64,000 bases of DNA, from assembly GCA_937873155.1 (NCBI GenBank), contig CALMVZ010000027.1, forward strand, positions 1 to 64,000. The letters run 5' to 3'. A program made the position numbers and the translations under genes. The notes under the pieces were generated by a model. The model did no database searches and had not been told where the DNA came from. It saw only the letters and a list, made by a program, of their open reading frames with translations. Position 1 is the stretch's first letter; each line of letters starts with the position of its first letter. Positions 1 through 64,000 of the stretch are shown here, in pieces. The stretch comes from an uncultured Bacteroidota bacterium (GTDB taxonomy: Bacteria > Bacteroidota > Bacteroidia > B-17B0 > Aurantibacillaceae).

Positions 1-241
1 TTCCCACATTCCAACAGGACATTAAATATCAATGGAAATCTTTAATTTTGAATGCTACTAATTAGGGGAAGCTTTCACCTTTTTAAAGTTAACGTTTATT
101 TTTCTAGTTATAAACGCTACAGTTTATAGGGAAGCTTTCAGAAGTTATTCGCCTAATTGGGATAGTTTTCATGTTAATTCTATGGAGTTTGGCAATTTAT
201 AGATATAAAAATACCAATTTTCTATATTTTATTCTAAATGA
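1..241. other. non-coding stretch with one imperfect direct repeat
   Basis: No reading frame stays open here on either strand. The only structure I see is an imperfect direct repeat of about 24 bases at 54-77 and 116-140, both copies starting GCTAC and ending GGGAAGCTTTCA, about 62 bases apart. It may be debris of the element that left the recombinase tail immediately downstream. Confidence 0.4.
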
Positions 242-444
242 GAGCGGAAACGAGTGTCGAGCCTTGAAAAATGCATAGATGTGGCTTTTGAAATGGCTGG
301 AAACCTGCACAGAATGTGGGATTTACTAACTTTTAAGGATAGGGTGATAATGCAACGGGTGGTATTTCCTCAAGGAATTCAATATGATAAGAAAAATAAC
401 AGATGTCGAACAAGGAAGTGAATTTTGTGATTCGCTACTTCTAG
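242..444 (+). pseudogene. C-terminal remnant of a large serine recombinase
   Basis: Translating 242-418 gives about 59 residues that resemble the extreme C-terminus of resolvase/invertase-type large serine recombinases: an amphipathic stretch around EMAGNLHRMW, then VVFPQGIQYDKKNNRCRTRK. That family typically ends with a (V/L)xFPxGIxY...RT..VN pattern. The frame stops at 419-421, but a one-base shift at position 418 continues it as VNFVIRYF up to a TAG at 442-444, exactly the expected tail. There is a stop at 239-241 and no upstream part, so this is a truncated and frameshifted fossil. It lies about 70 bases from a tRNA gene. The assignment is by pattern memory, not alignment. Confidence 0.55.
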
Positions 445-472
445 CAGTTGTCTATGGATGCAGCGGAAATAA

Positions 473-513
473 AAAGCGGGGATTCAAACTTTATATTTGA
501 AATCCCCGCTTTA
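473..513 (-). terminator. rho-independent terminator of the tRNA gene
   Basis: An inverted repeat with arms AAAGCGGGGATT and AATCCCCGCTTT lies just downstream of the tRNA on the minus strand. On that strand the hairpin runs into TTTTTATTT, so it has the stem plus U-tract of an intrinsic terminator. Confidence 0.75.
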
Positions 514-514
514 G

Positions 515-588
515 TGGGCCCACCTGGGATCGAACCAGGCACCCACAGATTATGAGTCTGTTGCTCTAACCGAATGAGCTATGGGCCC
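515..588 (-). tRNA. tRNA with anticodon CAT (Met or Ile2)
   Basis: The minus strand folds into a 74-base cloverleaf: acceptor GGGCCCA/TGGGCCC, D-stem GCTC/GAGC, anticodon stem ACAGA/TCTGT with loop CTCATAA (anticodon CAT), T-stem CCTGG/CCAGG with loop TTCGATC, discriminator A. There is no encoded CCA. The acceptor lacks the mismatched first pair expected of initiator tRNA, so it is elongator Met or lysidine-modified Ile2; I cannot decide between these by eye. An intrinsic terminator follows directly. Confidence 0.95.
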
Positions 589-669
589 GTTAAATAAGGT
601 CAAAATGACCTTCCTTTCTTGCTAAAGGGACAGCAAAAATAGATATTTGTAGAGATATTACAAAGTTTT

Positions 670-1299
670 ATGAAGGGTATTCAGAATGTTATTTTCGATT
701 TGGGTGGGGTAATTATAAACCTGGATACAAACCGCACTATAAATGCATTCAATAAGCTTAGCCAGATACCTTTTGAGAGTATTTACACGCAGGCAAAACA
801 GGAGGAAATATTCAGTTTATTGGATAAAGGCAAAATTTCTGCAAGCGATTTTTTCAAGGAGATCAAAAGGTTAATACGTTATAATGGGCCAATCCAAGAT
901 CTTATGACGGCCTGGAATGCGATGTTGTTGGATGTGCCTGAAGAGCGCCTTGATGTATTGGTAGAAATGAAGCATAATTACAACACTTATTTGCTCAGCA
1001 ATACCTGTGAACCACATATTGACGCTTTTGAAAAAGAATTGGAGAACGAACATGGCATCAAAAACTTCGAGGATTATTTTGATAAGGTCTATTATTCATG
1101 CAGAATGGGAATGCGCAAACCGGATAAGGAAATTTTCGAGTTTGTATTGCAACAAAATAATTTGAAGCCCGAAGAAACTATTTTTATTGATGATTCTCCG
1201 CAACACGTAAAAGGAGCAGGGGAGTGCGGCATCAATGCTTTTTTACTACAGAAAAACATGTCGGTTAACGATCTGTTACGACAACTTAAGCTTTTATAA
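670..1299 (+). CDS. HAD-superfamily phosphatase, YihX-like
   Basis: This 209-residue protein has all four HAD motifs: the nucleophile D10 in FDLGGV, S110-N111 in LLSNT, K150 in GMRKPD, and D174-D175 in FIDDS. Gly replaces the usual second Asp of motif I, as in the YihX branch (alpha-glucose-1-phosphate phosphatase) and the N-terminal domain of soluble epoxide hydrolase. The spacing of motifs I and II fits a small helical cap. Length is normal for the branch, and the overall sequence resembles E. coli YihX. It is expected to be a cytoplasmic small-molecule phosphatase of unproven substrate. Its 3' end overlaps the convergent hydrolase gene by 14 bases. Confidence 0.85.
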   Translation: MKGIQNVIFDLGGVIINLDTNRTINAFNKLSQIPFESIYTQAKQEEIFSLLDKGKISASDFFKEIKRLIRYNGPIQDLMTAWNAMLLDVPEERLDVLVEMKHNYNTYLLSNTCEPHIDAFEKELENEHGIKNFEDYFDKVYYSCRMGMRKPDKEIFEFVLQQNNLKPEETIFIDDSPQHVKGAGECGINAFLLQKNMSVNDLLRQLKLL

Positions 1300-2056
1300 A
1301 TTCCATCACCGCCTCAAAAAATTCATTCGGCTTTTCGGCGTGGATCCAATGACCGGAATCTTTTATCGTAATTAATTTATAATTCGGAAAACGTTTTTCA
1401 ATTTCGGGAAGATCTCTTTCAACTATATAATTTGATCTTTCTCCCCTGATAAAAAGTGTTTCTATAGCACTTGAACCATTTGGGACTTCAGCACCGATAT
1501 TTGAATAGTTCTTATCGATCACTTTTAAATTGAACCGCCAGTCCATAACGTTATTGGCATTATCTTTCCAATAAATATTTTTCAGCAAAAATTGTTTGGT
1601 ACCGAAATCAGGAATGTATTCATTCATGATCGCCTCAGCTTCTTTGCGTGTTTTTATCTTCGAAAAATCAACCGCATTCAAAGCTTTCAGAACAGAATCA
1701 TGATGCGATGCGTAAGCGCGCGGGGCAATGTCAGCGACAATTATTTTTTTAGCAATGCGGGGATATTGCAATTGAAAGAACATCACTGTTTTTCCACCCA
1801 TGCTGTGTCCTAAAAGGATTGGGTCTTTTAATTGATGTTCGGAAATAAATTCATTCAGATCATCAGCCATTGCTTCGTAGGTCCATTCCTCGCTGTGAGG
1901 GGAAAGCCCGTGATTCCGCTGATCAATAGTAAAAACATGAAAACCGTTCTCGCCAAAACGCTTGGCTAATGTATTCCAATTATCACTTTGTCCGAATAAA
2001 CCGTGCAAAATAATTAAAGGCTGACCTGAACCGAATTCGCGGAATGCTAACTTCAT
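1286..2056 (-). CDS. alpha/beta hydrolase, YbfF-like esterase
   Basis: A 256-residue alpha/beta hydrolase without signal peptide. The oxyanion region reads ILHGLFGQSDNW, the nucleophile elbow is GHSMGG with S85, the acid is probably D109 in VADIAPR, and the histidine is H236 in SGHWIHAEKP. The order and the GHWxHAEKP block match E. coli YbfF, an acyl-CoA/short-ester esterase, including its early Asp after strand 6. It starts 24 bases after the DoxX gene on the same strand, so it may be the last gene of the MNIO cluster, but YbfF-like genes are common housekeeping neighbours and I do not claim a role in peptide maturation. Confidence 0.85.
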   Translation of the reverse strand: MKLAFREFGSGQPLIILHGLFGQSDNWNTLAKRFGENGFHVFTIDQRNHGLSPHSEEWTYEAMADDLNEFISEHQLKDPILLGHSMGGKTVMFFQLQYPRIAKKIIVADIAPRAYASHHDSVLKALNAVDFSKIKTRKEAEAIMNEYIPDFGTKQFLLKNIYWKDNANNVMDWRFNLKVIDKNYSNIGAEVPNGSSAIETLFIRGERSNYIVERDLPEIEKRFPNYKLITIKDSGHWIHAEKPNEFFEAVMEFIKA

Positions 2057-2080
2057 GATGTAAAATTAGCGAAAGAAAAA

Positions 2081-2527
2081 CTATTTATTAATGTATTTCT
2101 TAATAAAATGATCCACACTTATTTTTCCTGCCCCGAAGCAAAGTGTAACTAATAACATCAAAATAAAATAAAGAGGAATTTCATAACCATTATCACCTGA
2201 AGCAAAACCATTTTCCCAATGAACGGTTTTGATAGCAACGAGCATAGTGATGATAAGCGGAATCGAGATCAAACGTGTTCCTAAACCAAGTACTAATAAA
2301 ACAGCACCGATCAACTCGGTATAAGTTGCCATATAAGCATTCAGAGTTGGAGCAGGGATCTCTAAACTTTCGAACCATTCTGCAATTGAAGCGATGTCTT
2401 CAAACTTTCTCTTTCCCGAATCCCAAAACGTATAAGCTAAAGCGAGACGGATGCATAAAAGCATGATGCTTTGTCCGTTGTTTACAATTGAAACGAAACG
2501 GTTGTAGAAGGGAAGGAGTTTATTCAT
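2081..2527 (-). CDS. DoxX-family membrane protein (BufD/HvfD-like)
   Basis: 148 residues with four predicted membrane helices and DoxX features: IRLALAYTFWDSGKRKFED near the N-terminus, then ELIGAVLLVLGLGTRLISIPL. DoxX proteins are small inner-membrane proteins that often accompany redox or metal systems. A DoxX gene is the usual D component of bufferin (BufABCD) and HvfABCDE clusters, and this one follows the DUF692 and DUF2063 genes on the same strand after an 83-base gap that carries short palindromes. Its biochemical role is not established in those systems. The family call is firm, and the cluster membership is inferred from position. Confidence 0.8.
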   Translation of the reverse strand: MNKLLPFYNRFVSIVNNGQSIMLLCIRLALAYTFWDSGKRKFEDIASIAEWFESLEIPAPTLNAYMATYTELIGAVLLVLGLGTRLISIPLIITMLVAIKTVHWENGFASGDNGYEIPLYFILMLLVTLCFGAGKISVDHFIKKYINK

Positions 2528-2529
2528 AA

Positions 2530-2610
2530 TTTCTTTACCACTTCGTCAAGCTCAGTGGCTTGTTTTTAGTTTAATACATCATGGTTCGGCTAGCTCACCA
2601 TGACTTCCGT
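2530..2610. repeat. two small palindromic intergenic elements
   Basis: The spacer between the DoxX and DUF2063 genes holds two interrupted inverted repeats: one with arms CCACTTCG and (degenerate) CAGTGG around 2537-2556, and one with arms TCATGGT and ACCATGA around 2579-2604. Elements of this look are dispersed widely in environmental Bacteroidota. They are not terminators, because neither is followed by a T-tract. Confidence 0.5.
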
Positions 2611-3360
2611 TTATTTTAGAAATCCGAGTACAAATTGACGTTGTTGCAGATCGGTAATGAATTTTTCCGCGTGTTCTTTTAGTAACAAAATATCATTGAT
2701 CTGAAATAAATTGTTGGCTTCCTCCAGAACATCTTTCAATAATTCACCGTTGGCAATTTGCTCTAAAATATAAGTGTAAAGCATCGACAGATCCATGAAT
2801 TGTACGTTGCCACTTTCTTTTTCACGGTAGATCAATAAAAAGAAAGTTCCTTCTTTCCCTGCTAAACTTGTTGGGGCAGTTGTGTGAACAGGATAAGTCA
2901 GCTTTATTAATTTATACTCAGGGTTAATAGCGATCTTATTAGTGAACCAGTCACCTTTTGTTGTGAAAGACGGATAAGGAATATCTTCCATGGTATGAAC
3001 ATCCAACTCTAACCACTCTACATACAAAAGATCGTTTAAAAAATAATGACCTAATTGTCCGGCAATATCTTTCTTCACGCAATAATCATAGAACTCCATT
3101 GGCATTCGCCATACCTGTGATGTTTTACATTTGTGCTCAGCAAAATAATCGTAAACTAGTTTTTCCCAAACCTCTTTTGGTAAAAAACTATGGGTAATAG
3201 GATAACAGGTCTCAAGGGCATCAGAAGCAATATTAAAAACCAATCTGCGATAGTGATGCAAATTCTCAGCTTTCACGCCTTTTAATTCAGGTACTATACC
3301 ATCACGGCAGTATTCTGCGAGCATAGCTTGCTGCTGATATGTATCTTTAAGCAATTGCAT
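2611..3360 (-). CDS. DUF2063 (HvfC/BufC) partner of the MNIO enzyme
   Basis: This 249-residue protein begins with the all-helical DUF2063 region, where YQQQAMLAEYCRDG is followed by HYRRLVFNIASDALETCYPITHSFLPKEVWEKL, matching the annotated putative DNA-binding domain family. In characterised MNIO clusters this protein is the enzyme's partner and binds the precursor peptide leader, so the DNA-binding label is historical. The remainder (about 100-249) is the mixed alpha/beta half normal for BufC/HvfC. The gene overlaps the 3' end of the upstream DUF692 gene by 14 bases, indicating translational coupling and stoichiometric production of the two subunits. Confidence 0.88.
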   Translation of the reverse strand: MQLLKDTYQQQAMLAEYCRDGIVPELKGVKAENLHHYRRLVFNIASDALETCYPITHSFLPKEVWEKLVYDYFAEHKCKTSQVWRMPMEFYDYCVKKDIAGQLGHYFLNDLLYVEWLELDVHTMEDIPYPSFTTKGDWFTNKIAINPEYKLIKLTYPVHTTAPTSLAGKEGTFFLLIYREKESGNVQFMDLSMLYTYILEQIANGELLKDVLEEANNLFQINDILLLKEHAEKFITDLQQRQFVLGFLK

Positions 3361-4183
3361 CGGCTATCTGCCATTTTTTGGCAATAATATTATCCATTCT
3401 TGTAATTTCTCCCTGTAATTCTTCTAATTCAGGAATATTAAAGTCCCTTTCTAATAGAACAGGAACAGGTTTTACTAAACCAACCGTGTAATCAAACAAT
3501 TCGAATACTTGATCAATTACGGCTTGTCCGTGTGTATCAATGATCACGGTATCAGAAATTTGTTCGTGGCCCGCCATGTGAATATAAGCAACATGATCGA
3601 GAGGTAATTTTTTAATGAATTCTTTCGGGTCGTATTGATGGTTGAAGGAATTGACATAAACATTATTCACATCCAATAACATATTGCAACCTGATTCTTT
3701 AACGATAGCAGAGATAAATTCAACTTCGTTCATTTCGGCGGCAACGGGTGTGTAATAGGAAACATTCTCAAGAGCAATAGGCATTTCTAAAATATCCTGC
3801 ACTTGTTTGATACGCTGTACAATATGTTTTACGGCATCTTGTCTGAATGGTATTGGTAAAAGATCGTATAAATGCGCATTATCGCATTTCGAATAGCTCA
3901 AATGTTCAGAATATACTTTCACATTATATTGCTTGAGGAATTTTTTCACTTGTTTCACAAATTCAACATCCACTTCATCAGGGCTGCCGATAGAAAGTGA
4001 AAGACCATGGCAGGTGATCGGGAATTTTTCAGCGGCTTTATCCAGAACTTTTTTCCAATATCCGCCCATGCCGATCCAATTCTCAGGCGCCATTTCAATA
4101 AAAGACGGTTTCAGAACAGTTGAACTCAACAGTTCCTCCGCAAAATCTTTCCTGAATCCTATACCTGTGTATTGTTTCGACAT
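3347..4183 (-). CDS. MNIO enzyme (DUF692, BufB/HvfB family)
   Basis: 278 residues covering the whole TIM-barrel DUF692 family. Visible conserved blocks: FIEMAPENW, ITCHGLSLSIGS (H59), YSEHLSY (H94), IALENVSYY (E139), LLDVNNVYVNSFNH (D171, N173, H182), YIHMAGHE (H202, H206), DTHGQAV (D216, H218) and PVLLERDFNIPEL (E245, D247). These are the iron-binding and active-site positions of multinuclear non-heme iron oxidative enzymes such as MbnB, TglH and BufB, which oxidise peptide cysteines. BufB and HvfB convert Cys of a repeat peptide into thiooxazole/oxazole-thione-type groups. Here the likely substrate is the Cys-Gly repeat peptide encoded just upstream; the exact product is inference. Confidence 0.92.
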   Translation of the reverse strand: MSKQYTGIGFRKDFAEELLSSTVLKPSFIEMAPENWIGMGGYWKKVLDKAAEKFPITCHGLSLSIGSPDEVDVEFVKQVKKFLKQYNVKVYSEHLSYSKCDNAHLYDLLPIPFRQDAVKHIVQRIKQVQDILEMPIALENVSYYTPVAAEMNEVEFISAIVKESGCNMLLDVNNVYVNSFNHQYDPKEFIKKLPLDHVAYIHMAGHEQISDTVIIDTHGQAVIDQVFELFDYTVGLVKPVPVLLERDFNIPELEELQGEITRMDNIIAKKWQIADAIA

Positions 4184-4262
4184 GATGTAATAGTTCTTAA
4201 AAAAAATCCCGCCGTCATCGTGAGTTTGACGAACGGCAGGATAATTTTATTTAAGCTAAATA

Positions 4263-4634
4263 CTAGTGAGGTTTGTCAGATTTTTTTTCTCCGCATTTAC
4301 CTTCTCCGCATTTGCCATCTTTCGCTTTACCGTCAGATTTTTTTGCGTCTTTTTTCTCACCGCATTTGCCTTCTCCGCATTTGCCGTCTTTAGCTTTGTG
4401 CTCACCACACTTAGCATCTTTTGCTTTTGTGTCAGTAGCTTTAGCATCTTTTTTCTCAGTGCCTGCTTTTTTCTCGCCGCACTCAGCTTCGATCGTTTTT
4501 ACGATAGCCGAACGAACTTCACCTGCAGTTCCAAGAGCGTTATACTCAAGTAAACTGTTAGCTTTTACGGCTGATACACTCATTAAAGCACCTGCGATCA
4601 TACCGCAAGTCACAAGGGTTGATTTTTTTTCCAT
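4263..4634 (-). CDS. Cys-Gly repeat precursor peptide (bufferin/HvfA-like)
   Basis: A 123-residue secreted peptide. Residues 1-26 look like a signal sequence (Lys-rich start, hydrophobic core, SAVKAN). Residues 27-50 may act as leader. The rest is almost only K, D, G, E, A, T and C, with six Cys-Gly motifs at C52, C76, C86, C91, C109 and C114. The 16-residue block KAKDGKCGEGKCGEKK occurs twice (80-95 and 103-118, period 23), each copy containing EGKCG. EGKCG repeats are the modified units of HvfA in Haemophilus, and BufA peptides are modified copper-chelating bufferins. With the MNIO enzyme downstream, this is the likely substrate. Whether it binds copper is inference. Confidence 0.88.
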   Translation of the reverse strand: MEKKSTLVTCGMIAGALMSVSAVKANSLLEYNALGTAGEVRSAIVKTIEAECGEKKAGTEKKDAKATDTKAKDAKCGEHKAKDGKCGEGKCGEKKDAKKSDGKAKDGKCGEGKCGEKKSDKPH

Positions 4635-4650
4635 TTGTTTTGTTTTTTAG

Positions 4651-4668
4651 CCGAAGGATTCCCTTCGG
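4651..4668 (-). repeat. 5'-UTR hairpin, copy 1 (CCGAAGG/CCTTCGG)
   Basis: A perfect 7-bp stem (CCGAAGG/CCTTCGG) with a 4-base loop lies 16 bases before the start codon of the precursor peptide. The bases between it and the ATG are A/C-rich. The same stem with a near-identical loop sits 15 bases before the ATG of the 71-residue gene at 18569-18784. It could be a dispersed repeat or a functional 5'-UTR structure. Confidence 0.7.
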
Positions 4669-4684
4669 GATAGGTTTAAATAAA

Positions 4685-4712
4685 TATACGATATAGCCTA
4701 TTAAACCTTACA
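4685..4712 (-). promoter_or_regulatory. candidate ECF-type promoter of the precursor peptide gene
   Basis: On the minus strand the spacer between the anti-sigma and precursor genes contains GTAAGG, 15 bases, then CGTATA. This resembles ECF promoters with a GTAA(C/G) upstream box and a CGT downstream box, and the housekeeping TAnnTTTG box is absent. It suggests direct control of the peptide gene by the linked sigma factor. It is a single-site guess without a comparison set. Confidence 0.3.
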
Positions 4713-4722
4713 GAAGAGAATA

Positions 4723-4998
4723 TTATTTTTTTGTATTCTCTGTAATTAATTGATTCAGAGATTGTTTCTTTTGAGCTGAAAGCGTAAGGGAACTTCCCTC
4801 TGCAGCCCTTTTAAAAAAAGCATTGATCTTCCCGGTTTGTCGGGCGAAACGACGGCAAAATTTACAGGTCATTTTATGAAAGGCAAGAAGCAGTTTTTCT
4901 GAAAAGCTCAGTTTATCAAAGGAACTCTTCTCCATAAGGTAAGTAGCATCTTTGCAGCCAAAGGTGTACCATTTATGTTTATGTTCTAAGTGTTCCAT
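4723..4998 (-). CDS. zinc-binding anti-sigma factor (ZAS type)
   Basis: This 91-residue soluble protein starts one base after the stop of the sigma factor gene. It has the ZAS arrangement C15 ... H41-x3-C45-x2-C48 (FHKMTCKFC), typical of small ChrR/RsrA-like anti-sigma factors that hold zinc and release their sigma partner when the thiols are oxidised or metallated. No membrane helix is visible, so the signal is probably sensed in the cytoplasm. Given the neighbouring Cys-rich peptide cluster, metal or thiol stress is the likely input; this is inference. Confidence 0.75.
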   Translation of the reverse strand: MEHLEHKHKWYTFGCKDATYLMEKSSFDKLSFSEKLLLAFHKMTCKFCRRFARQTGKINAFFKRAAEGSSLTLSAQKKQSLNQLITENTKK

Positions 4999-4999
4999 T

Positions 5000-5593
5000 T
5001 TACAATTTTAACCAGTTCTTTTCTAAGCAAGCACGGATCTGCAATTTAGCACGATGTATGATCACCCAAAAGTTAGACGAGGTTAAATTAAATTCCTTAC
5101 AAACCAATTTAGAGTCGGCATCATCCAGTAAACTCATGGTAAATACCCCTTTCCATTTTTCAGGTAGTTCTTTTAAACAACCTTCCATTATTTTATAGAA
5201 TTCCTTCGAATCATAACCTCCATCAACTTCTCCCCATTCTTTTGGTTTATTGCCCTCCTGCCAATGGCCATTCTTTTCCTTATTGAAAAAATAATCTAAA
5301 GAGGGGGCATCATAAGTTTGAAGCTTTAACGGAGATTCATTCCTGGTGGATGCTTTTTTATAGTGATCAATGACCTTATTCTTGATAATGCTCACCAGCC
5401 AGGTCTTTTCCCCGGCTTCTCCTTTATAAGAATCTTTGGCTTTAAGGGCAGATAAGAAGGTGTCCTGAACAAGATCTTCAGCTAATTGGTCGTCGTTTAC
5501 CCTATAATAAGCAAACTTATAGAGGTAATCAGCGTACAAATCCACCCATTTAGCAGGATTTAACGTGTTTTGACTATTTGAGGAGCCTTCCAA
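5000..5593 (-). CDS. ECF RNA polymerase sigma factor
   Basis: 197 residues with sigma region 2 at about 18-95 (YLYKFAYYRVNDDQLAEDLVQDTFLSAL and TWLVSIIKNKVIDHYKK) and region 4 at about 130-190 (LPEKWKGVFTMSLLDDADSKLVCKEFNLTSSNFWVIIHRAKLQIRACLE). An insertion-like linker of about 35 residues sits between them. The longest in-frame start is TTG at 5593; no ATG lies near the N-terminus, so the start is uncertain by a few codons. It is divergent from typA, with only 60 bases between the two starts. It forms a pair with the ZAS gene and heads the MNIO peptide cluster, so that cluster is its probable regulon. Confidence 0.88.
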   Translation of the reverse strand: MEGSSNSQNTLNPAKWVDLYADYLYKFAYYRVNDDQLAEDLVQDTFLSALKAKDSYKGEAGEKTWLVSIIKNKVIDHYKKASTRNESPLKLQTYDAPSLDYFFNKEKNGHWQEGNKPKEWGEVDGGYDSKEFYKIMEGCLKELPEKWKGVFTMSLLDDADSKLVCKEFNLTSSNFWVIIHRAKLQIRACLEKNWLKL

Positions 5594-5628
5594 TCTATTC
5601 CAAAAGTAAACAATTCCAAATAAACTCC

Positions 5629-5636
5629 TATCTTTG
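5629..5636 (+). promoter_or_regulatory. Bacteroidota -7 box of typA
   Basis: TATCTTTG matches the Bacteroidota -7 consensus TAnnTTTG and lies 17 bases before the typA ATG. I see no good -33 TTTG at the proper distance. A second box reading TACTTTTG on the opposite strand at 5601-5608 could serve the divergent sigma factor gene. Confidence 0.55.
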
Positions 5637-5653
5637 CGCCCTTAAAATAGAAC

Positions 5654-7462
5654 ATGTCAGGAATTAAGAATATTGCAATCATTGCCCACGTTGACCACGG
5701 TAAAACAACCTTGGTAGATAAAATTTTACACACTTGTAAATTATTCAGGGATAACCAGGAAACAGGAGAGTTGATATTAGATAATAATGATCTGGAGCGC
5801 GAACGTGGTATTACCATTTTGGCAAAGAACGTATCTGTTGTTTATAAAGGAACAAAAATTAATATCATTGATACCCCTGGTCACGCCGACTTTGGCGGTG
5901 AAGTTGAACGTGTGATGAACATGGCTGACGGAGTTATTCTTTTAGTGGATGCTTTTGAAGGACCAATGCCTCAAACCCGTTTCGTTACTCAAAAAGCGAT
6001 CAGTGCAGGAAAGAAAGCGATTCTTGTTATCAATAAAGTGGATAAACCGAATTGCCGTCCTGAAGAAGTTCATGATGCTGTATTTGATCTGTTCTTTAAC
6101 CTGGATGCTACTGAAGACCAATTGGATTTCCCGACTGTTTACGGTTCATCGAAACAAGGTTGGATGGGTCCGGACTATAAAACTCCGACAGAAGATATCA
6201 CACATTTATTAGATGTGATCATCGATAAAATTCCTGAAGCGCCAAAACGTGAGGGAACTTTGCAGATCCAAATTACTTCTTTAGATTATTCATCATTTAT
6301 CGGCCGTATTGCTATCGGTCGTGTCTACCGCGGAACTATTAAAGAAAATATGCCGGTAAGCGTTGTGAAGCGTGATGGAAAAATTCAGAAGCAGCGCGTA
6401 AAAGAATTATTTGTATTTGATGGTTTAGGAAAAGTAAAAGTAACTGAAGTTGTTGCCGGGGATATTTGTGCATTTACAGGTATTGAAGGTTTTGATATCG
6501 GTGATACTATCGCAGATTTTGAAAACCCGGAAGCTATGCCAACAATGCATATCGATGAACCAACAATGAGTATGTTGTTTACCATTAACACATCTCCTTT
6601 CTTTGGTAAGGATGGAAAATATGTTACTTCACGTCACTTACGTGACCGTTTATATAAAGAATTAGAGAAAAATTTAGCGATGCGCATCGAAGAAACAGGT
6701 TCACCCGATTCTTACTTAGTGTTCGGCCGTGGCATCCTTCACTTATCAGTTTTAATTGAAACGATGCGCCGTGAAGGTTATGAATTACAAGTGGGACAAC
6801 CACAGGTGATCATCAAAACCATTGATGGCGTAAAGCATGAGCCGGTTGAAACTTTAACCATTGATGTTCCGCAGGAATCTTCAAGTAAAGTAATTGATCT
6901 TGTTACACAACGTAAAGGTGATATGTTGGTGATGGAACCAAAAGGAGATCTGATCCATATCGAGTTCTCAATTCCTTCGCGTGGTATCATTGGTTTACGT
7001 AATAATATTTTAACTGCAACTGCGGGTGAAGCTATCATGGCTCACCGTTTCAAAGCATTTGAACCATGGAAAGGAGTAATTCCTAACCGTATTGCGGGAG
7101 TTTTGTTAAGTAAAGAAAAAGGAACTTCTGTAGCATACAGTTTAGACAAACTCCAGGATCGTGGAAAGTTTTTCATCGATCCGGGTGAGGAAATTTATCC
7201 GGGCATGGTTGTAGGTGAGCATATCCGCCCTGATGATTTAGTTATCAATCTTTGCGGCGAGAAAAAATTAACTAACATGCGTGCAAGTGGTACTGATGAT
7301 AAAGTCCGTATCGCACCGAAAGTCCGTTTCAGTTTAGAAGAAGCAATGGAATATATCCAGGGTGATGAGTATGTAGAGATCACACCGAACCATATCCGTA
7401 TGCGTAAAATCATCTTAGACGAGAACGAGAGAAAACGTGCTTCTAAGGCTGTTGAAGCTTAA
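5654..7462 (+). CDS. typA: translational GTPase TypA/BipA
   Basis: 602 residues, the usual BipA length. G1 is AHVDHGKT (11-18), G2 lies in RERGITI, G3 is DTPGHADF and G4 is NKVD. EF-G-like domains II, III and V follow, then the BipA-specific C-terminal domain with RASGTDDKVRIAPKVRFSLEEAMEYI. It is a ribosome-associated GTPase that helps assemble the 50S subunit, most needed in cold or stress. It is monocistronic, with a TAnnTTTG box upstream and a bidirectional terminator downstream. Confidence 0.97.
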   Translation: MSGIKNIAIIAHVDHGKTTLVDKILHTCKLFRDNQETGELILDNNDLERERGITILAKNVSVVYKGTKINIIDTPGHADFGGEVERVMNMADGVILLVDAFEGPMPQTRFVTQKAISAGKKAILVINKVDKPNCRPEEVHDAVFDLFFNLDATEDQLDFPTVYGSSKQGWMGPDYKTPTEDITHLLDVIIDKIPEAPKREGTLQIQITSLDYSSFIGRIAIGRVYRGTIKENMPVSVVKRDGKIQKQRVKELFVFDGLGKVKVTEVVAGDICAFTGIEGFDIGDTIADFENPEAMPTMHIDEPTMSMLFTINTSPFFGKDGKYVTSRHLRDRLYKELEKNLAMRIEETGSPDSYLVFGRGILHLSVLIETMRREGYELQVGQPQVIIKTIDGVKHEPVETLTIDVPQESSSKVIDLVTQRKGDMLVMEPKGDLIHIEFSIPSRGIIGLRNNILTATAGEAIMAHRFKAFEPWKGVIPNRIAGVLLSKEKGTSVAYSLDKLQDRGKFFIDPGEEIYPGMVVGEHIRPDDLVINLCGEKKLTNMRASGTDDKVRIAPKVRFSLEEAMEYIQGDEYVEITPNHIRMRKIILDENERKRASKAVEA

Positions 7463-7481
7463 CCCAAAATTCTATAAAAAT

Positions 7482-7515
7482 AAAAACCTCAGTTGTTTAA
7501 GCTGAGGTTTTTTTA
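7482..7515. terminator. bidirectional terminator between typA and a convergent gene
   Basis: The stem AACCTCAG/CTGAGGTT is flanked by an A-tract on the left and a T-tract on the right, so it can end transcription from typA and from the convergent gene at 7535-7933. Confidence 0.85.
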
Positions 7516-7534
7516 TTTATAAGGTTTTAATTTT

Positions 7535-7933
7535 CTAATTCAATTTTAAAGGCGAAACTTTTTTTCCGAACACATTCAGGCAATCTTCCTGCAGATCCTT
7601 CATAGTCACATTCATGGTTTCCCATGCATATGGATAATTAACGTATTGACCGTCGTTGGCTACTTCAGAAAGGATATACGAAGCACCCATCATATTCCTT
7701 ACAAGTTCATCCGCTTTTCTAACCAACAAAGTTTTTTCGGTTTTGCTTTTAGCGGTACTGGTATAGAGAACTATTTTGTAAACGAAATCTGATTCCGGCG
7801 CATTCGTTTTATAGACCACAACCGGTTTGTTCTTAAAAGTGTAGGAAGAAACCTTTTGTAACTGCACCCCGCCATCACCAAAAAGGCCGAAGATCAGATT
7901 GGCGATCAGTGTAAGTTTAATTAGTATAGCCAT
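7535..7933 (-). CDS. small exported protein of unknown function
   Basis: 132 residues that I do not recognise. The N-terminus (MAILIKLTLIANLIFGLFGDGG) is a hydrophobic helix that could be a signal peptide or anchor. The mature part is a short alpha/beta domain with one Cys (EDCLNVFGKK) and strands such as KPVVVYKTN and FVYKIVLYTS. It stands alone, convergent to typA and downstream of the end of the his operon. The weak upstream box TACATTTA could be its -7 element. The N-terminal hydrophobic segment and clean boundaries support a real gene. Confidence 0.65.
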   Translation of the reverse strand: MAILIKLTLIANLIFGLFGDGGVQLQKVSSYTFKNKPVVVYKTNAPESDFVYKIVLYTSTAKSKTEKTLLVRKADELVRNMMGASYILSEVANDGQYVNYPYAWETMNVTMKDLQEDCLNVFGKKVSPLKLN

Positions 7934-8174
7934 ACCCTACCGTTTTAATTAGAGGTAAATGTATTCCATTCAAACCAAAAAAAGTTACATTTTATTGAAC
8001 ATGTTACCCGGTTTCTAACAGCATTATTAGTCAAAAAGGATGAACGTATGAAATAATGGCACTAAATTGAATTAGTTACGATCGAACGCTGGATTCTCAA
8101 AAGGAGAATTGTTGATAAGATATTTGCGCAAAAAAATACCAGTGACAATTAGGTAGTATCGGCCTGCAATCGGG

Positions 8175-8765
8175 TTATTTATTCCGTTGCTTTAAAACAT
8201 TTGTCACATCTTCCAGTTTTTTATTTTTAGCCCGGAGAAGTATCAAATAGTGAAATAGAAGATCAGCAGCTTCATTCAGGAACAACTCATCATTATTGTC
8301 TTTCGATTCAATAATTAATTCAGTTGCTTCTTCACCAACTTTCTGTGCAATTTTATTGATACCTTTTGAAAACAGTGAGGAGGTGTAAGAATTTTCTGAC
8401 GGATCATTTTTTCTCTTTTCAATTGTTCTTTCCAATTCAGATAAGAAATCGCTATTGTTCTTTTCATTAAAACAAGTATCAGCACCGGTATGACAAACAG
8501 GACCGGCCGGATTAACTTTTATTAGGAGTGTGTCGTTGTCACAATCAACACCAATTGTTTCCACCAATAAAAAATTGCCGCTTTCTTCACCTTTGGTCCA
8601 TAAACGGTTTTTGCTGCGGCTGAAGAACGTTACTTTTTTAAGTTCTTCGGTTTTTTTCAGCGCTTCCTCATTCATAAAACCAAGCATCAGTACATTTTTT
8701 GTTTTTGAATCCTGTATCACTACCGGTATTAATCCGTCTTTATATTTTGAGAAATTTAATTTCAT
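8175..8765 (-). CDS. hisIE: bifunctional phosphoribosyl-AMP cyclohydrolase / phosphoribosyl-ATP pyrophosphatase
   Basis: 196 residues. The HisI half (1-110) carries [29 protein letters not shown] and the zinc-binding region [26 protein letters not shown]. The HisE half (about 110-196) carries a helical MazG-like fold with [13 protein letters not shown] and [14 protein letters not shown]. It catalyses the second and third steps of histidine synthesis. It is the last gene of the operon and overlaps hisF by 4 bases. Confidence 0.97.
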
Positions 8766-9517
8766 AATCTTACTCTTATATTATTGTTTCTTAATTCTTG
8801 TTTTAGCGTTTTAATATTTATTTCGTTAAAGTGGAAAACACTTGCAGCTAACGCTGCGTCTGCTTTCCCGGTTTCAAATGCTTCGGTAAAATGTTTCATC
8901 GTTCCTGCCCCACCACTTGCTATCACAGGAACATTTACACTTTCAGAAATTAGTTTAATAATGTCGTTAGCAAAACCATTTTTTGTCCCGTCGTTATTCA
9001 TAGACGTTAATAATATTTCCCCGGCACCAAGTTCAACACCTTCTTTCGCCCAAACAAAAGCTTTCTTTTCTGTTTTTACTTTTCCTCCATTCAAGTACAC
9101 ATACCAATTTCCATTCTCGAATTTAGTATCAATGGCTAAAACAATGCACTGACTTCCAAATCGGGAAGATAATTCTTTTATTAGTTGAGGGTCTTTGAAT
9201 GCTGAAGTATTGATCGAGATTTTATCTGCACCTGAGTTTAAGAGAACTGAAACATCTTCAATCGAATTGATACCGCCGCCAACTGTGAAAGGAATATTGA
9301 TGGAAGATGCAATTTTTGTGACTAATTCTGAAAGTGTCTTCCGTTTTTCATTCGTGGCCGAAATATCCAGGAACACCAATTCATCAGCGCCTTCATCGCA
9401 ATAGCGAATGGCTAATTCAACCGGGTCGCCGGCATCACGGATATTCTCGAAATTGACACCTTTAACGGTGCGGCCATCTTTTATATCCAGGCAAGGGATT
9501 ATTCTCTTGGTTAACAT
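8762..9517 (-). CDS. hisF: imidazole glycerol phosphate synthase, cyclase subunit
   Basis: 251-residue TIM barrel beginning [22 protein letters not shown], with catalytic Asp in CLDI and in [12 protein letters not shown], plus phosphate-binding VGGGI and ASGGAG loops. It uses ammonia from HisH to form imidazole glycerol phosphate and AICAR. It overlaps hisA by 7 bases and hisIE by 4, as in a tightly coupled operon. Confidence 0.97.
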
Positions 9518-10236
9518 TTTATATAATTTCGTAATTCATCAATCGTAATTCGTCCTTCGTAAATAGCTTTGCCTATAATAACCCCACCACAACCAATTTT
9601 TTCTAATTCATAAACATCTTTCATTTGTGATGCCCCACCTGAAGCAATCAGTTTTAATTCAGGAACCGCATTTATTATTTTTTTATATAATTCAACTGAA
9701 GGCCCTTGTAACAAACCGTCCTTCGAAATATCAGTGCAGAAAATGTTAGTAATACCTTCCGAAAAATTAGTTTTGATAAAATCAATCACATTTGTTTCCG
9801 TTGATTCTAACCACCCGCCAATTGAAATATTTTCATTCTTAACATCAGCTCCTAACATTATTCTACCTGCTCCGTATTTTTTCAACCAACCAAAAACAAC
9901 TTCCGGTTCTTTTACAGCCAAACTTCCAATGGTAGCAAGATCAGCTCCTGAATTGAATACAGTTTCAATCGAAGCATCATTCTTAAGCCCACCACCGAAA
10001 TCAATACTCAATTTAGTTTTGGAGGCGATCTTTTCTAATACTCTCCAATTAACAACTTCTCCTTTCTTAGCCCCATCCAGATCAACTAAATGCAAACGGA
10101 TTATACCAATATTCTCAAATCGTTTAGCAACTTCCAAAGGATCTTCATTATAAATGACCTTTTGCGAATAGTCGCCTTGAGTTAAGCGGACACACTTACC
10201 ATCAATAATATCTATAGCGGGAATGATCTGTATCAT
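9511..10236 (-). CDS. hisA: ProFAR isomerase
   Basis: 241-residue TIM barrel starting [22 protein letters not shown], with the catalytic Asp in AIDI and the second in [14 protein letters not shown]. Phosphate loops FGGGL and ASGGASQ are present. It isomerises ProFAR to PRFAR, the substrate of HisFH. It overlaps hisH by 4 bases and hisF by 7. Confidence 0.97.
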
Positions 10237-10862
10237 AAGCCAACAAAATTCTTTAATAATTGTTCCCCTGCTTTTGCAGATTTCTCCGGGTGAAATTGTA
10301 CACCATAAAAATTATCTTTTTGTAAGGCAGAGCTGTATTCGGTCAAATAGTTTGTAGTCGCAATTGTGTTCTCTCCACTCTCGACATAATAGCCATGTAC
10401 AAAATATTGGAATTCTTTGTCTGATATATTTTTGAACAGATAACCTTTTAAATTGTAAATGTTGTTCCAGCCGATCTGCGGGACTTTGGCATATGGGACA
10501 TCCCCAACATCCCCCCGACTTCGTCGTCCCCCTTCGAAGGGGGAAGAGAACCGTTTTACTGTGGAGTTAAATATGCCAAGGCAATCTGTTTTTCCTTCTT
10601 CAGAATATTTACACATCAATTGCATGCCCAAGCAAATTCCAAGGATCGGTTGTTTTAAATTTTTGATAACCACATCTAATCCTTTTTCTTTCAAATAGAC
10701 CATCGCACTTGAAGCTTCTCCAACTCCGGGTAATATAACTTTGTCTGCAGACTGAATTTCTTCAATAGAATCGGTCAACAACGGTTCAATACCGATCCGG
10801 TTCAGTGCAAACTTTACCGACTGAGTATTTCCTGCATTGTATTTTATAAGTACGACTTTCAT
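10233..10862 (-). CDS. hisH: imidazole glycerol phosphate synthase, glutaminase subunit, with a repeat-derived insertion
   Basis: 209-residue class I glutamine amidotransferase with the full triad: C77 in GICLGMQ, and H191 and E193 in QFHPEKS. It supplies ammonia to HisF. Between VKRF (residue 105) and KVPQIGWNN (126) there is an insertion of about 20 residues (SPFEGGRRSRGD then VGDVPYA) that HisH normally lacks. The inserted DNA contains a perfect 16-bp palindrome and so looks like a dispersed repeat that landed in frame. The gene starts immediately after the hisB stop codon. Activity is likely kept, since all catalytic motifs and operon partners are intact. Confidence 0.95.
   Translation of the reverse strand: MKVVLIKYNAGNTQSVKFALNRIGIEPLLTDSIEEIQSADKVILPGVGEASSAMVYLKEKGLDVVIKNLKQPILGICLGMQLMCKYSEEGKTDCLGIFNSTVKRFSSPFEGGRRSRGDVGDVPYAKVPQIGWNNIYNLKGYLFKNISDKEFQYFVHGYYVESGENTIATTNYLTEYSSALQKDNFYGVQFHPEKSAKAGEQLLKNFVGL
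10500..10549. repeat. palindromic repeat inserted in frame within hisH
   Basis: The segment holds the perfect 16-bp palindrome CCCCCTTCGAAGGGGG (10528-10543) and the smaller interrupted one CGAC-TTC-GTCG (10517-10527). Read in the hisH frame it gives SPFEGGRRSRGD, a tell-tale translation of a small palindromic element rather than conserved HisH sequence. Confidence 0.7.
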
Positions 10863-11963
10863 TTAAAGTAATCCTTTTGTACTTGGTAATTCGTTATTAT
10901 TTGTGTCTCTTTTTATAGCAAACTTGATGGCTTTCGCAAAAGCTTTGAAGATGCTTTCTATTTTGTGGTGTTCGTTTTCGCCTTCTGCTTTGATGTTTAA
11001 ATTGCACTTGGCAGAATCGCTGAATGATTTGAAAAAGTGAAAAAACATTTCTGTCGGCATGTCGCCAACTTTTTCTCTTTTAAAATCTGCTTTCCATTCG
11101 ATCCAGTTTCGCCCCCCAAAATCAATAGCGACTTGAGCTAAACAATCATCCATAGGTAAGCAGAATCCGTATCTCTCAATTCCTTTTTTATTTCCTATAG
11201 CTTTTGCAAAGACTTCACCTAAGGCAATTCCAACATCTTCAATTGTGTGGTGTTCATCAATGTGAAGATCACCTTTAGCAAGAATTGTCAGATCAATATT
11301 ACCGTGACGGGCAATTTGCTCTAACATGTGGTTAAAGAAATTCAGGCCTGTATTTATTTCTGCTTTGCCTGTTCCGTCTAAATTAAGGTGTATAGTAATA
11401 TCTGTCTCATTTGTTTTTCTTGTGTATGCAGCTGAGCGTTCAGGTAATTTTAAAAAGTTATAGATCTCTTCCCATGTTTCAACTACTTTTTCAATTTCAA
11501 TTTTTAGAGTATCGTAATTTTTAATAAAAATAGATTTACAGCCAAGATTCGAAGCTAGTTTTACGTCGGTTAACCGGTCACCTATTACAAATGAGTTTTT
11601 CAGATCATAATCTCCATTCAAGTACTTGGTCAACATTCCTGTATTAGGCTTACGGGTTGGCTTGTTCTCAGATTCAAAACTTTTATCAATACAAACTTCT
11701 GAGAAGATAATTCCTTCTTTTTCAAACGCCTCAATAATAAAATTCTGTATAGGCCAGAACGTGTTTTCAGGAAATGAGTCGGATCCCAAACCATCCTGGT
11801 TGGTCACCATTACCAACTCATAGTTCAGTTCCTTAGCTATCTTTCCTAAATAAGTGAATACGCCTGGCAAGAATTTCAATTTCTCAAAACTGTCGATCTG
11901 AAAAGTATCAGGCGGTTCCCAAATAAGTGTTCCGTCACGGTCTATGAATAGAACTTTTTTCAT
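10863..11963 (-). CDS. hisB: bifunctional histidinol-phosphatase / imidazoleglycerol-phosphate dehydratase
   Basis: 366 residues. The N-terminal HAD domain (1-165) has [13 protein letters not shown] and [12 protein letters not shown] and removes phosphate from histidinol phosphate. The C-terminal IGPD domain (about 175-366) has the manganese-binding [14 protein letters not shown], the FFNHML block and [19 protein letters not shown] chose the ATG at 11963, not the longer reading from 12032, because it starts at the conserved [11 protein letters not shown] and gives a 4-base ATGA overlap with hisC. It carries out two separate steps of histidine synthesis. Confidence 0.96.
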
Positions 11964-13009
11964 GTGTATTGTTTTAATGTTTCTATTAATAATTTGTTTT
12001 CCTCTTTTGTCCCAACTGTGATCCGTAAACATCCTTCACATAATTCTACTTTGCTTCTGTTCCGGACAATAATTTGTTTTGAGGTAAGGTAATTATAAAT
12101 GGAAGTTGGATTAGTAGTTTTTACCAGTAGGAAATTAGCTTCGCTCGGATAAACTTTAACAACAAACCACAATCCTGAAAGCTCAAAACTTATTTTTTTT
12201 CGTTCTTCAACGATTGTTTTTATCTGTTCATTTACTTTAACCGTATTCTGTAAAGCCTCTAAGACTAGTTTCTGTGAAGCAGAATTAATATTATACGGTG
12301 GTTTGATCTTATTAAAAACAGCAATGATATCTTCTGAGGCAAACGCCATCCCAACTCGTAGTCCGGCTAATCCCCACGCCTTAGATAAAGTTTGAAGAAT
12401 AACCAAATTCGGATAATTCAGCAATTCGGGAATTAAACTTCTGTAACCCGCGAAATTGATATACGCTTCATCGATCACAACAATTCCATTAAAATTTTCA
12501 AGGATGGTTTTTATGGAGTTCCATTTAACACCATTACCTGTAGGGTTGTTAGGACAACAAACAAAGATCAGTTTGGTATTATCATTAATAGATTTCAAAA
12601 TATTTTCAGTATCCAATTGGAATTCTTCAGCTGTCAAAGGGACTTTTTGAATTCTTACATCATTAATATTTGCAGATACTTCATACATTCCATAAGTTGG
12701 CGGACAAATAATAACGTTATCAATTCCCGGTCCACAAAATGCCCTGAACAAGATATCGATCGCTTCATCACTGCCATTTCCTAAAAAAATGTTTTGAACG
12801 GGTAAGCCTTTAACTTTTCCTAATTTTTCTTTCACGTCCAACTGTAATGGATCAGGATAACGATTATAGTTTGTATCCAATGGTGAACCAAATGAATTTT
12901 CATTCGCATCTAAAAAAAGCCCTTCCTTACCTTTATATTCATCACGTGCGGATGAATATGGTTTAAGATTCCTTATATTCTCTCTTGTTATTTTATTTAT
13001 ATCAAACAT
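11960..13009 (-). CDS. hisC: histidinol-phosphate aminotransferase
   Basis: 349-residue fold-type I PLP enzyme. [16 protein letters not shown] is the cofactor-phosphate region, CPNNPTGN and VIDEAYINF are typical, and the PLP lysine lies in [15 protein letters not shown]. It transfers the amino group from glutamate to imidazole acetol phosphate. There are 12 bases between hisD and this gene, and a 4-base overlap with hisB. Confidence 0.97.
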
Positions 13010-13021
13010 ATAGTTTTTACT

Positions 13022-14317
13022 CTAAATCCTAAAACCTAAATCCTTTATTCTGATACTTACTGCATTCTTGTGTGCTTCTAATCCTTCCGCTTCAGCCATT
13101 AATTCTATTGTTCTTCCTATACTTTCTATTCCTTCTTTTGTTAGTTTTTGAAAAGTGATCTTCTTAACGAAACTATCTAAAGAAACGCCGCTATAGGCTT
13201 TTGCGTTCCCGTTTGTTGGCAGTGTATGATTTGTCCCTGATGCATAATCCCCGGCACTTTCACAGGAATAGTTTCCTAAGAAAACTGAGCCTGCATTCAC
13301 CACTTGCTTTGCTAATTCTTCTTCATTCTTACAGGTAATTATTAAATGTTCAGGAGCGTATTCGTTTAAAAGTTCAATTCCTTCGTTTAAATTATTTACT
13401 AAAATGGCTTTACTACTCTTTAATGCAGCTTCAGCTATTTCTTTTCTTGGCAATTTACTTACCTGTTTCTCTAATTCACTATTAACTTTTTGAATTACAT
13501 TTTCAGAATCACTCACCAAAATAACCTGGCTATCTGTTCCATGTTCAGCCTGAGATAACAGATCAGCAGCAACAAATTCCGGAACACAAGTTTCATCAGC
13601 AATTATTGCAACTTCTGATGGTCCGGCCGGCATGTCAATTGCAATTCCTTCCTTATTTACTAATTGTTTCGCACAAGTTACATACTGGTTGCCGGGACCA
13701 AATATTTTATTAACCTGAGGGATTGTTTCTGTTCCATAGGCCATTGCACCAATAGCTTGGGCACCTCCAACTTTTAATATTTTTGTATTGCCAACTAAAT
13801 TTGCAGTATACAATATAGCCGGATTCACTTTGCCATTCTTGTCACAAGGTGTACACAAGATAATTTCCTTGCATCCGGCTAATTGAGCGGGAACTCCCAG
13901 CATTAAAACGGTTGAGAAGAGCGGGGCAGTACCACCCGGAATATATAAGCCTACTTTTTCTATTCCAACAGATCTTCTCCAGCACAAAACACCTTTTGAA
14001 GTTTCGACGATCTTCACTTCTTCTTTTTGTGAAGTGTGAAATTTTCCGATATTATTCTTTGCAATTTGAATGGCTTGTTTTAGTTCTTCACTTATTAAGT
14101 TTTCAGCATCCGTAATTTCTTTCTCTGAAACCTGCAGGTTAGTTATTTCTGTTTTATCAAACAGCAAAGCGTATTCTTTTAATGCTGTATCACCTTTATC
14201 TTTTACATTTTTTAAAATGGTACTGACTTTCTCCTCTAACTCAATAGAGTCAATACCAGGACGTTTCAGAAGGCCTTTCCAATCGCTTTTACCAGGGTAT
14301 TTAATAACTTTAATCAT
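13022..14317 (-). CDS. hisD: histidinol dehydrogenase
   Basis: 431 residues, normal length. Conserved blocks: GLYIPGGTAPLFSTVLMLGVPAQLAG, KVGGAQAIGAMAYGTETIPQVNKIFGPGN, DMPAGPSEVAIIADE, DLLSQAEHG and the zinc/substrate region APEHL plus GTNHTLPT. It oxidises histidinol to histidine in the last two steps. The last six codons (DLGFRI) lie in a stretch of repeated ATTTAGG-like words at 13022-13045, so its extreme tail may come from a simple repeat. Confidence 0.97.
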   Translation of the reverse strand: MIKVIKYPGKSDWKGLLKRPGIDSIELEEKVSTILKNVKDKGDTALKEYALLFDKTEITNLQVSEKEITDAENLISEELKQAIQIAKNNIGKFHTSQKEEVKIVETSKGVLCWRRSVGIEKVGLYIPGGTAPLFSTVLMLGVPAQLAGCKEIILCTPCDKNGKVNPAILYTANLVGNTKILKVGGAQAIGAMAYGTETIPQVNKIFGPGNQYVTCAKQLVNKEGIAIDMPAGPSEVAIIADETCVPEFVAADLLSQAEHGTDSQVILVSDSENVIQKVNSELEKQVSKLPRKEIAEAALKSSKAILVNNLNEGIELLNEYAPEHLIITCKNEEELAKQVVNAGSVFLGNYSCESAGDYASGTNHTLPTNGNAKAYSGVSLDSFVKKITFQKLTKEGIESIGRTIELMAEAEGLEAHKNAVSIRIKDLGFRI

Positions 14318-14352
14318 AAATTCGTATACTTAATTCTTACTCCTTATAGTTT

Positions 14353-15207
14353 TCAGATGATCATTTTTTCTATCGGAACAACAAGAATTCCCTGGGCGCC
14401 ATTCAATTTTAGTTTTTCAATTATTTCCCAGAACTTGTTCTCTTCAACTACCGAGTGAACTGAACTCCATCCTTTTTCAGCTAATGGTAAAATTGTAGGG
14501 CTTTTCATTCCGGGTAGTATTTTGCAAATGGCATCTAGTTTTTTGTTCGGGGCATTCAGTAAAATGTATTTATTATTGTTTGCACTACGCAAAGCTTTTA
14601 TGCGGAATAATAATTTATCAAGAAGTTCTTTCTTTTCTTTTGCCAGATCCTTATTTGCCACCAAAACAGCTTCTGATCTTAAAATAACTTCCACTTCTTT
14701 CAAACCATTACTTAGTAAAGTACTTCCTGTACTAACAAGATCGCAAATAGCATCCGCCAATCCGATTCCAGGTGCAATTTCTACACTGCCGCTTATTTCG
14801 TGGATCTCTGCTTTTACTTTTTGTTGTTTTAAATACTTAGCTAAAATATTAGAGTAGGAGGTAGCGATCTTTAAACCGTTAAGGTCCTTAACAGACTTAT
14901 AGTTTTTTTCTTTAGGAAACGCTAATGACAAACGACATTTTCCAAAACCTAATCGGTCAATTGTTTTAACTTGCTTATTCTTTTCTAATAAAACATTCTC
15001 GCCAACTATTCCGATATCAGCAACACCGTCTTCAATATATTGCGGAATATCATCATCCCTTAGGAAAAATATTTCCAACGGAAAATTGTAAGCTTCTGTT
15101 TTTAACTTGCTTATTCCGTTGTTCAGACTTATCCCACAGTCTTTTAATAGGCGGAGACTTTCTTCGCTTAAGCGTCCTGATTTTTGTATTGCTATCTTTA
15201 GTTTCAT
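14353..15207 (-). CDS. hisG: ATP phosphoribosyltransferase, long form
   Basis: 284 residues, the long HisG with its own C-terminal regulatory (ACT-like) domain (about 210-284, ending VEENKFWEIIEKLKLNGAQGILVVPIEKMII), so no HisZ is needed. The catalytic part begins KLKIAIQKSGRLSEESLRLLKDCG and has DDIPQYIEDGVADIGIVGEN and the PRPP loop DLVSTGSTLLSNGL. It commits ATP and PRPP to histidine synthesis and is normally feedback-inhibited by histidine. It is the first structural gene of the operon, 86 bases after the attenuator. Confidence 0.97.
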   Translation of the reverse strand: MKLKIAIQKSGRLSEESLRLLKDCGISLNNGISKLKTEAYNFPLEIFFLRDDDIPQYIEDGVADIGIVGENVLLEKNKQVKTIDRLGFGKCRLSLAFPKEKNYKSVKDLNGLKIATSYSNILAKYLKQQKVKAEIHEISGSVEIAPGIGLADAICDLVSTGSTLLSNGLKEVEVILRSEAVLVANKDLAKEKKELLDKLLFRIKALRSANNNKYILLNAPNKKLDAICKILPGMKSPTILPLAEKGWSSVHSVVEENKFWEIIEKLKLNGAQGILVVPIEKMII

Positions 15208-15265
15208 ATTTTGACCTCTCTGTCAGGGTCTTTGATCCTGACTGTCCCTCCTCAAGGAGAGAGTT
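15208..15265. repeat. small palindromic elements between attenuator and hisG
   Basis: The spacer holds two adjacent imperfect inverted repeats: TCAGG...CCTGA (15222-15242) and CTCCTCAAGGAG (15248-15259). They resemble the elements seen at 10500-10549 and 38641-38863. Lack of a T-tract argues against a terminator. Confidence 0.45.
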
Positions 15266-15293
15266 AATTTGTTATTGATTTTAGTTTTGTCAT

Positions 15294-15323
15294 AAAAAAA
15301 GGCTTACCGTTATGGTAAGCCTT
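15294..15323 (-). terminator. his operon attenuator (terminator hairpin)
   Basis: On the minus strand AAGGCTTACC and GGTAAGCCTT form a 10-bp stem with a 5-base loop, followed by seven Ts. Its left arm (GCTTACC) is also the exact complement of GGTAAGC at 15374-15380, inside the leader peptide gene. The terminator and an antiterminator are therefore mutually exclusive, as in classical attenuation. Confidence 0.9.
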
Positions 15324-15348
15324 CGTATAATTAATTTTGTATTAGCCT

Positions 15349-15426
15349 TTATAGAACACAAAATTCACCTACGCTTACCTTGTTGGAGTAAGTATGATGA
15401 TGATGTGTTTGTGAGTAATTTTTCAT
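15349..15426 (-). CDS. hisL: histidine operon leader peptide
   Basis: An ATG-started 25-codon ORF whose codons 8-11 are four consecutive CAT (His) codons, in the context SQTHHHHTYSN, and which ends with TAA. It lies between a strong promoter and the attenuator of the his operon. The RNA after the His codons contains segment 1 (CTTAC, 15385-15391 area), segment 2 (GGTAAGC), then segments 3 and 4 of the terminator. A ribosome stalled at the His codons would cover segment 1 and free 2 to pair with 3, allowing read-through into hisG. This is the classical mechanism known from enteric bacteria; here it is read from sequence only. Confidence 0.9.
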   Translation of the reverse strand: MKNYSQTHHHHTYSNKVSVGEFCVL

Positions 15427-15436
15427 TTCTGTGGGA

Positions 15437-15467
15437 CAAATGTAGCTTATTTTTATCAACCTCCAAA
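15437..15467 (-). promoter_or_regulatory. promoter of the his operon
   Basis: On the minus strand TTTG, a 19-base spacer and TACATTTG exactly match the Bacteroidota housekeeping promoter (TTTG-N19-TAnnTTTG). The leader peptide start follows the -7 box by 10 bases. Confidence 0.85.
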
Positions 15468-15468
15468 A

Positions 15469-16149
15469 TTATTTTCCTAAAACACTTTTAGCAACCGGAA
15501 ATATAAGGGTTTCCCATAATGCGTATTCTTTTGCCGATGGGTGTAAGCCGTCTTTAGCGGTTAACTCAGCATTATCTTTCATTCCTTTCGAAAGTTCGAA
15601 GATATCTACGACTTCTAAACCTCTTTTTTGAGCTTCTGCTTTAATGATATTATTGAATTCAGTGATCCCTTTTGAAACATCACGGTCGTTAGCATAATAA
15701 GCGCCTTGAGGCGTAACACCAAAATCAGGAATAGTAATTAAAAGAATGTTCTTCTTATTTGGAAGTGCTTTTTGGACATGGTCCAGGATATGAATTAAAT
15801 TTTTAGTGTAAGTTGCTGTATTCACTTCCCGAACCCAATCATTAACCCCAATTAATAAAGTAGCAAACGTCGCGCCTGATTTGTCGAATACAGGCAATTC
15901 CATATCAATTAAATTTTGAGTACTAAAACCGTTCTTGGAAGGATTAGCTACTAATTCTGTTTTAATGCCGGCATCATTCAAATGTTTTGTTAACAGAACA
16001 GGCCATGCTTCAGTTGGATTAGCGCCAGTGCCGATAGTGTAAGAGTCACCTAAAGCAACATATTTTATAGGAGTATCTTGTTTAGTATTGTACATCGCAA
16101 AGCCTGAAAGGATTAGAACAGGCACAATTATCAGGAGCTTCTTTAGCAT
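15469..16149 (-). CDS. exported SGNH/GDSL hydrolase
   Basis: 226 residues. An N-terminal signal peptide or anchor (KKLLIIVPVLILSGFAMY) precedes a complete SGNH set: S36 in GDSYTIG, G74 in SKNGFS, N103 in GVNDW, and D200/H203 in DGLHPS. This makes it an exported lipase/esterase, possibly a carbohydrate esterase, with unknown substrate. It ends two bases upstream of the -33 box of the his promoter, so his transcription starts beside its stop codon. It is not obviously co-transcribed with hom. Confidence 0.88.
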   Translation of the reverse strand: MLKKLLIIVPVLILSGFAMYNTKQDTPIKYVALGDSYTIGTGANPTEAWPVLLTKHLNDAGIKTELVANPSKNGFSTQNLIDMELPVFDKSGATFATLLIGVNDWVREVNTATYTKNLIHILDHVQKALPNKKNILLITIPDFGVTPQGAYYANDRDVSKGITEFNNIIKAEAQKRGLEVVDIFELSKGMKDNAELTAKDGLHPSAKEYALWETLIFPVAKSVLGK

Positions 16150-16261
16150 ATACTAATTTACGAAAATAAAACGTCGCTTCTGCAAGGTTATTGCGCTACA
16201 TCAGTATATGCCTCATTTCCTTTCGAATCCTGATATATTTTAACAAATCTTGTAATGATAG

Positions 16262-17509
16262 TTATCTGGACTGTGCTAAGCTTTTCTTTTCAGCTTTAAG
16301 TTCGGAAATACTTTGCGCTATTTCTTCACCTACCAGTGCAACAAATAAGTTGTTCTTTAAAATGTAATCTTTATTAGAGATGATATTTTCCAGAGCAACA
16401 TAACCAACAACATAGTTATAATTAGAACCTGAGTAACGCTCGGTAATCTCTTCAAAATTCAATTTCTCAAGATCGATCAAACGGTTGTAACGGAAATACA
16501 CTTTTACAAAAACATCGTTGGTGAACTGTAGGTTCGGATTCTGTGTTTGTTTTTTGTATTCGTATTTGTAGCCGTAAGATAAGGCAGAGATATCAGAAAG
16601 AACAGCCGCTCCTGTCGGATGGCCTCCGGCGCCTTTACCCTTTAAAAACTGTTCGCCTGAGAACTCGCCACCAACAATAGCACCGTTGAATTCATTATCC
16701 ACGCTAAATAAATGGTTGTGTGAATCCACATACTTAGGTAATACAAATATCGATACGTGATCTTTACTTACACGTTTGATAGTCGGGACTAACTTTATCT
16801 TGTATCCTTTTTCATCTGCGTAATTAATATCATTAGGGTGTAATGTTGTGATACCAATATTTAAAACATCTTCCGGTTTAGCGAAAACACCAAAAGCATG
16901 CAGTGCAATAATGATGGCTTTGAATTTCGGATCAAAACCTTCTACATCATTTGTCGGGTCACTTTCAGCAAAACCTTTTTCCTGCGCTTGCTTCAAAGCT
17001 TCCTGGTAAGATAATTTTTCACTGATCGTTTTAGTGAGAATATAATTTGTTGTACCATTGAAAATACCGGTTACTTTTTCGATCTGCTCGTTATCGAAAT
17101 ATTCTTCAAGAGTCCTGATGATAGGAATGCTGCCGCAACTTGAAGCTTCATACAGCAAGGATACATTATTCTTGTGTTGAAGGTCAAATAACTCCCGTAA
17201 ATGTTGCGCGACCATTTTTTTATTGGCAGTCACAACATGTTTGCCTTTACTTAAAGCATAACTTACAATGTTAAACGCTTCTTCTGCATCGTCGATCAAC
17301 TCAACAATAACATCTATCTCAGGATTATCAAGAATTTCGTATTTGTCAAACGTAAATACACCTTTATCAAGCGGACGCTGTTTAGTCTTGTTCTTAACCG
17401 CGATCTTTACGAACTCGGCTTTAAAACCTTTGCTGTTATTTAATACATGGTATAAACCCTGGCCAACACAGCCAAATCCGAATAATCCTATTTTTAAATT
17501 CTTTGCCAT
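16262..17509 (-). CDS. hom: homoserine dehydrogenase
   Basis: 415 residues. The NAD(P)-binding loop is GFGCVGQG (11-18). The catalytic domain has ASSCGSIPIIRTL, GIFNGTTNYILT, ESDPTNDVEGFDPKFKAIIIALHAFG and GKGAGGHPTGAAVLSDI. The C-terminal region from about 325 is shorter and more divergent than a standard ACT domain, so feedback control may differ. It reduces aspartate semialdehyde to homoserine. It starts two bases after the metX stop, so its product feeds MetX directly, under the same SAM riboswitch. Confidence 0.95.
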   Translation of the reverse strand: MAKNLKIGLFGFGCVGQGLYHVLNNSKGFKAEFVKIAVKNKTKQRPLDKGVFTFDKYEILDNPEIDVIVELIDDAEEAFNIVSYALSKGKHVVTANKKMVAQHLRELFDLQHKNNVSLLYEASSCGSIPIIRTLEEYFDNEQIEKVTGIFNGTTNYILTKTISEKLSYQEALKQAQEKGFAESDPTNDVEGFDPKFKAIIIALHAFGVFAKPEDVLNIGITTLHPNDINYADEKGYKIKLVPTIKRVSKDHVSIFVLPKYVDSHNHLFSVDNEFNGAIVGGEFSGEQFLKGKGAGGHPTGAAVLSDISALSYGYKYEYKKQTQNPNLQFTNDVFVKVYFRYNRLIDLEKLNFEEITERYSGSNYNYVVGYVALENIISNKDYILKNNLFVALVGEEIAQSISELKAEKKSLAQSR

Positions 17510-17511
17510 AA

Positions 17512-18567
17512 TTATATTGTTACTTTAATTTTTAATGTTTCTTTTTCTTTTAATGTATAAAATTGTTTGATGACCCCGGTCAGTTGTTTTGTTTCCAGTA
17601 AAAATCCATCATGGCCATAAAACGAATCTATCTCTTTATATTGAGCATTCGGAATGTGTTTTGCCAGAAATTGTTGTTCAGCTACCGGAAACAAAATATC
17701 AGAACTGATCCCGATCACCAACGTTTTTGTTTTAACTGTTGCCAGGGCGTGTTCCAAAGCTTCATTACGGTTTCTTGCTACATTATGTGAATCCATTGCT
17801 TCCGATAAACGGACATATGAATATGCATTGAAACGCTTCACTAATTTTTCACCTTGATAACGTTGGTAAGAAGAAGAAGCGAAATCTGAAGATTTATTCA
17901 GATTGGTTTCCTGTTGAGTTGAATTGTAAGTATTATAATTCCTGTAACTCAACAAAGCGATACTTCTTGCAGCCGCTAAACCTTTTTGTCCGCCATCTTC
18001 TTTATTGCTGTAATAAGTTCTGTCAGCTTTCACTGCCAGGCGTTGTGATTCATTGAAAGCAACCCCCCAAGGCGAATGTTTAGCATTGGTCGCCACAATA
18101 ATTAAATTCTCAACTAAGGTTGGTTTTTCAAAGACCCATTCCTGAGCAATTTGTCCGCCCAGGGAACCACCGATCAGCGTATGAATTTTTTCAATCCCTA
18201 AATGCTGACGTAAAACCTCCAACGTTTTAGCCTGATCACGAACTGTAATGTGCGGAAAAAAACTAAACCAGGGTTGTGTAGTATCTGAATTGATACTTAA
18301 TGGTCCGGTTGTCCCATAACAAGAACCTAAATTATTGGCGCAAACAATAAAATAATCTTTCGGGTTATAGAAGTCGTTGTCGCCAAACAATCCTTTCCAC
18401 CAATCAAACACATCGCTGTTGGCGGTTAATGCATGGCTAACCCAGATCACGTTGTTTTTTTCTTGATTCAGTGTGCCGTAAGTGTGGTAAGCAATTTCCA
18501 GTGAGGGCAATGATACACCGCTCTCTAATATGAACACCTTATTGTATTTAAAAACTTGTGTGCCCAT
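17512..18567 (-). CDS. metX: homoserine O-acetyltransferase
   Basis: 351-residue alpha/beta-fold acyltransferase. The nucleophile S135 lies in GGSLGGQ, the Asp in ISSDILFPV and H319 in YGHDGFLLE. HALTAN and NNLGSCYGTTGP are family blocks. It acetylates (possibly succinylates) homoserine, the entry to methionine by the sulfhydrylase route; the sulfhydrylase is not in this window. It starts one base after the stop of the 71-residue ORF and sits two bases before hom. Confidence 0.95.
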   Translation of the reverse strand: MGTQVFKYNKVFILESGVSLPSLEIAYHTYGTLNQEKNNVIWVSHALTANSDVFDWWKGLFGDNDFYNPKDYFIVCANNLGSCYGTTGPLSINSDTTQPWFSFFPHITVRDQAKTLEVLRQHLGIEKIHTLIGGSLGGQIAQEWVFEKPTLVENLIIVATNAKHSPWGVAFNESQRLAVKADRTYYSNKEDGGQKGLAAARSIALLSYRNYNTYNSTQQETNLNKSSDFASSSYQRYQGEKLVKRFNAYSYVRLSEAMDSHNVARNRNEALEHALATVKTKTLVIGISSDILFPVAEQQFLAKHIPNAQYKEIDSFYGHDGFLLETKQLTGVIKQFYTLKEKETLKIKVTI

Positions 18568-18568
18568 A

Positions 18569-18784
18569 TTAGTTGCTGAAAATAGTTTCGTTAAAAATTA
18601 TATTTCTTACTTCACCGCTATTCAGAATATTCACATCATTCACTATGCGTTTAGCTTTCTGATCAAATGGAACAGCAGTGCCTCCTCTTTGCGCAAAGCC
18701 ATAAGCAGATTGTATCTCCAGGAAATTCTTGTGATCAGTTTGACCGATCAGATTTATTTTGGTATTTATTTTAATTTTATTCAT
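18569..18784 (-). CDS. 71-residue protein of unknown function, first gene of the met operon
   Basis: I do not recognise this 71-residue basic, cytoplasmic-looking protein. Visible: LIGQTDHKNFLEIQSAYGFAQRGGTAVPFDQKAKRI, then an Asn-rich C-terminus. It has no signal peptide, membrane helix or Cys. The ATG follows a 7-bp hairpin by 15 bases, and its stop is one base before metX, so translation is probably coupled. Its place between a SAM riboswitch/leader ORF and metX argues for a real gene with a methionine-related or purely coupling role. It could also be a remnant of a larger met gene, though I see no homology to metY. Confidence 0.6.
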   Translation of the reverse strand: MNKIKINTKINLIGQTDHKNFLEIQSAYGFAQRGGTAVPFDQKAKRIVNDVNILNSGEVRNIIFNETIFSN

Positions 18785-18799
18785 TGTTGTATGTTTTGT

Positions 18800-18817
18800 C
18801 CGAAGGACTCCCTTCGG
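18800..18817 (-). repeat. 5'-UTR hairpin, copy 2 (CCGAAGG/CCTTCGG)
   Basis: A perfect 7-bp stem with a 4-base loop, 15 bases before the ATG of the 71-residue gene. It is the same stem as at 4651-4668 before the precursor peptide gene, with one difference in the loop (ATTC there, ACTC here) and similar flanks. Confidence 0.7.
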
Positions 18818-18912
18818 GATAATGTTTTTAATTTATTTGATGGTATATAATGCACCTAAAGCCCGGGGTTTTGTGCCGGGTTCAAACTTTTCTGATAAAA
18901 GTTCTTAAAACA

Positions 18913-19035
18913 CTAGCACATGCAGCAACAGCAGCACATACAACACATGAATGCGTGATGGATAACAGAATTAACACTCCGGCGTGCACAGGTGATGCCG
19001 CCGCTATTTGTTTTGTTTTGAATTGTTGTTTTCAT
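18913..19035 (-). CDS. Cys/Met-rich leader ORF after the SAM riboswitch
   Basis: A 40-codon ORF from ATG at 19035 to TAG at 18913. The first 29 residues are unremarkable (MKTTIQNKTN at the start, two His near the end), but the last eleven codons read MCCMCCCCCMC: eight Cys and three Met. It starts 10 bases after the 3' strand of the riboswitch P1 helix. Such a run at the very end of a short ORF ahead of metX is what a ribosome-stalling sensor for Cys or Met supply would look like. Downstream lie hairpins AACTTTT/AAAAGTT and CCCGG/CCGGG, but I see no U-tract terminator. The function is inferred; the ORF and its codons are seen directly. Confidence 0.7.
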   Translation of the reverse strand: MKTTIQNKTNSGGITCARRSVNSVIHHAFMCCMCCCCCMC

Positions 19036-19045
19036 TTTTTCGTAT

Positions 19046-19180
19046 TTAATTTATTTTTCCCTGCTCTTCCATCAGGGTAGGAGTTGGCACCTGTTTTCCA
19101 ATCTAGCCTTTCGGTTCGACTTTTAGTTGGTTGCCAGTGGGTCAGTGAGCCTATTCTCTCGCCACTTCTTAATAAACTAA
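19046..19180 (-). promoter_or_regulatory. SAM-I riboswitch aptamer
   Basis: On the minus strand a 10-bp P1 (TTAGTTTATT with AATAAATTAA, one G-U) encloses AAGAAGTGGCGAGAG, a GGC...GACCCACT-GGCAACC block (GGCAACC at 19129-19135), a P3 hairpin, GGTGCCAACTC (19081-19091) and a P4 hairpin CCCTGATGGAAGAGCAGGG. Order and conserved words are those of the SAM-I (S-box) aptamer. It precedes metX-hom, so S-adenosylmethionine should repress homoserine acetylation. No terminator follows P1; the next element is the Cys/Met leader ORF, so control may act on translation. Confidence 0.88.
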
Positions 19181-19210
19181 TTACGCACAAGGTGAGTAAT
19201 TAATCTGCGA

Positions 19211-19243
19211 CAAATATAAATCATTAATGTAATAACTTCCAAA
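19211..19243 (-). promoter_or_regulatory. promoter of the met operon
   Basis: On the minus strand TTTG, a 21-base spacer and TATATTTG match the Bacteroidota promoter. Transcription would begin about 25 bases before the riboswitch P1 helix. Confidence 0.75.
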
Positions 19244-19291
19244 TTTTTTTGATTTAAAATTGGAATCCAATGGGTTAGAAGGTCAAAAGGA

Positions 19292-20344
19292 CTATCTCTC
19301 TTTCTTGATCTTGGTGTGTTCAAGCGGGTTTTCGTAAACTTTCCCATGCAATTTGCGGTTCTTGAAAACATCGATAGCCTGGTAAAGGGCCTTTTTGAAT
19401 GAAGCCTCGTTAGCCTGATTTTTTCCGGCAATATCAAAACCTGTACCGTGGTCAGGACTGGTTCTTACAAAATTTAAACCTGCTGTAAAGTTCACACCGT
19501 TATTAAAAGAAATGGTTTTGAATGGCACAAGACCTTGATCATGATACATTGCTAATACACCATCGAATTCTTTATAAGTAGCATTTCCAAAAAATCCATC
19601 AGCGCTATACGGACCGTAAACTAATTTGTTTTCATTGAAAGCTTTGTCAACTGCAGGTTTAATTATGTCTTTATCTTCCGAACCAATAACACCATTATCT
19701 CCTGCGTGAGGGTTCAATCCAAGCACAGCAATTTTTGGTTTGCGGATCCCGAAATCTTCAACCAGCGACTTATGCAACTGATTTATTTTTTTAGTGATCT
19801 GTTCTGAAGAAATTTTCTGAGATACATCCTTCAAAGCAACATGTCCTGTTACAACAGCTACTCTCAATTCATCTGAACACAATAACATTAAAGGTTCGCC
19901 GCCTAACTTGTCAGCTAAATATTCTGTATGTCCGGGGTAATTGAAATTCGGTCCCTGAATATTTTGTTTATTGATCGGAGCTGTTACTAAAGCATCGATA
20001 TGTTTAGTGAATAAGGATTCAGTTGCTTTTTCTAATGAAAGGAGTGCATATTTTCCTCCGGTCTCATTTTGTTTTCCCATTTCAATATTTACTTCTTCTT
20101 CGTAGCAACTGAACAGGTTAACTTTTTTATTATTGAATTGGTTGAAATCGCGGATCACCTGGAAATTCAATTCATCCAGGCCAAGGACTTTTCTGTAATA
20201 TGAAATTGTTTTTTGCGAACTGAAAAGAACAGGCGTGCAAATCTCGGTAATGGAAGGTTCCATTAACGTTTTCAAAATAACTTCAAGGCCAACACCATTG
20301 ATGTCACCTTGCGAAATGCCTATTTTTATTTTCTCGTCTGACAT
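19292..20344 (-). CDS. pdxA: 4-hydroxythreonine-4-phosphate dehydrogenase
   Basis: 350 residues. Start ISQGDINGVGLEVILKTL, and metal-binding histidines in NYPGHTEYL, NPHAGDNGVIGSED and AMYHDQGLVPFKT, with RTSPDHGTGFDIAGKNQA near the end: all PdxA hallmarks. It oxidises 4-phosphohydroxy-threonine in the DXP-independent branch of pyridoxal phosphate synthesis, using NAD and a divalent metal. The box TACTTTTG at 20352-20359 lies 7 bases before its ATG, implying a very short leader. Confidence 0.96.
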   Translation of the reverse strand: MSDEKIKIGISQGDINGVGLEVILKTLMEPSITEICTPVLFSSQKTISYYRKVLGLDELNFQVIRDFNQFNNKKVNLFSCYEEEVNIEMGKQNETGGKYALLSLEKATESLFTKHIDALVTAPINKQNIQGPNFNYPGHTEYLADKLGGEPLMLLCSDELRVAVVTGHVALKDVSQKISSEQITKKINQLHKSLVEDFGIRKPKIAVLGLNPHAGDNGVIGSEDKDIIKPAVDKAFNENKLVYGPYSADGFFGNATYKEFDGVLAMYHDQGLVPFKTISFNNGVNFTAGLNFVRTSPDHGTGFDIAGKNQANEASFKKALYQAIDVFKNRKLHGKVYENPLEHTKIKKER

Positions 20345-20351
20345 GAGGACA

Positions 20352-20359
20352 CAAAAGTA
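20352..20359 (-). promoter_or_regulatory. -7 box before pdxA
   Basis: TACTTTTG on the minus strand matches TAnnTTTG. No convincing -33 box is seen at 17-23 bases. Confidence 0.4.
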
Positions 20360-20368
20360 CGTATAAAA

Positions 20369-20425
20369 GCCACTAATTTCACGAATGAAGACAAATGATT
20401 AGTGAAAATTAGTGTAATTCGTGGC
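20369..20425. repeat. interrupted inverted repeat between pdxA and an exported protein gene
   Basis: GCCACTAATTTCACGAAT at the left and ATTCGTGGC at the right form arms, and the middle repeats ATTAGTG(A/T) words. This mosaic of CACGAAT/ATTCGTG and ATTAGTG words is a common style of dispersed spacer in Bacteroidota. Confidence 0.5.
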
Positions 20426-21552
20426 TAATCCCTGATCCAGCCAATTAAAGCTATTACCTCTTCGGCATCAACGTTTTCCCATTTTTGGGTACTGTTGTTC
20501 CAAATGGCTAATCCTTGCTGGTAAGATTCGGTTCCGATAACCAATTCTTTTACGATAGCAGCAATATTTTGCTCCGTTTTTATGTTCTTTAGCTGGAAAT
20601 GATGTTTACTTATTTCCTTGCCATTTAATTTAATGATATGTCCGTAAGGATTGTTCTTGCATTCTGCTGAAAATCCATTTTCGGGATTTGTAAATAACAT
20701 TTCTGTGACTGTGTTCTTTTCCACATCTACTAAAAACTTCTTATCGCCAAAATTATATTGTGCCTGCGTTTTGCTGATCTTAGTGAAACTGGCTTGTTCA
20801 TTTTGTTGTTTGATCGCTACTTTACCAACCGGTGTTGATGCCTTCGAATCAATACTCACTTTCATAAAAGTGATCTCAGTATTATCTTTATTAAAATTCG
20901 GATAAACAAAACTGTTCTTATCTAACCACCAAACGGAAACATCAGGCTTTTTAGATTCAGTATTAGTTTGTCCGTAACCCGCGTCGGTACTCAATACAAC
21001 TTTAGGTTTATCTACAGGATAAAAATTTAATTTGTAAGGTTGGGCTGAGCGGTCGAATTCAATATCCTGTCCTGCTACAGCTTTGAACGTTAATGATTTT
21101 ATTTCACTGTAAGTTTTAGTAGCTAAATTATAATAAGAATAGAATTTTCCTTTAAAAGCATCGTTGGTATAATATATGACGCTATCATTACTGCAACGGA
21201 CAACATTTCCTTTTTGATCGTACAGGATCTTTTTTTCTTTCAGATCAATAATATTCCCGATACCTGTGATCAGATAACGGTTCTTGTAAAGTTGATTGGT
21301 GCCGATATCTGTACGGATATAATCCTTTTCCAGTTTCCCTTCTTTAATTCTTCCTTTGAACGACATTAGTTCTTCGCGTCCCTGGAAATGGCCATTTAAA
21401 AAGTGATAGCTGAAGACTAATTGTTTGAATTCACCTTTGCTCGCCGGATCATAATGGATAACAATCAGGGAATGGTTAACGTTCTGCGAGAACAGTTCCG
21501 CATTGAACCACAGGGTAAATACAAAGAGAACAAAAGGTACTTTAAATCTCAT
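20425..21552 (-). CDS. exported protein of unknown function
   Basis: 375 residues from the ATG at 21552, which gives a clean signal peptide (RFKVPFVLFVFTLWFNAELFSQ). The longer reading from 21588 would overlap pepA and spoil the signal. The mature part is rich in beta-strand turns with repeated Y/K/G patterns (KGRIKEGKLEKDYI, LYKNRYLITGIGNIIDLKEKKILYDQKGN), suggesting a beta-sandwich or barrel-like surface protein. I see no catalytic motif and no T9SS sorting domain. It starts 13 bases after the pepA stop and may be co-transcribed with it. Confidence 0.65.
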   Translation of the reverse strand: MRFKVPFVLFVFTLWFNAELFSQNVNHSLIVIHYDPASKGEFKQLVFSYHFLNGHFQGREELMSFKGRIKEGKLEKDYIRTDIGTNQLYKNRYLITGIGNIIDLKEKKILYDQKGNVVRCSNDSVIYYTNDAFKGKFYSYYNLATKTYSEIKSLTFKAVAGQDIEFDRSAQPYKLNFYPVDKPKVVLSTDAGYGQTNTESKKPDVSVWWLDKNSFVYPNFNKDNTEITFMKVSIDSKASTPVGKVAIKQQNEQASFTKISKTQAQYNFGDKKFLVDVEKNTVTEMLFTNPENGFSAECKNNPYGHIIKLNGKEISKHHFQLKNIKTEQNIAAIVKELVIGTESYQQGLAIWNNSTQKWENVDAEEVIALIGWIRD

Positions 21553-21565
21553 GAACCAAAATAGT

Positions 21566-22996
21566 TTATCTGTTCGCAAAAAAATCAAACAATAATCTCA
21601 CCCCGACACCGGTTCCGCCTTTACCACGGTAACTATCTTTGCCCGTTAAAAAAGCAGGGCCGGCGATATCCAAATGTATATATGGGTAATTAGTGAATTT
21701 TTCTAAGAATTTCCCTGCAGTGATCGCTCCTCCATACGGGCCACCAATATTTTTCATATCAGCTATGTCAGATTTCATCAATTCATAATAATCTTCCCAA
21801 AAAGGAAATACGGCCAAACGTTCGTGCGACTTAAAACCGCTAGCGATCAATTTGCTTGTGTGTTTTTCAGGGGCGTTACCCATTGCCACAATTCCGTAAT
21901 GTCCTATAGCCGCTGCTGCTGCACCTGTTAATGTTGCGAGATCAATTGTTAATTCAGGATCATATTTTTTTGCATAGTGTAATGCATCAGCCAGGATCAT
22001 TCGTCCTTCTGCATCTGAGTTCAACATTTCAACTGTGCTTCCATCCATCATCGTTATAATATCGCCCGGGGCAAACGCATTAAAACCAGGGCGGTTATCA
22101 GTTGCAGGAACTAATCCGATAACATGAACAGGAAGTTTTGCTTTTGCTATTGCGTACATAGTACAACCAACAGCCGCAGCGCCTGCCATATCACATTTCA
22201 TAAGGTCCATACTGTTCGGGGTAGGTTTTAAACTTAATCCTCCGGTATCATAAACAACACCTTTTCCAACCAGTACATAAGGTTTTTTATTTTTTGCACC
22301 GCGTCCTTTGTATTCCATTATGGTAAAAGTAGGTTCATCTACGCTTCCGGCGTTAACAGAAAGTAAACCGCCCATTTTTTGCTGCACAATTTTTGTCTTG
22401 TTCCAAACCTCTACTTTAAAGCCGGCTTTTTTCCCCATGTCTTTAAAAGCATTGGCAAGTCCGGTGGCGTTCAAAATATTTACGGGTTCATTTACAAGAT
22501 CGCGGGCTTTACAAGTTGCGTCAACCAAAACATTCAGTTTATTAACCTGGTCGTCTTTCAGTTTTCCGTCAACAACCAAAACCGTATTTAATGTATTTAA
22601 ATTCTTAGCGCCGGGTTTATGGTGAAGGAATTGATAGTTAGCTAAAGCGACACCTTCGGCAAGCGCTAAAGAATTTAAATTTTTTAAAGTATTGTTAACG
22701 ATTGTAATTTGTTTACCTTTTGAACCGTTAATAGTATCGCAAATAGTACAACCTGTTTTACGCAGACTTTCGTTAGTCGCGTTAGTATCTTTTTTAGGAT
22801 CAACAATAATAATATAAACGTGTTGGCCTAAATGGTTAAGAGAAACGAATTTTTTTTCGGGGTCGTTCAGCTGTTTAGTTATATGATCGGCCAAATCATT
22901 ATCCAGGTTATAATTTGGCTTATTTTTCCATTTTTCGGTGATTATCGCAAGATGAGCATCTTTAGCGATTGTGTTTGTTTTTTTAATAAGTATCAT
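21566..22996 (-). CDS. pepA: leucyl aminopeptidase (M17)
   Basis: 476 residues. The C-terminal catalytic domain has VGKGVVYDTGGLSLKPTPNSMDLMKCDMAGAAAV (metal- and substrate-binding Lys and Asp) and the family signature NSDAEGRMILADAL. The N-terminal alpha/beta domain (1-160) is divergent, as usual in M17. It is a cytoplasmic two-metal aminopeptidase of broad specificity, active as a hexamer. Its N-terminus lacks a signal peptide. Confidence 0.95.
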   Translation of the reverse strand: MILIKKTNTIAKDAHLAIITEKWKNKPNYNLDNDLADHITKQLNDPEKKFVSLNHLGQHVYIIIVDPKKDTNATNESLRKTGCTICDTINGSKGKQITIVNNTLKNLNSLALAEGVALANYQFLHHKPGAKNLNTLNTVLVVDGKLKDDQVNKLNVLVDATCKARDLVNEPVNILNATGLANAFKDMGKKAGFKVEVWNKTKIVQQKMGGLLSVNAGSVDEPTFTIMEYKGRGAKNKKPYVLVGKGVVYDTGGLSLKPTPNSMDLMKCDMAGAAAVGCTMYAIAKAKLPVHVIGLVPATDNRPGFNAFAPGDIITMMDGSTVEMLNSDAEGRMILADALHYAKKYDPELTIDLATLTGAAAAAIGHYGIVAMGNAPEKHTSKLIASGFKSHERLAVFPFWEDYYELMKSDIADMKNIGGPYGGAITAGKFLEKFTNYPYIHLDIAGPAFLTGKDSYRGKGGTGVGVRLLFDFFANR

Positions 22997-23177
22997 AATA
23001 AATTGGGATGTACGAATATTATAATTTTCAGGTAATTAACCTAATATTTGGGTTTTTAAAGAAGATAGAGGTTTTATAGGACAGAATTCCTAAAATAGGG
23101 CCCTGAAACCGTGGATTTTACTCGTTTTTTACAAAAGTTAAAAATGCCTGATTTTTTCATTTGCGACAATAATTGAG

Positions 23178-23185
23178 TACCTTTG
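23178..23185 (+). promoter_or_regulatory. -7 box of the T9SS cargo gene
   Basis: TACCTTTG matches TAnnTTTG and lies 25 bases before the ATG at 23211. An upstream TTTG exists at 23160-23163, but the 14-base spacing is shorter than consensus. Confidence 0.5.
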
Positions 23186-23210
23186 CCGAATAACCTTAAA
23201 AACTAAAAAA

Positions 23211-24242
23211 ATGATTAAAAAATTACTTTCTATTTTTGCTATTGCATTGGCAGTTAATGTTAATGCGCAATCAAACCGAGTTCAGACTGGTGCATTCACT
23301 GTTGAACCTGAGATTTCAAAATCAATTACTTATAAAGTAGCTGCCGGACCTGGTTGTGATACGATCTCAACAGCTCAAAATGCTTCTTTAACTATTAACA
23401 CTGCAGGTTCTGATACAGCAACTCCTGGTTGTAGTCCGAAAGCCGGTTATGTGTTTGGTTCAAACTGTTATGGTGACTTAGAAAAAGCTAACTTTTTCCC
23501 TTCATCTCTGTATTCTTCTGTATTAACCCCTTCAATTTCTGAAGTTATTGTTGGTTTCTACAGAGATCCGCTTAACATGAAAGGTACTCAAGGAGGCCCT
23601 AGTGTACCGGTTGGCATGATAATTTATAACAGCCCAACTGCTGTTCCCGGTGGTACTCCATCTACTATCGTAACACAAACTACCGCTCCAATGGCTTTGG
23701 TTACTTTAGCTTCCAGTACTACAGGTATTTGCTACTTTACATTTACGTTAACTCCAACTCCTGTTTCAGTATCTAATGGTTTCTATGCATCTGTAGTAGT
23801 TCCTACAACTGCAGGTGATACAGCAGTAGTGTTTAACTCTCCTGCTTCAACTATTGATTATGGATTCGAAAAATGGAGCAACAACGCATGGTATTCTATC
23901 AGCGGTGCATGGGGTTCTTCTTTAAAAGGTAACATGTCAATTTACCCGGTTGTTTGTGGTGCTACTTCAGGTATCTCTAAATCTACTATAGAGAAGAATG
24001 TAAGTTTAATGCCAAACCCTTCTACAGGTTTAGTGAACGTGCTTTTACGTTTTGGTAACGCAGAGAACGTTTCTGTATCTGTAACTAACGTTATCGGACA
24101 AGAAATCCTTTCTAACAAATACGAAGGCATCACTACTTTTGTAGCGCCTATGGATCTTTCTTCTCAACCAAACGGTATCTATTTCGTTACTGTAAGCAAC
24201 GGAACTGAGAAAATGGTTCAACGTTTAGTTATCAATAAATAA
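23211..24242 (+). CDS. secreted protein with type A T9SS sorting domain
   Basis: 343 residues: signal peptide (KKLLSIFAIALAVNVNA), a beta-rich domain of about 240 residues rich in Thr/Ser/Gly with paired Cys (GPGCDT, PGCSPK, GSNCYG), then a C-terminal sorting domain from about 255 (LMPNPSTGLVNVLLRF, VTNVIGQEI, LSSQPNGIYFVTVSNG, VQRLVINK). The last block is the type A CTD that targets cargo to the cell surface through the type IX system. The function of the N-terminal domain is unknown to me. It is a single-gene transcript with a strong terminator. Confidence 0.88.
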   Translation: MIKKLLSIFAIALAVNVNAQSNRVQTGAFTVEPEISKSITYKVAAGPGCDTISTAQNASLTINTAGSDTATPGCSPKAGYVFGSNCYGDLEKANFFPSSLYSSVLTPSISEVIVGFYRDPLNMKGTQGGPSVPVGMIIYNSPTAVPGGTPSTIVTQTTAPMALVTLASSTTGICYFTFTLTPTPVSVSNGFYASVVVPTTAGDTAVVFNSPASTIDYGFEKWSNNAWYSISGAWGSSLKGNMSIYPVVCGATSGISKSTIEKNVSLMPNPSTGLVNVLLRFGNAENVSVSVTNVIGQEILSNKYEGITTFVAPMDLSSQPNGIYFVTVSNGTEKMVQRLVINK

Positions 24243-24263
24243 GATAATTTTAACCAATATTAA

Positions 24264-24295
24264 GAGCCCTTCCGTTTTCGGAAGGGCTTTTTTAT
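24264..24295 (+). terminator. intrinsic terminator of the T9SS cargo gene
   Basis: AGCCCTTCCG and CGGAAGGGCT form a 10-bp stem with a short T loop, followed by TTTTTTATT. Confidence 0.92.
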
Positions 24296-24331
24296 TACCA
24301 TTAAAACCAAAAGTCTTTGTAACTTTATAAC

Positions 24332-25459
24332 ATGAATGTTGATCTCCTTTTAGCGAGGGCATTGAAGCTCGAATTTTTAAGTATAGAAGAAGGTGTTTTC
24401 TTATTTGAGAATGCACCTACAACTGAATTAATGTTCGTTGCCAACGAGATCCGTAACATTAAAAAGAAGAATTCGAAAAAAGTTACCTGGATCATAGATC
24501 GCAATCTTAATACCACCAACGTTTGCATCGCTAATTGTAAGTTCTGTAATTTTTACAGGATCCCGGGTCACGCTGAATCCTATATAACTGATATAGCGAC
24601 TTACAAACGTAAAATTGAAGAGACCATTAAATACGGTGGTGAACAATTACTTTTGCAAGGCGGACATCATCCTGACCTTGGTTTAAGTTATTATGTGGAT
24701 CTTTTCAAACAATTAAAAGCATTATTCCCGAGTATAAAATTACACGCCCTCGGCCCGCCGGAAATTGCTCACATTACTAAACTGGAAAAATCAACCCATA
24801 CTGAAGTTTTGAAAGCTTTGAAAGAAGCAGGCTTAGATAGTTTACCGGGAGCAGGTGCTGAAATTTTAAATGATCGTGTACGCCGCTTAATTTCAAAAGG
24901 AAAATGTACAGGACGAGAGTGGCTGGAAGTAATGAAAGCAGCGCATCAATTACATTTAACTACATCGGCAACTATGATGTTCGGACATGTGGAAACTATT
25001 TACGAGCGCTTTGAACATTTAGTTTGGTTGCGTGACGTACAGGAATTAAAACCGAAAGAAGCAAAAGGATTTTTGGCTTTCATCCCATGGCCTTTCCAGG
25101 ATGATGGTACTTTATTAAGAAGAGTGAAGGGAGTTAAAAATCATGTTACTTCAGATGAATACATCCGCATGTTAGCATTAAGCAGGATCATGTTACCGAA
25201 TATCGAGAACATACAAGCTTCATGGCTAACAGTTGGAAAAGCAACTGCACAAATTTGTCTGCACGCCGGCGCTAATGACTTTGGAAGTATCATGATAGAA
25301 GAGAATGTAGTGAGTGCAGCAGGCGCTCCGCATCGTTTCACCTACAAAACCATCCAGGATTCAATCCGTGAAGCAGGTTTCGAACCTCAATTAAGAAATC
25401 AGCAATACGAAGAACGAGCTATTCCTGAAAATATCCAGGAACAGGTGATCGATTATTAA
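24332..25459 (+). CDS. mqnC: cyclic dehypoxanthinyl futalosine synthase
   Basis: 375-residue radical SAM enzyme with the cluster motif C65-x3-C69-x2-C72 (CIANCKFCNFY), preceded by TWIIDRNLNTTNVC, typical of MqnC. LLQGGHHPDLG, PGAGAEIL, SATMMFGHVET and GFLAFIPWPFQ are further MqnC blocks. MqnC closes dehypoxanthine futalosine to its cyclic form in the futalosine route to menaquinone. MqnE is a similar radical SAM enzyme, but the PGAGAEIL and IPWPFQ context favours MqnC. The gene stands alone here and overlaps the convergent peptidase gene by 4 bases. Confidence 0.9.
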   Translation: MNVDLLLARALKLEFLSIEEGVFLFENAPTTELMFVANEIRNIKKKNSKKVTWIIDRNLNTTNVCIANCKFCNFYRIPGHAESYITDIATYKRKIEETIKYGGEQLLLQGGHHPDLGLSYYVDLFKQLKALFPSIKLHALGPPEIAHITKLEKSTHTEVLKALKEAGLDSLPGAGAEILNDRVRRLISKGKCTGREWLEVMKAAHQLHLTTSATMMFGHVETIYERFEHLVWLRDVQELKPKEAKGFLAFIPWPFQDDGTLLRRVKGVKNHVTSDEYIRMLALSRIMLPNIENIQASWLTVGKATAQICLHAGANDFGSIMIEENVVSAAGAPHRFTYKTIQDSIREAGFEPQLRNQQYEERAIPENIQEQVIDY

Positions 25460-26724
25460 AACATCACCTCCAAACTTTGTTGTTTTAGCAATAAAAATTT
25501 CGCGCCATTCTCTGTGATCAGCATTTCGTCTTCGATCCGTATTCCGAATTCACCCAATAAATAAATACCGGGCTCGTTGCTCATCACGTTTCCTTTTTCC
25601 ATCAGGCGTTTATTTCCGCCAACAACATAATACCATTCGTGTCCGTCCATTCCGATACCATGTCCTAAACGATGCGTAAAATATTTATAGCCGGGGCCAT
25701 AACCTGCATCGCTGACAACTTTTCTTGCAACCGCATCAACTGATTCAAAACTTACTCCGGGTTTAGCATAAGCAAGAGCATCGGATTGTGATTTCTGAAC
25801 TATTTTAAAAATATCATTCATCTTTTTAGTTGGCGTTCCGAATACTATAGTGCGGGTTATATCAGATTCATAACCTTCCACAGAACAACCGCCGTCGATT
25901 AGTACAATATCATTCTTCTTTAATTTAACTTCCTTTACTAAACCATGAGGATGAGCACTGGCTTCTCCGAACAGAACCAAAGCACCGCCTCCGACACCAA
26001 ATTCCGCAAACAAATTAGTAAGTATGGTTCCGAATTCACTTTCAGTCATGCCTTCTTTTAATTGTTTAACGGCAGCTAAATAAACTTCCTGTGTCATGTC
26101 ATTCGCGATCTGCATTAATTCAATTTCATGTTCGGTTTTAACACCGCGACAGCCTGCTGTAATTACATTTGCACTTATTATTTTAGCGGTTGGGATTGCT
26201 TTCTGAAATCCTTCCGTTACAAAATAGCGTGTCGTTTCTTCAAGCCCGAGTGTGGAAGTGGTTAGGCCATTTTCTTTTAAGATTTTTGTGATCAAGTCGA
26301 ACGGACTTTCATTTTCTTCCCAGCAATATAATTTTCCGTTTCCTGTTTGTTCCTGCGCCCGTGTTTCTTCGAATTTTGGAGAAATAAAAAAGGGAGCGCC
26401 ATTCTTTGGCAATAACATGCCGAATAAACGTTCTGATCTTCCCCAATGAATTCCTGTAAAATAATCTAAAGATGTTCCGCCTTCCATGAAAACAGCATCT
26501 ATATTATTTTCACTCATTAACTTTTGAGCTTGAGCAATTCGCTGCGAACGTTCTTCTTTTGTGATCGGTTTTATCCGATCGCGTATCTTTTTTATAGTTG
26601 CAGGATCGATAGATCCTTTTGTAGGTTCATGTTTTGCCCCTATAGTATCTGCAAATAATTGTGTAGAAGTTAATGCGGCAGTTGAAACAATTCCTGTTGT
26701 TCTTAAAAAATTGCGACGGTTCAT
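25456..26724 (-). CDS. Tat-exported M24 metallopeptidase (Xaa-Pro peptidase-like)
   Basis: 422 residues from the ATG at 26724, which begins MNRRNFLRTTGIVSTAALTS, a twin-arginine signal. The N-terminal creatinase-like domain is followed by the pita-bread catalytic domain with all metal ligands: Asp in VLIDGGCSVEGY, Asp in SDITRTIVFG, His in HRLGHGIGMDGHEW, Glu in NEPGIYL and Glu in RIEDEML. It is probably a periplasmic aminopeptidase acting on Xaa-Pro or related dipeptides. Convergent with mqnC. Confidence 0.9.
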   Translation of the reverse strand: MNRRNFLRTTGIVSTAALTSTQLFADTIGAKHEPTKGSIDPATIKKIRDRIKPITKEERSQRIAQAQKLMSENNIDAVFMEGGTSLDYFTGIHWGRSERLFGMLLPKNGAPFFISPKFEETRAQEQTGNGKLYCWEENESPFDLITKILKENGLTTSTLGLEETTRYFVTEGFQKAIPTAKIISANVITAGCRGVKTEHEIELMQIANDMTQEVYLAAVKQLKEGMTESEFGTILTNLFAEFGVGGGALVLFGEASAHPHGLVKEVKLKKNDIVLIDGGCSVEGYESDITRTIVFGTPTKKMNDIFKIVQKSQSDALAYAKPGVSFESVDAVARKVVSDAGYGPGYKYFTHRLGHGIGMDGHEWYYVVGGNKRLMEKGNVMSNEPGIYLLGEFGIRIEDEMLITENGAKFLLLKQQSLEVMF

Positions 26725-26752
26725 AATGTTTGTTTTATGAAATAAATGTAAC

Positions 26753-26784
26753 AAAAAACCCTGAAGCATACTTCAGGGTTTTTT
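26753..26784 (-). terminator. terminator downstream of clpP
   Basis: AAAAAACCCTGAAG and CTTCAGGGTTTTTT form a 14-base symmetric stem with a 4-base loop and T-tracts on both strands. It ends clpP transcription on the minus strand, just before the peptidase gene. Confidence 0.88.
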
Positions 26785-26884
26785 GAGGTTCCGCTAGCGC
26801 CTTTCCCATTGGGACCACTATGTGGCGGCGGTGGAATAACACCGGGTTTTATTGAAAGGGACGTCATCCTGAAAAAGTCAGGAT
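26785..26884. repeat. dispersed repeat elements between clpP and its terminator
   Basis: GAGGTTCCGCT at 26785 also occurs at 30289-30299. Next comes an interrupted palindrome around TTTCCCATTGGGA. At 26863-26882 GTCATCCTGA and TCAGGATC flank AAAAAG, the classic dispersed ATCCTGA...TCAGGAT element. None is coding. Confidence 0.5.
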
Positions 26885-27559
26885 CTACTTACTTTTCAAA
26901 AGAACTTCATCGATCATGCCATAAGCTTTCGCTTCTTCAGCTATCATCCAGCAATCGCGGTCTGAATCTGCCCAAACTTTCTCATAAGTTTGTCCGCTGT
27001 GTAAAGCGATGATCTCGTATAATTCTTTTTTCAATTTCTGGATCTCACGGGCTGTGATCTCGATGTCAGAAGCTTGTCCTTCTGCACCGCCCATCGGTTG
27101 ATGGATCATCACACGCGCATGCTTTAATGCAGTACGTTTTCCTTTTGCGCCTGCACATTGTAATACAGCGCCCATACTTGCAGCCATACCTGTACAAATA
27201 GTTGCTACATCCGGGCGAACAATTTGCATTGTATCATAAATGCCTAATCCTGCATAAACAGAACCGCCCGGTGAGTTGATATAAATTTGAATGTCTTTCT
27301 TTGCATCCACTGATTCTAAGAATAATAGTTGCGCCTGAACAATGTTAGCAACCTGGTCGTTGATGCCGGTTCCTAAAAAAATGATGCGGTCCATCATCAA
27401 ACGCGAGAAAACGTCCATTTGCGCCACATTTAACTGACGCTCTTCTATAATATATGGTGTTAAAGAAGATGTGATGCGGTTAGAATAGCTATCGTAAGTA
27501 AGGCTATTGATACCCATATGCTTTGTGGCATATTTCTTGAATTCATTATTGTCGAACAT
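26885..27559 (-). CDS. clpP: ATP-dependent Clp protease proteolytic subunit
   Basis: 224 residues with the catalytic triad S128 (GMAASMGA), H153 (VMIHQPMGG) and D202 (SDRDCWM), and the INSPGGSV oxyanion strip. It forms the tetradecameric protease that works with ClpX/ClpA. It is monocistronic, with a consensus promoter 42 bases upstream and a strong terminator. The clpX and tig genes often beside clpP are absent here. Confidence 0.97.
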   Translation of the reverse strand: MFDNNEFKKYATKHMGINSLTYDSYSNRITSSLTPYIIEERQLNVAQMDVFSRLMMDRIIFLGTGINDQVANIVQAQLLFLESVDAKKDIQIYINSPGGSVYAGLGIYDTMQIVRPDVATICTGMAASMGAVLQCAGAKGKRTALKHARVMIHQPMGGAEGQASDIEITAREIQKLKKELYEIIALHSGQTYEKVWADSDRDCWMIAEEAKAYGMIDEVLLKSK

Positions 27560-27600
27560 AGTTTTGTGTTTTATTTATCCCTGCGGGAAATTAGTGATTC

Positions 27601-27631
27601 CAAAGTTAATTGTAGAAGTGAATTATGCAAA
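27601..27631 (-). promoter_or_regulatory. promoter of clpP
   Basis: On the minus strand TTTG, a 19-base spacer and TAACTTTG fit the Bacteroidota consensus exactly; the start codon is about 41 bases downstream. Confidence 0.8.
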
Positions 27632-27685
27632 TACCATGCAGAAAGAGTTTTTAACGTTTTGTTGTCATAAAGTATGACAAACCTG

Positions 27686-28828
27686 TCAATAAGCTCTGAT
27701 GTTCCCGTTCTTTATTATATAATCTACCCCGTTAATACTGAATTTTTTACCGGCGGTTTGTTGCATTAAATCAGTAATATCCTGCTCGATAGTATGTACC
27801 GAACCTTTCGTTTTATAAGCAATGTTCAGGTAATCAGGATGGATCTCCATCCCTTCTGTAACGCCGCATAAAAGAACTCTTACAGGCACTTTAACTTTTG
27901 AAAGCAAACTTATGTCACGCACTTTTGCCCAATTGTCAGCAACTAAAATTATATTCTCAACATTTTTGGTCTTTCTTAATCCATAAAGAATAGCTTCGAT
28001 CACATTTTCGGGTGCATCGCCGCCTTGCCCGTTCCTGATGCAAAGGTTCATCGCGTTGATCAGTTGATCCACATTAGTTGCAGTGCAAAAATAAACGCCA
28101 CCGGTCACTCCAATTTTTTTCGCCTCGTCTTTTTTCTTATCGCCATCATTAAAAAAAACAAAACTTTGTCGTAGTGAATCTTTACTGAAATGAAGTTTCA
28201 ACCATGTACTCACTTGCTGCGCAAAAGGATACATACTCCCTGTAAGGTCTGCAACAATTAAAGTCTTTTGCCATTTTTTATTACGTTTAAAAACGTTGTA
28301 AACAATATTATTTATGGTATCGTTATTCGGTTTTAAATTGGTCTCCGCGTCGGTACTTCTACTCTCAAAACTGAATCGCCCTTTACGGTCGTAAACACTA
28401 TAATAGCCATCCAGGCTTCCGTTCTTATAAACGCCTTCAGCTTTTAAATAACCATTATTGTAATATTCGATCTCGGGACCGTGTTTTACACCGTTCTTAT
28501 AGGTCTCAAAAAAATCTTTGCGACATCTTTTCGAGTAATGGGTCACAGTTCCATCCAGTTTTCCGTCTTTATAAAAAGCTTCCTGCTCAACACAATCCGG
28601 ATGGTCATACCAGGTTATTTCCAGTCCGTGTTTTTTATTGTCTTTATAAGAAGTTTCCAGTTTCAGATCGCCATTTGGCCATAATTCACGCCAGAGCCCC
28701 TGTTTAAGGTTGTTCGTATCGATGATGTTTACAGTATCCTTATCCTGGATCTCAAAATGCTTGTATTGAGCTTGTGCAAAACCTGCGATAAAAACAAAGA
28801 AAAATAGGATATAGAAAGCTCTAGGCAT
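27686..28828 (-). CDS. exported MORN-like repeat protein fused to a vWA-like domain
   Basis: 380 residues. A signal peptide (to about AQAQ, 20) is followed by five or so MORN_2-type repeats at 40-150 (KQGLWRELWPNGDLKLE, KHGLEITWYDH, KLDGTVTHYSKR, VKHGPEIEYYNNGYLKAEGVYKNGSLDGYYSVYD). From about 185 there is a von Willebrand A-like domain with D193-L-T-G-S197 in place of the DxSxS MIDAS, and VENIILVADNW further on. MORN_2 repeats and vWA domains each mediate protein contacts. The combination suggests a periplasmic or surface scaffold. The function is unknown. Confidence 0.75.
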   Translation of the reverse strand: MPRAFYILFFFVFIAGFAQAQYKHFEIQDKDTVNIIDTNNLKQGLWRELWPNGDLKLETSYKDNKKHGLEITWYDHPDCVEQEAFYKDGKLDGTVTHYSKRCRKDFFETYKNGVKHGPEIEYYNNGYLKAEGVYKNGSLDGYYSVYDRKGRFSFESRSTDAETNLKPNNDTINNIVYNVFKRNKKWQKTLIVADLTGSMYPFAQQVSTWLKLHFSKDSLRQSFVFFNDGDKKKDEAKKIGVTGGVYFCTATNVDQLINAMNLCIRNGQGGDAPENVIEAILYGLRKTKNVENIILVADNWAKVRDISLLSKVKVPVRVLLCGVTEGMEIHPDYLNIAYKTKGSVHTIEQDITDLMQQTAGKKFSINGVDYIIKNGNIRAY

Positions 28829-28850
28829 ATAGCGACAAATTAAAATTGCT

Positions 28851-28858
28851 TAATTTTG
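28851..28858 (+). promoter_or_regulatory. -7 box of pheS
   Basis: TAATTTTG fits TAnnTTTG and lies 18 bases before the chosen pheS ATG at 28877. It would overlap the alternative ATG at 28856, which supports the shorter reading. Confidence 0.55.
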
Positions 28859-28876
28859 CACTCATTAGCAAATTAT

Positions 28877-29902
28877 ATGCTCGAAAAGATAAATAACTTA
28901 TTACAGGAAGTTGAACAACTGGCTGCCGGAACAAAAGAGCAGGTAGAAGAATACCGAATTAAATGGTTAAGCAAGAAGGGTGAGATCACGGTGTTGTTTG
29001 ATGAGTTTAAAACAGTTACCCCTGAATTAAAAAAAGAGCTGGGACAAAAATTAAATGACCTTAAAAATAAAGCGCAGGAAAAGATCAATCAATTAAAGGA
29101 GAAATTTGATTCATCGAATGATTCGAATACTTCTTCTGATCTTGATCTTACTTTGCCGGGTGATCCGAATATTTCTTTGGGCTCACGTCATCCATTAAGT
29201 ATTGTAAAAAACCAGATCATAGATATTTTTTCGAAGATCGGTTTTACTGTTAGTGAAGGAAGAGAGATAGAAGATGACTGGCATAATTTTACTGCTTTGA
29301 ACACGCCTGAAAATCATCCGGCGCGCGATATGCAGGATACATTTTATGTGAGTTTGAATCCTGAAATGGTGCTCCGTACACAAACATCGAGTGTACAAGT
29401 TCATATCATGGAACAGCAAAAACCACCGATCAGAACTATTTCTCCGGGGCGTGTTTACAGAAATGAGGCGATCAGCGCACGCGCGCATTGTCAGTTCCAC
29501 CAGGTAGAAGGTTTGTATATTGATTCTAAAGTTTCGTTCGCTGATCTGAAGCAAACCCTTTTATATTTTTCGCAGGAAATGTTTGGGAAAGAAACGCAAA
29601 TTCGTTTACGTCCGAGCTATTTCCCATTCACTGAACCAAGCGCTGAAGTAGATATCAGTTGCACCATTTGTAAAGGCAAAGGTTGTAACGTTTGTAAATA
29701 TAGCGGTTGGGTAGAAATTCTTGGTTGTGGAATGGTGGATCCGCAGGTGTTGGATAATTGTGGTATCGACAGTAATAAATTCAAAGGTTTTGCATTTGGT
29801 ATGGGAATAGAACGTATCGCGATGTTGAAATACCAGGTTAAGGACCTCCGCTTATTTTTCGAAAATGACGTGAGATTTTTAAGACAATTTACCTCTGCAT
29901 AA
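28877..29902 (+). CDS. pheS: phenylalanyl-tRNA synthetase alpha subunit
   Basis: 341 residues from MLEKINNLLQEV. The N-terminal coiled coil (1-85) is followed by the class II core: FSKIGFTVSEGREIEDDWHNFTALNTPENHPARD, LRTQTSSVQVHIM, GRVYRNEAISARAHCQFHQVEG, and motif 3 FGMGIERIAMLKYQVKDLR. A zinc-ribbon-like CTICKGKGCNVCKYSG segment is present, as in many bacterial PheS. It pairs with PheT, which is not in this window. The upstream ATG at 28856 is rejected because it lies inside the promoter box. Confidence 0.96.
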   Translation: MLEKINNLLQEVEQLAAGTKEQVEEYRIKWLSKKGEITVLFDEFKTVTPELKKELGQKLNDLKNKAQEKINQLKEKFDSSNDSNTSSDLDLTLPGDPNISLGSRHPLSIVKNQIIDIFSKIGFTVSEGREIEDDWHNFTALNTPENHPARDMQDTFYVSLNPEMVLRTQTSSVQVHIMEQQKPPIRTISPGRVYRNEAISARAHCQFHQVEGLYIDSKVSFADLKQTLLYFSQEMFGKETQIRLRPSYFPFTEPSAEVDISCTICKGKGCNVCKYSGWVEILGCGMVDPQVLDNCGIDSNKFKGFAFGMGIERIAMLKYQVKDLRLFFENDVRFLRQFTSA

Positions 29903-29928
29903 TGTTTCGGGTTTAGTGTTTCGGGTTT
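29903..29928. repeat. 12-bp direct repeat in the pheS-TPR spacer
   Basis: TGTTTCGGGTTT occurs twice, separated by AG (29903-29914 and 29917-29928). It is one of several low-complexity spacers of tandem words in this window. Confidence 0.7.
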
Positions 29929-29938
29929 CTGAGTTAAG

Positions 29939-30253
29939 ATGATGAATTCACGAATAGATAATTTGTTAGGAATGTTGAAAGAAGAACCAAATGATTTGTT
30001 TCTGAATTATGCTTTAGCTGTTGAATTTGTTGGACAAGAAAAATATCGGGAAGCGGAAAACCAGTTCTTAAAAACTTTGCAATTGAATAATGAATATCTG
30101 CCTTGTTATTATCAGTTAGGACAAACAGCAGAAAAATTAAATAAAGAAAAGGAGGCTTTGGCATATTATCATAAGGGAGTAGAGTTAGCAAAAAAACAAA
30201 ACAACAATAAAGCTTTAAATGAATTGAACGAAGCAATTTGGATGCTTGACTAA
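29939..30253 (+). CDS. small TPR protein
   Basis: 104 residues. Two to three tetratricopeptide helix pairs are visible: PNDLFLNYALAVEFVGQEKYREAENQFLKTLQLN, YLPCYYQLGQTAEKLNKEKEALAYYHKGVELAK, and a C-terminal capping helix. No signal peptide, so cytoplasmic. It is a protein-protein adaptor of unknown partner. It follows pheS after 36 bases and could be co-transcribed with it; the stop codon lies inside a long hairpin. Confidence 0.8.
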   Translation: MMNSRIDNLLGMLKEEPNDLFLNYALAVEFVGQEKYREAENQFLKTLQLNNEYLPCYYQLGQTAEKLNKEKEALAYYHKGVELAKKQNNNKALNELNEAIWMLD

Positions 30254-30287
30254 GTTGAAATTTTCCGCTTTTAGCGGAAACAACTTA
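30251..30287 (+). terminator. long hairpin at the end of the TPR gene
   Basis: TAAGTTG/CAACTTA and TTTCCGCT/AGCGGAAA form a two-part stem interrupted by an AAAT bulge, with a 3-base loop. It begins at the TAA stop codon. There is no T-tract, so it is a weak terminator or an mRNA-end stabiliser. Confidence 0.45.
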
Positions 30288-30340
30288 GAGGTTCCGCTGT
30301 CCCTTTGGGGGTGGAATGACAGTAAGGAAGAAAATGTTTT

Positions 30341-30913
30341 ATGGAATTAAAATTCGACATAATAGAAATTTTAAAGGTGACAATGGTATTGTTCGCAGTA
30401 ATTGATGTTATCGGGTCAATTCCTGTTATTATTTCTCTGAAAGAGCGCACCGGGCGTATTGAAGCTGCAAAGGCTTCTATGGTATCGTTTGGGATAATGG
30501 TAGTGTTCTTATTTGTAGGAAATTATATTCTTGACATTATAGGAATAGAAATAGGTGATTTCGCTATTGCAGGTTCAATTTTGTTATTCATTATTGCCTT
30601 TGAAATGATTCTTGGTGTGAAGATCTCGAAAGATGAAATGACCAATACGGCTTCTGTAGTTCCTCTCGCATTTCCGCTTATTGCAGGAACCGGCACACTC
30701 AGTACGTTACTTTCTATTAGGGCAGAGTACAATATCGTTTCTATCCTGATCGCGATCATTATCAATGTAATTGTAGTGTATTATGTTCTGAAGTATCTGA
30801 ACCTGGTGGAGCGTTTTTTAGGCCCAAGCGGTATTGCCATTCTGAAAAAAGTATTTGGTATAGTACTTCTGGCGTTAGCTATAAAACTGTTCAGGAAGTA
30901 TACCGGTTTATAG
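30341..30913 (+). CDS. MarC-family membrane protein
   Basis: 190 residues with six predicted membrane helices and MarC features: FAVIDVIGSIPVIISL, AIAGSILLFIIAFEMILG, SVVPLAFPLIAGTGTLSTLL. MarC/NAAT proteins are inner-membrane proteins of poorly known function; some are reported as amino acid exporters, and the old link to multiple antibiotic resistance has not held up. Length is slightly shorter than usual (200-220) but complete. Confidence 0.9.
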   Translation: MELKFDIIEILKVTMVLFAVIDVIGSIPVIISLKERTGRIEAAKASMVSFGIMVVFLFVGNYILDIIGIEIGDFAIAGSILLFIIAFEMILGVKISKDEMTNTASVVPLAFPLIAGTGTLSTLLSIRAEYNIVSILIAIIINVIVVYYVLKYLNLVERFLGPSGIAILKKVFGIVLLALAIKLFRKYTGL

Positions 30914-30944
30914 ATCGAACACGTTTTATTTTCGATATTAACTT

Positions 30945-30982
30945 AAACCCTAAACCCTAAACCCTAAACCCTAAACCCTAAA
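30945..30982. repeat. telomere-like AAACCCT tandem array
   Basis: Five perfect AAACCCT heptamers in a row (30945-30979), plus a partial AAA, immediately before the DMT gene start at 30989. The unit equals the plant telomere repeat, but the flanks are plain bacterial genes, so it is a bacterial simple-repeat spacer and not contamination. Confidence 0.9.
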
Positions 30983-30988
30983 TTTTCA

Positions 30989-31357
30989 ATGCGCCCGTTA
31001 TATACAATACTTCTCCTGCTCGCATCTAATACTTTTATGACTATCGCGTGGTATGGCCATTTGAAATTCAAGGATATTTCCTTTTTGAAAGATGTAGGTA
31101 TAGTTGGTACGGTCCTGATCAGTTGGTTAATTGCTTTAGTGGAATATTCCCTTATGGTTCCGGCTAATAAATTGGGAAGTGATATGAACGGAGGCCCATT
31201 TAACATGTGGCAGTTAAAGATCATCCAGGAAGTTATTTCCATCTCTGTTTTCGTCATTTTCACCCTTATTTTCTTTAAACACGAGAACTTCCGGTTCAAC
31301 CACCTCATTGGCTTTGCGTTCCTTATAGCAGCGCTTTACTTTTTCTTCAAAAAATAG
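30989..31357 (+). CDS. DMT-family membrane protein (DUF486)
   Basis: 122 residues with four membrane helices: LYTILLLLASNTFMTIAWYGHLKF, GIVGTVLISWLIALVEYSLMVPANKLG, IIQEVISISVFVIFTLIFF and LIGFAFLIAALYFFF. AWYGHLK, EYSLMVPANKLG and KIIQEVI are hallmarks of DUF486, a half-size drug/metabolite-transporter family protein. The substrate is unknown. Its ATG is 9 bases after the AAACCCT array. Confidence 0.88.
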   Translation: MRPLYTILLLLASNTFMTIAWYGHLKFKDISFLKDVGIVGTVLISWLIALVEYSLMVPANKLGSDMNGGPFNMWQLKIIQEVISISVFVIFTLIFFKHENFRFNHLIGFAFLIAALYFFFKK

Positions 31358-31361
31358 TTAT

Positions 31362-31400
31362 AGGGTTATCAGTTATAGGGTTCTAGGGTTAAAAAAGTGG
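31362..31400. repeat. tandem-word spacer AGTTATAGGGTT
   Basis: AGTTATAGGGTT occurs twice (from 31356 and from 31370), and the second copy is followed by CTAGGGTT. A low-complexity intergenic spacer of the same style as 29903-29928 and 62402-62431. Confidence 0.6.
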
Positions 31401-31474
31401 CCAATAATTAACCTTTTTCCTAATAACCAATAACTATTAACATATAACTTTTTTCATTATATTTGGTTAACTGA

Positions 31475-34400
31475 ATGAGGAAAGCTCTCCTATACATTTT
31501 TGGCCTGTTTGCGTTCTCTGCTTTATCGCAGGAAGAACGTATGGTTACCCCTCATGTCAGTCCTGCTTTACGTTTTACGGAAAATTTAGGTCAGTGGGAT
31601 GATAATATTTTATTCAGGGCTTCATTAGATGGCGGTGCTTTATTCGTTGAACGGAATACATTAACGTTCAATTTCTACGACAAGAAAAAATACAGGAAAC
31701 TTCATCATATGGAAAGCGGCCCTATAGATGGAAAGAATCTTTCTTTTAAAGGCCACGTTTATAAAATGCATTTCTTAGGTGCAAACCCACAGCCAAGGGT
31801 CGATAAGATGCAGATGGGTTCAGATTACGAAAATTTTTATTTGGATAATGATCCTAAGCGTTGGAAGTCGGGGGTACATAATTATCATCAGATCTGGCTA
31901 AAGAACTTATATAGCAACATTGATTACGAAGCGCTCACATCCATTAACGGAATAAAATATAATTTTCATGTTAAGCCGGGAGGCTTGCCTCAACAAATAA
32001 AAATAAAATATGAAGGAGTTGATGATATTAAATTAAAAGACGGAGCACTTGTATTAAAACTTGCAGTAAATGAAGTAGTGGAGCAAAAACCTTATGCTTA
32101 TCAATTGATAAACGGGGTTGCAAAAATGGTTCCGTGTAAATATGTATTCAAAAATAAAACTTTAAGCTTCGAGTTTCCTTCAGGGTATAATACAAGGTAC
32201 GAGTTAATCATAGATCCGATCCTTGTGTTCTCTGCCCAGATCGGAGTAAATGAAGATAATTTTGGTATGACTGCGACCTTTGATGCAGCAGGAAATTTAT
32301 ATAGCGGGGGAACTGTGTATGGCCCTAATTATGCAGTTACTCCCGGAGCATATGACGCTAGTTTTACTGCACCAAGTGGTTATGGGAGATGCGATGCGTT
32401 TATCACAAAATATAATTCAACTGGAAATGCATTGCTGTATTCAACTTATCTTGGTGGTACAGGAAGCGAAGCAGCAACAAGCCTTGTAGTAGATTTCAAT
32501 AACAATCTTTGCTTGTACGGAGCTACAAGTTCACCAAATTTTCCGGTAACCTCCGGGGCAGCGTATCCTTTATTTAAAGGTGGTCCGGATATCGGTTTTT
32601 ATTGGAATGGAGTTTATTTTTGTGGCGGAACAGATATATATATATCAAAGTTCAACCCAAATGGCACTGCATTGTTAGCTTCAACTTTTTATGGAGGCAC
32701 AAATAATGACGGACTTAATTATTTAACAGTGCTTGCTTCAGCTTCAGTTTCTGCAAGCTGGAATCCATGTTCAACACTTATTCCAACTACTCTCTATGAT
32801 TCATTGCTGATGAATTATGGTGATCAATTCAGAGGGGAGATCCAAGTGGATATGTTCAATAACATTTACATCGCTAGTTCTACGCGTTCATCCGACCTTC
32901 CCATAGTTGGAGGCTTTGATCCTACGATCAACGGCGGACAAGACGGTCTTATAGCGAAATTTAATACAGGTTTAACAAGTTTGATATATAGCAGTTTTAT
33001 AGGTGGAAGTCAGAACGATTGCGGGAATGCTTTATATGTGAATAACATTCAGGAAGTGTACGTAACAGGAGGAACATGTAGTTCTAATTTTCCAAACACC
33101 TCAGGAGGATATCAACCTTCCTACCAGGGAGGGAAATCTGACGGCTATATATGTAAGATAAATAGCAGCGGAAGCAGTATGATTAACGCTACATACATTG
33201 GCACAAACAATTATGATAATTCTTATTTCGTACAAGGCGATAGGAATGGAAAAATATATGTGTATGGCCAATCTTTTGGAAATATGCCGGTAATGAAAGC
33301 TGCCACCAGTCCTACCGTATTTAATGTACCGAACACGCATCAATTCATTATGAGCTTCAATAATAACATTAGTATTTTAAATATGTCTACTGTTTTTGGA
33401 AACAAAACTGCTGGTGTTGATATTTCGCCGTCTGCTTTTGCGGTTGATAAGTGCAATAATATTTATTTATCAGGATGGGGCGGAGGATTAGTGACAAATA
33501 CCGCGCCTCTGACTAATATGCCATTAGCTAATCCAACTCAATCTACAACTACAGGTTATGATTTTTATCTGATGGGATTAGATTCGAATGCAAATACTTT
33601 AATATACGGATCTTATCATGGAGGTCACTTGAGTCAGGAACATGTCGATGGTGGGACTTCACGTTTTGATCCAAGAGGGGTTATATATCAATCTGTATGC
33701 GCAGGTTGTAATGGAAATGATGATTTCCCGCGAACGCCTTTTACTTGGCCGTGTCCTGCACAGGCATCAGGAACTTGTATTCCAAATCAAAACCCAAGCA
33801 CAAATTGTAATAATGGTGTTTTCAAAATTAATTTCCAGTTATTGGTTGCGGTATCAACAATAAATACAAATACAGTTTCAGGTTGTAATCCGTTAACGAT
33901 CAATTTTACAAATGGTACACCGCCGACAGGGCCGGGTGCTTCTTCTACATGGTATTTTGGTAACGGACAAATTGTAAATACAAGCGCAAGTACAATTGCA
34001 GTGACATATACAAATCCCGGAACTTATACAGTTTCATTAGTTGTGATAGATCCTTCGTCCTGTAATGAAAAAGATAGCAGTATCACATTCATCACGGTTC
34101 ATCCGGAAGTTGATGTAACAGCAACAGCTACGTATGTGCCTTGCAGCGATACAGTATTATATAACGGTCCTGCCATTACCACCGGAACGCTTACAGGTTA
34201 TCAATGGACATTCAGCCCGGGCGGAAGTTTGAGCACAAGCACACTCACATCTCCCGTCAATACATATTCCAATGCCGGAACGTATACCGCGCAGGTTTTA
34301 GGATTTACGAATATGGGTTGCAGGGATAGTGCCGTCGTCACCGTGCAAGTTCATACGCTCGTTCCAACAGTTACAACCGATACGATCTGTCAAGGTGCAA

Positions 34401-35587
34401 ATGGTAGTATTACAGCCGGAGGTGGCACAAGTTACAACTGGTCGCCATCAACCGGGTTAAGTAATCCGAATATTGCGAGCCCAATAGCGAATCCTACAGT
34501 AACAACTATATATAGTGTTGCAGTTACAAATACGATCACTGGTTGTTCGCGTACTTTAACTACGCAGGTTGAAGTTAATCCAAAACCTTTAGCGGATTTT
34601 ACATTCTCAACAAACCCATGCGGAGGGGGCGTTGCTTTTACTGATAATTCAGCAACAGGAATCACACAATGGAACTGGGATTTCGGAAATTCACAAACGT
34701 CCACACAGCAAAATCCTTATCAGTTCTATAATCCCGGCGGAACTTTCAGTGTGAATCTCATCTCAGGAAATGTGTTCAATTGTTATGACACAGTTGTGAA
34801 AATTGTAAACATCGGCACCCCTCCTCCTGTATCAATTAATAGTGATCAAACTATTTGTCTCGGCGAGGCTGTAACATTAAGTGCATCGGGCGGTTTTGCT
34901 TATCAATGGACACCATCTGTCAGCCTGATCAATCCGACTGCAGCTAATCCAATTGCAACGCCAACCATCTCAACGCAGTATTCGGTTGTTATTACCACTA
35001 CTAATTCAATTGGTGATACTTGTAAATTCATGCTGGTGACCAACGTTAATGTTACACAGGCATCAGCATTTCCTATCAGCGCTTCTGCAAATCCTACGGT
35101 TATCCTGCTTGGTGAATCCACTGTACTTACTGTTTCTGCTACGGTCGGAGCAGTTGCGACATGGTATCCTTACGGTTCAACGACACCGATAACAGGTTAT
35201 ACTGTTTCTGCTACACCTGAACATACACAAACTTATACAGTGGTGATACAACGCGGTCCGTGTACAGATACCGCTATTGTTTTGGTTGAGGTAATTGAAC
35301 CAGATTGTTTTGATACGGATATTTTTATTCCAAATACATTTACACCAAACGGCGATGGCGCCAATGATGTGATGTATGCGCGCGGCCATAAATTAGCCGA
35401 AGTTTATTTCGCGATCTACAACCGTTGGGGAGAAATGGTGTTCGAGACCCACGATATAAAAACAGGCTGGGATGGAACCTATAAAGGCAAACCTGCCGAT
35501 GTTGGTGTATTCGGCTATTACGTAAAAGTGAAATGTTATAACGGTAAGGAAGCCTTTAAAAAGGGGAATATTACCCTTATCCGTTAG
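31475..35587 (+). CDS. giant surface protein with SBBP, PKD and type B T9SS sorting domain
   Basis: 1370 residues. Signal peptide (1-18), then a DUF7948-like domain (about 25-250, FTENLGQWDDNILFRASLDGGALFVERN), SBBP-type beta-propeller repeats (about 260-650; ITKYNSTGNALLYSTYLGGTGSE, LIAKFNTGLTSLIYSSFIGGS), PKD domains near 790-875, 880-965 and 1038-1115, Ig-like repeats (LCQ/ICLGEAVTLSASGG type), and from about 1278 the gliding-motility-associated type B C-terminal domain (FIPNTFTPNGDGANDV, YNRWGEMVFET, GWDGTYKGKPADVGVFGYYVK). It is expected at the cell surface as an adhesin or matrix protein. Single-gene unit. Confidence 0.93.
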   Translation: MRKALLYIFGLFAFSALSQEERMVTPHVSPALRFTENLGQWDDNILFRASLDGGALFVERNTLTFNFYDKKKYRKLHHMESGPIDGKNLSFKGHVYKMHFLGANPQPRVDKMQMGSDYENFYLDNDPKRWKSGVHNYHQIWLKNLYSNIDYEALTSINGIKYNFHVKPGGLPQQIKIKYEGVDDIKLKDGALVLKLAVNEVVEQKPYAYQLINGVAKMVPCKYVFKNKTLSFEFPSGYNTRYELIIDPILVFSAQIGVNEDNFGMTATFDAAGNLYSGGTVYGPNYAVTPGAYDASFTAPSGYGRCDAFITKYNSTGNALLYSTYLGGTGSEAATSLVVDFNNNLCLYGATSSPNFPVTSGAAYPLFKGGPDIGFYWNGVYFCGGTDIYISKFNPNGTALLASTFYGGTNNDGLNYLTVLASASVSASWNPCSTLIPTTLYDSLLMNYGDQFRGEIQVDMFNNIYIASSTRSSDLPIVGGFDPTINGGQDGLIAKFNTGLTSLIYSSFIGGSQNDCGNALYVNNIQEVYVTGGTCSSNFPNTSGGYQPSYQGGKSDGYICKINSSGSSMINATYIGTNNYDNSYFVQGDRNGKIYVYGQSFGNMPVMKAATSPTVFNVPNTHQFIMSFNNNISILNMSTVFGNKTAGVDISPSAFAVDKCNNIYLSGWGGGLVTNTAPLTNMPLANPTQSTTTGYDFYLMGLDSNANTLIYGSYHGGHLSQEHVDGGTSRFDPRGVIYQSVCAGCNGNDDFPRTPFTWPCPAQASGTCIPNQNPSTNCNNGVFKINFQLLVAVSTINTNTVSGCNPLTINFTNGTPPTGPGASSTWYFGNGQIVNTSASTIAVTYTNPGTYTVSLVVIDPSSCNEKDSSITFITVHPEVDVTATATYVPCSDTVLYNGPAITTGTLTGYQWTFSPGGSLSTSTLTSPVNTYSNAGTYTAQVLGFTNMGCRDSAVVTVQVHTLVPTVTTDTICQGANGSITAGGGTSYNWSPSTGLSNPNIASPIANPTVTTIYSVAVTNTITGCSRTLTTQVEVNPKPLADFTFSTNPCGGGVAFTDNSATGITQWNWDFGNSQTSTQQNPYQFYNPGGTFSVNLISGNVFNCYDTVVKIVNIGTPPPVSINSDQTICLGEAVTLSASGGFAYQWTPSVSLINPTAANPIATPTISTQYSVVITTTNSIGDTCKFMLVTNVNVTQASAFPISASANPTVILLGESTVLTVSATVGAVATWYPYGSTTPITGYTVSATPEHTQTYTVVIQRGPCTDTAIVLVEVIEPDCFDTDIFIPNTFTPNGDGANDVMYARGHKLAEVYFAIYNRWGEMVFETHDIKTGWDGTYKGKPADVGVFGYYVKVKCYNGKEAFKKGNITLIR

Positions 35588-35680
35588 CCGCTGTTAAAAT
35601 AGGTTAAGTCCTTTCCAAAAACCACCCTTATTGGGTTAGAACCACTCATACTATTTTCTGGAACATTAGAAATTCTGTGG

Positions 35681-35688
35681 TAAATTTG
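35681..35688 (+). promoter_or_regulatory. -7 box of the outer-membrane barrel gene
   Basis: TAAATTTG matches TAnnTTTG and lies 13 bases before the ATG at 35702. Confidence 0.55.
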
Positions 35689-35701
35689 TCACAGAATTGT
35701 C

Positions 35702-38269
35702 ATGAAGAAGACCCTCACACTTTTAGCCCTCATGCTGCTTACCGGCAGTACTGTTTTTTCCCAAATGCCACAGGGTGGTGATATGAGCAAAATGCTCAAG
35801 AACGCCAAGAACATGAATATTGGCCGTTTCTATGGGAAGGTCATTGATGCTAAAACCAAAAAACCTGTGGAATTTGCTTCGGTTGTTCTGTTATGGTTCA
35901 ATAAGGATAGTTTGATCGCTGGAGGTTTAGCAAAAGAGAACGGAGAATTTTCATTGGATGGATTGCCGCCTTACGGAGGTTACCGTTTAAAGATCACATT
36001 CATTGGTTACAAAACATACGAGCAAAAAGTTTATATCGTTCCGCCAAATAAGATCGACCAGGATCTTGGTGATATCAAATTGGAACAAGACGAGAAAATG
36101 CTGAAAGAAGTTGAGGTGACAGGAGAAAAAGCAACTTTTGTAATGAGTGTCGACCGGAAAATTTATAATGTAGATAAAGATCTTTCTGCAAAGGGAGGAA
36201 CAGCTTTAGACGCAGTAAAGAACATTCCTACTATTTCGGTGGATGCTGATGGTAATGCAACATTGCGTGAAAGTGCTGTAAGAATATACGTGGATGGAAA
36301 ACCAACAACATTGACGCTTCAACAAATTCCTGCCGACCAGATCGACCGTATAGAAGTGATCTCAAATCCTTCAGTAAAATTTGAAGCTTCAACAACAGGG
36401 GGTATTTTAAATGTGGTTTTAAAAAAGAATACAAAACCGGGTTACAACGGTATGTTAATGGCGAATGCGGGAACAGGTGACCGTTACGGCGGGATGGGAA
36501 ATATCAATGTCAAAGAAAATCCTTTTAATTTTTCGTTGATGTACACTTACAATCAGGGTATCAACAACAATAACGGTTATACCAACCGCGCCGATAAGTT
36601 CAATGATACACTTATAAGTTATTTTAACCAGGATAACGTGACACGGATGTCGAACGCATTTCATTTTGGCCGTTTAAGTATCGATTACAATATTAATAAC
36701 CGTAACACTATTACTGCTGCAGGAAATTTTGTGAAAGGACAATTCAATTCGAGCGATGTTCAGAACTACGAGTATTTGCTTGGATCAGGAGCGAGCAATG
36801 GAGATAAGTGGGAGTTGCCGAATAAAACACGTATCTCAGAAGGGTATCGAATTAACGACTCTAAGTCGGGTTTTGTGAATTATACAAGCCAACTGATGTA
36901 TAAAAAAACTTATCCTCGTGTTGGTAAAGAACTAACTGTTGATATCAATCACAACTATTCTGAATCGCAGACTAAGTTCCAATTCAACTCTTACGATAAA
37001 GATACAACAGGTACTGATCTTCCTTTCTCGCCGCTCATGCAAAAAAATGCCGGCGGAAGCATGAGTAACCAGTACATCGCGCAATTAGATTATGCTAATC
37101 CGATCACTGATAAAACAAAGATCGAATTTGGGATAAGAGGTTTCTATAAGAATTCAATAAGTTATAATAACACTTCGAATTATGATTATATCAGTGACAG
37201 TTACGAGAAGGATACTATCATGAGCAACCGTTATATCATTGATGATATGGTGAATGCTGCTTACATTAATTATATGAGCAAAACATTCTGGGATATCGGT
37301 TACCAGGCAGGCTTACGTTTTGAGCAAACTTATTACAAAGGTACTTTAGCTGATAAGGGCCAATCGTTCGAATATAATTATCCGGGAAGCCCGAATACTA
37401 TTCAGAACTGCTTGTTCCCTGCAATTTATTTAAGCAAGAAGCTAAAAGATAAGCACGAGATCCAATTCAACTTGTCACGGAAGATCGAGCGTCCTAACTT
37501 TTTCCAGGCAATGCCTTTCGTAATGTTCAGCGATAAAAAGAATTACCGTATCGGTAATCCCGCCTTAAAACCTGAATTCATTAACATTGCCGAGATCAAC
37601 TACAATAATATTTTCCAAAAAGGTAACTGGCTAGTATCAGCGTACGGACGCTTAAGTGAACAACCAATTACAAACTCAGCTTATCCTTCAGAAGCAGATT
37701 CAAGTGTATTAGTGAACACTTTCGTGAATGGTGAAAGTAGCTTACGTTATGGTTTAGAGAATACTTTGCGTTATACGTTCTTCAAAAAATTAACTACAAC
37801 TATAAATATTGATGCATATTACGTTTATCTCACCAGCGGAATCATCGCTAATCAGCCTTCAACAGTAACACAAGGCTGGAGCTACAAAGGAAAATTAACT
37901 TTAAGTTATAGTTTACCTTGGCAAATGACCTTACAGGTGAACGGAACTTATGACGCGCCGAAAGTTGTGATCAATGGCCGCACTTTAGATATGTACTTCA
38001 TGGATATCTCTTTAAATAAAATGATCAGTACAAAATGGATATTCAATTTAACTTTAAGTGATGTGTTCAATACAAAACGGATGGGTACAAGTTTAGAAAC
38101 TGATTTTTACACGCAGGATCTTTCCCGTCGTCGCGAAACACGTTATTTGAAATTTGCTGTTACTTATTTATTTGGTAAGTTCGATTCATCTATCTTTAAG
38201 ATGAGAGGTAAGAAAGGCAGCGGCAACCAGGATATGAATGCCGGCGACGGAATGGGTGGTGGATTCTAA
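35702..38269 (+). CDS. outer-membrane beta-barrel receptor with CarboxypepD-like domain
   Basis: 855 residues. Signal peptide to about 20 (MLLTGSTVFSQ), a CarboxypepD_reg-like beta domain (about 42-130, GKVIDAKTKKPVEFASVVL), a plug-like region (about 140-240: AVKNIPTISVDADGNATLRESAVRIYVDGKPT, ADQIDRIEVISNPSVKFEAS) and a long C-terminal barrel of the OMP_b-brl_3 type. This group resembles TonB-dependent receptors but often lacks a clear TonB box, and none is evident here. The Gly/Met/Asp tail (MNAGDGMGGGF) is unusual. Ligand unknown. The stop overlaps folB as TAATG. Confidence 0.88.
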   Translation: MKKTLTLLALMLLTGSTVFSQMPQGGDMSKMLKNAKNMNIGRFYGKVIDAKTKKPVEFASVVLLWFNKDSLIAGGLAKENGEFSLDGLPPYGGYRLKITFIGYKTYEQKVYIVPPNKIDQDLGDIKLEQDEKMLKEVEVTGEKATFVMSVDRKIYNVDKDLSAKGGTALDAVKNIPTISVDADGNATLRESAVRIYVDGKPTTLTLQQIPADQIDRIEVISNPSVKFEASTTGGILNVVLKKNTKPGYNGMLMANAGTGDRYGGMGNINVKENPFNFSLMYTYNQGINNNNGYTNRADKFNDTLISYFNQDNVTRMSNAFHFGRLSIDYNINNRNTITAAGNFVKGQFNSSDVQNYEYLLGSGASNGDKWELPNKTRISEGYRINDSKSGFVNYTSQLMYKKTYPRVGKELTVDINHNYSESQTKFQFNSYDKDTTGTDLPFSPLMQKNAGGSMSNQYIAQLDYANPITDKTKIEFGIRGFYKNSISYNNTSNYDYISDSYEKDTIMSNRYIIDDMVNAAYINYMSKTFWDIGYQAGLRFEQTYYKGTLADKGQSFEYNYPGSPNTIQNCLFPAIYLSKKLKDKHEIQFNLSRKIERPNFFQAMPFVMFSDKKNYRIGNPALKPEFINIAEINYNNIFQKGNWLVSAYGRLSEQPITNSAYPSEADSSVLVNTFVNGESSLRYGLENTLRYTFFKKLTTTINIDAYYVYLTSGIIANQPSTVTQGWSYKGKLTLSYSLPWQMTLQVNGTYDAPKVVINGRTLDMYFMDISLNKMISTKWIFNLTLSDVFNTKRMGTSLETDFYTQDLSRRRETRYLKFAVTYLFGKFDSSIFKMRGKKGSGNQDMNAGDGMGGGF

Positions 38270-38622
38270 TGCAACATTCAATTAATATAGAAGGAATAAA
38301 GCTTTACGCTTATCATGGCTGCTTAGAAGAAGAGGCTAAGATAGGAGGTAATTATATTGTGGATGTTTACATCACAACTGATTTCACCGAAGCTGCAAAA
38401 ACCGATGATCTTAAAAAAACAGTCGACTACTGCGCTGTATATGAAATATCAAAAGCTGAAATGGCTATTCGTTCTAAATTAATTGAGCAGGTTTGTCAGC
38501 GTATCTTCGATAAGATCAAATCTGATTTGAAAGGTATCAAAACACTTCATGTAAAAGTTACTAAGCTTGTTCCCCCAATGAACGGTGATGTAGAAAAGGT
38601 GAGTGTTGAGGTGAGATCATAA
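38269..38622 (+). CDS. folB: dihydroneopterin aldolase
   Basis: 117 residues, the normal FolB size. Conserved: IEGIKLYAYHGCLEEEAKIGGNYIVDVYI with active-site Glu near position 21, TVDYCAVYEISKAEM, and LIEQVCQRIFDKI, with catalytic Lys in VKVTKLVPPM. It cleaves dihydroneopterin to 6-hydroxymethyl-dihydropterin in folate synthesis. Its ATG overlaps the stop of the barrel gene (TAATG), so the two are translationally coupled despite unrelated roles. Confidence 0.95.
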   Translation: MQHSINIEGIKLYAYHGCLEEEAKIGGNYIVDVYITTDFTEAAKTDDLKKTVDYCAVYEISKAEMAIRSKLIEQVCQRIFDKIKSDLKGIKTLHVKVTKLVPPMNGDVEKVSVEVRS

Positions 38623-38640
38623 ACTCCATTCGTAGAAAGG

Positions 38641-38863
38641 TTATACCTCTCCTCACAGGAGAGGTCGACTTGATTGGAATCAAGTCGGGTGAGGTCTTTC
38701 GGAACACAGGCATAATTAATACGACTTGCGATATCTCAGACATTGACTGACTCCCGGTCACATCGCCTCACTTTTGCGTGACGCAAAAGTAGCGCAGGAG
38801 AGAGAGTGTTGTTTTATCCCGGGATTTCATCCAGGGTTACCAATATTAAACCCCTCCGGGGTT
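38641..38863. repeat. mosaic of palindromic elements after folB
   Basis: Five separate inverted repeats follow one another: CCTCTCCT-cac-AGGAGAGG (38646-38664), CGACTTGATT-gg-AATCAAGTCG (38666-38687), ACTTTTGCGT-g-ACGCAAAAGT (38770-38790), a degenerate CCCGGG...CCAGGG (38818-38836) and AACCCC-ctcc-GGGGTT (38849-38863). No coding sequence. The mosaic fills the gap between convergent folB and the PpiC gene. Confidence 0.8.
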
Positions 38864-38878
38864 ACAGTAAGATTTAAT

Positions 38879-39289
38879 TTACTTAACCTGAAGTAAAATA
38901 TGTCTGGCAACTAAAACTTCTCCGTCCTTAGCAAGTAATTGAATAAAATGAAATCCGAATTTAGTTTCGAATACTTCAGAAATTTCTCCGGGCCGTAATT
39001 TAAAAGCTACCTCTTCAAATTCAGGAACCATTTGGCCTCTTCCAAAAGCAGAAAGTTGTCCGCCTTTTTTAGCGGAGCCCGGATCTTCGCTGTATTTGAA
39101 TGCTAAAGCACCAAAATCTTCTCCTTTTAATACTTGTTCACGGTAATATTCAACTAGTTGTTTGGCCTCTTCTTTGGTTCTTCCTAAAGCATTGCTTTTT
39201 GTTGCAGTCGAATCTTTTTTTAATGGAGTTTGGGCGTTAATTGAATTAACAAGAGAGAAAAGCACTGTAAGTAAAATTATTTTTTTCAT
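38879..39289 (-). CDS. exported parvulin-type peptidyl-prolyl isomerase, end-shifted form
   Basis: 136 residues with signal peptide (1-19). The PpiC/rotamase core is clear: LKGEDFGALAFKYSEDPGSAKKGGQLSAFGRGQMVPEFEEVAFKLRPGEISEVFETKFGFHFIQLL. However, the first strand of the fold, normally an N-terminal ARHILL, is here at the very C-terminus (VLVARHILLQVK, 126-136) and missing at the start. The gene thus looks like a circularly shifted single domain, or the first repeat of a tandem SurA-like protein cut just after entering the next repeat. It is probably a periplasmic folding helper. Confidence 0.82.
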   Translation of the reverse strand: MKKIILLTVLFSLVNSINAQTPLKKDSTATKSNALGRTKEEAKQLVEYYREQVLKGEDFGALAFKYSEDPGSAKKGGQLSAFGRGQMVPEFEEVAFKLRPGEISEVFETKFGFHFIQLLAKDGEVLVARHILLQVK

Positions 39290-39309
39290 TTTAAAGTCAA
39301 CCCTTGTTC

Positions 39310-40350
39310 TTAGTACGTTGTTATTTTCACTAATTTATTGTCGGGTGAATCTAAAAGGCACCATATATTATCTTGTGAATCAACATCAAAATCCCATACT
39401 ACACCAGAATATCCATTCGAAGAAAGTATATTACTTAAATCTACATCCTTCCAAGTTGAAAGGATAGTATTATAAATCGTAATATGTAATTTAGGAGAGC
39501 TGGGTATCTTAAGTGTTCCTAAAACAAAGACTTTATTATTTTTAAGAGCGATGTGAGAAGTTTCGAATTTATCAACAAAACCTAGGTTATTCTTGATAGA
39601 AATTTTTGTCAAAACAGATCCATCATATTTAAGAATGGTATCATTATCTCCGGTATCTAATCCCCATAAGTTATTTAATGCGTCAAATTCAAATTCGCGT
39701 GGATTAAATGTAACATTTGTAAATACGCCCCCACTAAAATAGCCGGTGAAAAACCAAGTTAGCGTTTGGCCTCTATACCAAACAATATCGTTATTATCGA
39801 TTTGGAAATAACTCATACTGGTCATTGACGGACTTAAAGTATAAGTGTATGGGGTTACGGTTGTACCATTATAAGCAACTAATTGACTTGGATAATTGTA
39901 ATCATAGTAATAATATGTTCCTACTGAGTTACCCATGAAATAAGTTGAAGAACCGGGCGAACTGAAAGAATTTACTAATAACACATTTGTTCCTGAAACC
40001 TTGAAATATTTCTGGGGAGGATTAAAACTCCCGACATCTGTAGAAAAGCACAGGTTATTCTGGCGGTCAACGCAAGTTGTTCTCGCAATTTCTGATGCGT
40101 AGCCAGTCCACGTATAGGTCGTCATTGTGGAGTTCTTAATAAACTTAACCCCTGAATAAGGTGTGCCAACAATCATTTCATCGGAATTATTTATTGCAAA
40201 ATTTAACCCACCATTACTGCCTAGTGAAAATTCTGTTAAAGTGGAAGTTGGAGCAGAAGAAGTTGGTGTTACAGGACTTGTAGATGTTGTTTTTTTCTTG
40301 CACGCGGAAAAACATATTACAATTAAAAAAAGTAATAAAAAATGCTTCAT
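39310..40350 (-). CDS. lipoprotein with propeller-like repeats
   Basis: 346 residues from the ATG at 40350, which gives a classical lipoprotein signal (KHFLLLFLIVICFSAC, lipobox FSAC). A TTG reading from 40368 is less likely. A Ser/Thr/Pro-rich linker is followed by repeated blocks with aromatic/Asp endings (GLDTGDNDTILKYDGSVLTKI, DFDVDSQDNIWCLLDSPDNKLVKI) like two-component-regulator propeller or NHL-type blades. No T9SS domain. It is a surface or periplasmic lipoprotein of unknown ligand. It follows the 185-residue gene on the same strand. Confidence 0.7.
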   Translation of the reverse strand: MKHFLLLFLIVICFSACKKKTTSTSPVTPTSSAPTSTLTEFSLGSNGGLNFAINNSDEMIVGTPYSGVKFIKNSTMTTYTWTGYASEIARTTCVDRQNNLCFSTDVGSFNPPQKYFKVSGTNVLLVNSFSSPGSSTYFMGNSVGTYYYYDYNYPSQLVAYNGTTVTPYTYTLSPSMTSMSYFQIDNNDIVWYRGQTLTWFFTGYFSGGVFTNVTFNPREFEFDALNNLWGLDTGDNDTILKYDGSVLTKISIKNNLGFVDKFETSHIALKNNKVFVLGTLKIPSSPKLHITIYNTILSTWKDVDLSNILSSNGYSGVVWDFDVDSQDNIWCLLDSPDNKLVKITTY

Positions 40351-40364
40351 GTAATTTTTCTTTA

Positions 40365-40922
40365 TCAATTCAACCCTTCCAAATTCTTCTTCAATAAATA
40401 GTTTCCTTCCACTATAACATGCTTCATTACTTTTTTGTTAGTAATGATCAGCGCGTTGGTGTTGTATTTGTTAATTGGGAAATCGTATTCAATAGCTTCA
40501 TGACTTTTATTTTCAATGGCAGCGAACATTAATACATCGCGCTCACTCAGGTAAGTATCTTTCGCTAATTTAAAGTCCCAGTATTTTTTCTCAACCAATT
40601 TTAAGTACGCGAATTTCCGGTTCGGCATATTACTATACGTAGATGTAAAATATTTTAAACGGTATTTTCCGCCTTCATTAATTAAAATGAATTTTTCAGT
40701 TATACTTATTTGTTTAGTCTTTCCGCTTATCACTTCACCGTTTTCTTTAACTAATTGTTGGGCAGCGTTATCAACGTGACATTGATAATAGGTCAAAGAA
40801 TCACCTTTTCCCAAATTGACAACTTGTGTCTTTAAAAGATGATTTGGGAAAATGACGGCACTTTCTTGTCCGCACAAAAAAATAACCTGAAAACTAAAAA
40901 AAATATAAAATAGCTTTTTCAT
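40365..40922 (-). CDS. exported protein of unknown function
   Basis: 185 residues with a signal peptide (KKLFYIFFSFQVIFLCGQ). The mature region is beta-rich (VVNLGKGDSLTYYQCHV, GKTKQISITEKFILINEGGKYRLKYF) and ends with a short helix. I do not recognise a family. Its 3' end lies 15 bases before the ATG of the lipoprotein gene, so the two are probably one transcript. Confidence 0.65.
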   Translation of the reverse strand: MKKLFYIFFSFQVIFLCGQESAVIFPNHLLKTQVVNLGKGDSLTYYQCHVDNAAQQLVKENGEVISGKTKQISITEKFILINEGGKYRLKYFTSTYSNMPNRKFAYLKLVEKKYWDFKLAKDTYLSERDVLMFAAIENKSHEAIEYDFPINKYNTNALIITNKKVMKHVIVEGNYLLKKNLEGLN

Positions 40923-41012
40923 GACGTGTACACCAACAGTTTTTACGCTTCTGCCTATAACAAATATAGTTTTAATTTCTGATTGTTAATTCATCTTAAA
41001 TCGTATTTAACA

Positions 41013-41029
41013 TTGGCACGGGCTTTGTA
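41013..41029 (+). promoter_or_regulatory. sigma-54-like promoter before the DUF6799 pair
   Basis: TTGGCACGGGCTTTGTA matches the sigma-54 consensus TTGGCACGrNNNTTGCw at every position except T for C in the -12 element. The GG and G of the -24/-12 pairs have the required spacing. It is 32 bases before the ATG at 41062, and no TAnnTTTG box is seen there. Confidence 0.6.
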
Positions 41030-41061
41030 ATTACCTCTTCAGTTAAAAACTAAAAATAATC

Positions 41062-41442
41062 ATGAAAAAGATAATAGTAACTATAGCTGCGGCCTTAATG
41101 GCATTTAACGTAGCGGCCAATAACGTGGGCGGAGACCCGAATAGTTATTGCGTTGTAGATAAGGATGGGAAAAATTTTGTGACCTATAATGGAAGCGAAT
41201 TGACCAAAAAAATAAAACTGGAAAATGGCACTAAATTAAAACCAAACGGTACCATAGTACTTGCCGGAGGAAAAAGGATCAGGTTAGCTGAAGGAGAATG
41301 TGTGGATGTGAATAATCTCGGATCGTGGACTGATCGTGAAAGTACATTTGAAGAAAGAATGGACGCTAATAAGGAACGCCGTAAAGCAAAACGCGAAGCC
41401 CGCAGGCAAAGAAGAGAGTACAGTGATGTAGAGTATAAATAA
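41062..41442 (+). CDS. secreted DUF6799-type protein, basic tail
   Basis: 126 residues. Signal peptide (KKIIVTIAAALMAFNVAAN) followed by a DUF6799-like module: YCVVDKDGKNFVTYNGSELTKKIKLENGTKLKPNGTIVLAGGKRIRLAEGECVD. That repeat is a short beta-hairpin motif found in secreted Bacteroidota proteins, of unknown role. The tail from about 95 is strikingly basic (ERRKAKREARRQRREY). It is paralogous and adjacent to the next gene (30 bases apart), with a sigma-54-like promoter upstream, so they are probably co-expressed. Confidence 0.8.
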   Translation: MKKIIVTIAAALMAFNVAANNVGGDPNSYCVVDKDGKNFVTYNGSELTKKIKLENGTKLKPNGTIVLAGGKRIRLAEGECVDVNNLGSWTDRESTFEERMDANKERRKAKREARRQRREYSDVEYK

Positions 41443-41472
41443 TAAACTTATAAATAAAAAACAGAATCAAAT

Positions 41473-41967
41473 ATGAAAGCATTAATGGTAACAATAGCTG
41501 CAGCTTTTTTTTCACTAAGTGTAGCGGCGTATAATCCCGGTGTAGATCCGGCTGATTATTGCGTAAAAAGTAAAAATGGTAAAACGGTTGTAGAAAAAAA
41601 CGGAACGGCGATCACGAAAACGATCAAATTTAAAGACGGATCCAGTCTTAAACCGAATGGTACAATTCTTTTAGCTTCAGGTAGAACAGTGAAGTTGAAC
41701 GAAGGAGAGTGTATTAGTGAATCATCTTTAAAAGAGCTTTCTAAACGCCGTAGCGATAAAACAGGCGATGAGAATGTTGGTGAGCAGAAAAATTGGGAAA
41801 CGGAAAAAATTCCGATGGATAAACCAATGGAAGAGTTTCCTGACAGATCCGATTCAACTCAAACCGATGAAACAATGGACCCTGACCGTTACAAGAACGA
41901 TCAATCCAACCCTCAAAAAGGACATGATGGAAAAGATTCCGATGAGGATCTTCCGCCTAAAAAATAA
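41473..41967 (+). CDS. secreted DUF6799-type protein, acidic tail
   Basis: 164 residues. Signal peptide (KALMVTIAAAFFSLSVAA), then the same module as its neighbour: YCVKSKNGKTVVEKNGTAITKTIKFKDGSSLKPNGTILLASGRTVKLNEGECIS. The C-terminal third is disordered and rich in D, P, K and Q (SDSTQTDETMDPDRYKND, KDSDEDLPPKK), opposite in charge to the basic tail of the first paralogue. This suggests a duplicated pair whose tails diverged. Function unknown. Confidence 0.8.
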   Translation: MKALMVTIAAAFFSLSVAAYNPGVDPADYCVKSKNGKTVVEKNGTAITKTIKFKDGSSLKPNGTILLASGRTVKLNEGECISESSLKELSKRRSDKTGDENVGEQKNWETEKIPMDKPMEEFPDRSDSTQTDETMDPDRYKNDQSNPQKGHDGKDSDEDLPPKK

Positions 41968-42001
41968 ATAGTAAAACAATCAGATCAGAATATGCAGTGT
42001 T

Positions 42002-43189
42002 TCAGACAGCCTGAGGTGCTGCATATTCTATTTGTATAGTTTTAGAAAGATCAATGGCTCGTTGCTTAACAGCATTCACATCTGAACCAACTTTATCATA
42101 GGTCAGAACAACTGCCATTCTTCTGTATGGACGTGTGGTGGGTTTATTGAAGATGCGTACATCCGTTCTTTCATTCTGTAAAACAGATTCAACGCCATTA
42201 TATGATCTTACTTTTCCTTCTTGTGAAGCTAATACAACTGCAGAGGCCCCTGCTTTTTCGAGTGTAATTCGAGGAATTGGCAATCCTAAAATTGCACGTG
42301 CATGTAATTCAAATTCACTTAAATTTTGTGTACCTGCCAGTGTTACCATACCGGTATCATGAGGACGGGGAGATAATTCAGAAAAATAAACACCTTTATC
42401 AGTCAGGAAAAATTCAACACCCCAAATGCCGGCGCCAGTTAAGGCTTTGGTGACTTTCGCAGCCATATCTTCAGCTTCTCCCAGATCTTTATCACTGATG
42501 GCACAAGGCTGCCAGCTTTCCTGGTAATCACCGCGTTCTTGTCGGTGTCCAATTGGCGGACAAAATAAAGTGTTACCATTTTTTTGCGTAACGGTTAATA
42601 AGGTAATTTCAGAATGGAATTTTATAAATTCTTCAATGATAACTTCTTTGTAATCGCCACGTGAGCCTTCCATTGCGTAATTCCACGATTTCTCGATGTC
42701 AGCTTCAGTTTTCACAACGCTTTGTCCTTTGCCGCTACTGCTCATTAATGGTTTTACTACGCAGGGAATTCCAATTTCTTTTACAGCTTTTGTAAATTGT
42801 TCAAGAGTTGTTGCATATTGGTAATTTGCAGTTCTTAATTTTAACTCTTTTGCTGCCAGGTCGCGGATCGCTTTCCTGTTCATTGTGAAATTCGCTGCTT
42901 TTGCACTCGGTACAACAGTAATTCCTTGTTTTTCATAATCATAAAAACGTTCTGTACGAATGGCTTCAATTTCCGGAACAACAAGATCAGGTTTGTGTTT
43001 TGCAACCACTTTATCCAAAGCAGCGCCATCTAACATATTGATCACTTCAAAAGCGTGAGCTACTTGCATTGCGGGAGCTCCTTCGTAACTATCCACCGCG
43101 ATCACATATTGTCCTAAACGTTGTAAAGCAATAACTAATTCTTTACCTAATTCTCCGCTGCCTAATAATAAAACTTTTTTCTGTGACAT
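42002..43189 (-). CDS. purT: formate-dependent phosphoribosylglycinamide formyltransferase
   Basis: 395-residue ATP-grasp enzyme. The N-terminal nucleotide region is [26 protein letters not shown]-grasp blocks: [65 protein letters not shown]. Length and order match PurT. It makes formyl-GAR from GAR, formate and ATP in purine synthesis. It starts 6 bases after the stop of the 217-residue gene on the same strand. Confidence 0.96.
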
Positions 43190-43195
43190 GTCTGA

Positions 43196-43849
43196 TCATT
43201 TATAAATGAATTTTCCGTTCTGGTAATCGGTCGGATAGGAATTATTGAAGAGCGCATAAAAAGTATATCCTAACGCGAGCCCGACAGTTCCGCCTAATAA
43301 AGATCTTATCTTCCGTTTATATCGTGCTGTTCTTTCGTAACCTAAAATATAAGCATCGCTATCAATGTAAGCGGGATTTGAAATTGTGCTATGCCGTATT
43401 TTTACTTTTGTTGCTCCTGTTATGGCCATGAATCCATAAGGTGCAATTGGAGCGAAGAATGCCCCCGAGGCACCACTCACAAACCCGATCAGTCCGGAAG
43501 TTATCAGTGAACCATGTGCTTTAAATCCCTTTCGCGCGTCACGTTCGCCCTTTACAAAATAGCCCATTTCATCTCTGGTGAACCACATGAAGCGTGCTGT
43601 ATCCTGGCTGTAAAAATATTTTTTATTACCGTCGGCGTAAAAGATCCCGTACACATCATCATATTCGTAATGTAATTTTTTATTTACTCTTTTCGAATCC
43701 CATGCAGAAACGGAACCTAAAAGTGTGTCGATCACTTTCTCAACAACCAAATTACCATTCATGAGGATAATGGTATCTTTTTGTTGCGCATAAGATCTCA
43801 CAGAACAAAAGGTAATGAAAAAAATAAGGGCTAAAAGTTTTCTAATCAT
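43196..43849 (-). CDS. exported protein with two glycine-rich hydrophobic segments
   Basis: 217 residues. Signal peptide (RKLLALIFFITFCSVRSYA). Residues about 25-105 form a soluble beta-rich part (DTIILMNGNLVVEKVIDTLLGSVSAW, YGIFYADGNKKYF). Then come two Gly-rich hydrophobic stretches that could enter a membrane (SGLIGFVSGASGAFFAPIAPYGF and LLGGTVGLALGYTFYALF). I do not recognise the family. It is co-directional with purT at a 6-base gap, but a functional link is doubtful. Confidence 0.65.
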   Translation of the reverse strand: MIRKLLALIFFITFCSVRSYAQQKDTIILMNGNLVVEKVIDTLLGSVSAWDSKRVNKKLHYEYDDVYGIFYADGNKKYFYSQDTARFMWFTRDEMGYFVKGERDARKGFKAHGSLITSGLIGFVSGASGAFFAPIAPYGFMAITGATKVKIRHSTISNPAYIDSDAYILGYERTARYKRKIRSLLGGTVGLALGYTFYALFNNSYPTDYQNGKFIYK

Positions 43850-43934
43850 CAGTAAAAGATACGCTTGCTAAGATACCAAAAAGCATTTGATTTATTGAAT
43901 TAAATTCACTTACTTAGTAATTACTATTTTAACA

Positions 43935-45752
43935 ATGAACACACTTAAACTAACACTCGCAGGAATTGCTTTGTCATTCATTGCGCATGCTCAAAATGCC
44001 GATGGGGTAAAAGTTGATTACCAACCTTGCAGCGGTTTCTCTGTTTCAAAACCATTATCAGAAATGGCCGTTATGACGGATGAAGATAAAGATGAATCCG
44101 AAAAACAAATTGTTCCGCGCCAAAGACGTTCTTCTCCTCTGGCTCCCAATGTAAATAAAACAGCCCAACCTTCTCATGATCCGATAGCGCAAACTAACAT
44201 GGGCTCTAAAACGATGGCAGCCCCAATAGTTAACTGGCAAGGTTATACAGGAACAGCTTCTCCTCCGGACCCCTCAGGTGCTGCCGGCCCGGCGCATTAT
44301 GTACAAGCGGTTAATTTAAGATACAATGTCTACGACAAAACAGGAAATACTTTAGGCGGACCATTTACACTTAGTTCGCTCTGGGCGGGAAGCTCTAACA
44401 TGGGTGACCCTATTGTGATGTATGATAAATATGCCGACCGTTGGTTTATTTCACAATTCAACGGCTCGGATAAAATATTAGTAGCTATTTCAACATCATC
44501 AAATCCGTTAGGAAGTTATTACACTTATACGTTCGTTCCATCTGCCGGTAATTTCCCTGATTATCCTAAATTCTCTATTTGGGCAGATGGTTATTATTGT
44601 ACAAGTAATATCGGAGGTACGGAAAAATTCGCGGTGTTCGATCGTACAAAAATGTTAGCGGGAAATCCAACAGCAGGAATGATCTCATTAACTGTTCCGC
44701 CAACCCCGAATTATTTTTTCTTTTCTCCATTACCCGCAGATGCAGACGGAACTTTACCGCCTTTCGGAACACCTTGTCCGATCTTTTGTTATGAAGATGA
44801 TGCATGGACCTCAGGCGGAACAGATCAACTGCGTATTTTTAAATTAACTGCAAATTGGACAACACCTTTAGCATCAACTTTAGTATTAGATCAAACAATA
44901 CCAACCGCATCTATTAATGCAATGTTCAACGTGAATTATGATGACGTATCACAGCCGGGAACTTCGCAAAAGATCGACGCGATCGGTGGTGTATTTACAT
45001 ATCGCGCCCAATATCGCCGGTGGACAGGCTATAATTCAGTTGTGTTGAATCATGCAGTGATCGTAAATTCAGTAACGAAACAAACAGGTTTGCGTTGGTA
45101 TGAATTAAGACAAAATGTAATGACCGGAGTTTGGAGTATTTATCAATCCGGAACTTATGCCCCGGATCTTCACAGCCGTTTTTTAGGAAGTATGGCAATG
45201 GATGATAATGGAAGTATTGCTATCGCGTATGCAGTATCTAGTGGAACTGTGTTTCCTTCTATAAGATACACCGGGAGATTAGCAAGCGATCCTTTAGGAC
45301 AATTCACTTTTACAGAAACAACTGCTATTGCAGGAACAAGCTCACAAACTTCGCACAACCGTTTCGGGGATTATTCCCAAACTTCAATGGATCCGGATGG
45401 AATTACATTCTGGCATACCGGTGAATATATGTCGAGCGGTGGAAAAACAAGGATTTTCTCCTGGCAAATTCCACTTACCACAGGAATCAATGAATTACAG
45501 GATAGACCTGATATTTTGGTTTTTCAGAATGAGAATATCTTAAATGTAAAAGGTTTGAAACTGATGAGCGGGAATGAAACCCAGGTTGATATTTTTGATG
45601 TGATGGGAAAATTAATTACAGGAAAAAAAGTGTATCCGTCAGCGAATTCATTCGAAACTTCGTTTGATGTAGGCACTTTTGCGAAAGGAACTTACCTCGT
45701 AAGAGTGGGAAATGAGAACTTCCAGAAAGTAGTAAAGGTGACGCTCAATTAG
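43935..45752 (+). CDS. T9SS type A cargo protein, copy 1 of a tandem pair
   Basis: 605 residues. Signal peptide (LTLAGIALSFIAHAQ), the block VDYQPCSGFSVSKPLSEM, a Pro/Ser linker, then a beta-propeller-like domain (about 85-500) with PDPSGAAGPAHYVQAVN, DPIVMYDKYADRWFISQF, YYTYTFVPSAGNFPDYPKFS, and a type A sorting domain from about 520 (ILVFQNENILNVKGLKL, VDIFDVMGKLITGKK, AKGTYLVRVGNENFQKVVKV). The next gene has the same length and nearly the same blocks in the same order. It is a surface-exposed protein of unknown activity. Confidence 0.87.
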   Translation: MNTLKLTLAGIALSFIAHAQNADGVKVDYQPCSGFSVSKPLSEMAVMTDEDKDESEKQIVPRQRRSSPLAPNVNKTAQPSHDPIAQTNMGSKTMAAPIVNWQGYTGTASPPDPSGAAGPAHYVQAVNLRYNVYDKTGNTLGGPFTLSSLWAGSSNMGDPIVMYDKYADRWFISQFNGSDKILVAISTSSNPLGSYYTYTFVPSAGNFPDYPKFSIWADGYYCTSNIGGTEKFAVFDRTKMLAGNPTAGMISLTVPPTPNYFFFSPLPADADGTLPPFGTPCPIFCYEDDAWTSGGTDQLRIFKLTANWTTPLASTLVLDQTIPTASINAMFNVNYDDVSQPGTSQKIDAIGGVFTYRAQYRRWTGYNSVVLNHAVIVNSVTKQTGLRWYELRQNVMTGVWSIYQSGTYAPDLHSRFLGSMAMDDNGSIAIAYAVSSGTVFPSIRYTGRLASDPLGQFTFTETTAIAGTSSQTSHNRFGDYSQTSMDPDGITFWHTGEYMSSGGKTRIFSWQIPLTTGINELQDRPDILVFQNENILNVKGLKLMSGNETQVDIFDVMGKLITGKKVYPSANSFETSFDVGTFAKGTYLVRVGNENFQKVVKVTLN

Positions 45753-45790
45753 TTTTCATTTAATTTTTATAAAATGAAAATAGTTTATCC

Positions 45791-47608
45791 ATGAAAGAAC
45801 TAAGATTCATTTTAAATTTTGTTTTCCTGCCTTTGCTTATCATTTCGCAAGAGGCAGAAAAAAGTGTTGTGCAGTACGTCCCTTGCAGCGGTTTCGCTAT
45901 TTCAAAACCCGTAAGTGAGTTGCCTCGTGCAAAACAAAGTGATACAATCAAAGAAAGATCAGAGATCAACATAAAAAAGAAACTACCTGTGCAGTTAAAC
46001 GGATCAGCACAGTCTGAAATCGATCCGGTTGTTCAGTCAGGAATGGGAAATAAAATTGCAACCGCACCGATCGTAAACTTTCCGGGGCTGCCCGGCACTT
46101 CAACAGCTTCGCGACCGGACCCCTCAGGTGCGGCAGGACCTGCACATTACGTTCAGGCAGTGAATTTCGAATATAACGTCTATGATAAAACAGGAGTTAG
46201 TCTTGGCGGACCTTATTATTTGAGTTCGATATGGACGGGAAATTCAGGGGCCGGTGACCCGATAGTTCTTTATGATAAATATGCTGACCGCTGGCTGATA
46301 CACCAGGTTGAAGTTACAAATTGGGATGGGATGGCAGTTGCAATTTCAACTTCATCAAATCCATTAGGAACCTATTACACTTACACTTTTGTACCTGAAC
46401 CCGGTGATATGCCGGATTTTGGTAAATTCTCCATTTGGCCTGACGGTTATTATTGTACTATGAATTATTATTCGGGCAAAAAAGAAATGATCGTTATGGA
46501 CCGTGCAAAAATGCTGACAGGAAATCCAACTGCAGGAATGATAAAGATCAATTTTCCGCTCTTACCAAGCACATGGTTCTTTTCGCCATTACCTGCGGAT
46601 GCCGACGGACAATTACCACCATACGGAACACCCTGTCCGATTTTTTATTATGAGGATGATACGTGGACAACGGGCGGAGCAGATCAATTGCGGATTTATA
46701 AATTCACAACGGATTGGACATCGCCTTCTAATTCTACATTAGTATTGGATCAAATTTTACCTACCAGTCCGATCAACGTAAATTTTGATCCCGGCTATGA
46801 AGATATCCCTCAGCCATTCACAACAAAAAAATTATTCAGTTGGGGAGTAACATTAAGTTATAGAGCGCAGTATAGGAGATGGGCAGGTTATAATTCGGTT
46901 GTACTTGATCATGCGGTTATTGTTGATTCAACTACTAAGCAAGTGGGAATACGTTGGTATGAGTTGCGGCAAAACACTTCTACAAATGTGTGGAGTATTT
47001 ACCAGGAAGGAACATATGCCCCGGACCTGCATAGTCGCTGGATGCCAAGTTTATCGATGGATGATAACGGAAGTATAGGGATGGCTTATGCGATCTCAAG
47101 CAGCAGTGTTTATCCTTCCCTGGCTTATACAGGAAGAAATGCAGGCGATCCTCCCGGACAAATGACCTATTCGGAAACAATTGCAATTGCAGGAACAACC
47201 TCGCACAACAATTATAACTTCGGTGATTATTCGCACACATCTCTTGATCCGGATGGAACTACATTCTGGCATACAGGAGAATATATATCAGGCGGACGGA
47301 AGACAAGAATTTTTTCCTGGCAGATCCCGAATTTTGCGGGGATAAATGAAGTGAATGTTAAACCTGAATTATTGGTTTTTCAGAACGAAAATAATTTAAA
47401 TATCAAAGCAATTAAATTACCGAATGACCTGGAGACGCAAGTTGATCTGTTTGATGTTTTAGGAAAAGAAATTGCCGGCAAAAAAATAATTCCTTCCAAT
47501 AATTCATTCGAAACAAGTTTTAATATTTCGGGTATTGCTAAAGGAACTTATTTGATAAGGATCGGAAATGAGAAATTTCAAAAAGTAATTAAAGCAACAA
47601 TAAATTAA
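45791..47608 (+). CDS. T9SS type A cargo protein, copy 2 of a tandem pair
   Basis: 605 residues, paralogous to the preceding gene across its whole length: VQYVPCSGFAISKPVSELP, PDPSGAAGPAHYVQAVN, DPIVLYDKYADRWLIHQV, YYTYTFVPEPGDMPDFGKFS, RIFSWQIPNFAGINE, and a matching type A sorting domain (VDLFDVLGKEIAGKK, AKGTYLIRIGNEKFQKVIKA). The signal region is weaker (LRFILNFVFLPLLIISQ). Only 38 bases separate the copies, and a small lipoprotein gene follows 4 bases later. This is a local tandem duplication. Function unknown. Confidence 0.87.
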   Translation: MKELRFILNFVFLPLLIISQEAEKSVVQYVPCSGFAISKPVSELPRAKQSDTIKERSEINIKKKLPVQLNGSAQSEIDPVVQSGMGNKIATAPIVNFPGLPGTSTASRPDPSGAAGPAHYVQAVNFEYNVYDKTGVSLGGPYYLSSIWTGNSGAGDPIVLYDKYADRWLIHQVEVTNWDGMAVAISTSSNPLGTYYTYTFVPEPGDMPDFGKFSIWPDGYYCTMNYYSGKKEMIVMDRAKMLTGNPTAGMIKINFPLLPSTWFFSPLPADADGQLPPYGTPCPIFYYEDDTWTTGGADQLRIYKFTTDWTSPSNSTLVLDQILPTSPINVNFDPGYEDIPQPFTTKKLFSWGVTLSYRAQYRRWAGYNSVVLDHAVIVDSTTKQVGIRWYELRQNTSTNVWSIYQEGTYAPDLHSRWMPSLSMDDNGSIGMAYAISSSSVYPSLAYTGRNAGDPPGQMTYSETIAIAGTTSHNNYNFGDYSHTSLDPDGTTFWHTGEYISGGRKTRIFSWQIPNFAGINEVNVKPELLVFQNENNLNIKAIKLPNDLETQVDLFDVLGKEIAGKKIIPSNNSFETSFNISGIAKGTYLIRIGNEKFQKVIKATIN

Positions 47609-47612
47609 TTTT

Positions 47613-47948
47613 ATGTACAGGACAATTATATTTTCAACTGCAGTTCTAATTGTTTTTTCGTTCTGTAAAGCGAAAAAAACAGAAGCAATTACAACCCGTC
47701 CTTCAACAGCTGATAATCATAAAACGATCGGAACTGTTTCTCATAAACATGGAAAATGCGGAACGGTTGTAACAATAAAAGCGGTAGGTGTCGAGACCGT
47801 TCTCGTACCTTACCCGGCCCTTGATCAGAAATTTGATGTGGATGGTTTATCTATAGAGTTCACTTACCGTAAATTAAGAATGCCAAAACGGGACGGTTGT
47901 GATGATGGGATTATGGCGGAACTGGAAGAGGTATCGAAAAGTAATTAA
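47613..47948 (+). CDS. small lipoprotein of unknown function
   Basis: 111 residues. The N-terminus RTIIFSTAVLIVFSFC is a lipoprotein signal with lipobox VFSFC, followed by a Lys/Thr linker. The mature part has KHGKCGTVVTIKA and a Cys/Asp-containing end (PKRDGCDDGIMAELEE); the two late Cys could pair. Starts 4 bases after the T9SS protein stop, so it belongs to the same transcript and may be a helper of that cargo. Not recognised. Confidence 0.65.
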   Translation: MYRTIIFSTAVLIVFSFCKAKKTEAITTRPSTADNHKTIGTVSHKHGKCGTVVTIKAVGVETVLVPYPALDQKFDVDGLSIEFTYRKLRMPKRDGCDDGIMAELEEVSKSN

Positions 47949-48021
47949 CAGCCTGTTTATAGTTTAAGCCCAAATTAGCCTAAAAACACCTGTTTTTCGG
48001 GAAAAAACCCTTCAATTTTAT

Positions 48022-48029
48022 TAAATTTG
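48022..48029 (+). promoter_or_regulatory. -7 box of gcvP
   Basis: TAAATTTG matches TAnnTTTG, 26 bases before the gcvP ATG. Confidence 0.5.
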
Positions 48030-48055
48030 TTCCTCTTTTATAAAACCCGCTTACT

Positions 48056-50929
48056 ATGGACAAATTTGTGTCACGCCACAACGGCCCCCGTGAAAATGAA
48101 GTAAAAGAAATGCTTGCGAAGATCGGTGTTTCTTCTGTTGATGAATTAATTGAACAGACAGTCCCGTCGGGCATCCGTTTGAAAAAACCTCTGAAAGTAG
48201 CAAAAGCTATGACGGAGTTCGAGTACCACAAACATTTAAAGGCTTTAGGTAAAAAAAATAAAGTATTCCGTTCATATATCGGATTGGGATATTACAATAC
48301 TATCATGCCTGCTGTTATCCAGCGTAACGTTTTAGAAAATCCGGGTTGGTATACAGCATATACTCCTTACCAGGCAGAGATCGCACAAGGACGTTTAGAA
48401 GCAATTCTGAATTTTCAAACAATGGTACTGGACCTTACCGCGATGCCGATTGCTAATGCATCTTTATTGGATGAAGCAACGGCGGCAGCTGAAGCGGTAT
48501 TCATGTTCCACAACAACAGAAGCAAAACAAAACAGAACGCGAATAAGTTTTTCGTTAGCAATACTTGTTTCCCTCAAACCATCGATGTTGTAAAAACACG
48601 CTCGGCCCCGATCGGAATTGAAGTTGTAGTTGGAGATGCAAATTCTTTTAAAGCGGATGATTCATTTTTCGGCGCATTAATTCAGTATCCGGATATCAAC
48701 GGTGAAGTGAACGATTACAAAGCATTCGTTCAAAACGCAAAAGCAAAAGAAATTCAGATCGTAGTTGCTTCTGATCTTTTAGCATTGGCATTATTAACTC
48801 CTCCGGGCGAGTGGGGTGCTGATTGTGTTGTAGGAAATTCACAACGCTTTGGTGTGCCATTAGGTTATGGAGGCCCTCACGCTGCATTTTTTACTTGTAA
48901 GGAAGATTATAAACGTTTGATCCCCGGTCGTATCATTGGTGTTTCAGTGGATGCAGAAGGAAACCAGGCATTACGTATGGCGTTACAAACACGTGAACAA
49001 CATATCAAGCGCGATAAAGCAACTTCAAATATTTGTACAGCACAGGCGCTTCTTGCTATTATGGCAAGTATGTATGCGGTATATCATGGTCCTGATGGAA
49101 TTAAAGCAATTGCTTCACAAGTTCATGGTTCTGCAAACTTCATCGCTGAAGAATTAAAAAACCTGGGATATACTTTAACGAACAAATTATTCTTCGATAC
49201 GATCACATTAAAAGTTCCTGCTTCAACCAGCAGTTCTAAAATAAAAGAGTTGGCAGAAAAGAACGAGATCAATTTCCGTTACACCGATGATTCTACAGTC
49301 AGTATCGCATTAGATCAAACTGTAAGTGCAGATGATATTAATGATGTTCTTTCTGTTCTGGCAACTGCAGCAGGAAAAAAATACGAGAAGAAAGAAATTT
49401 CGTTCTCTTCTAAAATAAAAGGCTCACACGCTGAACGTAAATCTCCATACTTAGCACATCCTACTTTCAACAGTTTCCATAGTGAAACAGAAATGATGCG
49501 TTACATCAAACGTTTAGAGAACAAAGACCTTTCGTTAGTGCACAGCATGATCTCATTAGGATCCTGTACTATGAAATTAAATGCTGCTGCGGAATTACTT
49601 CCATTAACATGGCCTGAGTGGGCTAACATGCATCCTTTCGTTCCTGTTGAACAAGCGAAAGGTTATGCATTAATGATAAAGGAATTAGATAAAGACCTGA
49701 GTAACATCACCGGCTTTGCAAAAATGAGCATGCAGCCGAACTCAGGGGCGCAAGGTGAGTACGCAGGTTTAATGGTGATCCGCGCTTATCATATAGCAAA
49801 TGGAAATGCGAACCGTAACGTTGCATTAATTCCTCAGTCTGCTCACGGAACAAATCCCGCAAGTGCTGCAATGGCAGGTATGCAGATCGTTGTTACAAAA
49901 TGTGACGCGAAAGGAAATATTGATCTTAAAGACTTAAAAGAAAAAGCAGAATTACATAAAGATAATTTATCATGTTTAATGGTAACGTATCCAAGCACGC
50001 ACGGCGTTTACGAAGAAGGGATTAAAAAGATCACAAAGATCATTCACGAAAATGGCGGTTTAGTTTACATGGACGGCGCTAATATGAATGCACAGGTTGG
50101 ATTAACTTCTCCGGGAAATATCGGTGCAGACGTTTGTCATTTGAACTTACATAAAACATTCGCCATTCCTCATGGTGGCGGCGGTCCCGGTATGGGCCCT
50201 ATTGGTGTAGTAGATAAATTAGTTCCGTTCTTACCATCTCATTCAATTGTAAATACAAGCGGCGAAAAAGGAATTTCTGCAGTATCAGCAGCGCCTTACG
50301 GAAGCTCTTTAATTTTATTGATCTCTTATGGCTACATTAAAATGCTAGGTGGGGAAGGTGTAACAGAAGCAACAAAGACTGCGATCCTGAATGCAAACTA
50401 TATGAAAGAAGTTTTAAAAGATCATTATAAAATTCTTTACACCGGAAAAAGCGGGCGTTGTGCACACGAGATGATCTTAGATTGCAACGATTTCAAAATG
50501 GCAAGTGGTGTTGAGGTGGCTGATATTGCAAAACGTTTAATGGATTATGGTTTTCATGCACCAACTGTAGCATTCCCTGTTGTAAATACTTTAATGGTCG
50601 AACCAACTGAGAGCGAAAATAAAGCGGAGCTGGACCGTTTTTGCGAAGCGATGATCTCGATCAGAAAAGAGATCCAGGAGATCATTGATGGTAAATATGA
50701 AAAAGCCGATAATGTAATTAAGAATGCTCCGCACACCGCAAAATTAGTTGTGAGTGATAATTGGGTGAAATCTTATCCGCGTGAAAAAGCAGCCTTCCCG
50801 TTAAAGTGGGTGAAGTCAAATAAATTCTGGCCAAGTGTTGCGCGAGTTGATAATGCTTATGGTGACAGGAATCTGATCTGTACATGTCCGCCAATTGAAG
50901 CGTTTATGGAAGAAGAGGTTAACGCATAA
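48056..50929 (+). CDS. gcvP: glycine dehydrogenase (aminomethyl-transferring), P protein
   Basis: 957 residues, the fused alpha-beta P protein. The N-terminal half starts FVSRHNGPRENEVKEML and has GLGYYNTIMPAVIQRNVLENPGWYTAYTPYQAEIAQGRLE. The C-terminal half carries the PLP lysine K700 in NLHKTFAIPHGGGGPGMGP, with SMISLGSCTMKLNAAAE in the middle. It decarboxylates glycine and loads the aminomethyl group on GcvH. The other gcv genes are not in the window. It has its own promoter box and terminator. Confidence 0.97.
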   Translation: MDKFVSRHNGPRENEVKEMLAKIGVSSVDELIEQTVPSGIRLKKPLKVAKAMTEFEYHKHLKALGKKNKVFRSYIGLGYYNTIMPAVIQRNVLENPGWYTAYTPYQAEIAQGRLEAILNFQTMVLDLTAMPIANASLLDEATAAAEAVFMFHNNRSKTKQNANKFFVSNTCFPQTIDVVKTRSAPIGIEVVVGDANSFKADDSFFGALIQYPDINGEVNDYKAFVQNAKAKEIQIVVASDLLALALLTPPGEWGADCVVGNSQRFGVPLGYGGPHAAFFTCKEDYKRLIPGRIIGVSVDAEGNQALRMALQTREQHIKRDKATSNICTAQALLAIMASMYAVYHGPDGIKAIASQVHGSANFIAEELKNLGYTLTNKLFFDTITLKVPASTSSSKIKELAEKNEINFRYTDDSTVSIALDQTVSADDINDVLSVLATAAGKKYEKKEISFSSKIKGSHAERKSPYLAHPTFNSFHSETEMMRYIKRLENKDLSLVHSMISLGSCTMKLNAAAELLPLTWPEWANMHPFVPVEQAKGYALMIKELDKDLSNITGFAKMSMQPNSGAQGEYAGLMVIRAYHIANGNANRNVALIPQSAHGTNPASAAMAGMQIVVTKCDAKGNIDLKDLKEKAELHKDNLSCLMVTYPSTHGVYEEGIKKITKIIHENGGLVYMDGANMNAQVGLTSPGNIGADVCHLNLHKTFAIPHGGGGPGMGPIGVVDKLVPFLPSHSIVNTSGEKGISAVSAAPYGSSLILLISYGYIKMLGGEGVTEATKTAILNANYMKEVLKDHYKILYTGKSGRCAHEMILDCNDFKMASGVEVADIAKRLMDYGFHAPTVAFPVVNTLMVEPTESENKAELDRFCEAMISIRKEIQEIIDGKYEKADNVIKNAPHTAKLVVSDNWVKSYPREKAAFPLKWVKSNKFWPSVARVDNAYGDRNLICTCPPIEAFMEEEVNA

Positions 50930-50946
50930 AAACATATTTTATTTAT

Positions 50947-50985
50947 AAGGTCCTTGTAATTTTGGTTGCAGGGACCTTTTTATTT
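50947..50985 (+). terminator. intrinsic terminator of gcvP
   Basis: AAGGTCC(T)TGTAA pairs with TTGCAGGGACCTT over 13 positions with two G-U pairs and a T-rich loop, followed by TTTTATTTTT. Confidence 0.88.
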
Positions 50986-51074
50986 TTGCGCTTCATAACA
51001 AACTAATATCCAATAATTTAAAGTCGAATTTCCGTCCTGATTTCTAAAAAAAATATCGTATCTTACGTAATTGT

Positions 51075-54000
51075 ATGCAAGATACTTTAGTATATACTGA
51101 TACTTCGGAAATAGATAAGCTCAATAAAGAAGCGTGGAACATTAATCGTAAGGATGCTTATAAATCAATTGAGTTAGCATCAAAGGCACTTGAGCGTTCT
51201 TCAAAAATAAATTATAAAAAAGGGATAGCTCTTGCTTATAAAACTTTAGGTACAGCAAGCATTTGGATATCGAAGAATGAAGAGGCGCTGAAATATTGTT
51301 TTGATGCCATTTCAATTTTTAAAGAAATTGGCGATAAGGTCAATGAAGCAGAAACTAATTATTATGTCGGTGCAAGTTTCAGGTATCTTTCTGATTACGA
51401 TTCAGCAATAAAACATTACAACGAATGTTATAATATCAATAATTCGATCGGTAATGAAATGGGAATGGCAGATGGCCTTAATGGTTTAGGGACCGTTTAT
51501 TATTCGATAGAGCAAAACGATAAAGCGCTTGACGTGCTTTTAGAAAGTCAAAAACTTTGTATCAAGCATAAGGATACTGAGATCTACGTAAAAGTATTGG
51601 ATGGTTTAGGAGAAACTTATCACAACCTGAAACAGTATGACAAAGCTTCTGAGTATTATGTGAAATGTGATGCTATTTGCAAAGAGACCGGTAACAAACA
51701 GGTTGCTGCGTTTGCATTGGATGGATTAGGAAGAACTTATTCGGCAACAAAAAAACATAAAGAAGCACTCGAAAAATTCAATGAAAGTTTAAACTTACGC
51801 CGCGAACTTGGTTTTAAAGCGGGTGAAGTGGTAACTCTGTATAATATCGGATGTTTGTTGATCGATAAAAAGGATGTGAAGGAAGCGATAAGTTACCTCG
51901 AGCAATCTTTTAAATTGGCAGAAAATATAAATTCGAAAGAAGGCGTTTATAAAGCAAGCGAAAAATTGGCGGAGCTTTATGAAAGTTTAGATCAGTTTGT
52001 TGATTCTATTAAATACTATAAAATATTCCAGTTAACAAGAGAAGAGGTCCGTAACGAAAAAACGAACCAGTTAGTAAAGAGCGTGGAGTTGCAGCATAAA
52101 ATGTTGCAGTCGCAGGCTGAAAAATTATTACTGGAAGAAAAAGCAAAAGAGCTTGAAAGTTATTCGAACAATCTTGTTCTTTTAGGTGAGATCGGGCAGC
52201 AGATCATTTCCCATCATTCGGTTTCAGATATTGTTGAAACTGTTTACGATCACGTTAACCGTTTAATGGATGCAACCGGTTTTGGTATCGGTTTGCATAA
52301 AGATAAAGAGAATCAATTGGTGTTCCCTTTGTTCATTGAGGGAAATGAAAAGTTCAAAGATATTACACATAGTCTCGATAATACCGATAAAGTTCCGGTA
52401 AAATGTTTCCTGGAGAGACGAGAGATCATCATTAACGATTTTGAAAAGGAGTATCATTTATATGTGAACAAAAAAACGGTTCCGACTTTCGGTAAGACCG
52501 TACTCTCCATCATTTACCTTCCGCTTGTATTAAAGGATAAGGTCTTAGGTGTGATCACAGTCCAGAGTTTTAATGTGAATGCCTATTCTACTTATCATAT
52601 CAATATATTAAGGAATTTAGCTTCTTATACAGCTATTGCATTAGACAATGCACAGTTGTATGAATTACAGGAGAAGATTATTTTTGCACGCACAAAGGAA
52701 GTGTTAGTTCAAAAGGAAGAAGTTGAGAAGGCCTACCAGAATAATAAATTACTAAGTGAGGTTGGTCAGCAGATCACATCTACTTTAAATTTTGAAGAGA
52801 TATTTGACAAATTGCATCATTATGTGAACCAGGTAATGGACGCTGCCTGTTTTGGCATCCGTTTATATGATCCGGTAAATAATGTTGTGGATTACAAATA
52901 CGGAATAGAGCGTGGGGAAAAATATTCGAGTATCGCGAAGATCCCGATGAACGATGATGATAATTATTCTGTTTGGTGTATCAAGAATAAAAAAGAGATC
53001 TTCCTGAACGACAACCTGAACGAATACAGCAAGTACGTTAAACAGATCAGGGTTGTGAGTGGAGATCTTCCTCACTCGTTGATCTTTTACCCGATCATGA
53101 TCGGTGAACGTGTGCTGGGAGTTATCACTATCCAAAGTTTTGAAAAGTTCGCTTACAAGCCCCACCATATTGATATTTTAAAGTCATTGGCATCTTATAT
53201 TGCAATTGCATTAGAGAACGCATCGCTTTACGAGAACATGGAGGAGAAAGTAAAAGAGCGTACGCTGGAAGTTGTAAAACAAAAAGAGGAGATCGAGAAA
53301 ACTTACCAGAACACAAAATTATTAGGGCAGGTAGGAAAGGATATTACATCAACACTTTCGGTTAGCGAGATCATTGAAAAGGTGTACACTAACGTGAACT
53401 CGTTAATGGATGCTTCGGTTTTTGCGATCGGTATCCATAAAGAAGAATTAAAGAAACTTGTTTTCTCAGGCACAATGGAGAAAGGCCAGAAGCTTGAGGA
53501 CTTCTCTTACACACTGAATGACGATACACTTTCGGTCTGGTGTTTTAATAATGAAAAAGATGTTTTCATAAACGATTATTCAGTTGAGTATAAAAAATTC
53601 ATTAAGGCGGATTATACAGCTGTGCAAGGAGATGATACAGAGTCAATGATATTTTTACCGATCTATGGTAAGAACAAAAAATTGGGAGTTCTTTCTGTAC
53701 AGAGTTTTAAGAAGAATGCATATTCTGAATATCATCTGAATATTTTAAAAAACCTGGCTGTTCATATCGGTATTGCTTTTGATAACGCTTCCCTTTACGA
53801 GAATATGGAGGAGCGCGTTGAACAGCGTACGGCTGAAGTAATGAAGCAGAAAGAATTACTGGAAAAGAATTTCCAGGATACTAAATTGGTCGCGCAGATC
53901 ACTAAAGATATTTCAGCTTCGTTATCAGTTGAAACCATTGTTTCGAAAGTGTATCAAAACATCAACGTGCTGATGCCGTCTGAATCTTTCGGTATAGGTT

Positions 54001-55199
54001 TGTATAACCCTGTCGCTCATAGTTTGCAATTCCCGGGGTTTATTGAACATAACGAAAAAATGCCATTCTTCGAATTCCATTGCAGCGATAAGGATCGTTA
54101 CGCGGTTTGGTGTTTTGATAAGGAAAGAGAGATCGTTATTAACGATAATAAAACGGAATATGCTAAATATATTAAGGTACTGAAGGCTCCTATCGCAGGT
54201 AAGTCGCCCGAGTCACTTGTTTATTTGCCACTCTTTACTAAGGATAAAAAGATCGGTGTATTAACTGTTCAAAGTTTTACGAAAAATGCTTATTCAGAAT
54301 ACCAGGTAAATATTTTGCGAAACCTCGCTTTATCAATTGCTATCGCTTTGGATAATGCAAGCCTTTACGAAAACCTCGAAGAAAAAGTAAAAGAACGTAC
54401 TGAAGAAGTTATTAACCAGAAAGCGATCATTGAAGAAAAAAATAAGGACATCACTGATAGTATTAAGTATGCAAAAAAAATTCAGCAAGCTTTAATGCCG
54501 GATACAGATCTTCTGAAAATTTCCTTTGCTGAAAGTTTTGTGTATTACCGTCCGAAAGATATTGTGAGCGGTGATTTTTATTGGATAGAAACATTTAAGA
54601 ATGGCATTACAGTCTTCGCCGCCGCCGATTGTACCGGGCATGGTGTGCCGGGTGCGTTCATGTCTTTAATTTGTAACGACCTGATGAGCCAGGTTATCAG
54701 GGATCAGAATGTTACCACGCCGGGGCAAGTTTTAGCGATGCTGGATGAGAAATTAAGAGCGATGTTGAATAAGAGTTCCGATCACTCTTCAAATGATGGT
54801 ATGGATATAGCATTATGCGCTTATCATCCTAAAAATATGATCATGCAATTTGCGGGGGCGCATCGTCCGCTTTTATTGATAAGGAATGGAGAATTGATCG
54901 AGTACAAACCAAGTAAACATTCTATTGGCGGATATGTAGGCGGCCATAAATTATTTGATGATAATACGATCCAATTACAAAAAGGTGATTCTGTTTATGT
55001 TTTAACGGATGGGTATTCAGACCAGTTCGGCGGACAGAACGGAAAGAAATTCAAGTTCAAGAAGCTTCAGAAATTGATCCAATCTATTGCACATATGAGT
55101 ATGGCCGATCAGCATGATCTTTTAGAAGAGGCATTTGTGAGTTGGAGGGGCAGGCATGAACAGGTTGATGATGTTTGTGTAATAGGAGTTAAGATATAA
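51075..55199 (+). CDS. TPR - four GAF - SpoIIE phosphatase regulator
   Basis: 1374 residues. TPR repeats fill about 10-330 (GIALAYKTLGTASIWISKNEEALKYCFDAI and similar). Four tandem GAF modules follow, near 362-525, 555-714, 745-903 and 935-1095, each starting like LLxxVGQQIxSTLSxxEI and each separated by a coiled-coil linker ENxEEKVKERTxEVxKQKEE. The last 220 residues are a SpoIIE/PP2C-type phosphatase with its acidic metal sites: VSGDFYW, AADCTGHGVPGAF, TDGYSDQF and VDDVCVIGVKI. Such proteins sense ligands through GAF and dephosphorylate anti-anti-sigma factors or similar partners. No such partner is encoded nearby. No signal peptide: cytoplasmic. Confidence 0.92.
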   Translation: MQDTLVYTDTSEIDKLNKEAWNINRKDAYKSIELASKALERSSKINYKKGIALAYKTLGTASIWISKNEEALKYCFDAISIFKEIGDKVNEAETNYYVGASFRYLSDYDSAIKHYNECYNINNSIGNEMGMADGLNGLGTVYYSIEQNDKALDVLLESQKLCIKHKDTEIYVKVLDGLGETYHNLKQYDKASEYYVKCDAICKETGNKQVAAFALDGLGRTYSATKKHKEALEKFNESLNLRRELGFKAGEVVTLYNIGCLLIDKKDVKEAISYLEQSFKLAENINSKEGVYKASEKLAELYESLDQFVDSIKYYKIFQLTREEVRNEKTNQLVKSVELQHKMLQSQAEKLLLEEKAKELESYSNNLVLLGEIGQQIISHHSVSDIVETVYDHVNRLMDATGFGIGLHKDKENQLVFPLFIEGNEKFKDITHSLDNTDKVPVKCFLERREIIINDFEKEYHLYVNKKTVPTFGKTVLSIIYLPLVLKDKVLGVITVQSFNVNAYSTYHINILRNLASYTAIALDNAQLYELQEKIIFARTKEVLVQKEEVEKAYQNNKLLSEVGQQITSTLNFEEIFDKLHHYVNQVMDAACFGIRLYDPVNNVVDYKYGIERGEKYSSIAKIPMNDDDNYSVWCIKNKKEIFLNDNLNEYSKYVKQIRVVSGDLPHSLIFYPIMIGERVLGVITIQSFEKFAYKPHHIDILKSLASYIAIALENASLYENMEEKVKERTLEVVKQKEEIEKTYQNTKLLGQVGKDITSTLSVSEIIEKVYTNVNSLMDASVFAIGIHKEELKKLVFSGTMEKGQKLEDFSYTLNDDTLSVWCFNNEKDVFINDYSVEYKKFIKADYTAVQGDDTESMIFLPIYGKNKKLGVLSVQSFKKNAYSEYHLNILKNLAVHIGIAFDNASLYENMEERVEQRTAEVMKQKELLEKNFQDTKLVAQITKDISASLSVETIVSKVYQNINVLMPSESFGIGLYNPVAHSLQFPGFIEHNEKMPFFEFHCSDKDRYAVWCFDKEREIVINDNKTEYAKYIKVLKAPIAGKSPESLVYLPLFTKDKKIGVLTVQSFTKNAYSEYQVNILRNLALSIAIALDNASLYENLEEKVKERTEEVINQKAIIEEKNKDITDSIKYAKKIQQALMPDTDLLKISFAESFVYYRPKDIVSGDFYWIETFKNGITVFAAADCTGHGVPGAFMSLICNDLMSQVIRDQNVTTPGQVLAMLDEKLRAMLNKSSDHSSNDGMDIALCAYHPKNMIMQFAGAHRPLLLIRNGELIEYKPSKHSIGGYVGGHKLFDDNTIQLQKGDSVYVLTDGYSDQFGGQNGKKFKFKKLQKLIQSIAHMSMADQHDLLEEAFVSWRGRHEQVDDVCVIGVKI

Positions 55200-55366
55200 A
55201 GTGTAATTTTGCAGAAGAAATGAATTCTTACCATACGATAGCAGTTCAGGCCCAGCACATGGCACAATGGTCAATTTAAAATTCAAAGTTTAAGGATTCA
55301 AAGATTTGAATTTTTAAACGTAGTTAATAATTGAATTTTGAATATTAAATCTTTAAATTAATTAAA
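55200..55366. other. spacer before hpd with a -7 box, a 19-codon ORF and an AT-rich tandem-word stretch
   Basis: TAATTTTG at 55204-55211 fits TAnnTTTG. An ATG 9 bases later opens a 19-codon ORF to TAA at 55277-55279 (begins NSYHTIAVQ). From 55280 to 55345 the DNA is made of ATTCAAAG/GATTTGAAT-like words. I see no attenuator-like hairpin with a T-tract. Confidence 0.4.
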
Positions 55367-56527
55367 ATGGCAAAAGAAGTAAAAAACGTAGAATACGGTT
55401 TGGAAAAAATATTTGAAGGTGCACAGGATTTCCTTCCATTATTAGGAACCGATTACGTAGAATTTTATGTAGGTAACGCAAAGCAATCTGCACATTACTA
55501 TAAAACAGCATTCGGATTTCAGTCGTACGCTTACGCGGGATTAGAGACCGGCTTAACAGACAGGACGTCTTATGTACTGAAACAGGATAAGATCCGTTTA
55601 GTTTTAACAACCGCTTTGAAAAGCGATTCGGCTATCGGTGAGCATGTAAAAAAACATGGTGATGGTGTTAAGGTAATTGCATTATGGGTTGATGATGCAC
55701 GTAAAGCTTTTGAAGAAACTACTAAGCGTGGAGCAAAACCTTTTATGGAACCGGTTGTTGAAAAAGATGAAAACGGTGAAGTGGTCCGTTCTGCGATTTA
55801 TACTTACGGAGAAACGGTTCATATGTTTGTTGAACGTAAGAATTACAAAGGTATTTTCCTTCCCGGTTTCAAAGAATGGAAAAGCGATTACAATCCTTCA
55901 CCGGTTGGTTTAAAATTCATTGATCATATGGTTGGGAATGTTGGTTGGAATCAGATGAATTCAACTGTAGAGTGGTATGAAAAAGTAATGGGCTTCGTGA
56001 ACTTCTTAAGTTTCGATGATAAGCAGATCACAACAGAGTATTCGGCCTTGATGAGTAAGGTAATGAGTAACGGTAATGGCCGGATCAAATTTCCGATCAA
56101 CGAACCTGCAAAAGGGAAAAAGAAATCACAGATAGAAGAGTATATTGATTTTTACGAAGGAGCAGGCGTGCAGCATTTAGCTTTGGCAACTGATGATATC
56201 ATTAAAACGGTTGCAGAATTAAAAGCACGTGGTGTTGAGTTCTTACCGCCACCACCACAATCTTATTACGATGATGTTCCGAAACGTTTAGGAGTACACA
56301 AGGATATGATGAAGGAAGATATTAAAGAACTTCAGAGATTATCTATTCTTGTTGATGCTGATGAAGAAGGTTATTTGTTGCAGATCTTTACAAAACCTGT
56401 TGAAGACCGTCCAACCTTATTCTATGAAGTAATTCAACGCATGGGCGCAAAAGGTTTTGGCGCGGGAAATTTTAAAGCTTTATTTGAAAGTATCGAACGC
56501 GAACAAGCTCTGCGCGGAACATTATGA
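55367..56527 (+). CDS. hpd: 4-hydroxyphenylpyruvate dioxygenase
   Basis: 386 residues. Two vicinal-oxygen-chelate domains, with the iron ligands H187 (FIDHMVGNV), H270 (GVQHLALATDDI) and E354 (LFYEVIQRMG), followed by the conserved tail KGFGAGNFKALFESIEREQALRGTL. It converts 4-hydroxyphenylpyruvate to homogentisate in tyrosine breakdown. The rest of the homogentisate pathway is not in the window. Its stop overlaps the bestrophin start by 4 bases. Confidence 0.97.
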   Translation: MAKEVKNVEYGLEKIFEGAQDFLPLLGTDYVEFYVGNAKQSAHYYKTAFGFQSYAYAGLETGLTDRTSYVLKQDKIRLVLTTALKSDSAIGEHVKKHGDGVKVIALWVDDARKAFEETTKRGAKPFMEPVVEKDENGEVVRSAIYTYGETVHMFVERKNYKGIFLPGFKEWKSDYNPSPVGLKFIDHMVGNVGWNQMNSTVEWYEKVMGFVNFLSFDDKQITTEYSALMSKVMSNGNGRIKFPINEPAKGKKKSQIEEYIDFYEGAGVQHLALATDDIIKTVAELKARGVEFLPPPPQSYYDDVPKRLGVHKDMMKEDIKELQRLSILVDADEEGYLLQIFTKPVEDRPTLFYEVIQRMGAKGFGAGNFKALFESIEREQALRGTL

Positions 56528-57396
56528 TCACTTACAACCCAAAAGACTGGATCAAATTAATTTTTGAGTTTCACAAAAGTGATACATTCAGGCGCTTGCT
56601 GCCGACAATGTTAGGCTTGTGTGTTTACACCGGAATTGTCGTCTTCCTTGAAGCAGATTATTTTCAAATCAAAGTACGATCATCAACCGTTTTTCACCAG
56701 ATCTTAGGTTTCGTTCTCTCCACTTTATTAGTATTTCGTATCAACTCGGCTTACGACCGTTGGTGGGAGGGCAGAAAGAATTGGGGAAGTTTAGTGAATA
56801 ATACCAGAAACCTCCAGGTAAAAATTGAAACGCTTTTGCCCGAAGGAAACCGCAGGGATAAAGTAATGTTACGGAAATTGATCACCACTTTCGTGTTCAC
56901 TTTGAAAAATCACTTAAAGGGTAAAGAAGATTCAGTTGAGATCCAATCCTTCGAAGGCTTTGATAAAAACGAATTTTTAAAGGTGAATCACAAACCGGCT
57001 TACATGGTGAAGCTGATATCGCAACATATTTACAATTTAAATAAACAAGGTGTATTCAGCGATACGCACATGTTGGTGTTTGAAGAAGAGGTTCGTTCTT
57101 TTTTGGATATTACCGGTGCATGTGAGCGAATTAAAAATACACCAATACCTTATTCATATAGTTTATTCTTAAAAAAAATAATTTTTGTCTACGTTGTTTC
57201 CATGCCATTCGCGTTCGCAATTGATTTTGGATATTGGTCGATACCTATTGTGATGATAATTTTCTATGCCTTCGCTTCACTCGAGTTGATCTCAGAAGAA
57301 ATCGAAGATCCTTTCGGTGATGATGAGAATGATCTTCCTACCCAGGAATTATCCGAGAAGATAAAATTGAATTTGGATGAGATAACAAAGGATTGA
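56524..57396 (+). CDS. bestrophin-family ion channel
   Basis: 290 residues. Bestrophin/UPF0187 features: FRRLLPTMLGLCVYTGIVVFLEADYF, the hallmark LVFRINSAYDRWWEGRKNWGSLVNNTRNL, and IPYSYSLFLKKIIFVYVVSMPFAF, with an acidic C-terminal region (EEIEDPFGDDENDLP) like the calcium clasp of eukaryotic bestrophins. Bacterial homologues form pentameric, mostly cation or anion channels. It overlaps hpd by 4 bases, so the two are translationally coupled. Confidence 0.9.
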   Translation: MITYNPKDWIKLIFEFHKSDTFRRLLPTMLGLCVYTGIVVFLEADYFQIKVRSSTVFHQILGFVLSTLLVFRINSAYDRWWEGRKNWGSLVNNTRNLQVKIETLLPEGNRRDKVMLRKLITTFVFTLKNHLKGKEDSVEIQSFEGFDKNEFLKVNHKPAYMVKLISQHIYNLNKQGVFSDTHMLVFEEEVRSFLDITGACERIKNTPIPYSYSLFLKKIIFVYVVSMPFAFAIDFGYWSIPIVMIIFYAFASLELISEEIEDPFGDDENDLPTQELSEKIKLNLDEITKD

Positions 57397-57437
57397 TCCC
57401 TCAGCCCTTTGTTAACATAAAACTAATTTAAGCACAA

Positions 57438-59843
57438 CTACATCTTAAACCTCAAACTCACAATAAAATTTCTGCCAGGGGCATTGATGCCGCTGGCAAA
57501 AACGCGGTACCGATTGTCTGTGATGTTTTCACAGGCAACATTTAACCTGAAATTCTTCGTAATGTTATAGCCTGCCCTGATGTTCAATGTGAACCAGCCC
57601 GGCATACCGTTCGGTGTAGCGTATTGTAAATTATCTTCACCGCTCGGACTATAATCCGCTAATGCTTTTTTACCATTGTAACGTGTGAAAAATTCCACAT
57701 CAGTATTTTTGCCTTTGTAAATTAAACTGGTTTGTCCGAACACCGGCGGAATGTGATCCATTGGAAGAACGGTATCTGTTTTGGTTTCAATATAACGGCC
57801 GTAAGTATAATTGAAAATACTCTTGAATGAAATGTGCTCATTAAAATCAAACTGAATGCCTGCTGTTACCCCGTAAATATAAGCGCGGTTCGCATTTTGC
57901 ATGGCCTGTACTTTAGTTTGAACACCATTGTATAAAGCACTGTCTTTTCCATTCAATTTAAAATCACGCTGTACTAAAGCATTTTCAAGTAAAGTATAGA
58001 ATCCTGTAATATCGAATTTGTATTTCCCCTGGAATATTTTACTGATGCTCATTTCGAAATTATAAGCGTATTCAGGTTTAATGTCAGGATTTGGTACTAT
58101 TAAAACACTATTGGTACTTTCAAATACCTTGCTGATGTCATCTACATTCGGTGCTCGGAAACCGCTATTAAAAAGTGCAGATACTTTGTAATCATTATCT
58201 GCTTTCCAGGTAAAACCTAAGTTGCCTGTTAAAGCTTCATTTGATTGTTCGGCTGTTTTAAAAGGAAATTTAAAGAAAGTTGTATCCTTGAAAGTGCAAA
58301 GTAAACTAGTGGCAGTGAACCGTAAGCCATCTGTGATCACAAAATTATCATTTACTTCCCAGGAATGTGATACATAAGCTGCAACCGTTGTCATATTGCT
58401 GCCGCCATCAGCATAACGTGTAGCTGCGGTGGTTTCTGTATTGGTTGCAATATTAAAACTGTTGGCAGTTGATCTTACAGAATTAATTGTCATTTCGAGG
58501 CCATAACGGATCTCATGTTTGTCTTTGATCCGTTTGAACAGATCAGCATTCACTGAAGCAACAGAAACATTTTCTAATTGCGTAACACGATTTACGTTCT
58601 GAAATCTCCGGGAAACCCGTTCCTGTGCAATATCCTGGTAAGCGAAAATGATCTTCATGTTATCGCTGAATAAAGTTCGCTTGTCAAAATTCAAAGCGTA
58701 TGCAGCCAGTAACCTTTTTTGCGGACCATAATACCATTCGGCAAATTTTAGTTTTGTTCCTGAATATTCCGTTAAGCGGTCGTAGCGATTGATATTAGAA
58801 GATTCGCTATACTGCAAATTGATGTTATGAGTTAAATATTTTCCTGAGCGTATATTAAAACGCTGCATGACATCGACCTGGCTGTAACCACTTGACACTT
58901 GTAAATTTTTATTCGGATTACTCATCATGCTGTCTCTGTCATTGATACGTTTTGCGTAATAGTTACGGTCCCAGGATTTAGAATGCCCCGCCAATTTTGT
59001 ATTGCCGCTCATTAAGTCACCAAAATTTGAAAATGTAACGTTGGTCATTGATGCAAATTTTTTAAAGCCTAAATTAAAATCAAGGTGCCCGGTAATTTCG
59101 TTAGACGCACTCGAATAACGTGCCATGGAATTTAATTTAAAAAGCATATTGCTGTCAGCACTAAATTCCGCATTCTTAGTGTAAAAATGCATAACGCCTC
59201 CTAACGCATCGCTTCCGTAAATAGTTGAGGATGGCCCGAAGATCACTTCTGTCCGCTCAAGCATGTTTGCATCTAGCGTGATCAGATCCTGTAAATGTCC
59301 GCCGCGATAGATCGCATTGTTCATTCTTACTCCATCCACTACAATTAAAGTTTTGTTGGCCTCAAAGCCGCGCATGACAGCACTTCCTCCGCCTAACTGA
59401 CTTTTCTGAACGAACACCGCGCCTGTATTTTGCAACACATCGGCGGATGTTGGTTGATTTCCGAATTCTATGTCTTTCTGTTTAATGATCTCCATCGTGT
59501 AAGGCACATCACTTTTTTTCTCGGCTGTTTTGTTTGCAGAAAAAATAACTTCATCCAACATGATGATCTTAGAGGAGAGAGAGATGTTCAGATCTTGATT
59601 TTCATCGCGGGCGTATATCTTTTTTGGATGAAAGCTGACATGAGTTATCCAAAGCGAATCGCTTTTATCAAGTTCCGACAAATTCGCTTTTCCTTTAGCG
59701 TTCGTATTTACTGTTTTGTTGTTCTTGTCCTTTATTATCGCGTTCTCTACCGGTTCTCGGATAGAATTATCACGGACAGTTATATTTTGCCCATTGGCAT
59801 GCAAATAAACGCACGCCAAAAGCATGAGTAATGATCTTTTCAT
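57438..59843 (-). CDS. TonB-dependent outer-membrane receptor, heme-type
   Basis: 801 residues. Signal peptide, a short CarboxypepD-like domain (about 20-100), then a plug (about 110-235) with DVPYTMEIIKQKDIEFGNQPTSADVLQNTGAVFVQKSQLGGGSAVMRGFEANKTLIVVDGVRMNNAIYRGGHLQDLITLD, and a 22-strand-sized barrel ending in ...ISLRFKM-like aromatic/hydrophobic residues (NFIVSLRFKM). FRAPNVDD and the later VPNPDIKPEYAYNFE correspond to the FRAP and NPNL motifs of heme/hemoglobin receptors. Uptake of heme or another iron source is inferred. Preceded by a small exported protein on the same strand. Confidence 0.85.
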   Translation of the reverse strand: MKRSLLMLLACVYLHANGQNITVRDNSIREPVENAIIKDKNNKTVNTNAKGKANLSELDKSDSLWITHVSFHPKKIYARDENQDLNISLSSKIIMLDEVIFSANKTAEKKSDVPYTMEIIKQKDIEFGNQPTSADVLQNTGAVFVQKSQLGGGSAVMRGFEANKTLIVVDGVRMNNAIYRGGHLQDLITLDANMLERTEVIFGPSSTIYGSDALGGVMHFYTKNAEFSADSNMLFKLNSMARYSSASNEITGHLDFNLGFKKFASMTNVTFSNFGDLMSGNTKLAGHSKSWDRNYYAKRINDRDSMMSNPNKNLQVSSGYSQVDVMQRFNIRSGKYLTHNINLQYSESSNINRYDRLTEYSGTKLKFAEWYYGPQKRLLAAYALNFDKRTLFSDNMKIIFAYQDIAQERVSRRFQNVNRVTQLENVSVASVNADLFKRIKDKHEIRYGLEMTINSVRSTANSFNIATNTETTAATRYADGGSNMTTVAAYVSHSWEVNDNFVITDGLRFTATSLLCTFKDTTFFKFPFKTAEQSNEALTGNLGFTWKADNDYKVSALFNSGFRAPNVDDISKVFESTNSVLIVPNPDIKPEYAYNFEMSISKIFQGKYKFDITGFYTLLENALVQRDFKLNGKDSALYNGVQTKVQAMQNANRAYIYGVTAGIQFDFNEHISFKSIFNYTYGRYIETKTDTVLPMDHIPPVFGQTSLIYKGKNTDVEFFTRYNGKKALADYSPSGEDNLQYATPNGMPGWFTLNIRAGYNITKNFRLNVACENITDNRYRVFASGINAPGRNFIVSLRFKM

Positions 59844-59895
59844 TTTTTATAAATAAAAATTAGTTAAGAAAATAGGTGAAAATAAATTCGACGGA

Positions 59896-60426
59896 TCAGG
59901 CGAGTGGCGGTGGTGTTTGAACGTGCAAATAAATTGAAGAAAGTTCTGGAGTGAATGAAGCGGAGTAATTGTATCCTGAAATTAATAAAGTGATAGACGA
60001 ATTAGATCTCTGAAAATATTTCATCGACAAAAGATCTTTCAGAATATTATTATTTTTCCTGCCGGCATTTCCATTTTCGTATTGATCATTGAACTGATCG
60101 CGGTAACGGTCCATCAATTCTTTTTCATCAGCATCTTTAACAACATTCAAAATAATTTTTGTTCCTGCATTCTTAATGTTGAGGATATCATACATCACAC
60201 CGTTCAGGCAAATCTCTTTATTTTCATCCAGCCATTTCATCTCAACATTATCCGTATAAAGCTGGCTTGGATTGATCTCTAATTGTTCTGTTTTTGCGAA
60301 ATTGGAACGGATGTAAGTTTTAAATTCTTTTTTATGTGACTTTATTACACCCCTATAGATAAAATAATGCCCGGTCAGGAACATCACCATGAGAGAAAGT
60401 GCTGCTATTAAAGAGGCTTTTTTCAT
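59896..60426 (-). CDS. small membrane-anchored protein upstream of the TonB receptor
   Basis: 176 residues from the ATG at 60426 (KKASLIAALSLMVMFLTGHYFIYRGV), a hydrophobic N-terminal anchor or signal. The rest is soluble and mixed, ending in the proline-rich tail HVQTPPPLA. I do not recognise the family. Short exported proteins with a Pro-rich C-terminus often precede TonB receptors in Bacteroidota and may belong to the same uptake system. The longer reading from 60450 is less likely, because the hydrophobic segment sits better at the N-terminus from 60426. Confidence 0.65.
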   Translation of the reverse strand: MKKASLIAALSLMVMFLTGHYFIYRGVIKSHKKEFKTYIRSNFAKTEQLEINPSQLYTDNVEMKWLDENKEICLNGVMYDILNIKNAGTKIILNVVKDADEKELMDRYRDQFNDQYENGNAGRKNNNILKDLLSMKYFQRSNSSITLLISGYNYSASFTPELSSIYLHVQTPPPLA

Positions 60427-60503
60427 CTGATTCTTAACCAAAAATAACATTTTTAGCCCTAATAACCAATCCCCTGAAATGTGGCATATTTACTAATAAA
60501 TAG

Positions 60504-60511
60504 TACCTTTG
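60504..60511 (+). promoter_or_regulatory. -7 box of panD
   Basis: TACCTTTG matches TAnnTTTG, 7 bases before the panD ATG at 60519. Confidence 0.55.
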
Positions 60512-60518
60512 CCCCGCT

Positions 60519-60872
60519 ATGCAAATTGAAGTACTAAAATCTAAATTACACAGGGTCACCATTACAGAGGCTAACCTGGATTACATAGGAAGCGTGACCA
60601 TTGATGAAGATCTGATGGATGCCGCTGATCTGGTAGAAAACGAAAAAGTAGACATTTACAATTACACTAATGGCGAGCGTTTTCATACTTATGTTTTAAC
60701 CGGGGCAAGGGGTTCAGGAGTTATTTGTCTGAATGGCCCGGCTTCTTTAAAAGTTAAGACAGGAGACGAGATCATTATCGCATCTTACGCAAGTATCGAT
60801 TATAAGGATAGAAGGAGTCACAAGCCATCCGTTGTTTTCCCTCTTCCAAAAACAAACAAATTAAAAAAATAA
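60519..60872 (+). CDS. panD: aspartate 1-decarboxylase proenzyme
   Basis: 117 residues. The self-cleavage site is G24-S25 (DYIGSVTID), where Ser25 becomes the pyruvoyl group. K9, Y22 and Y58 or the equivalent conserved positions in VEIYNYTNGERFHTYV-type sequence are present. It makes beta-alanine for coenzyme A. It has its own promoter box, and is followed 18 bases later by the membrane protein gene, so it may head the operon running to the flippase. Confidence 0.96.
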   Translation: MQIEVLKSKLHRVTITEANLDYIGSVTIDEDLMDAADLVENEKVDIYNYTNGERFHTYVLTGARGSGVICLNGPASLKVKTGDEIIIASYASIDYKDRRSHKPSVVFPLPKTNKLKK

Positions 60873-60890
60873 TCCTTCGGCAAACTCAGG

Positions 60891-61898
60891 ATGAAACCAA
60901 AGACCAAGTCCATAATACAGTTTGTTGTTTTACTTGGCCTTGGTATTTTACTGGTTTGGCTTGCTTTTTCGCAGGTAGCCAATGAAAAAGATAAGATCAT
61001 TTCAGCGTTTAAGAATGCGGATTATTTTTGGGTATTTATTTCTTCATTGATCGCTTTTTTCAGTCATGTTATAAGAGCTTACCGCTGGAATTATCTTTTA
61101 GAACCACTCGGACATAAAGTTTCCTTTGTTAATTCTACGGCAGCTGTTTTCATTTGTTATTTTGCCAATTACGGTATTCCGCGCATGGGTGAAATTTCAA
61201 GATGTACAATTGTTGACCGTTATGAAAAAGTTCCATTCCAGGTTGGATTCGGAACGGTTGTTACTGAGCGGATCGTTGATACGATCTTATTATTAGTGAT
61301 ATTCGGACTAACATTATTATTCCAATATGCAGAGCTATACGGGCTTTCATCAGAATATATTTTTGACCCGATGCAAAAGAAATTCAGTGATATGTCAGGG
61401 ACTAAGCTGGCTATTTTAGGAATATTATTGGGCGGAGTTATTGCAGCATTTGTTGTGTTAAGAAAAAAGATCGCAGGGAAATTAAAAGGGAAATTCGGGA
61501 ACATCATCAAAGGTTTTTTCGAAGGTCTATCTTCAATAAGAAATATTAAGAATTTCTGGTCGTTTGTTGGATTAAGTATTTTGATCTGGACCATGTATTT
61601 TTATTCATCATATACTTGCATGAAAGCTCTGCCTGAAACTTCTGTTATAGGCCATAAGGAAGTTTTAACGATCATGCTTTTTGGTACCCTTGGGATTGTC
61701 TTTACACCAGGTGGATTAGGGGCCTATCATTTAATTGTTGCAGGGATCTTAGTTTATTACGGAGTAGATAAAGCGCCTGCCGCAGCATTTCCTTGGTTGA
61801 TCTGGACATCTCAGTTCCTTATTATTTCAGTTACAGGATTGATAAGTTTAGCTTTATTACCGATAATAAATAAAAAGAGAAATGTCGTACAACACTAA
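60891..61898 (+). CDS. lysylphosphatidylglycerol synthase TM-domain (UPF0104) protein
   Basis: 335 residues with about eight membrane helices. Family blocks: FFSHVIRAYRWNYLLEPLG, TAAVFICYFANYGIPRMGEISRC, VTERIVDTILLLVIFGLTLL and FGTLGIVFTPGGLGAYHLIVAGIL. This is the integral domain of MprF-like and dolichol-mannose-related flippase proteins, without the aminoacyl-transfer domain. It probably moves or modifies a lipid-linked group at the inner membrane. Its start codon lies in a CCTTCGG..CTCAGGATG repeat-like stretch. It overlaps rfaE2 by 17 bases. Confidence 0.88.
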   Translation: MKPKTKSIIQFVVLLGLGILLVWLAFSQVANEKDKIISAFKNADYFWVFISSLIAFFSHVIRAYRWNYLLEPLGHKVSFVNSTAAVFICYFANYGIPRMGEISRCTIVDRYEKVPFQVGFGTVVTERIVDTILLLVIFGLTLLFQYAELYGLSSEYIFDPMQKKFSDMSGTKLAILGILLGGVIAAFVVLRKKIAGKLKGKFGNIIKGFFEGLSSIRNIKNFWSFVGLSILIWTMYFYSSYTCMKALPETSVIGHKEVLTIMLFGTLGIVFTPGGLGAYHLIVAGILVYYGVDKAPAAAFPWLIWTSQFLIISVTGLISLALLPIINKKRNVVQH

Positions 61899-62397
61899 AC
61901 TTGCAAAGAAAATTGTTTCGGCAGAGAATATCAGCCGTGAATTGAACCTCGAAAGGTTCTACGATAAGAAAATTGTATTTACCAACGGTTGTTTCGATAT
62001 TTTGCATCGCGGACACGTCGAGTATTTAACCAAGGCCCGCGATCTTGGAAATGTTTTAGTTGTAGGTTTGAACACTGATGCTTCCGTAAAACGCCAGAAT
62101 AAATCTCCTGAACGTCCTATAAATACTCAGGAAACGCGAGCGATCATTTTAGCCGCTTTAGAATGCGTAGATTATATAGTGTTATTTGATGAGGACACAC
62201 CTCTCGAATTAATAAAATTGGTACAACCTGATGTTTTAGCAAAAGGCGCTGATTACGATGCAAACGAAACCGATAAGGCCAGTAAGAAATATATTGCCGG
62301 ATCGGATATTGTAAAAGCAAAAGGAGGAAGCGTAATTACAATCGATCTTTCTGAAGGATTTTCTACTACCAGCCTTATCCAAAAGCTAAAAGGCTAG
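61882..62397 (+). CDS. rfaE2: D-glycero-beta-D-manno-heptose 1-phosphate adenylyltransferase
   Basis: 171 residues. A nucleotidyltransferase with T/HxGH motif (TNGCFDILHRGH, H42 and H45), VVGLNTDASVKRQ and the C-terminal GFSTTSLIQKLK. It is the stand-alone RfaE2 (HldE C-terminal half) that activates heptose-1-phosphate with ATP to ADP-heptose for LPS inner core. It starts 17 bases inside the UPF0104 gene and precedes the polysaccharide flippase, fitting a cell-envelope operon. Confidence 0.95.
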   Translation: MSYNTKLAKKIVSAENISRELNLERFYDKKIVFTNGCFDILHRGHVEYLTKARDLGNVLVVGLNTDASVKRQNKSPERPINTQETRAIILAALECVDYIVLFDEDTPLELIKLVQPDVLAKGADYDANETDKASKKYIAGSDIVKAKGGSVITIDLSEGFSTTSLIQKLKG

Positions 62398-62401
62398 TTC
62401 T

Positions 62402-62431
62402 CTACGAACTACGAACTCTCAACTACGAACT
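62402..62431. repeat. tandem-word spacer ACGAACT
   Basis: ACGAACT occurs three times (62404-62410, 62411-62417, 62425-62431) between rfaE2 and the flippase gene. The same style of low-complexity spacer as 29903-29928. Confidence 0.75.
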
Positions 62432-62510
62432 GCCAAGCGTTAATATCTTAACCATTATTCACAAAAGGACATTTCTCTATTCTATAATTTTATAGAGCCA
62501 ATACAAAAAC

Positions 62511-64000
62511 GTGAGTAACCCTTTAAAAAAATTAGCAGGCCAGACAATGGTGTATGGATTAGGAACAATTGTTCCGCGTTTCCTGAATTATTTACTGGTT
62601 CCGTTACTTACTTATGGTTTCAATGCGGCCGAATACGGCATCAATGGTCAATTGTTCGCTTATATTTCTTTCCTGAATGTAGTATTCACTTATGGAATGG
62701 AAACTACTTTTTTTAATTTCTATTCTAAAAATGAAAATAAAGATGAGGTGTATAATACTGCCTTATTTTCGCTGGTTGTAAGTACACTGGTTCTCGCGGG
62801 AGGTTTGTTGTTATTTTCATCCGCGATCGCTGAATGGCTTTCAACGCCAAGTACAACTTATTTGCCTCAATTTGTCATGTGGTGTATCCTGATCATTGCT
62901 ACTGATGCGTTGATGACCATTCCTTTTGCAAGATTACGTTCACAGGGAAAACCATTAACATTTTCGATGTTGAAATTATTTAACGTTGTCGTGAATATCG
63001 GTATCAACGTTTACTATTTTGTTTTCTGTAAGAACGCATACGAGAACGGGGAAAGTAATTTTCTCGCGTTCTGTTACGATCCGCAGGTTGGTATTGGTTA
63101 TTCATTCCTTGCGAATCTTATTGCAAATATTTTAACCTTACTTCTTCTTGCAAAACAATTCGCTGCTTTCAGTTTTAAACCTAATATGGAGTTACTAAAG
63201 CAAATGTTGCGATACACCTGGCCGCTGATCATTTTAGGATTAGCAGGGATGGTGAATGAAACATTAGACAGGCTCATTCTCAAAGAACTAATGGTTGATA
63301 AAGATGAAGCCCAGGTTGCACAGGGAATTTACAGCGCTTGTTACAAGATCGCAATTCTTATGACCATCTTTATCCAGGCCTTCCGTTTTGCAGCTGAGCC
63401 ATTCTTCTTCAATAGTGCAGCCGATAAGAATTCAAAAAAAGTGATCGCGCTTGTAATGAAATATTTTGTGATATTTTGTTGCTTCCTGTTCCTTGCGACC
63501 ATGATGAACATGCAATGGATCCAATATTTCATTGCGGAAGAATACAGAATCGGATTGAATGTTGTTCCGGTTCTCCTGCTTGCTAACTTGTGTTTAGGTG
63601 TGGTTTACAATTTATCAATATGGTATAAGCTAAGCGACAAAACACGTTATGGGGCAGTGATCGCAATTGTTGGTGCAATCATAACCATTGGCCTTAACGT
63701 CATGTTTGTTCCGAAATACGGATTCACGGCTTGTGCCTGGGCAACACTCGCAGCGTATGGGGTGATGATGATCGTCTCTTATATTCTTGGACAAAAACAC
63801 TTCCCGGTAAAGTACAATCTGAGAGCTATTTTTGTGTTCGTTGGATTGGCGCTTGGGTTCTACGCACTTTCTTTCAGCTACCAAAGTATTGATAATGCCA
63901 TTCTTAAATTAGCTTTGAATAATTTGTTGGTATTATTATTTGCATGGTTGTTTTATAAGTTGGAATTTTCCAATCTAAAGAACGTCAAAAACCAACTGCA
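62511..64000 (+). CDS. polysaccharide flippase / lipopolysaccharide biosynthesis protein, partial
   Basis: An open frame from GTG at 62511 to the window end (496 codons, stop beyond the edge). It begins VSNPLKKLAGQTMVYGLGTIVPRFLNYLLVPLLTYGF, an MATE/MOP-type flippase start, and has repeated membrane helices throughout (e.g. VNIGINVYYFVF, GIVYSFLANLIANILTLLLLAKQF). Such Wzx-like proteins flip lipid-linked sugar repeats across the inner membrane. Follows rfaE2 after 113 bases. Product shorter than the full family until the missing end is seen. Confidence 0.85.
   Translation, partial: MSNPLKKLAGQTMVYGLGTIVPRFLNYLLVPLLTYGFNAAEYGINGQLFAYISFLNVVFTYGMETTFFNFYSKNENKDEVYNTALFSLVVSTLVLAGGLLLFSSAIAEWLSTPSTTYLPQFVMWCILIIATDALMTIPFARLRSQGKPLTFSMLKLFNVVVNIGINVYYFVFCKNAYENGESNFLAFCYDPQVGIGYSFLANLIANILTLLLLAKQFAAFSFKPNMELLKQMLRYTWPLIILGLAGMVNETLDRLILKELMVDKDEAQVAQGIYSACYKIAILMTIFIQAFRFAAEPFFFNSAADKNSKKVIALVMKYFVIFCCFLFLATMMNMQWIQYFIAEEYRIGLNVVPVLLLANLCLGVVYNLSIWYKLSDKTRYGAVIAIVGAIITIGLNVMFVPKYGFTACAWATLAAYGVMMIVSYILGQKHFPVKYNLRAIFVFVGLALGFYALSFSYQSIDNAILKLALNNLLVLLFAWLFYKLEFSNLKNVKNQL

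Follow-up and report, generated by a model that had tools for sequence, protein, structure and literature searches.

The leader of a metX operon in an uncultured member of the Bacteroidota raises the question of whether a SAM riboswitch and a short ORF ending in Cys and Met codons, placed one behind the other, form a single regulator. The initial annotation of this DNA had suggested that they do, with SAM as the first signal and charged Cys/Met tRNA as the second. Comparison with related genomes supports this putative arrangement, since the SAM sensor and the Cys/Met leader recur in series, at near-constant spacing, before sulfur-assimilation genes. As far as sequence comparison can tell, this composite, which joins two kinds of leader element already known, is real and conserved, and two-signal control of sulfur assimilation is its most likely role. 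The best explanation, to which a probability of roughly 0.7 is given here, is a two-input leader in series in which the SAM aptamer would gate a Cys/Met-sensing leader. The whole stretch of DNA that was analysed, 64,000 nt long, is called the window below.

The metX locus

All parts of the leader and operon region lie on the minus strand of the window, which the initial annotation had left unstated. A promoter-like box, TATATTTG (19211–19218), fits by sequence the Bacteroidota −7 box TAnnTTTG and stands 32 nt before a SAM-I riboswitch aptamer (19048–19178), which scores 67 bits with the RF00162 model (gathering score 44.4, E = 2e-13). Folding carries the P1 stem out to about 19180/19046, in agreement with the extent of 19046–19180 first assigned to the aptamer. 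The conserved SAM-I core GGCAACC ... GGUGCCAA is present in the cmscan alignment and in alignment A1, a P2-loop pseudoknot (UAGG/CCUA) can be read by eye from the sequence, and the aptamer fold has a z-score of −1.6. The leader ORF (18913–19035) follows P1 at a distance of 10 nt in the fold of 19180–19036, as first reported, and of 10–12 nt overall. It appears in the ORF list, has counterparts in relatives, and runs for 40 codons from ATG to TAG with the translation MKTTIQNKTNSGGITCARRSVNSVIHHAFMCCMCCCCCMC. Its regulatory codon run, MCCMCCCCCMC (18916–18948), is seen in the translation and in the tails of related leaders; the last 11 codons hold eight Cys and three Met, and both the coordinates and the counts given initially are correct.

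Several hairpins lie behind or at the end of the leader. The first, H1 (arms 1:2, 18916–18941), is made by the Cys codon run itself, with a fold of −12.2 kcal/mol and a z-score of −3.1. The AU-rich hairpin H2 (18884–18904) was found by folding and is conserved in aligned set A2; around it, the fold of 18925–18850 has a candidate pairing 2:3 (18873–18919) between GUGCU (18919–18915) and GGCAC (18877–18873). The GC hairpin H3 (CCCGG...CCGGG, 18862–18880), identified from the sequence and from folds in relatives, is the candidate 3:4 and has a weak U tract. A further hairpin with arms of 7 pairs (18800–18817, −11.8 kcal/mol, z −2.5) precedes a conserved 71-codon ORF (18569–18784), whose stop codon is one base ahead of the metX start. 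The gene metX, for homoserine O-acetyltransferase (17512–18567), matches TIGR01392 (E = 2.6e-104) with 349 bits, under the model cut-off of 500, and is followed by hom, for homoserine dehydrogenase (16262–17509), which matches PF00742 and is over the cut-off of NF004976. The hairpins and met genes of the initial annotation are all present, but the 71-codon ORF between them had gone unmentioned.

This small ORF begins 128 nt after the leader stop in the window, where it has no match in Pfam or NCBIfam. Its relatives, with the consensus ...AQRGG...RLVSDVNxLTSxExKxLIFS..., stand at 40 of 48 leader loci, and in 38 of these 40 family loci the spacing from the leader stop is 93–175 nt; a rule-based search did not detect it behind the leader at the other 8 of 48. 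The structure predicted for the protein from a 37-row alignment is poor (mean pLDDT 68, pTM 0.32) and has three helices. Elsewhere in the window, 38643–38696 on the plus strand is a borderline match to whalefall-1 RNA, with 37.1 bits against a gathering score of 37.

Conservation within the family

Among 87 genomes of the window's GTDB family, 77 have a match to RF00162. There were 130 matches in total, from which 92 loci were analysed, including the two of the window's own genome, and 38 were left out (33 of a long kind of 160–180 nt and 5 others). Aptamers were located with a covariance model built from 20 family loci, ATG ORFs were sought up to 200 nt downstream, and for the family counts a leader was called Cys-rich if it had at least four Cys in twelve codons. 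With gene kinds assigned from short sequence motifs rather than from profiles (12 of 161 loci unassigned), a Cys-rich leader stands behind 47 of the 50 metX- or metY-linked aptamers of the family sample (35/38 for metX and 12/12 for metY) and behind none of the 42 aptamers before metH, methyltransferase, metB-like, or unassigned genes. The three exceptions are L017, which is masked with N, L070, which has three Cys, and the metX locus L045, from which the run has seemingly been lost. The second SAM-I aptamer of the window's own genome (L002, contig C11) is 173 nt long and stands before a methyltransferase-like gene, as judged by motif, with no Cys leader.

A DNA pattern for CCCxMC followed by a stop codon, searched without reference to the aptamer, occurs in 30 of 87 genomes against 3 of 87 for the reversed control; a SAM aptamer is present at 29 of the 30 such loci, the exception being L155. 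Loss of the Cys/Met run from relatives had been named at the outset as an observation that would count against a sensing role, and the run proves to be conserved, though patchy beyond one family. The ORF resembles a leader peptide: it is short, and its run of codons that specify the product amino acids is kept in relatives. The tests of spacing, codons, pairing, and terminators described below used leaders with an ATG no more than 90 nt from the aptamer and at least three Cys in 12 codons.

The aptamer and the start of the leader

The distance from the end of P1 to the leader ATG is 12–14 nt in 39 of 48 family leaders and 3–15 nt in the remaining nine. All 16 loci apparently outside the family, which were found through the Cys-run DNA pattern first and two of which share an identical leader, have an in-frame ATG and an open frame 4–10 nt past the model end. 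Upstream, 46 of 48 leader loci have TAnnTTTG within 75 nt of the aptamer, 27–37 nt before it (shuffled expectation 4.0), and the box also occurs at 84 of 111 other aptamer loci.

Shine-Dalgarno sites are absent from Bacteroidota mRNAs, and initiation in Flavobacterium johnsoniae is favoured by A at −3, −6, −12, and −13 together with an unstructured start region (PMC6847099, in part). Relative to the leader ATG (n = 48), adenine occupies −11 in all 48 leaders, −3 in 46, −12 in 44, and −6 and −13 in 29, although the outer positions coincide with the aptamer's own consensus. Other SAM-I riboswitches have the ribosome site built into the 3' side of P1 (PMC2258182, in part). Since the 3' strand of P1 in the window reaches from about −20 to −13 relative to the leader ATG, and given these rules of initiation, the anatomy suggests that P1 formed with SAM would mask the start region of the leader. 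Control of the leader start by P1 is thereby moderately supported.

The aptamers of L012, L013, L015, and L031, which stand before metH, have ACCAACC or CCCAACC ... GGUGG(G/U)AA in alignment A1 instead of GGCAACC ... GGUGCCAA; this swap of base pairs in P3 looks compensatory.

Terminators and RNA pairing behind the leader

No classical terminator had been recognised at the locus initially, and none of canonical form is found with 6 of 8 T required; with the requirement relaxed to 5 of 8, the Cys-run hairpin of the window itself scores as a terminator. Canonical terminators near the leader end occur at the frequency expected by chance (2 of 48 leaders against 1.6), so a canonical terminator behind the leader is rejected, while a looser T tract gives 11 of 48 against 5.0. 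Within 140 nt of P1, terminators are found at 11/11 metB/C-like and 32/79 metH-linked aptamers (0.0 and 0.6 when shuffled) and at 2/50 leader-class loci. One of these two, L228, is a metB-type locus placed in the leader class by the rule, and the terminator of the other, L064, is the Cys-run hairpin itself with U residues.

In 16 cluster representatives the RNA downstream of the leader is more folded than shuffled sequence, with mean z-scores of −1.6 to −1.8. RNAalifold, applied to 19 related leaders, pairs the leader end UGCUA with a UGGCA some 45 nt further along, so that the AU-rich hairpin lies inside; with two more pairs, this helix is incompatible with the Cys-run hairpin as well as with the GC hairpin, an exclusion also seen in classical attenuators. 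The 2:3 duplex averages −6.6 kcal/mol in the 16 representatives and a weaker −5.5 kcal/mol in shuffles (p about 0.007; p 0.96 for a control stretch), and a similar pairing is kept with changed letters in L034, L052, L056, L057, L071, and L072. The pairs of 2:3 and H2 are conserved in aligned set A2, with 93% of cells paired against at most 63% in slid versions; their covariation in A2 is no higher than that of shuffles. At single loci, 2:3 reaches p < 0.05 in 6/48 family leaders (mean z −0.9) and 1/18 outside (mean z −0.4), and the stretch 18925–18850 of the window folds no better than shuffles (z −0.7). These results argue weakly for a pairing switch as the final step. A choice of codon order in the Cys run that favours H1 was also considered and is unsupported by codon permutation in the cluster representatives (p 0.41); over all 48 leaders, which are related to each other, p is 0.005.

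Proposed mechanism and alternatives

Under the two-input reading, P1 would form when SAM is high, and its 3' strand, lying over about −20 to −13, would suppress initiation at the leader ATG. When SAM is low the leader would be translated, and a ribosome short of charged Cys-tRNA would stall in the C-terminal Cys/Met run; a shortage of Met-tRNA would act likewise in metX and metY leaders. The third step is the least certain. The stalled ribosome would hold the Cys-run hairpin (1:2) open, and the freed leader end, UGCUA(A/G), would pair with the downstream GGCA (2:3) and prevent the GC hairpin (3:4), so that the operon is expressed. If the leader is not translated, or if the ribosome runs quickly to the stop codon, 2:3 would be unavailable and expression would be low. 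Overall, the operon would be expressed only if SAM is low and Cys/Met is low as well. The 3:4 state might act by non-canonical or Rho-dependent termination or, alternatively, through an effect on translation.

The sensing could also be linked to the operon in a way that makes the 2:3 and 3:4 pairings irrelevant. It is possible, and is put forward here as a tentative alternative, that Rho-dependent termination or transcript decay is coupled to the leader: a ribosome stalled in the Cys run would shield the RNA past the stop codon from Rho or RNases, while SAM would remove the ribosome and expose this RNA. The chance frequency of canonical terminators near the leader end is consistent with such coupling, as is the stretch of 93–175 nt that separates the leader stop from the conserved small ORF at nearly all family loci that have one, and the same idea has been put forward for mycobacterial Cys leaders (PMC1262725, in part). 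However, neither the folded RNA downstream of the leader nor the 2:3 element, which is significant in the family, is needed by this explanation.

The conserved 71-codon ORF suggests another link, in which the stalled or terminating ribosome would alter folding or re-initiation at this ORF and the operon would be controlled at translation. Its relatives are present at most leader loci and the window copy ends directly before metX; a riboswitch acting through a uORF and re-initiation is known for ppe2 of M. tuberculosis (PMC11260477, in part). The 128 nt from the leader stop to this ORF in the window are far for termination and re-initiation of the ppe2 kind, though, and the small ORF was not detected at 8 of 48 loci, which makes translational coupling rather unlikely.

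Distribution beyond the family

The combination of SAM aptamer and Cys-rich leader is apparently not confined to one family. A scan of 84,980 species genomes of the GTDB genome collection for CCCCMC followed by a stop codon gave 50 stretches, of which 34 lie behind a SAM-I aptamer (model R1), 18 in the window's family and 16 apparently outside. The 16 comprise eight records of Pontibacter and one of Botryobacter, all nine of which we take to be of Hymenobacteraceae type, together with Solitalea agri, Mucilaginibacter rivuli, Parachryseolinea silvisoli, and four MAGs (two Crocinitomicaceae, one Flavobacteriales, and one Bacteroidales). The genes behind these outside leaders, listed for all but L128 and L129 (the L129 stretch is cut off), were assigned by sequence motif as metX at L097 and L123 and as metY at L095, L102, L109, and L138; at L104, metY is followed by a cystathionine beta-synthase homologue. 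The leader stands before cysH in six Pontibacter records and in Botryobacter, which adds cysD and cysN. Individual targets of this kind are cysH-cysD-cysN at L119 and cysH at L105 and at L240, the last of these from the class-wide sample below.

Among the remaining pattern matches, L111 is cut off at the end of the locus, and 11 of the other 15 were scanned against Rfam without a match. Several of these matches without an aptamer (Mycoplasma, Thorarchaeota, and others) are probably due to chance. Cys leaders without an aptamer occur near metY in L125, from a MAG named Chitinophaga pinensis, and in L103, from a Bacteroidota MAG. L117, from Chitinophaga vietnamensis, also has a Cys leader without a SAM aptamer. 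A Herbinix MAG (L116:2825–4249, minus strand) has an ORF ending in MCCSCCCCMC, with no SAM aptamer. A transporter gene of 440 codons, assigned to the DctA/GltP group below the model cut-offs, follows 81 nt later, and the ORF is possibly a Cys leader that serves a cystine transporter.

A class-wide sample of 296 genomes has the CCCxMC tail pattern in nine (reversed control 1), six of them in the window's family. The loci of the other three (L242–L244) have no convincing aptamer, with one match at 15.6 bits. From the same sample, 69 aptamer loci were taken among the matches listed, namely the first 29 of the list and another 40 chosen to spread over families: 44 of the 69 stand before metH, a Cys-rich leader is found at one (L240, before cysH), and none of the four metX- or metY-linked aptamers is followed by a leader with at least four Cys in 12 codons. 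These counts and the outside loci together indicate that aptamer and leader are joined often in one family, rarely in the class-wide sample, and at scattered places elsewhere in the phylum.

Codon content and metabolic context

Selection appears to act on the end of the leader. The last 14 codons are 21% Met against 0.4% in the body of the ORF, and have a mean of 6.5 Cys, a number that also reflects the rule by which leaders were selected. Mismatches in the last 11 codons are most frequent at the third codon position (0.39, 0.36, and 0.55 at positions 1, 2, and 3), whereas codons 2–12 have 0.52, 0.53, and 0.54 and coding constraint is not visible. Between L066 and L067, two near relatives of the window, the leaders are distinguished by an in-frame insertion of 42 nt. 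In favour of the 2:3 pairing at the leader end, TGC is used for the last Cys in 38/44 cases against 120/268 elsewhere in the run (p 1.6e-7, with related sequences included). Overall, comparative sequence evidence provides strong support for the anatomy of aptamer and leader and for selection on the Cys/Met run.

Conservation of the tail, and the fact that an eight-Cys run could bind metal, would also suit a functional small peptide that binds metal or senses redox state, with the riboswitch merely placing it in the Met regulon. Such a peptide is very improbable: codons 2–12 are without coding constraint and the leader varies in length, the tails are tied to Met and Cys genes, with a Met content that tracks the gene controlled, and the Cys leaders near metY in L103 and L125 have no riboswitch. 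Although AT-rich leaders commonly hold short ORFs, an ordinary SAM riboswitch followed by a meaningless Cys-rich frame can be dismissed on the family counts (47/50 against 0/42), the reversed control (30/87 against 3/87), and the 34 of 50 pattern matches behind a SAM aptamer.

For the two-input leader, the presence of codons for both amino acids may be explained by the metabolism of the cell. Encoded in the window's genome are a full-length homologue of cystathionine beta-synthase (489.8 bits against a cut-off of 510), a cystathionine gamma-synthase/lyase-like enzyme over its own cut-off, and an O-succinylhomoserine sulfhydrylase-like enzyme below its own. No serine acetyltransferase (CysE) is over the cut-off in this genome (best 47.5 bits) or in any of the 87 family genomes, five of which have weaker matches. 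Homocysteine is therefore the probable source of Cys as well as of Met, and since it comes from the MetX branch, MetX would be upstream of both amino acids, which would explain codons for both.

The tails also differ with the gene behind them: on average, metX and metY leaders of the family have 3.0 Met in the tail, and six Pontibacter cysH leaders have 1.0 Met and 7.0 Cys. On balance it seems likely that the SAM-I-gated Cys/Met leader is a two-signal regulator present across several orders of Bacteroidota, which would act as an AND gate on metX, metY, and cysH-cysD-cysN with a tail tuned to the gene, Cys and Met for homocysteine synthesis and Cys for sulfate reduction. The modules also occur apart, as an aptamer with a terminator at metB/C- and metH-type genes and as a Cys leader alone near metY.

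Comparison with known systems

The initial annotation knew of no described system of this kind. That holds for the combination, since no report of a SAM riboswitch with a Cys/Met leader was found among the top matches of searches in mainly open-access literature, which is not proof of absence, but both halves have described relatives (PMC1262725 and PMC11260477, each in part). Clues to leader-peptide attenuation before amino-acid operons come from a Flavobacterium transcriptome, with Cys and SAM unnamed in the part of the paper cited (PMC9723704), and sORFs in long 5' UTRs of Bacteroides resemble leader peptides (PMC7366714, in part).

The aptamer itself is a standard SAM-I (S-box) riboswitch, RF00162, and stands before Met genes here as elsewhere; the difference is that P1 would cover the start of a Cys/Met leader ORF and not that of a biosynthetic gene. 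Classical amino-acid attenuators (trp, his, and others) share with it a leader ORF with regulatory codons and, possibly, the 1:2 / 2:3 / 3:4 geometry. Here, however, a riboswitch would decide whether the leader is translated, and a clear terminator is absent. The mgtL leader of mgtA in Salmonella, with proline codons and a response to Mg2+, is similar in bringing together a responsive RNA and a codon-sensing leader, but the signals and the phylum are different and there is no SAM aptamer.

Candidate Cys leaders lacking a terminator have been described in Mycobacterium and Propionibacterium acnes, in front of cys operons, and in Bifidobacterium longum, in front of cbs (Seliverstov 2005, PMC1262725, in part). 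These polycysteine leaders of Actinobacteria share with the present ones a Cys run near the stop codon, a position before sulfur genes, and the lack of a conserved terminator, while the leaders described here lie behind a SAM-I aptamer, have Met codons added before metX and metY, and belong to another phylum. The mycobacterial Cys leaders were reportedly named cysteine-responsive attenuators by Canestrari in 2020, in a paper whose title is said to refer to a leaderless ORF, starting at the 5' end of the transcript. The ORF described here is not leaderless in this sense, as some 130 nt of aptamer precede it and a promoter-like box lies a further 27–37 nt upstream.

The nearest parallel to the gating step is in M. 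tuberculosis, where a B12 riboswitch controls translation of the uORF uPPE2, which is needed for ppe2 expression (Kipkorir 2024, PMC11260477, in part). Dependence of an operon on riboswitch-controlled translation of a uORF is what is proposed here as well. The uPPE2 system differs in having a B12 aptamer and termination-reinitiation over an AUGA overlap, and the part of the paper cited does not mention a regulatory codon run; the window has 128 nt between the leader stop and the next ORF instead of an overlap. Compared with all of these, the Bacteroidota leader would unite two classic senses of mRNA leaders, a metabolite aptamer and a ribosome reading charged tRNA, in a fixed order in one leader, and the aptamer would, unusually, act on the start of a leader ORF, and this in a phylum without Shine-Dalgarno sites. 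Such a composite predicts that codons are tuned by the gene controlled and would suggest how some Bacteroidota combine SAM with the supply of Cys and Met.
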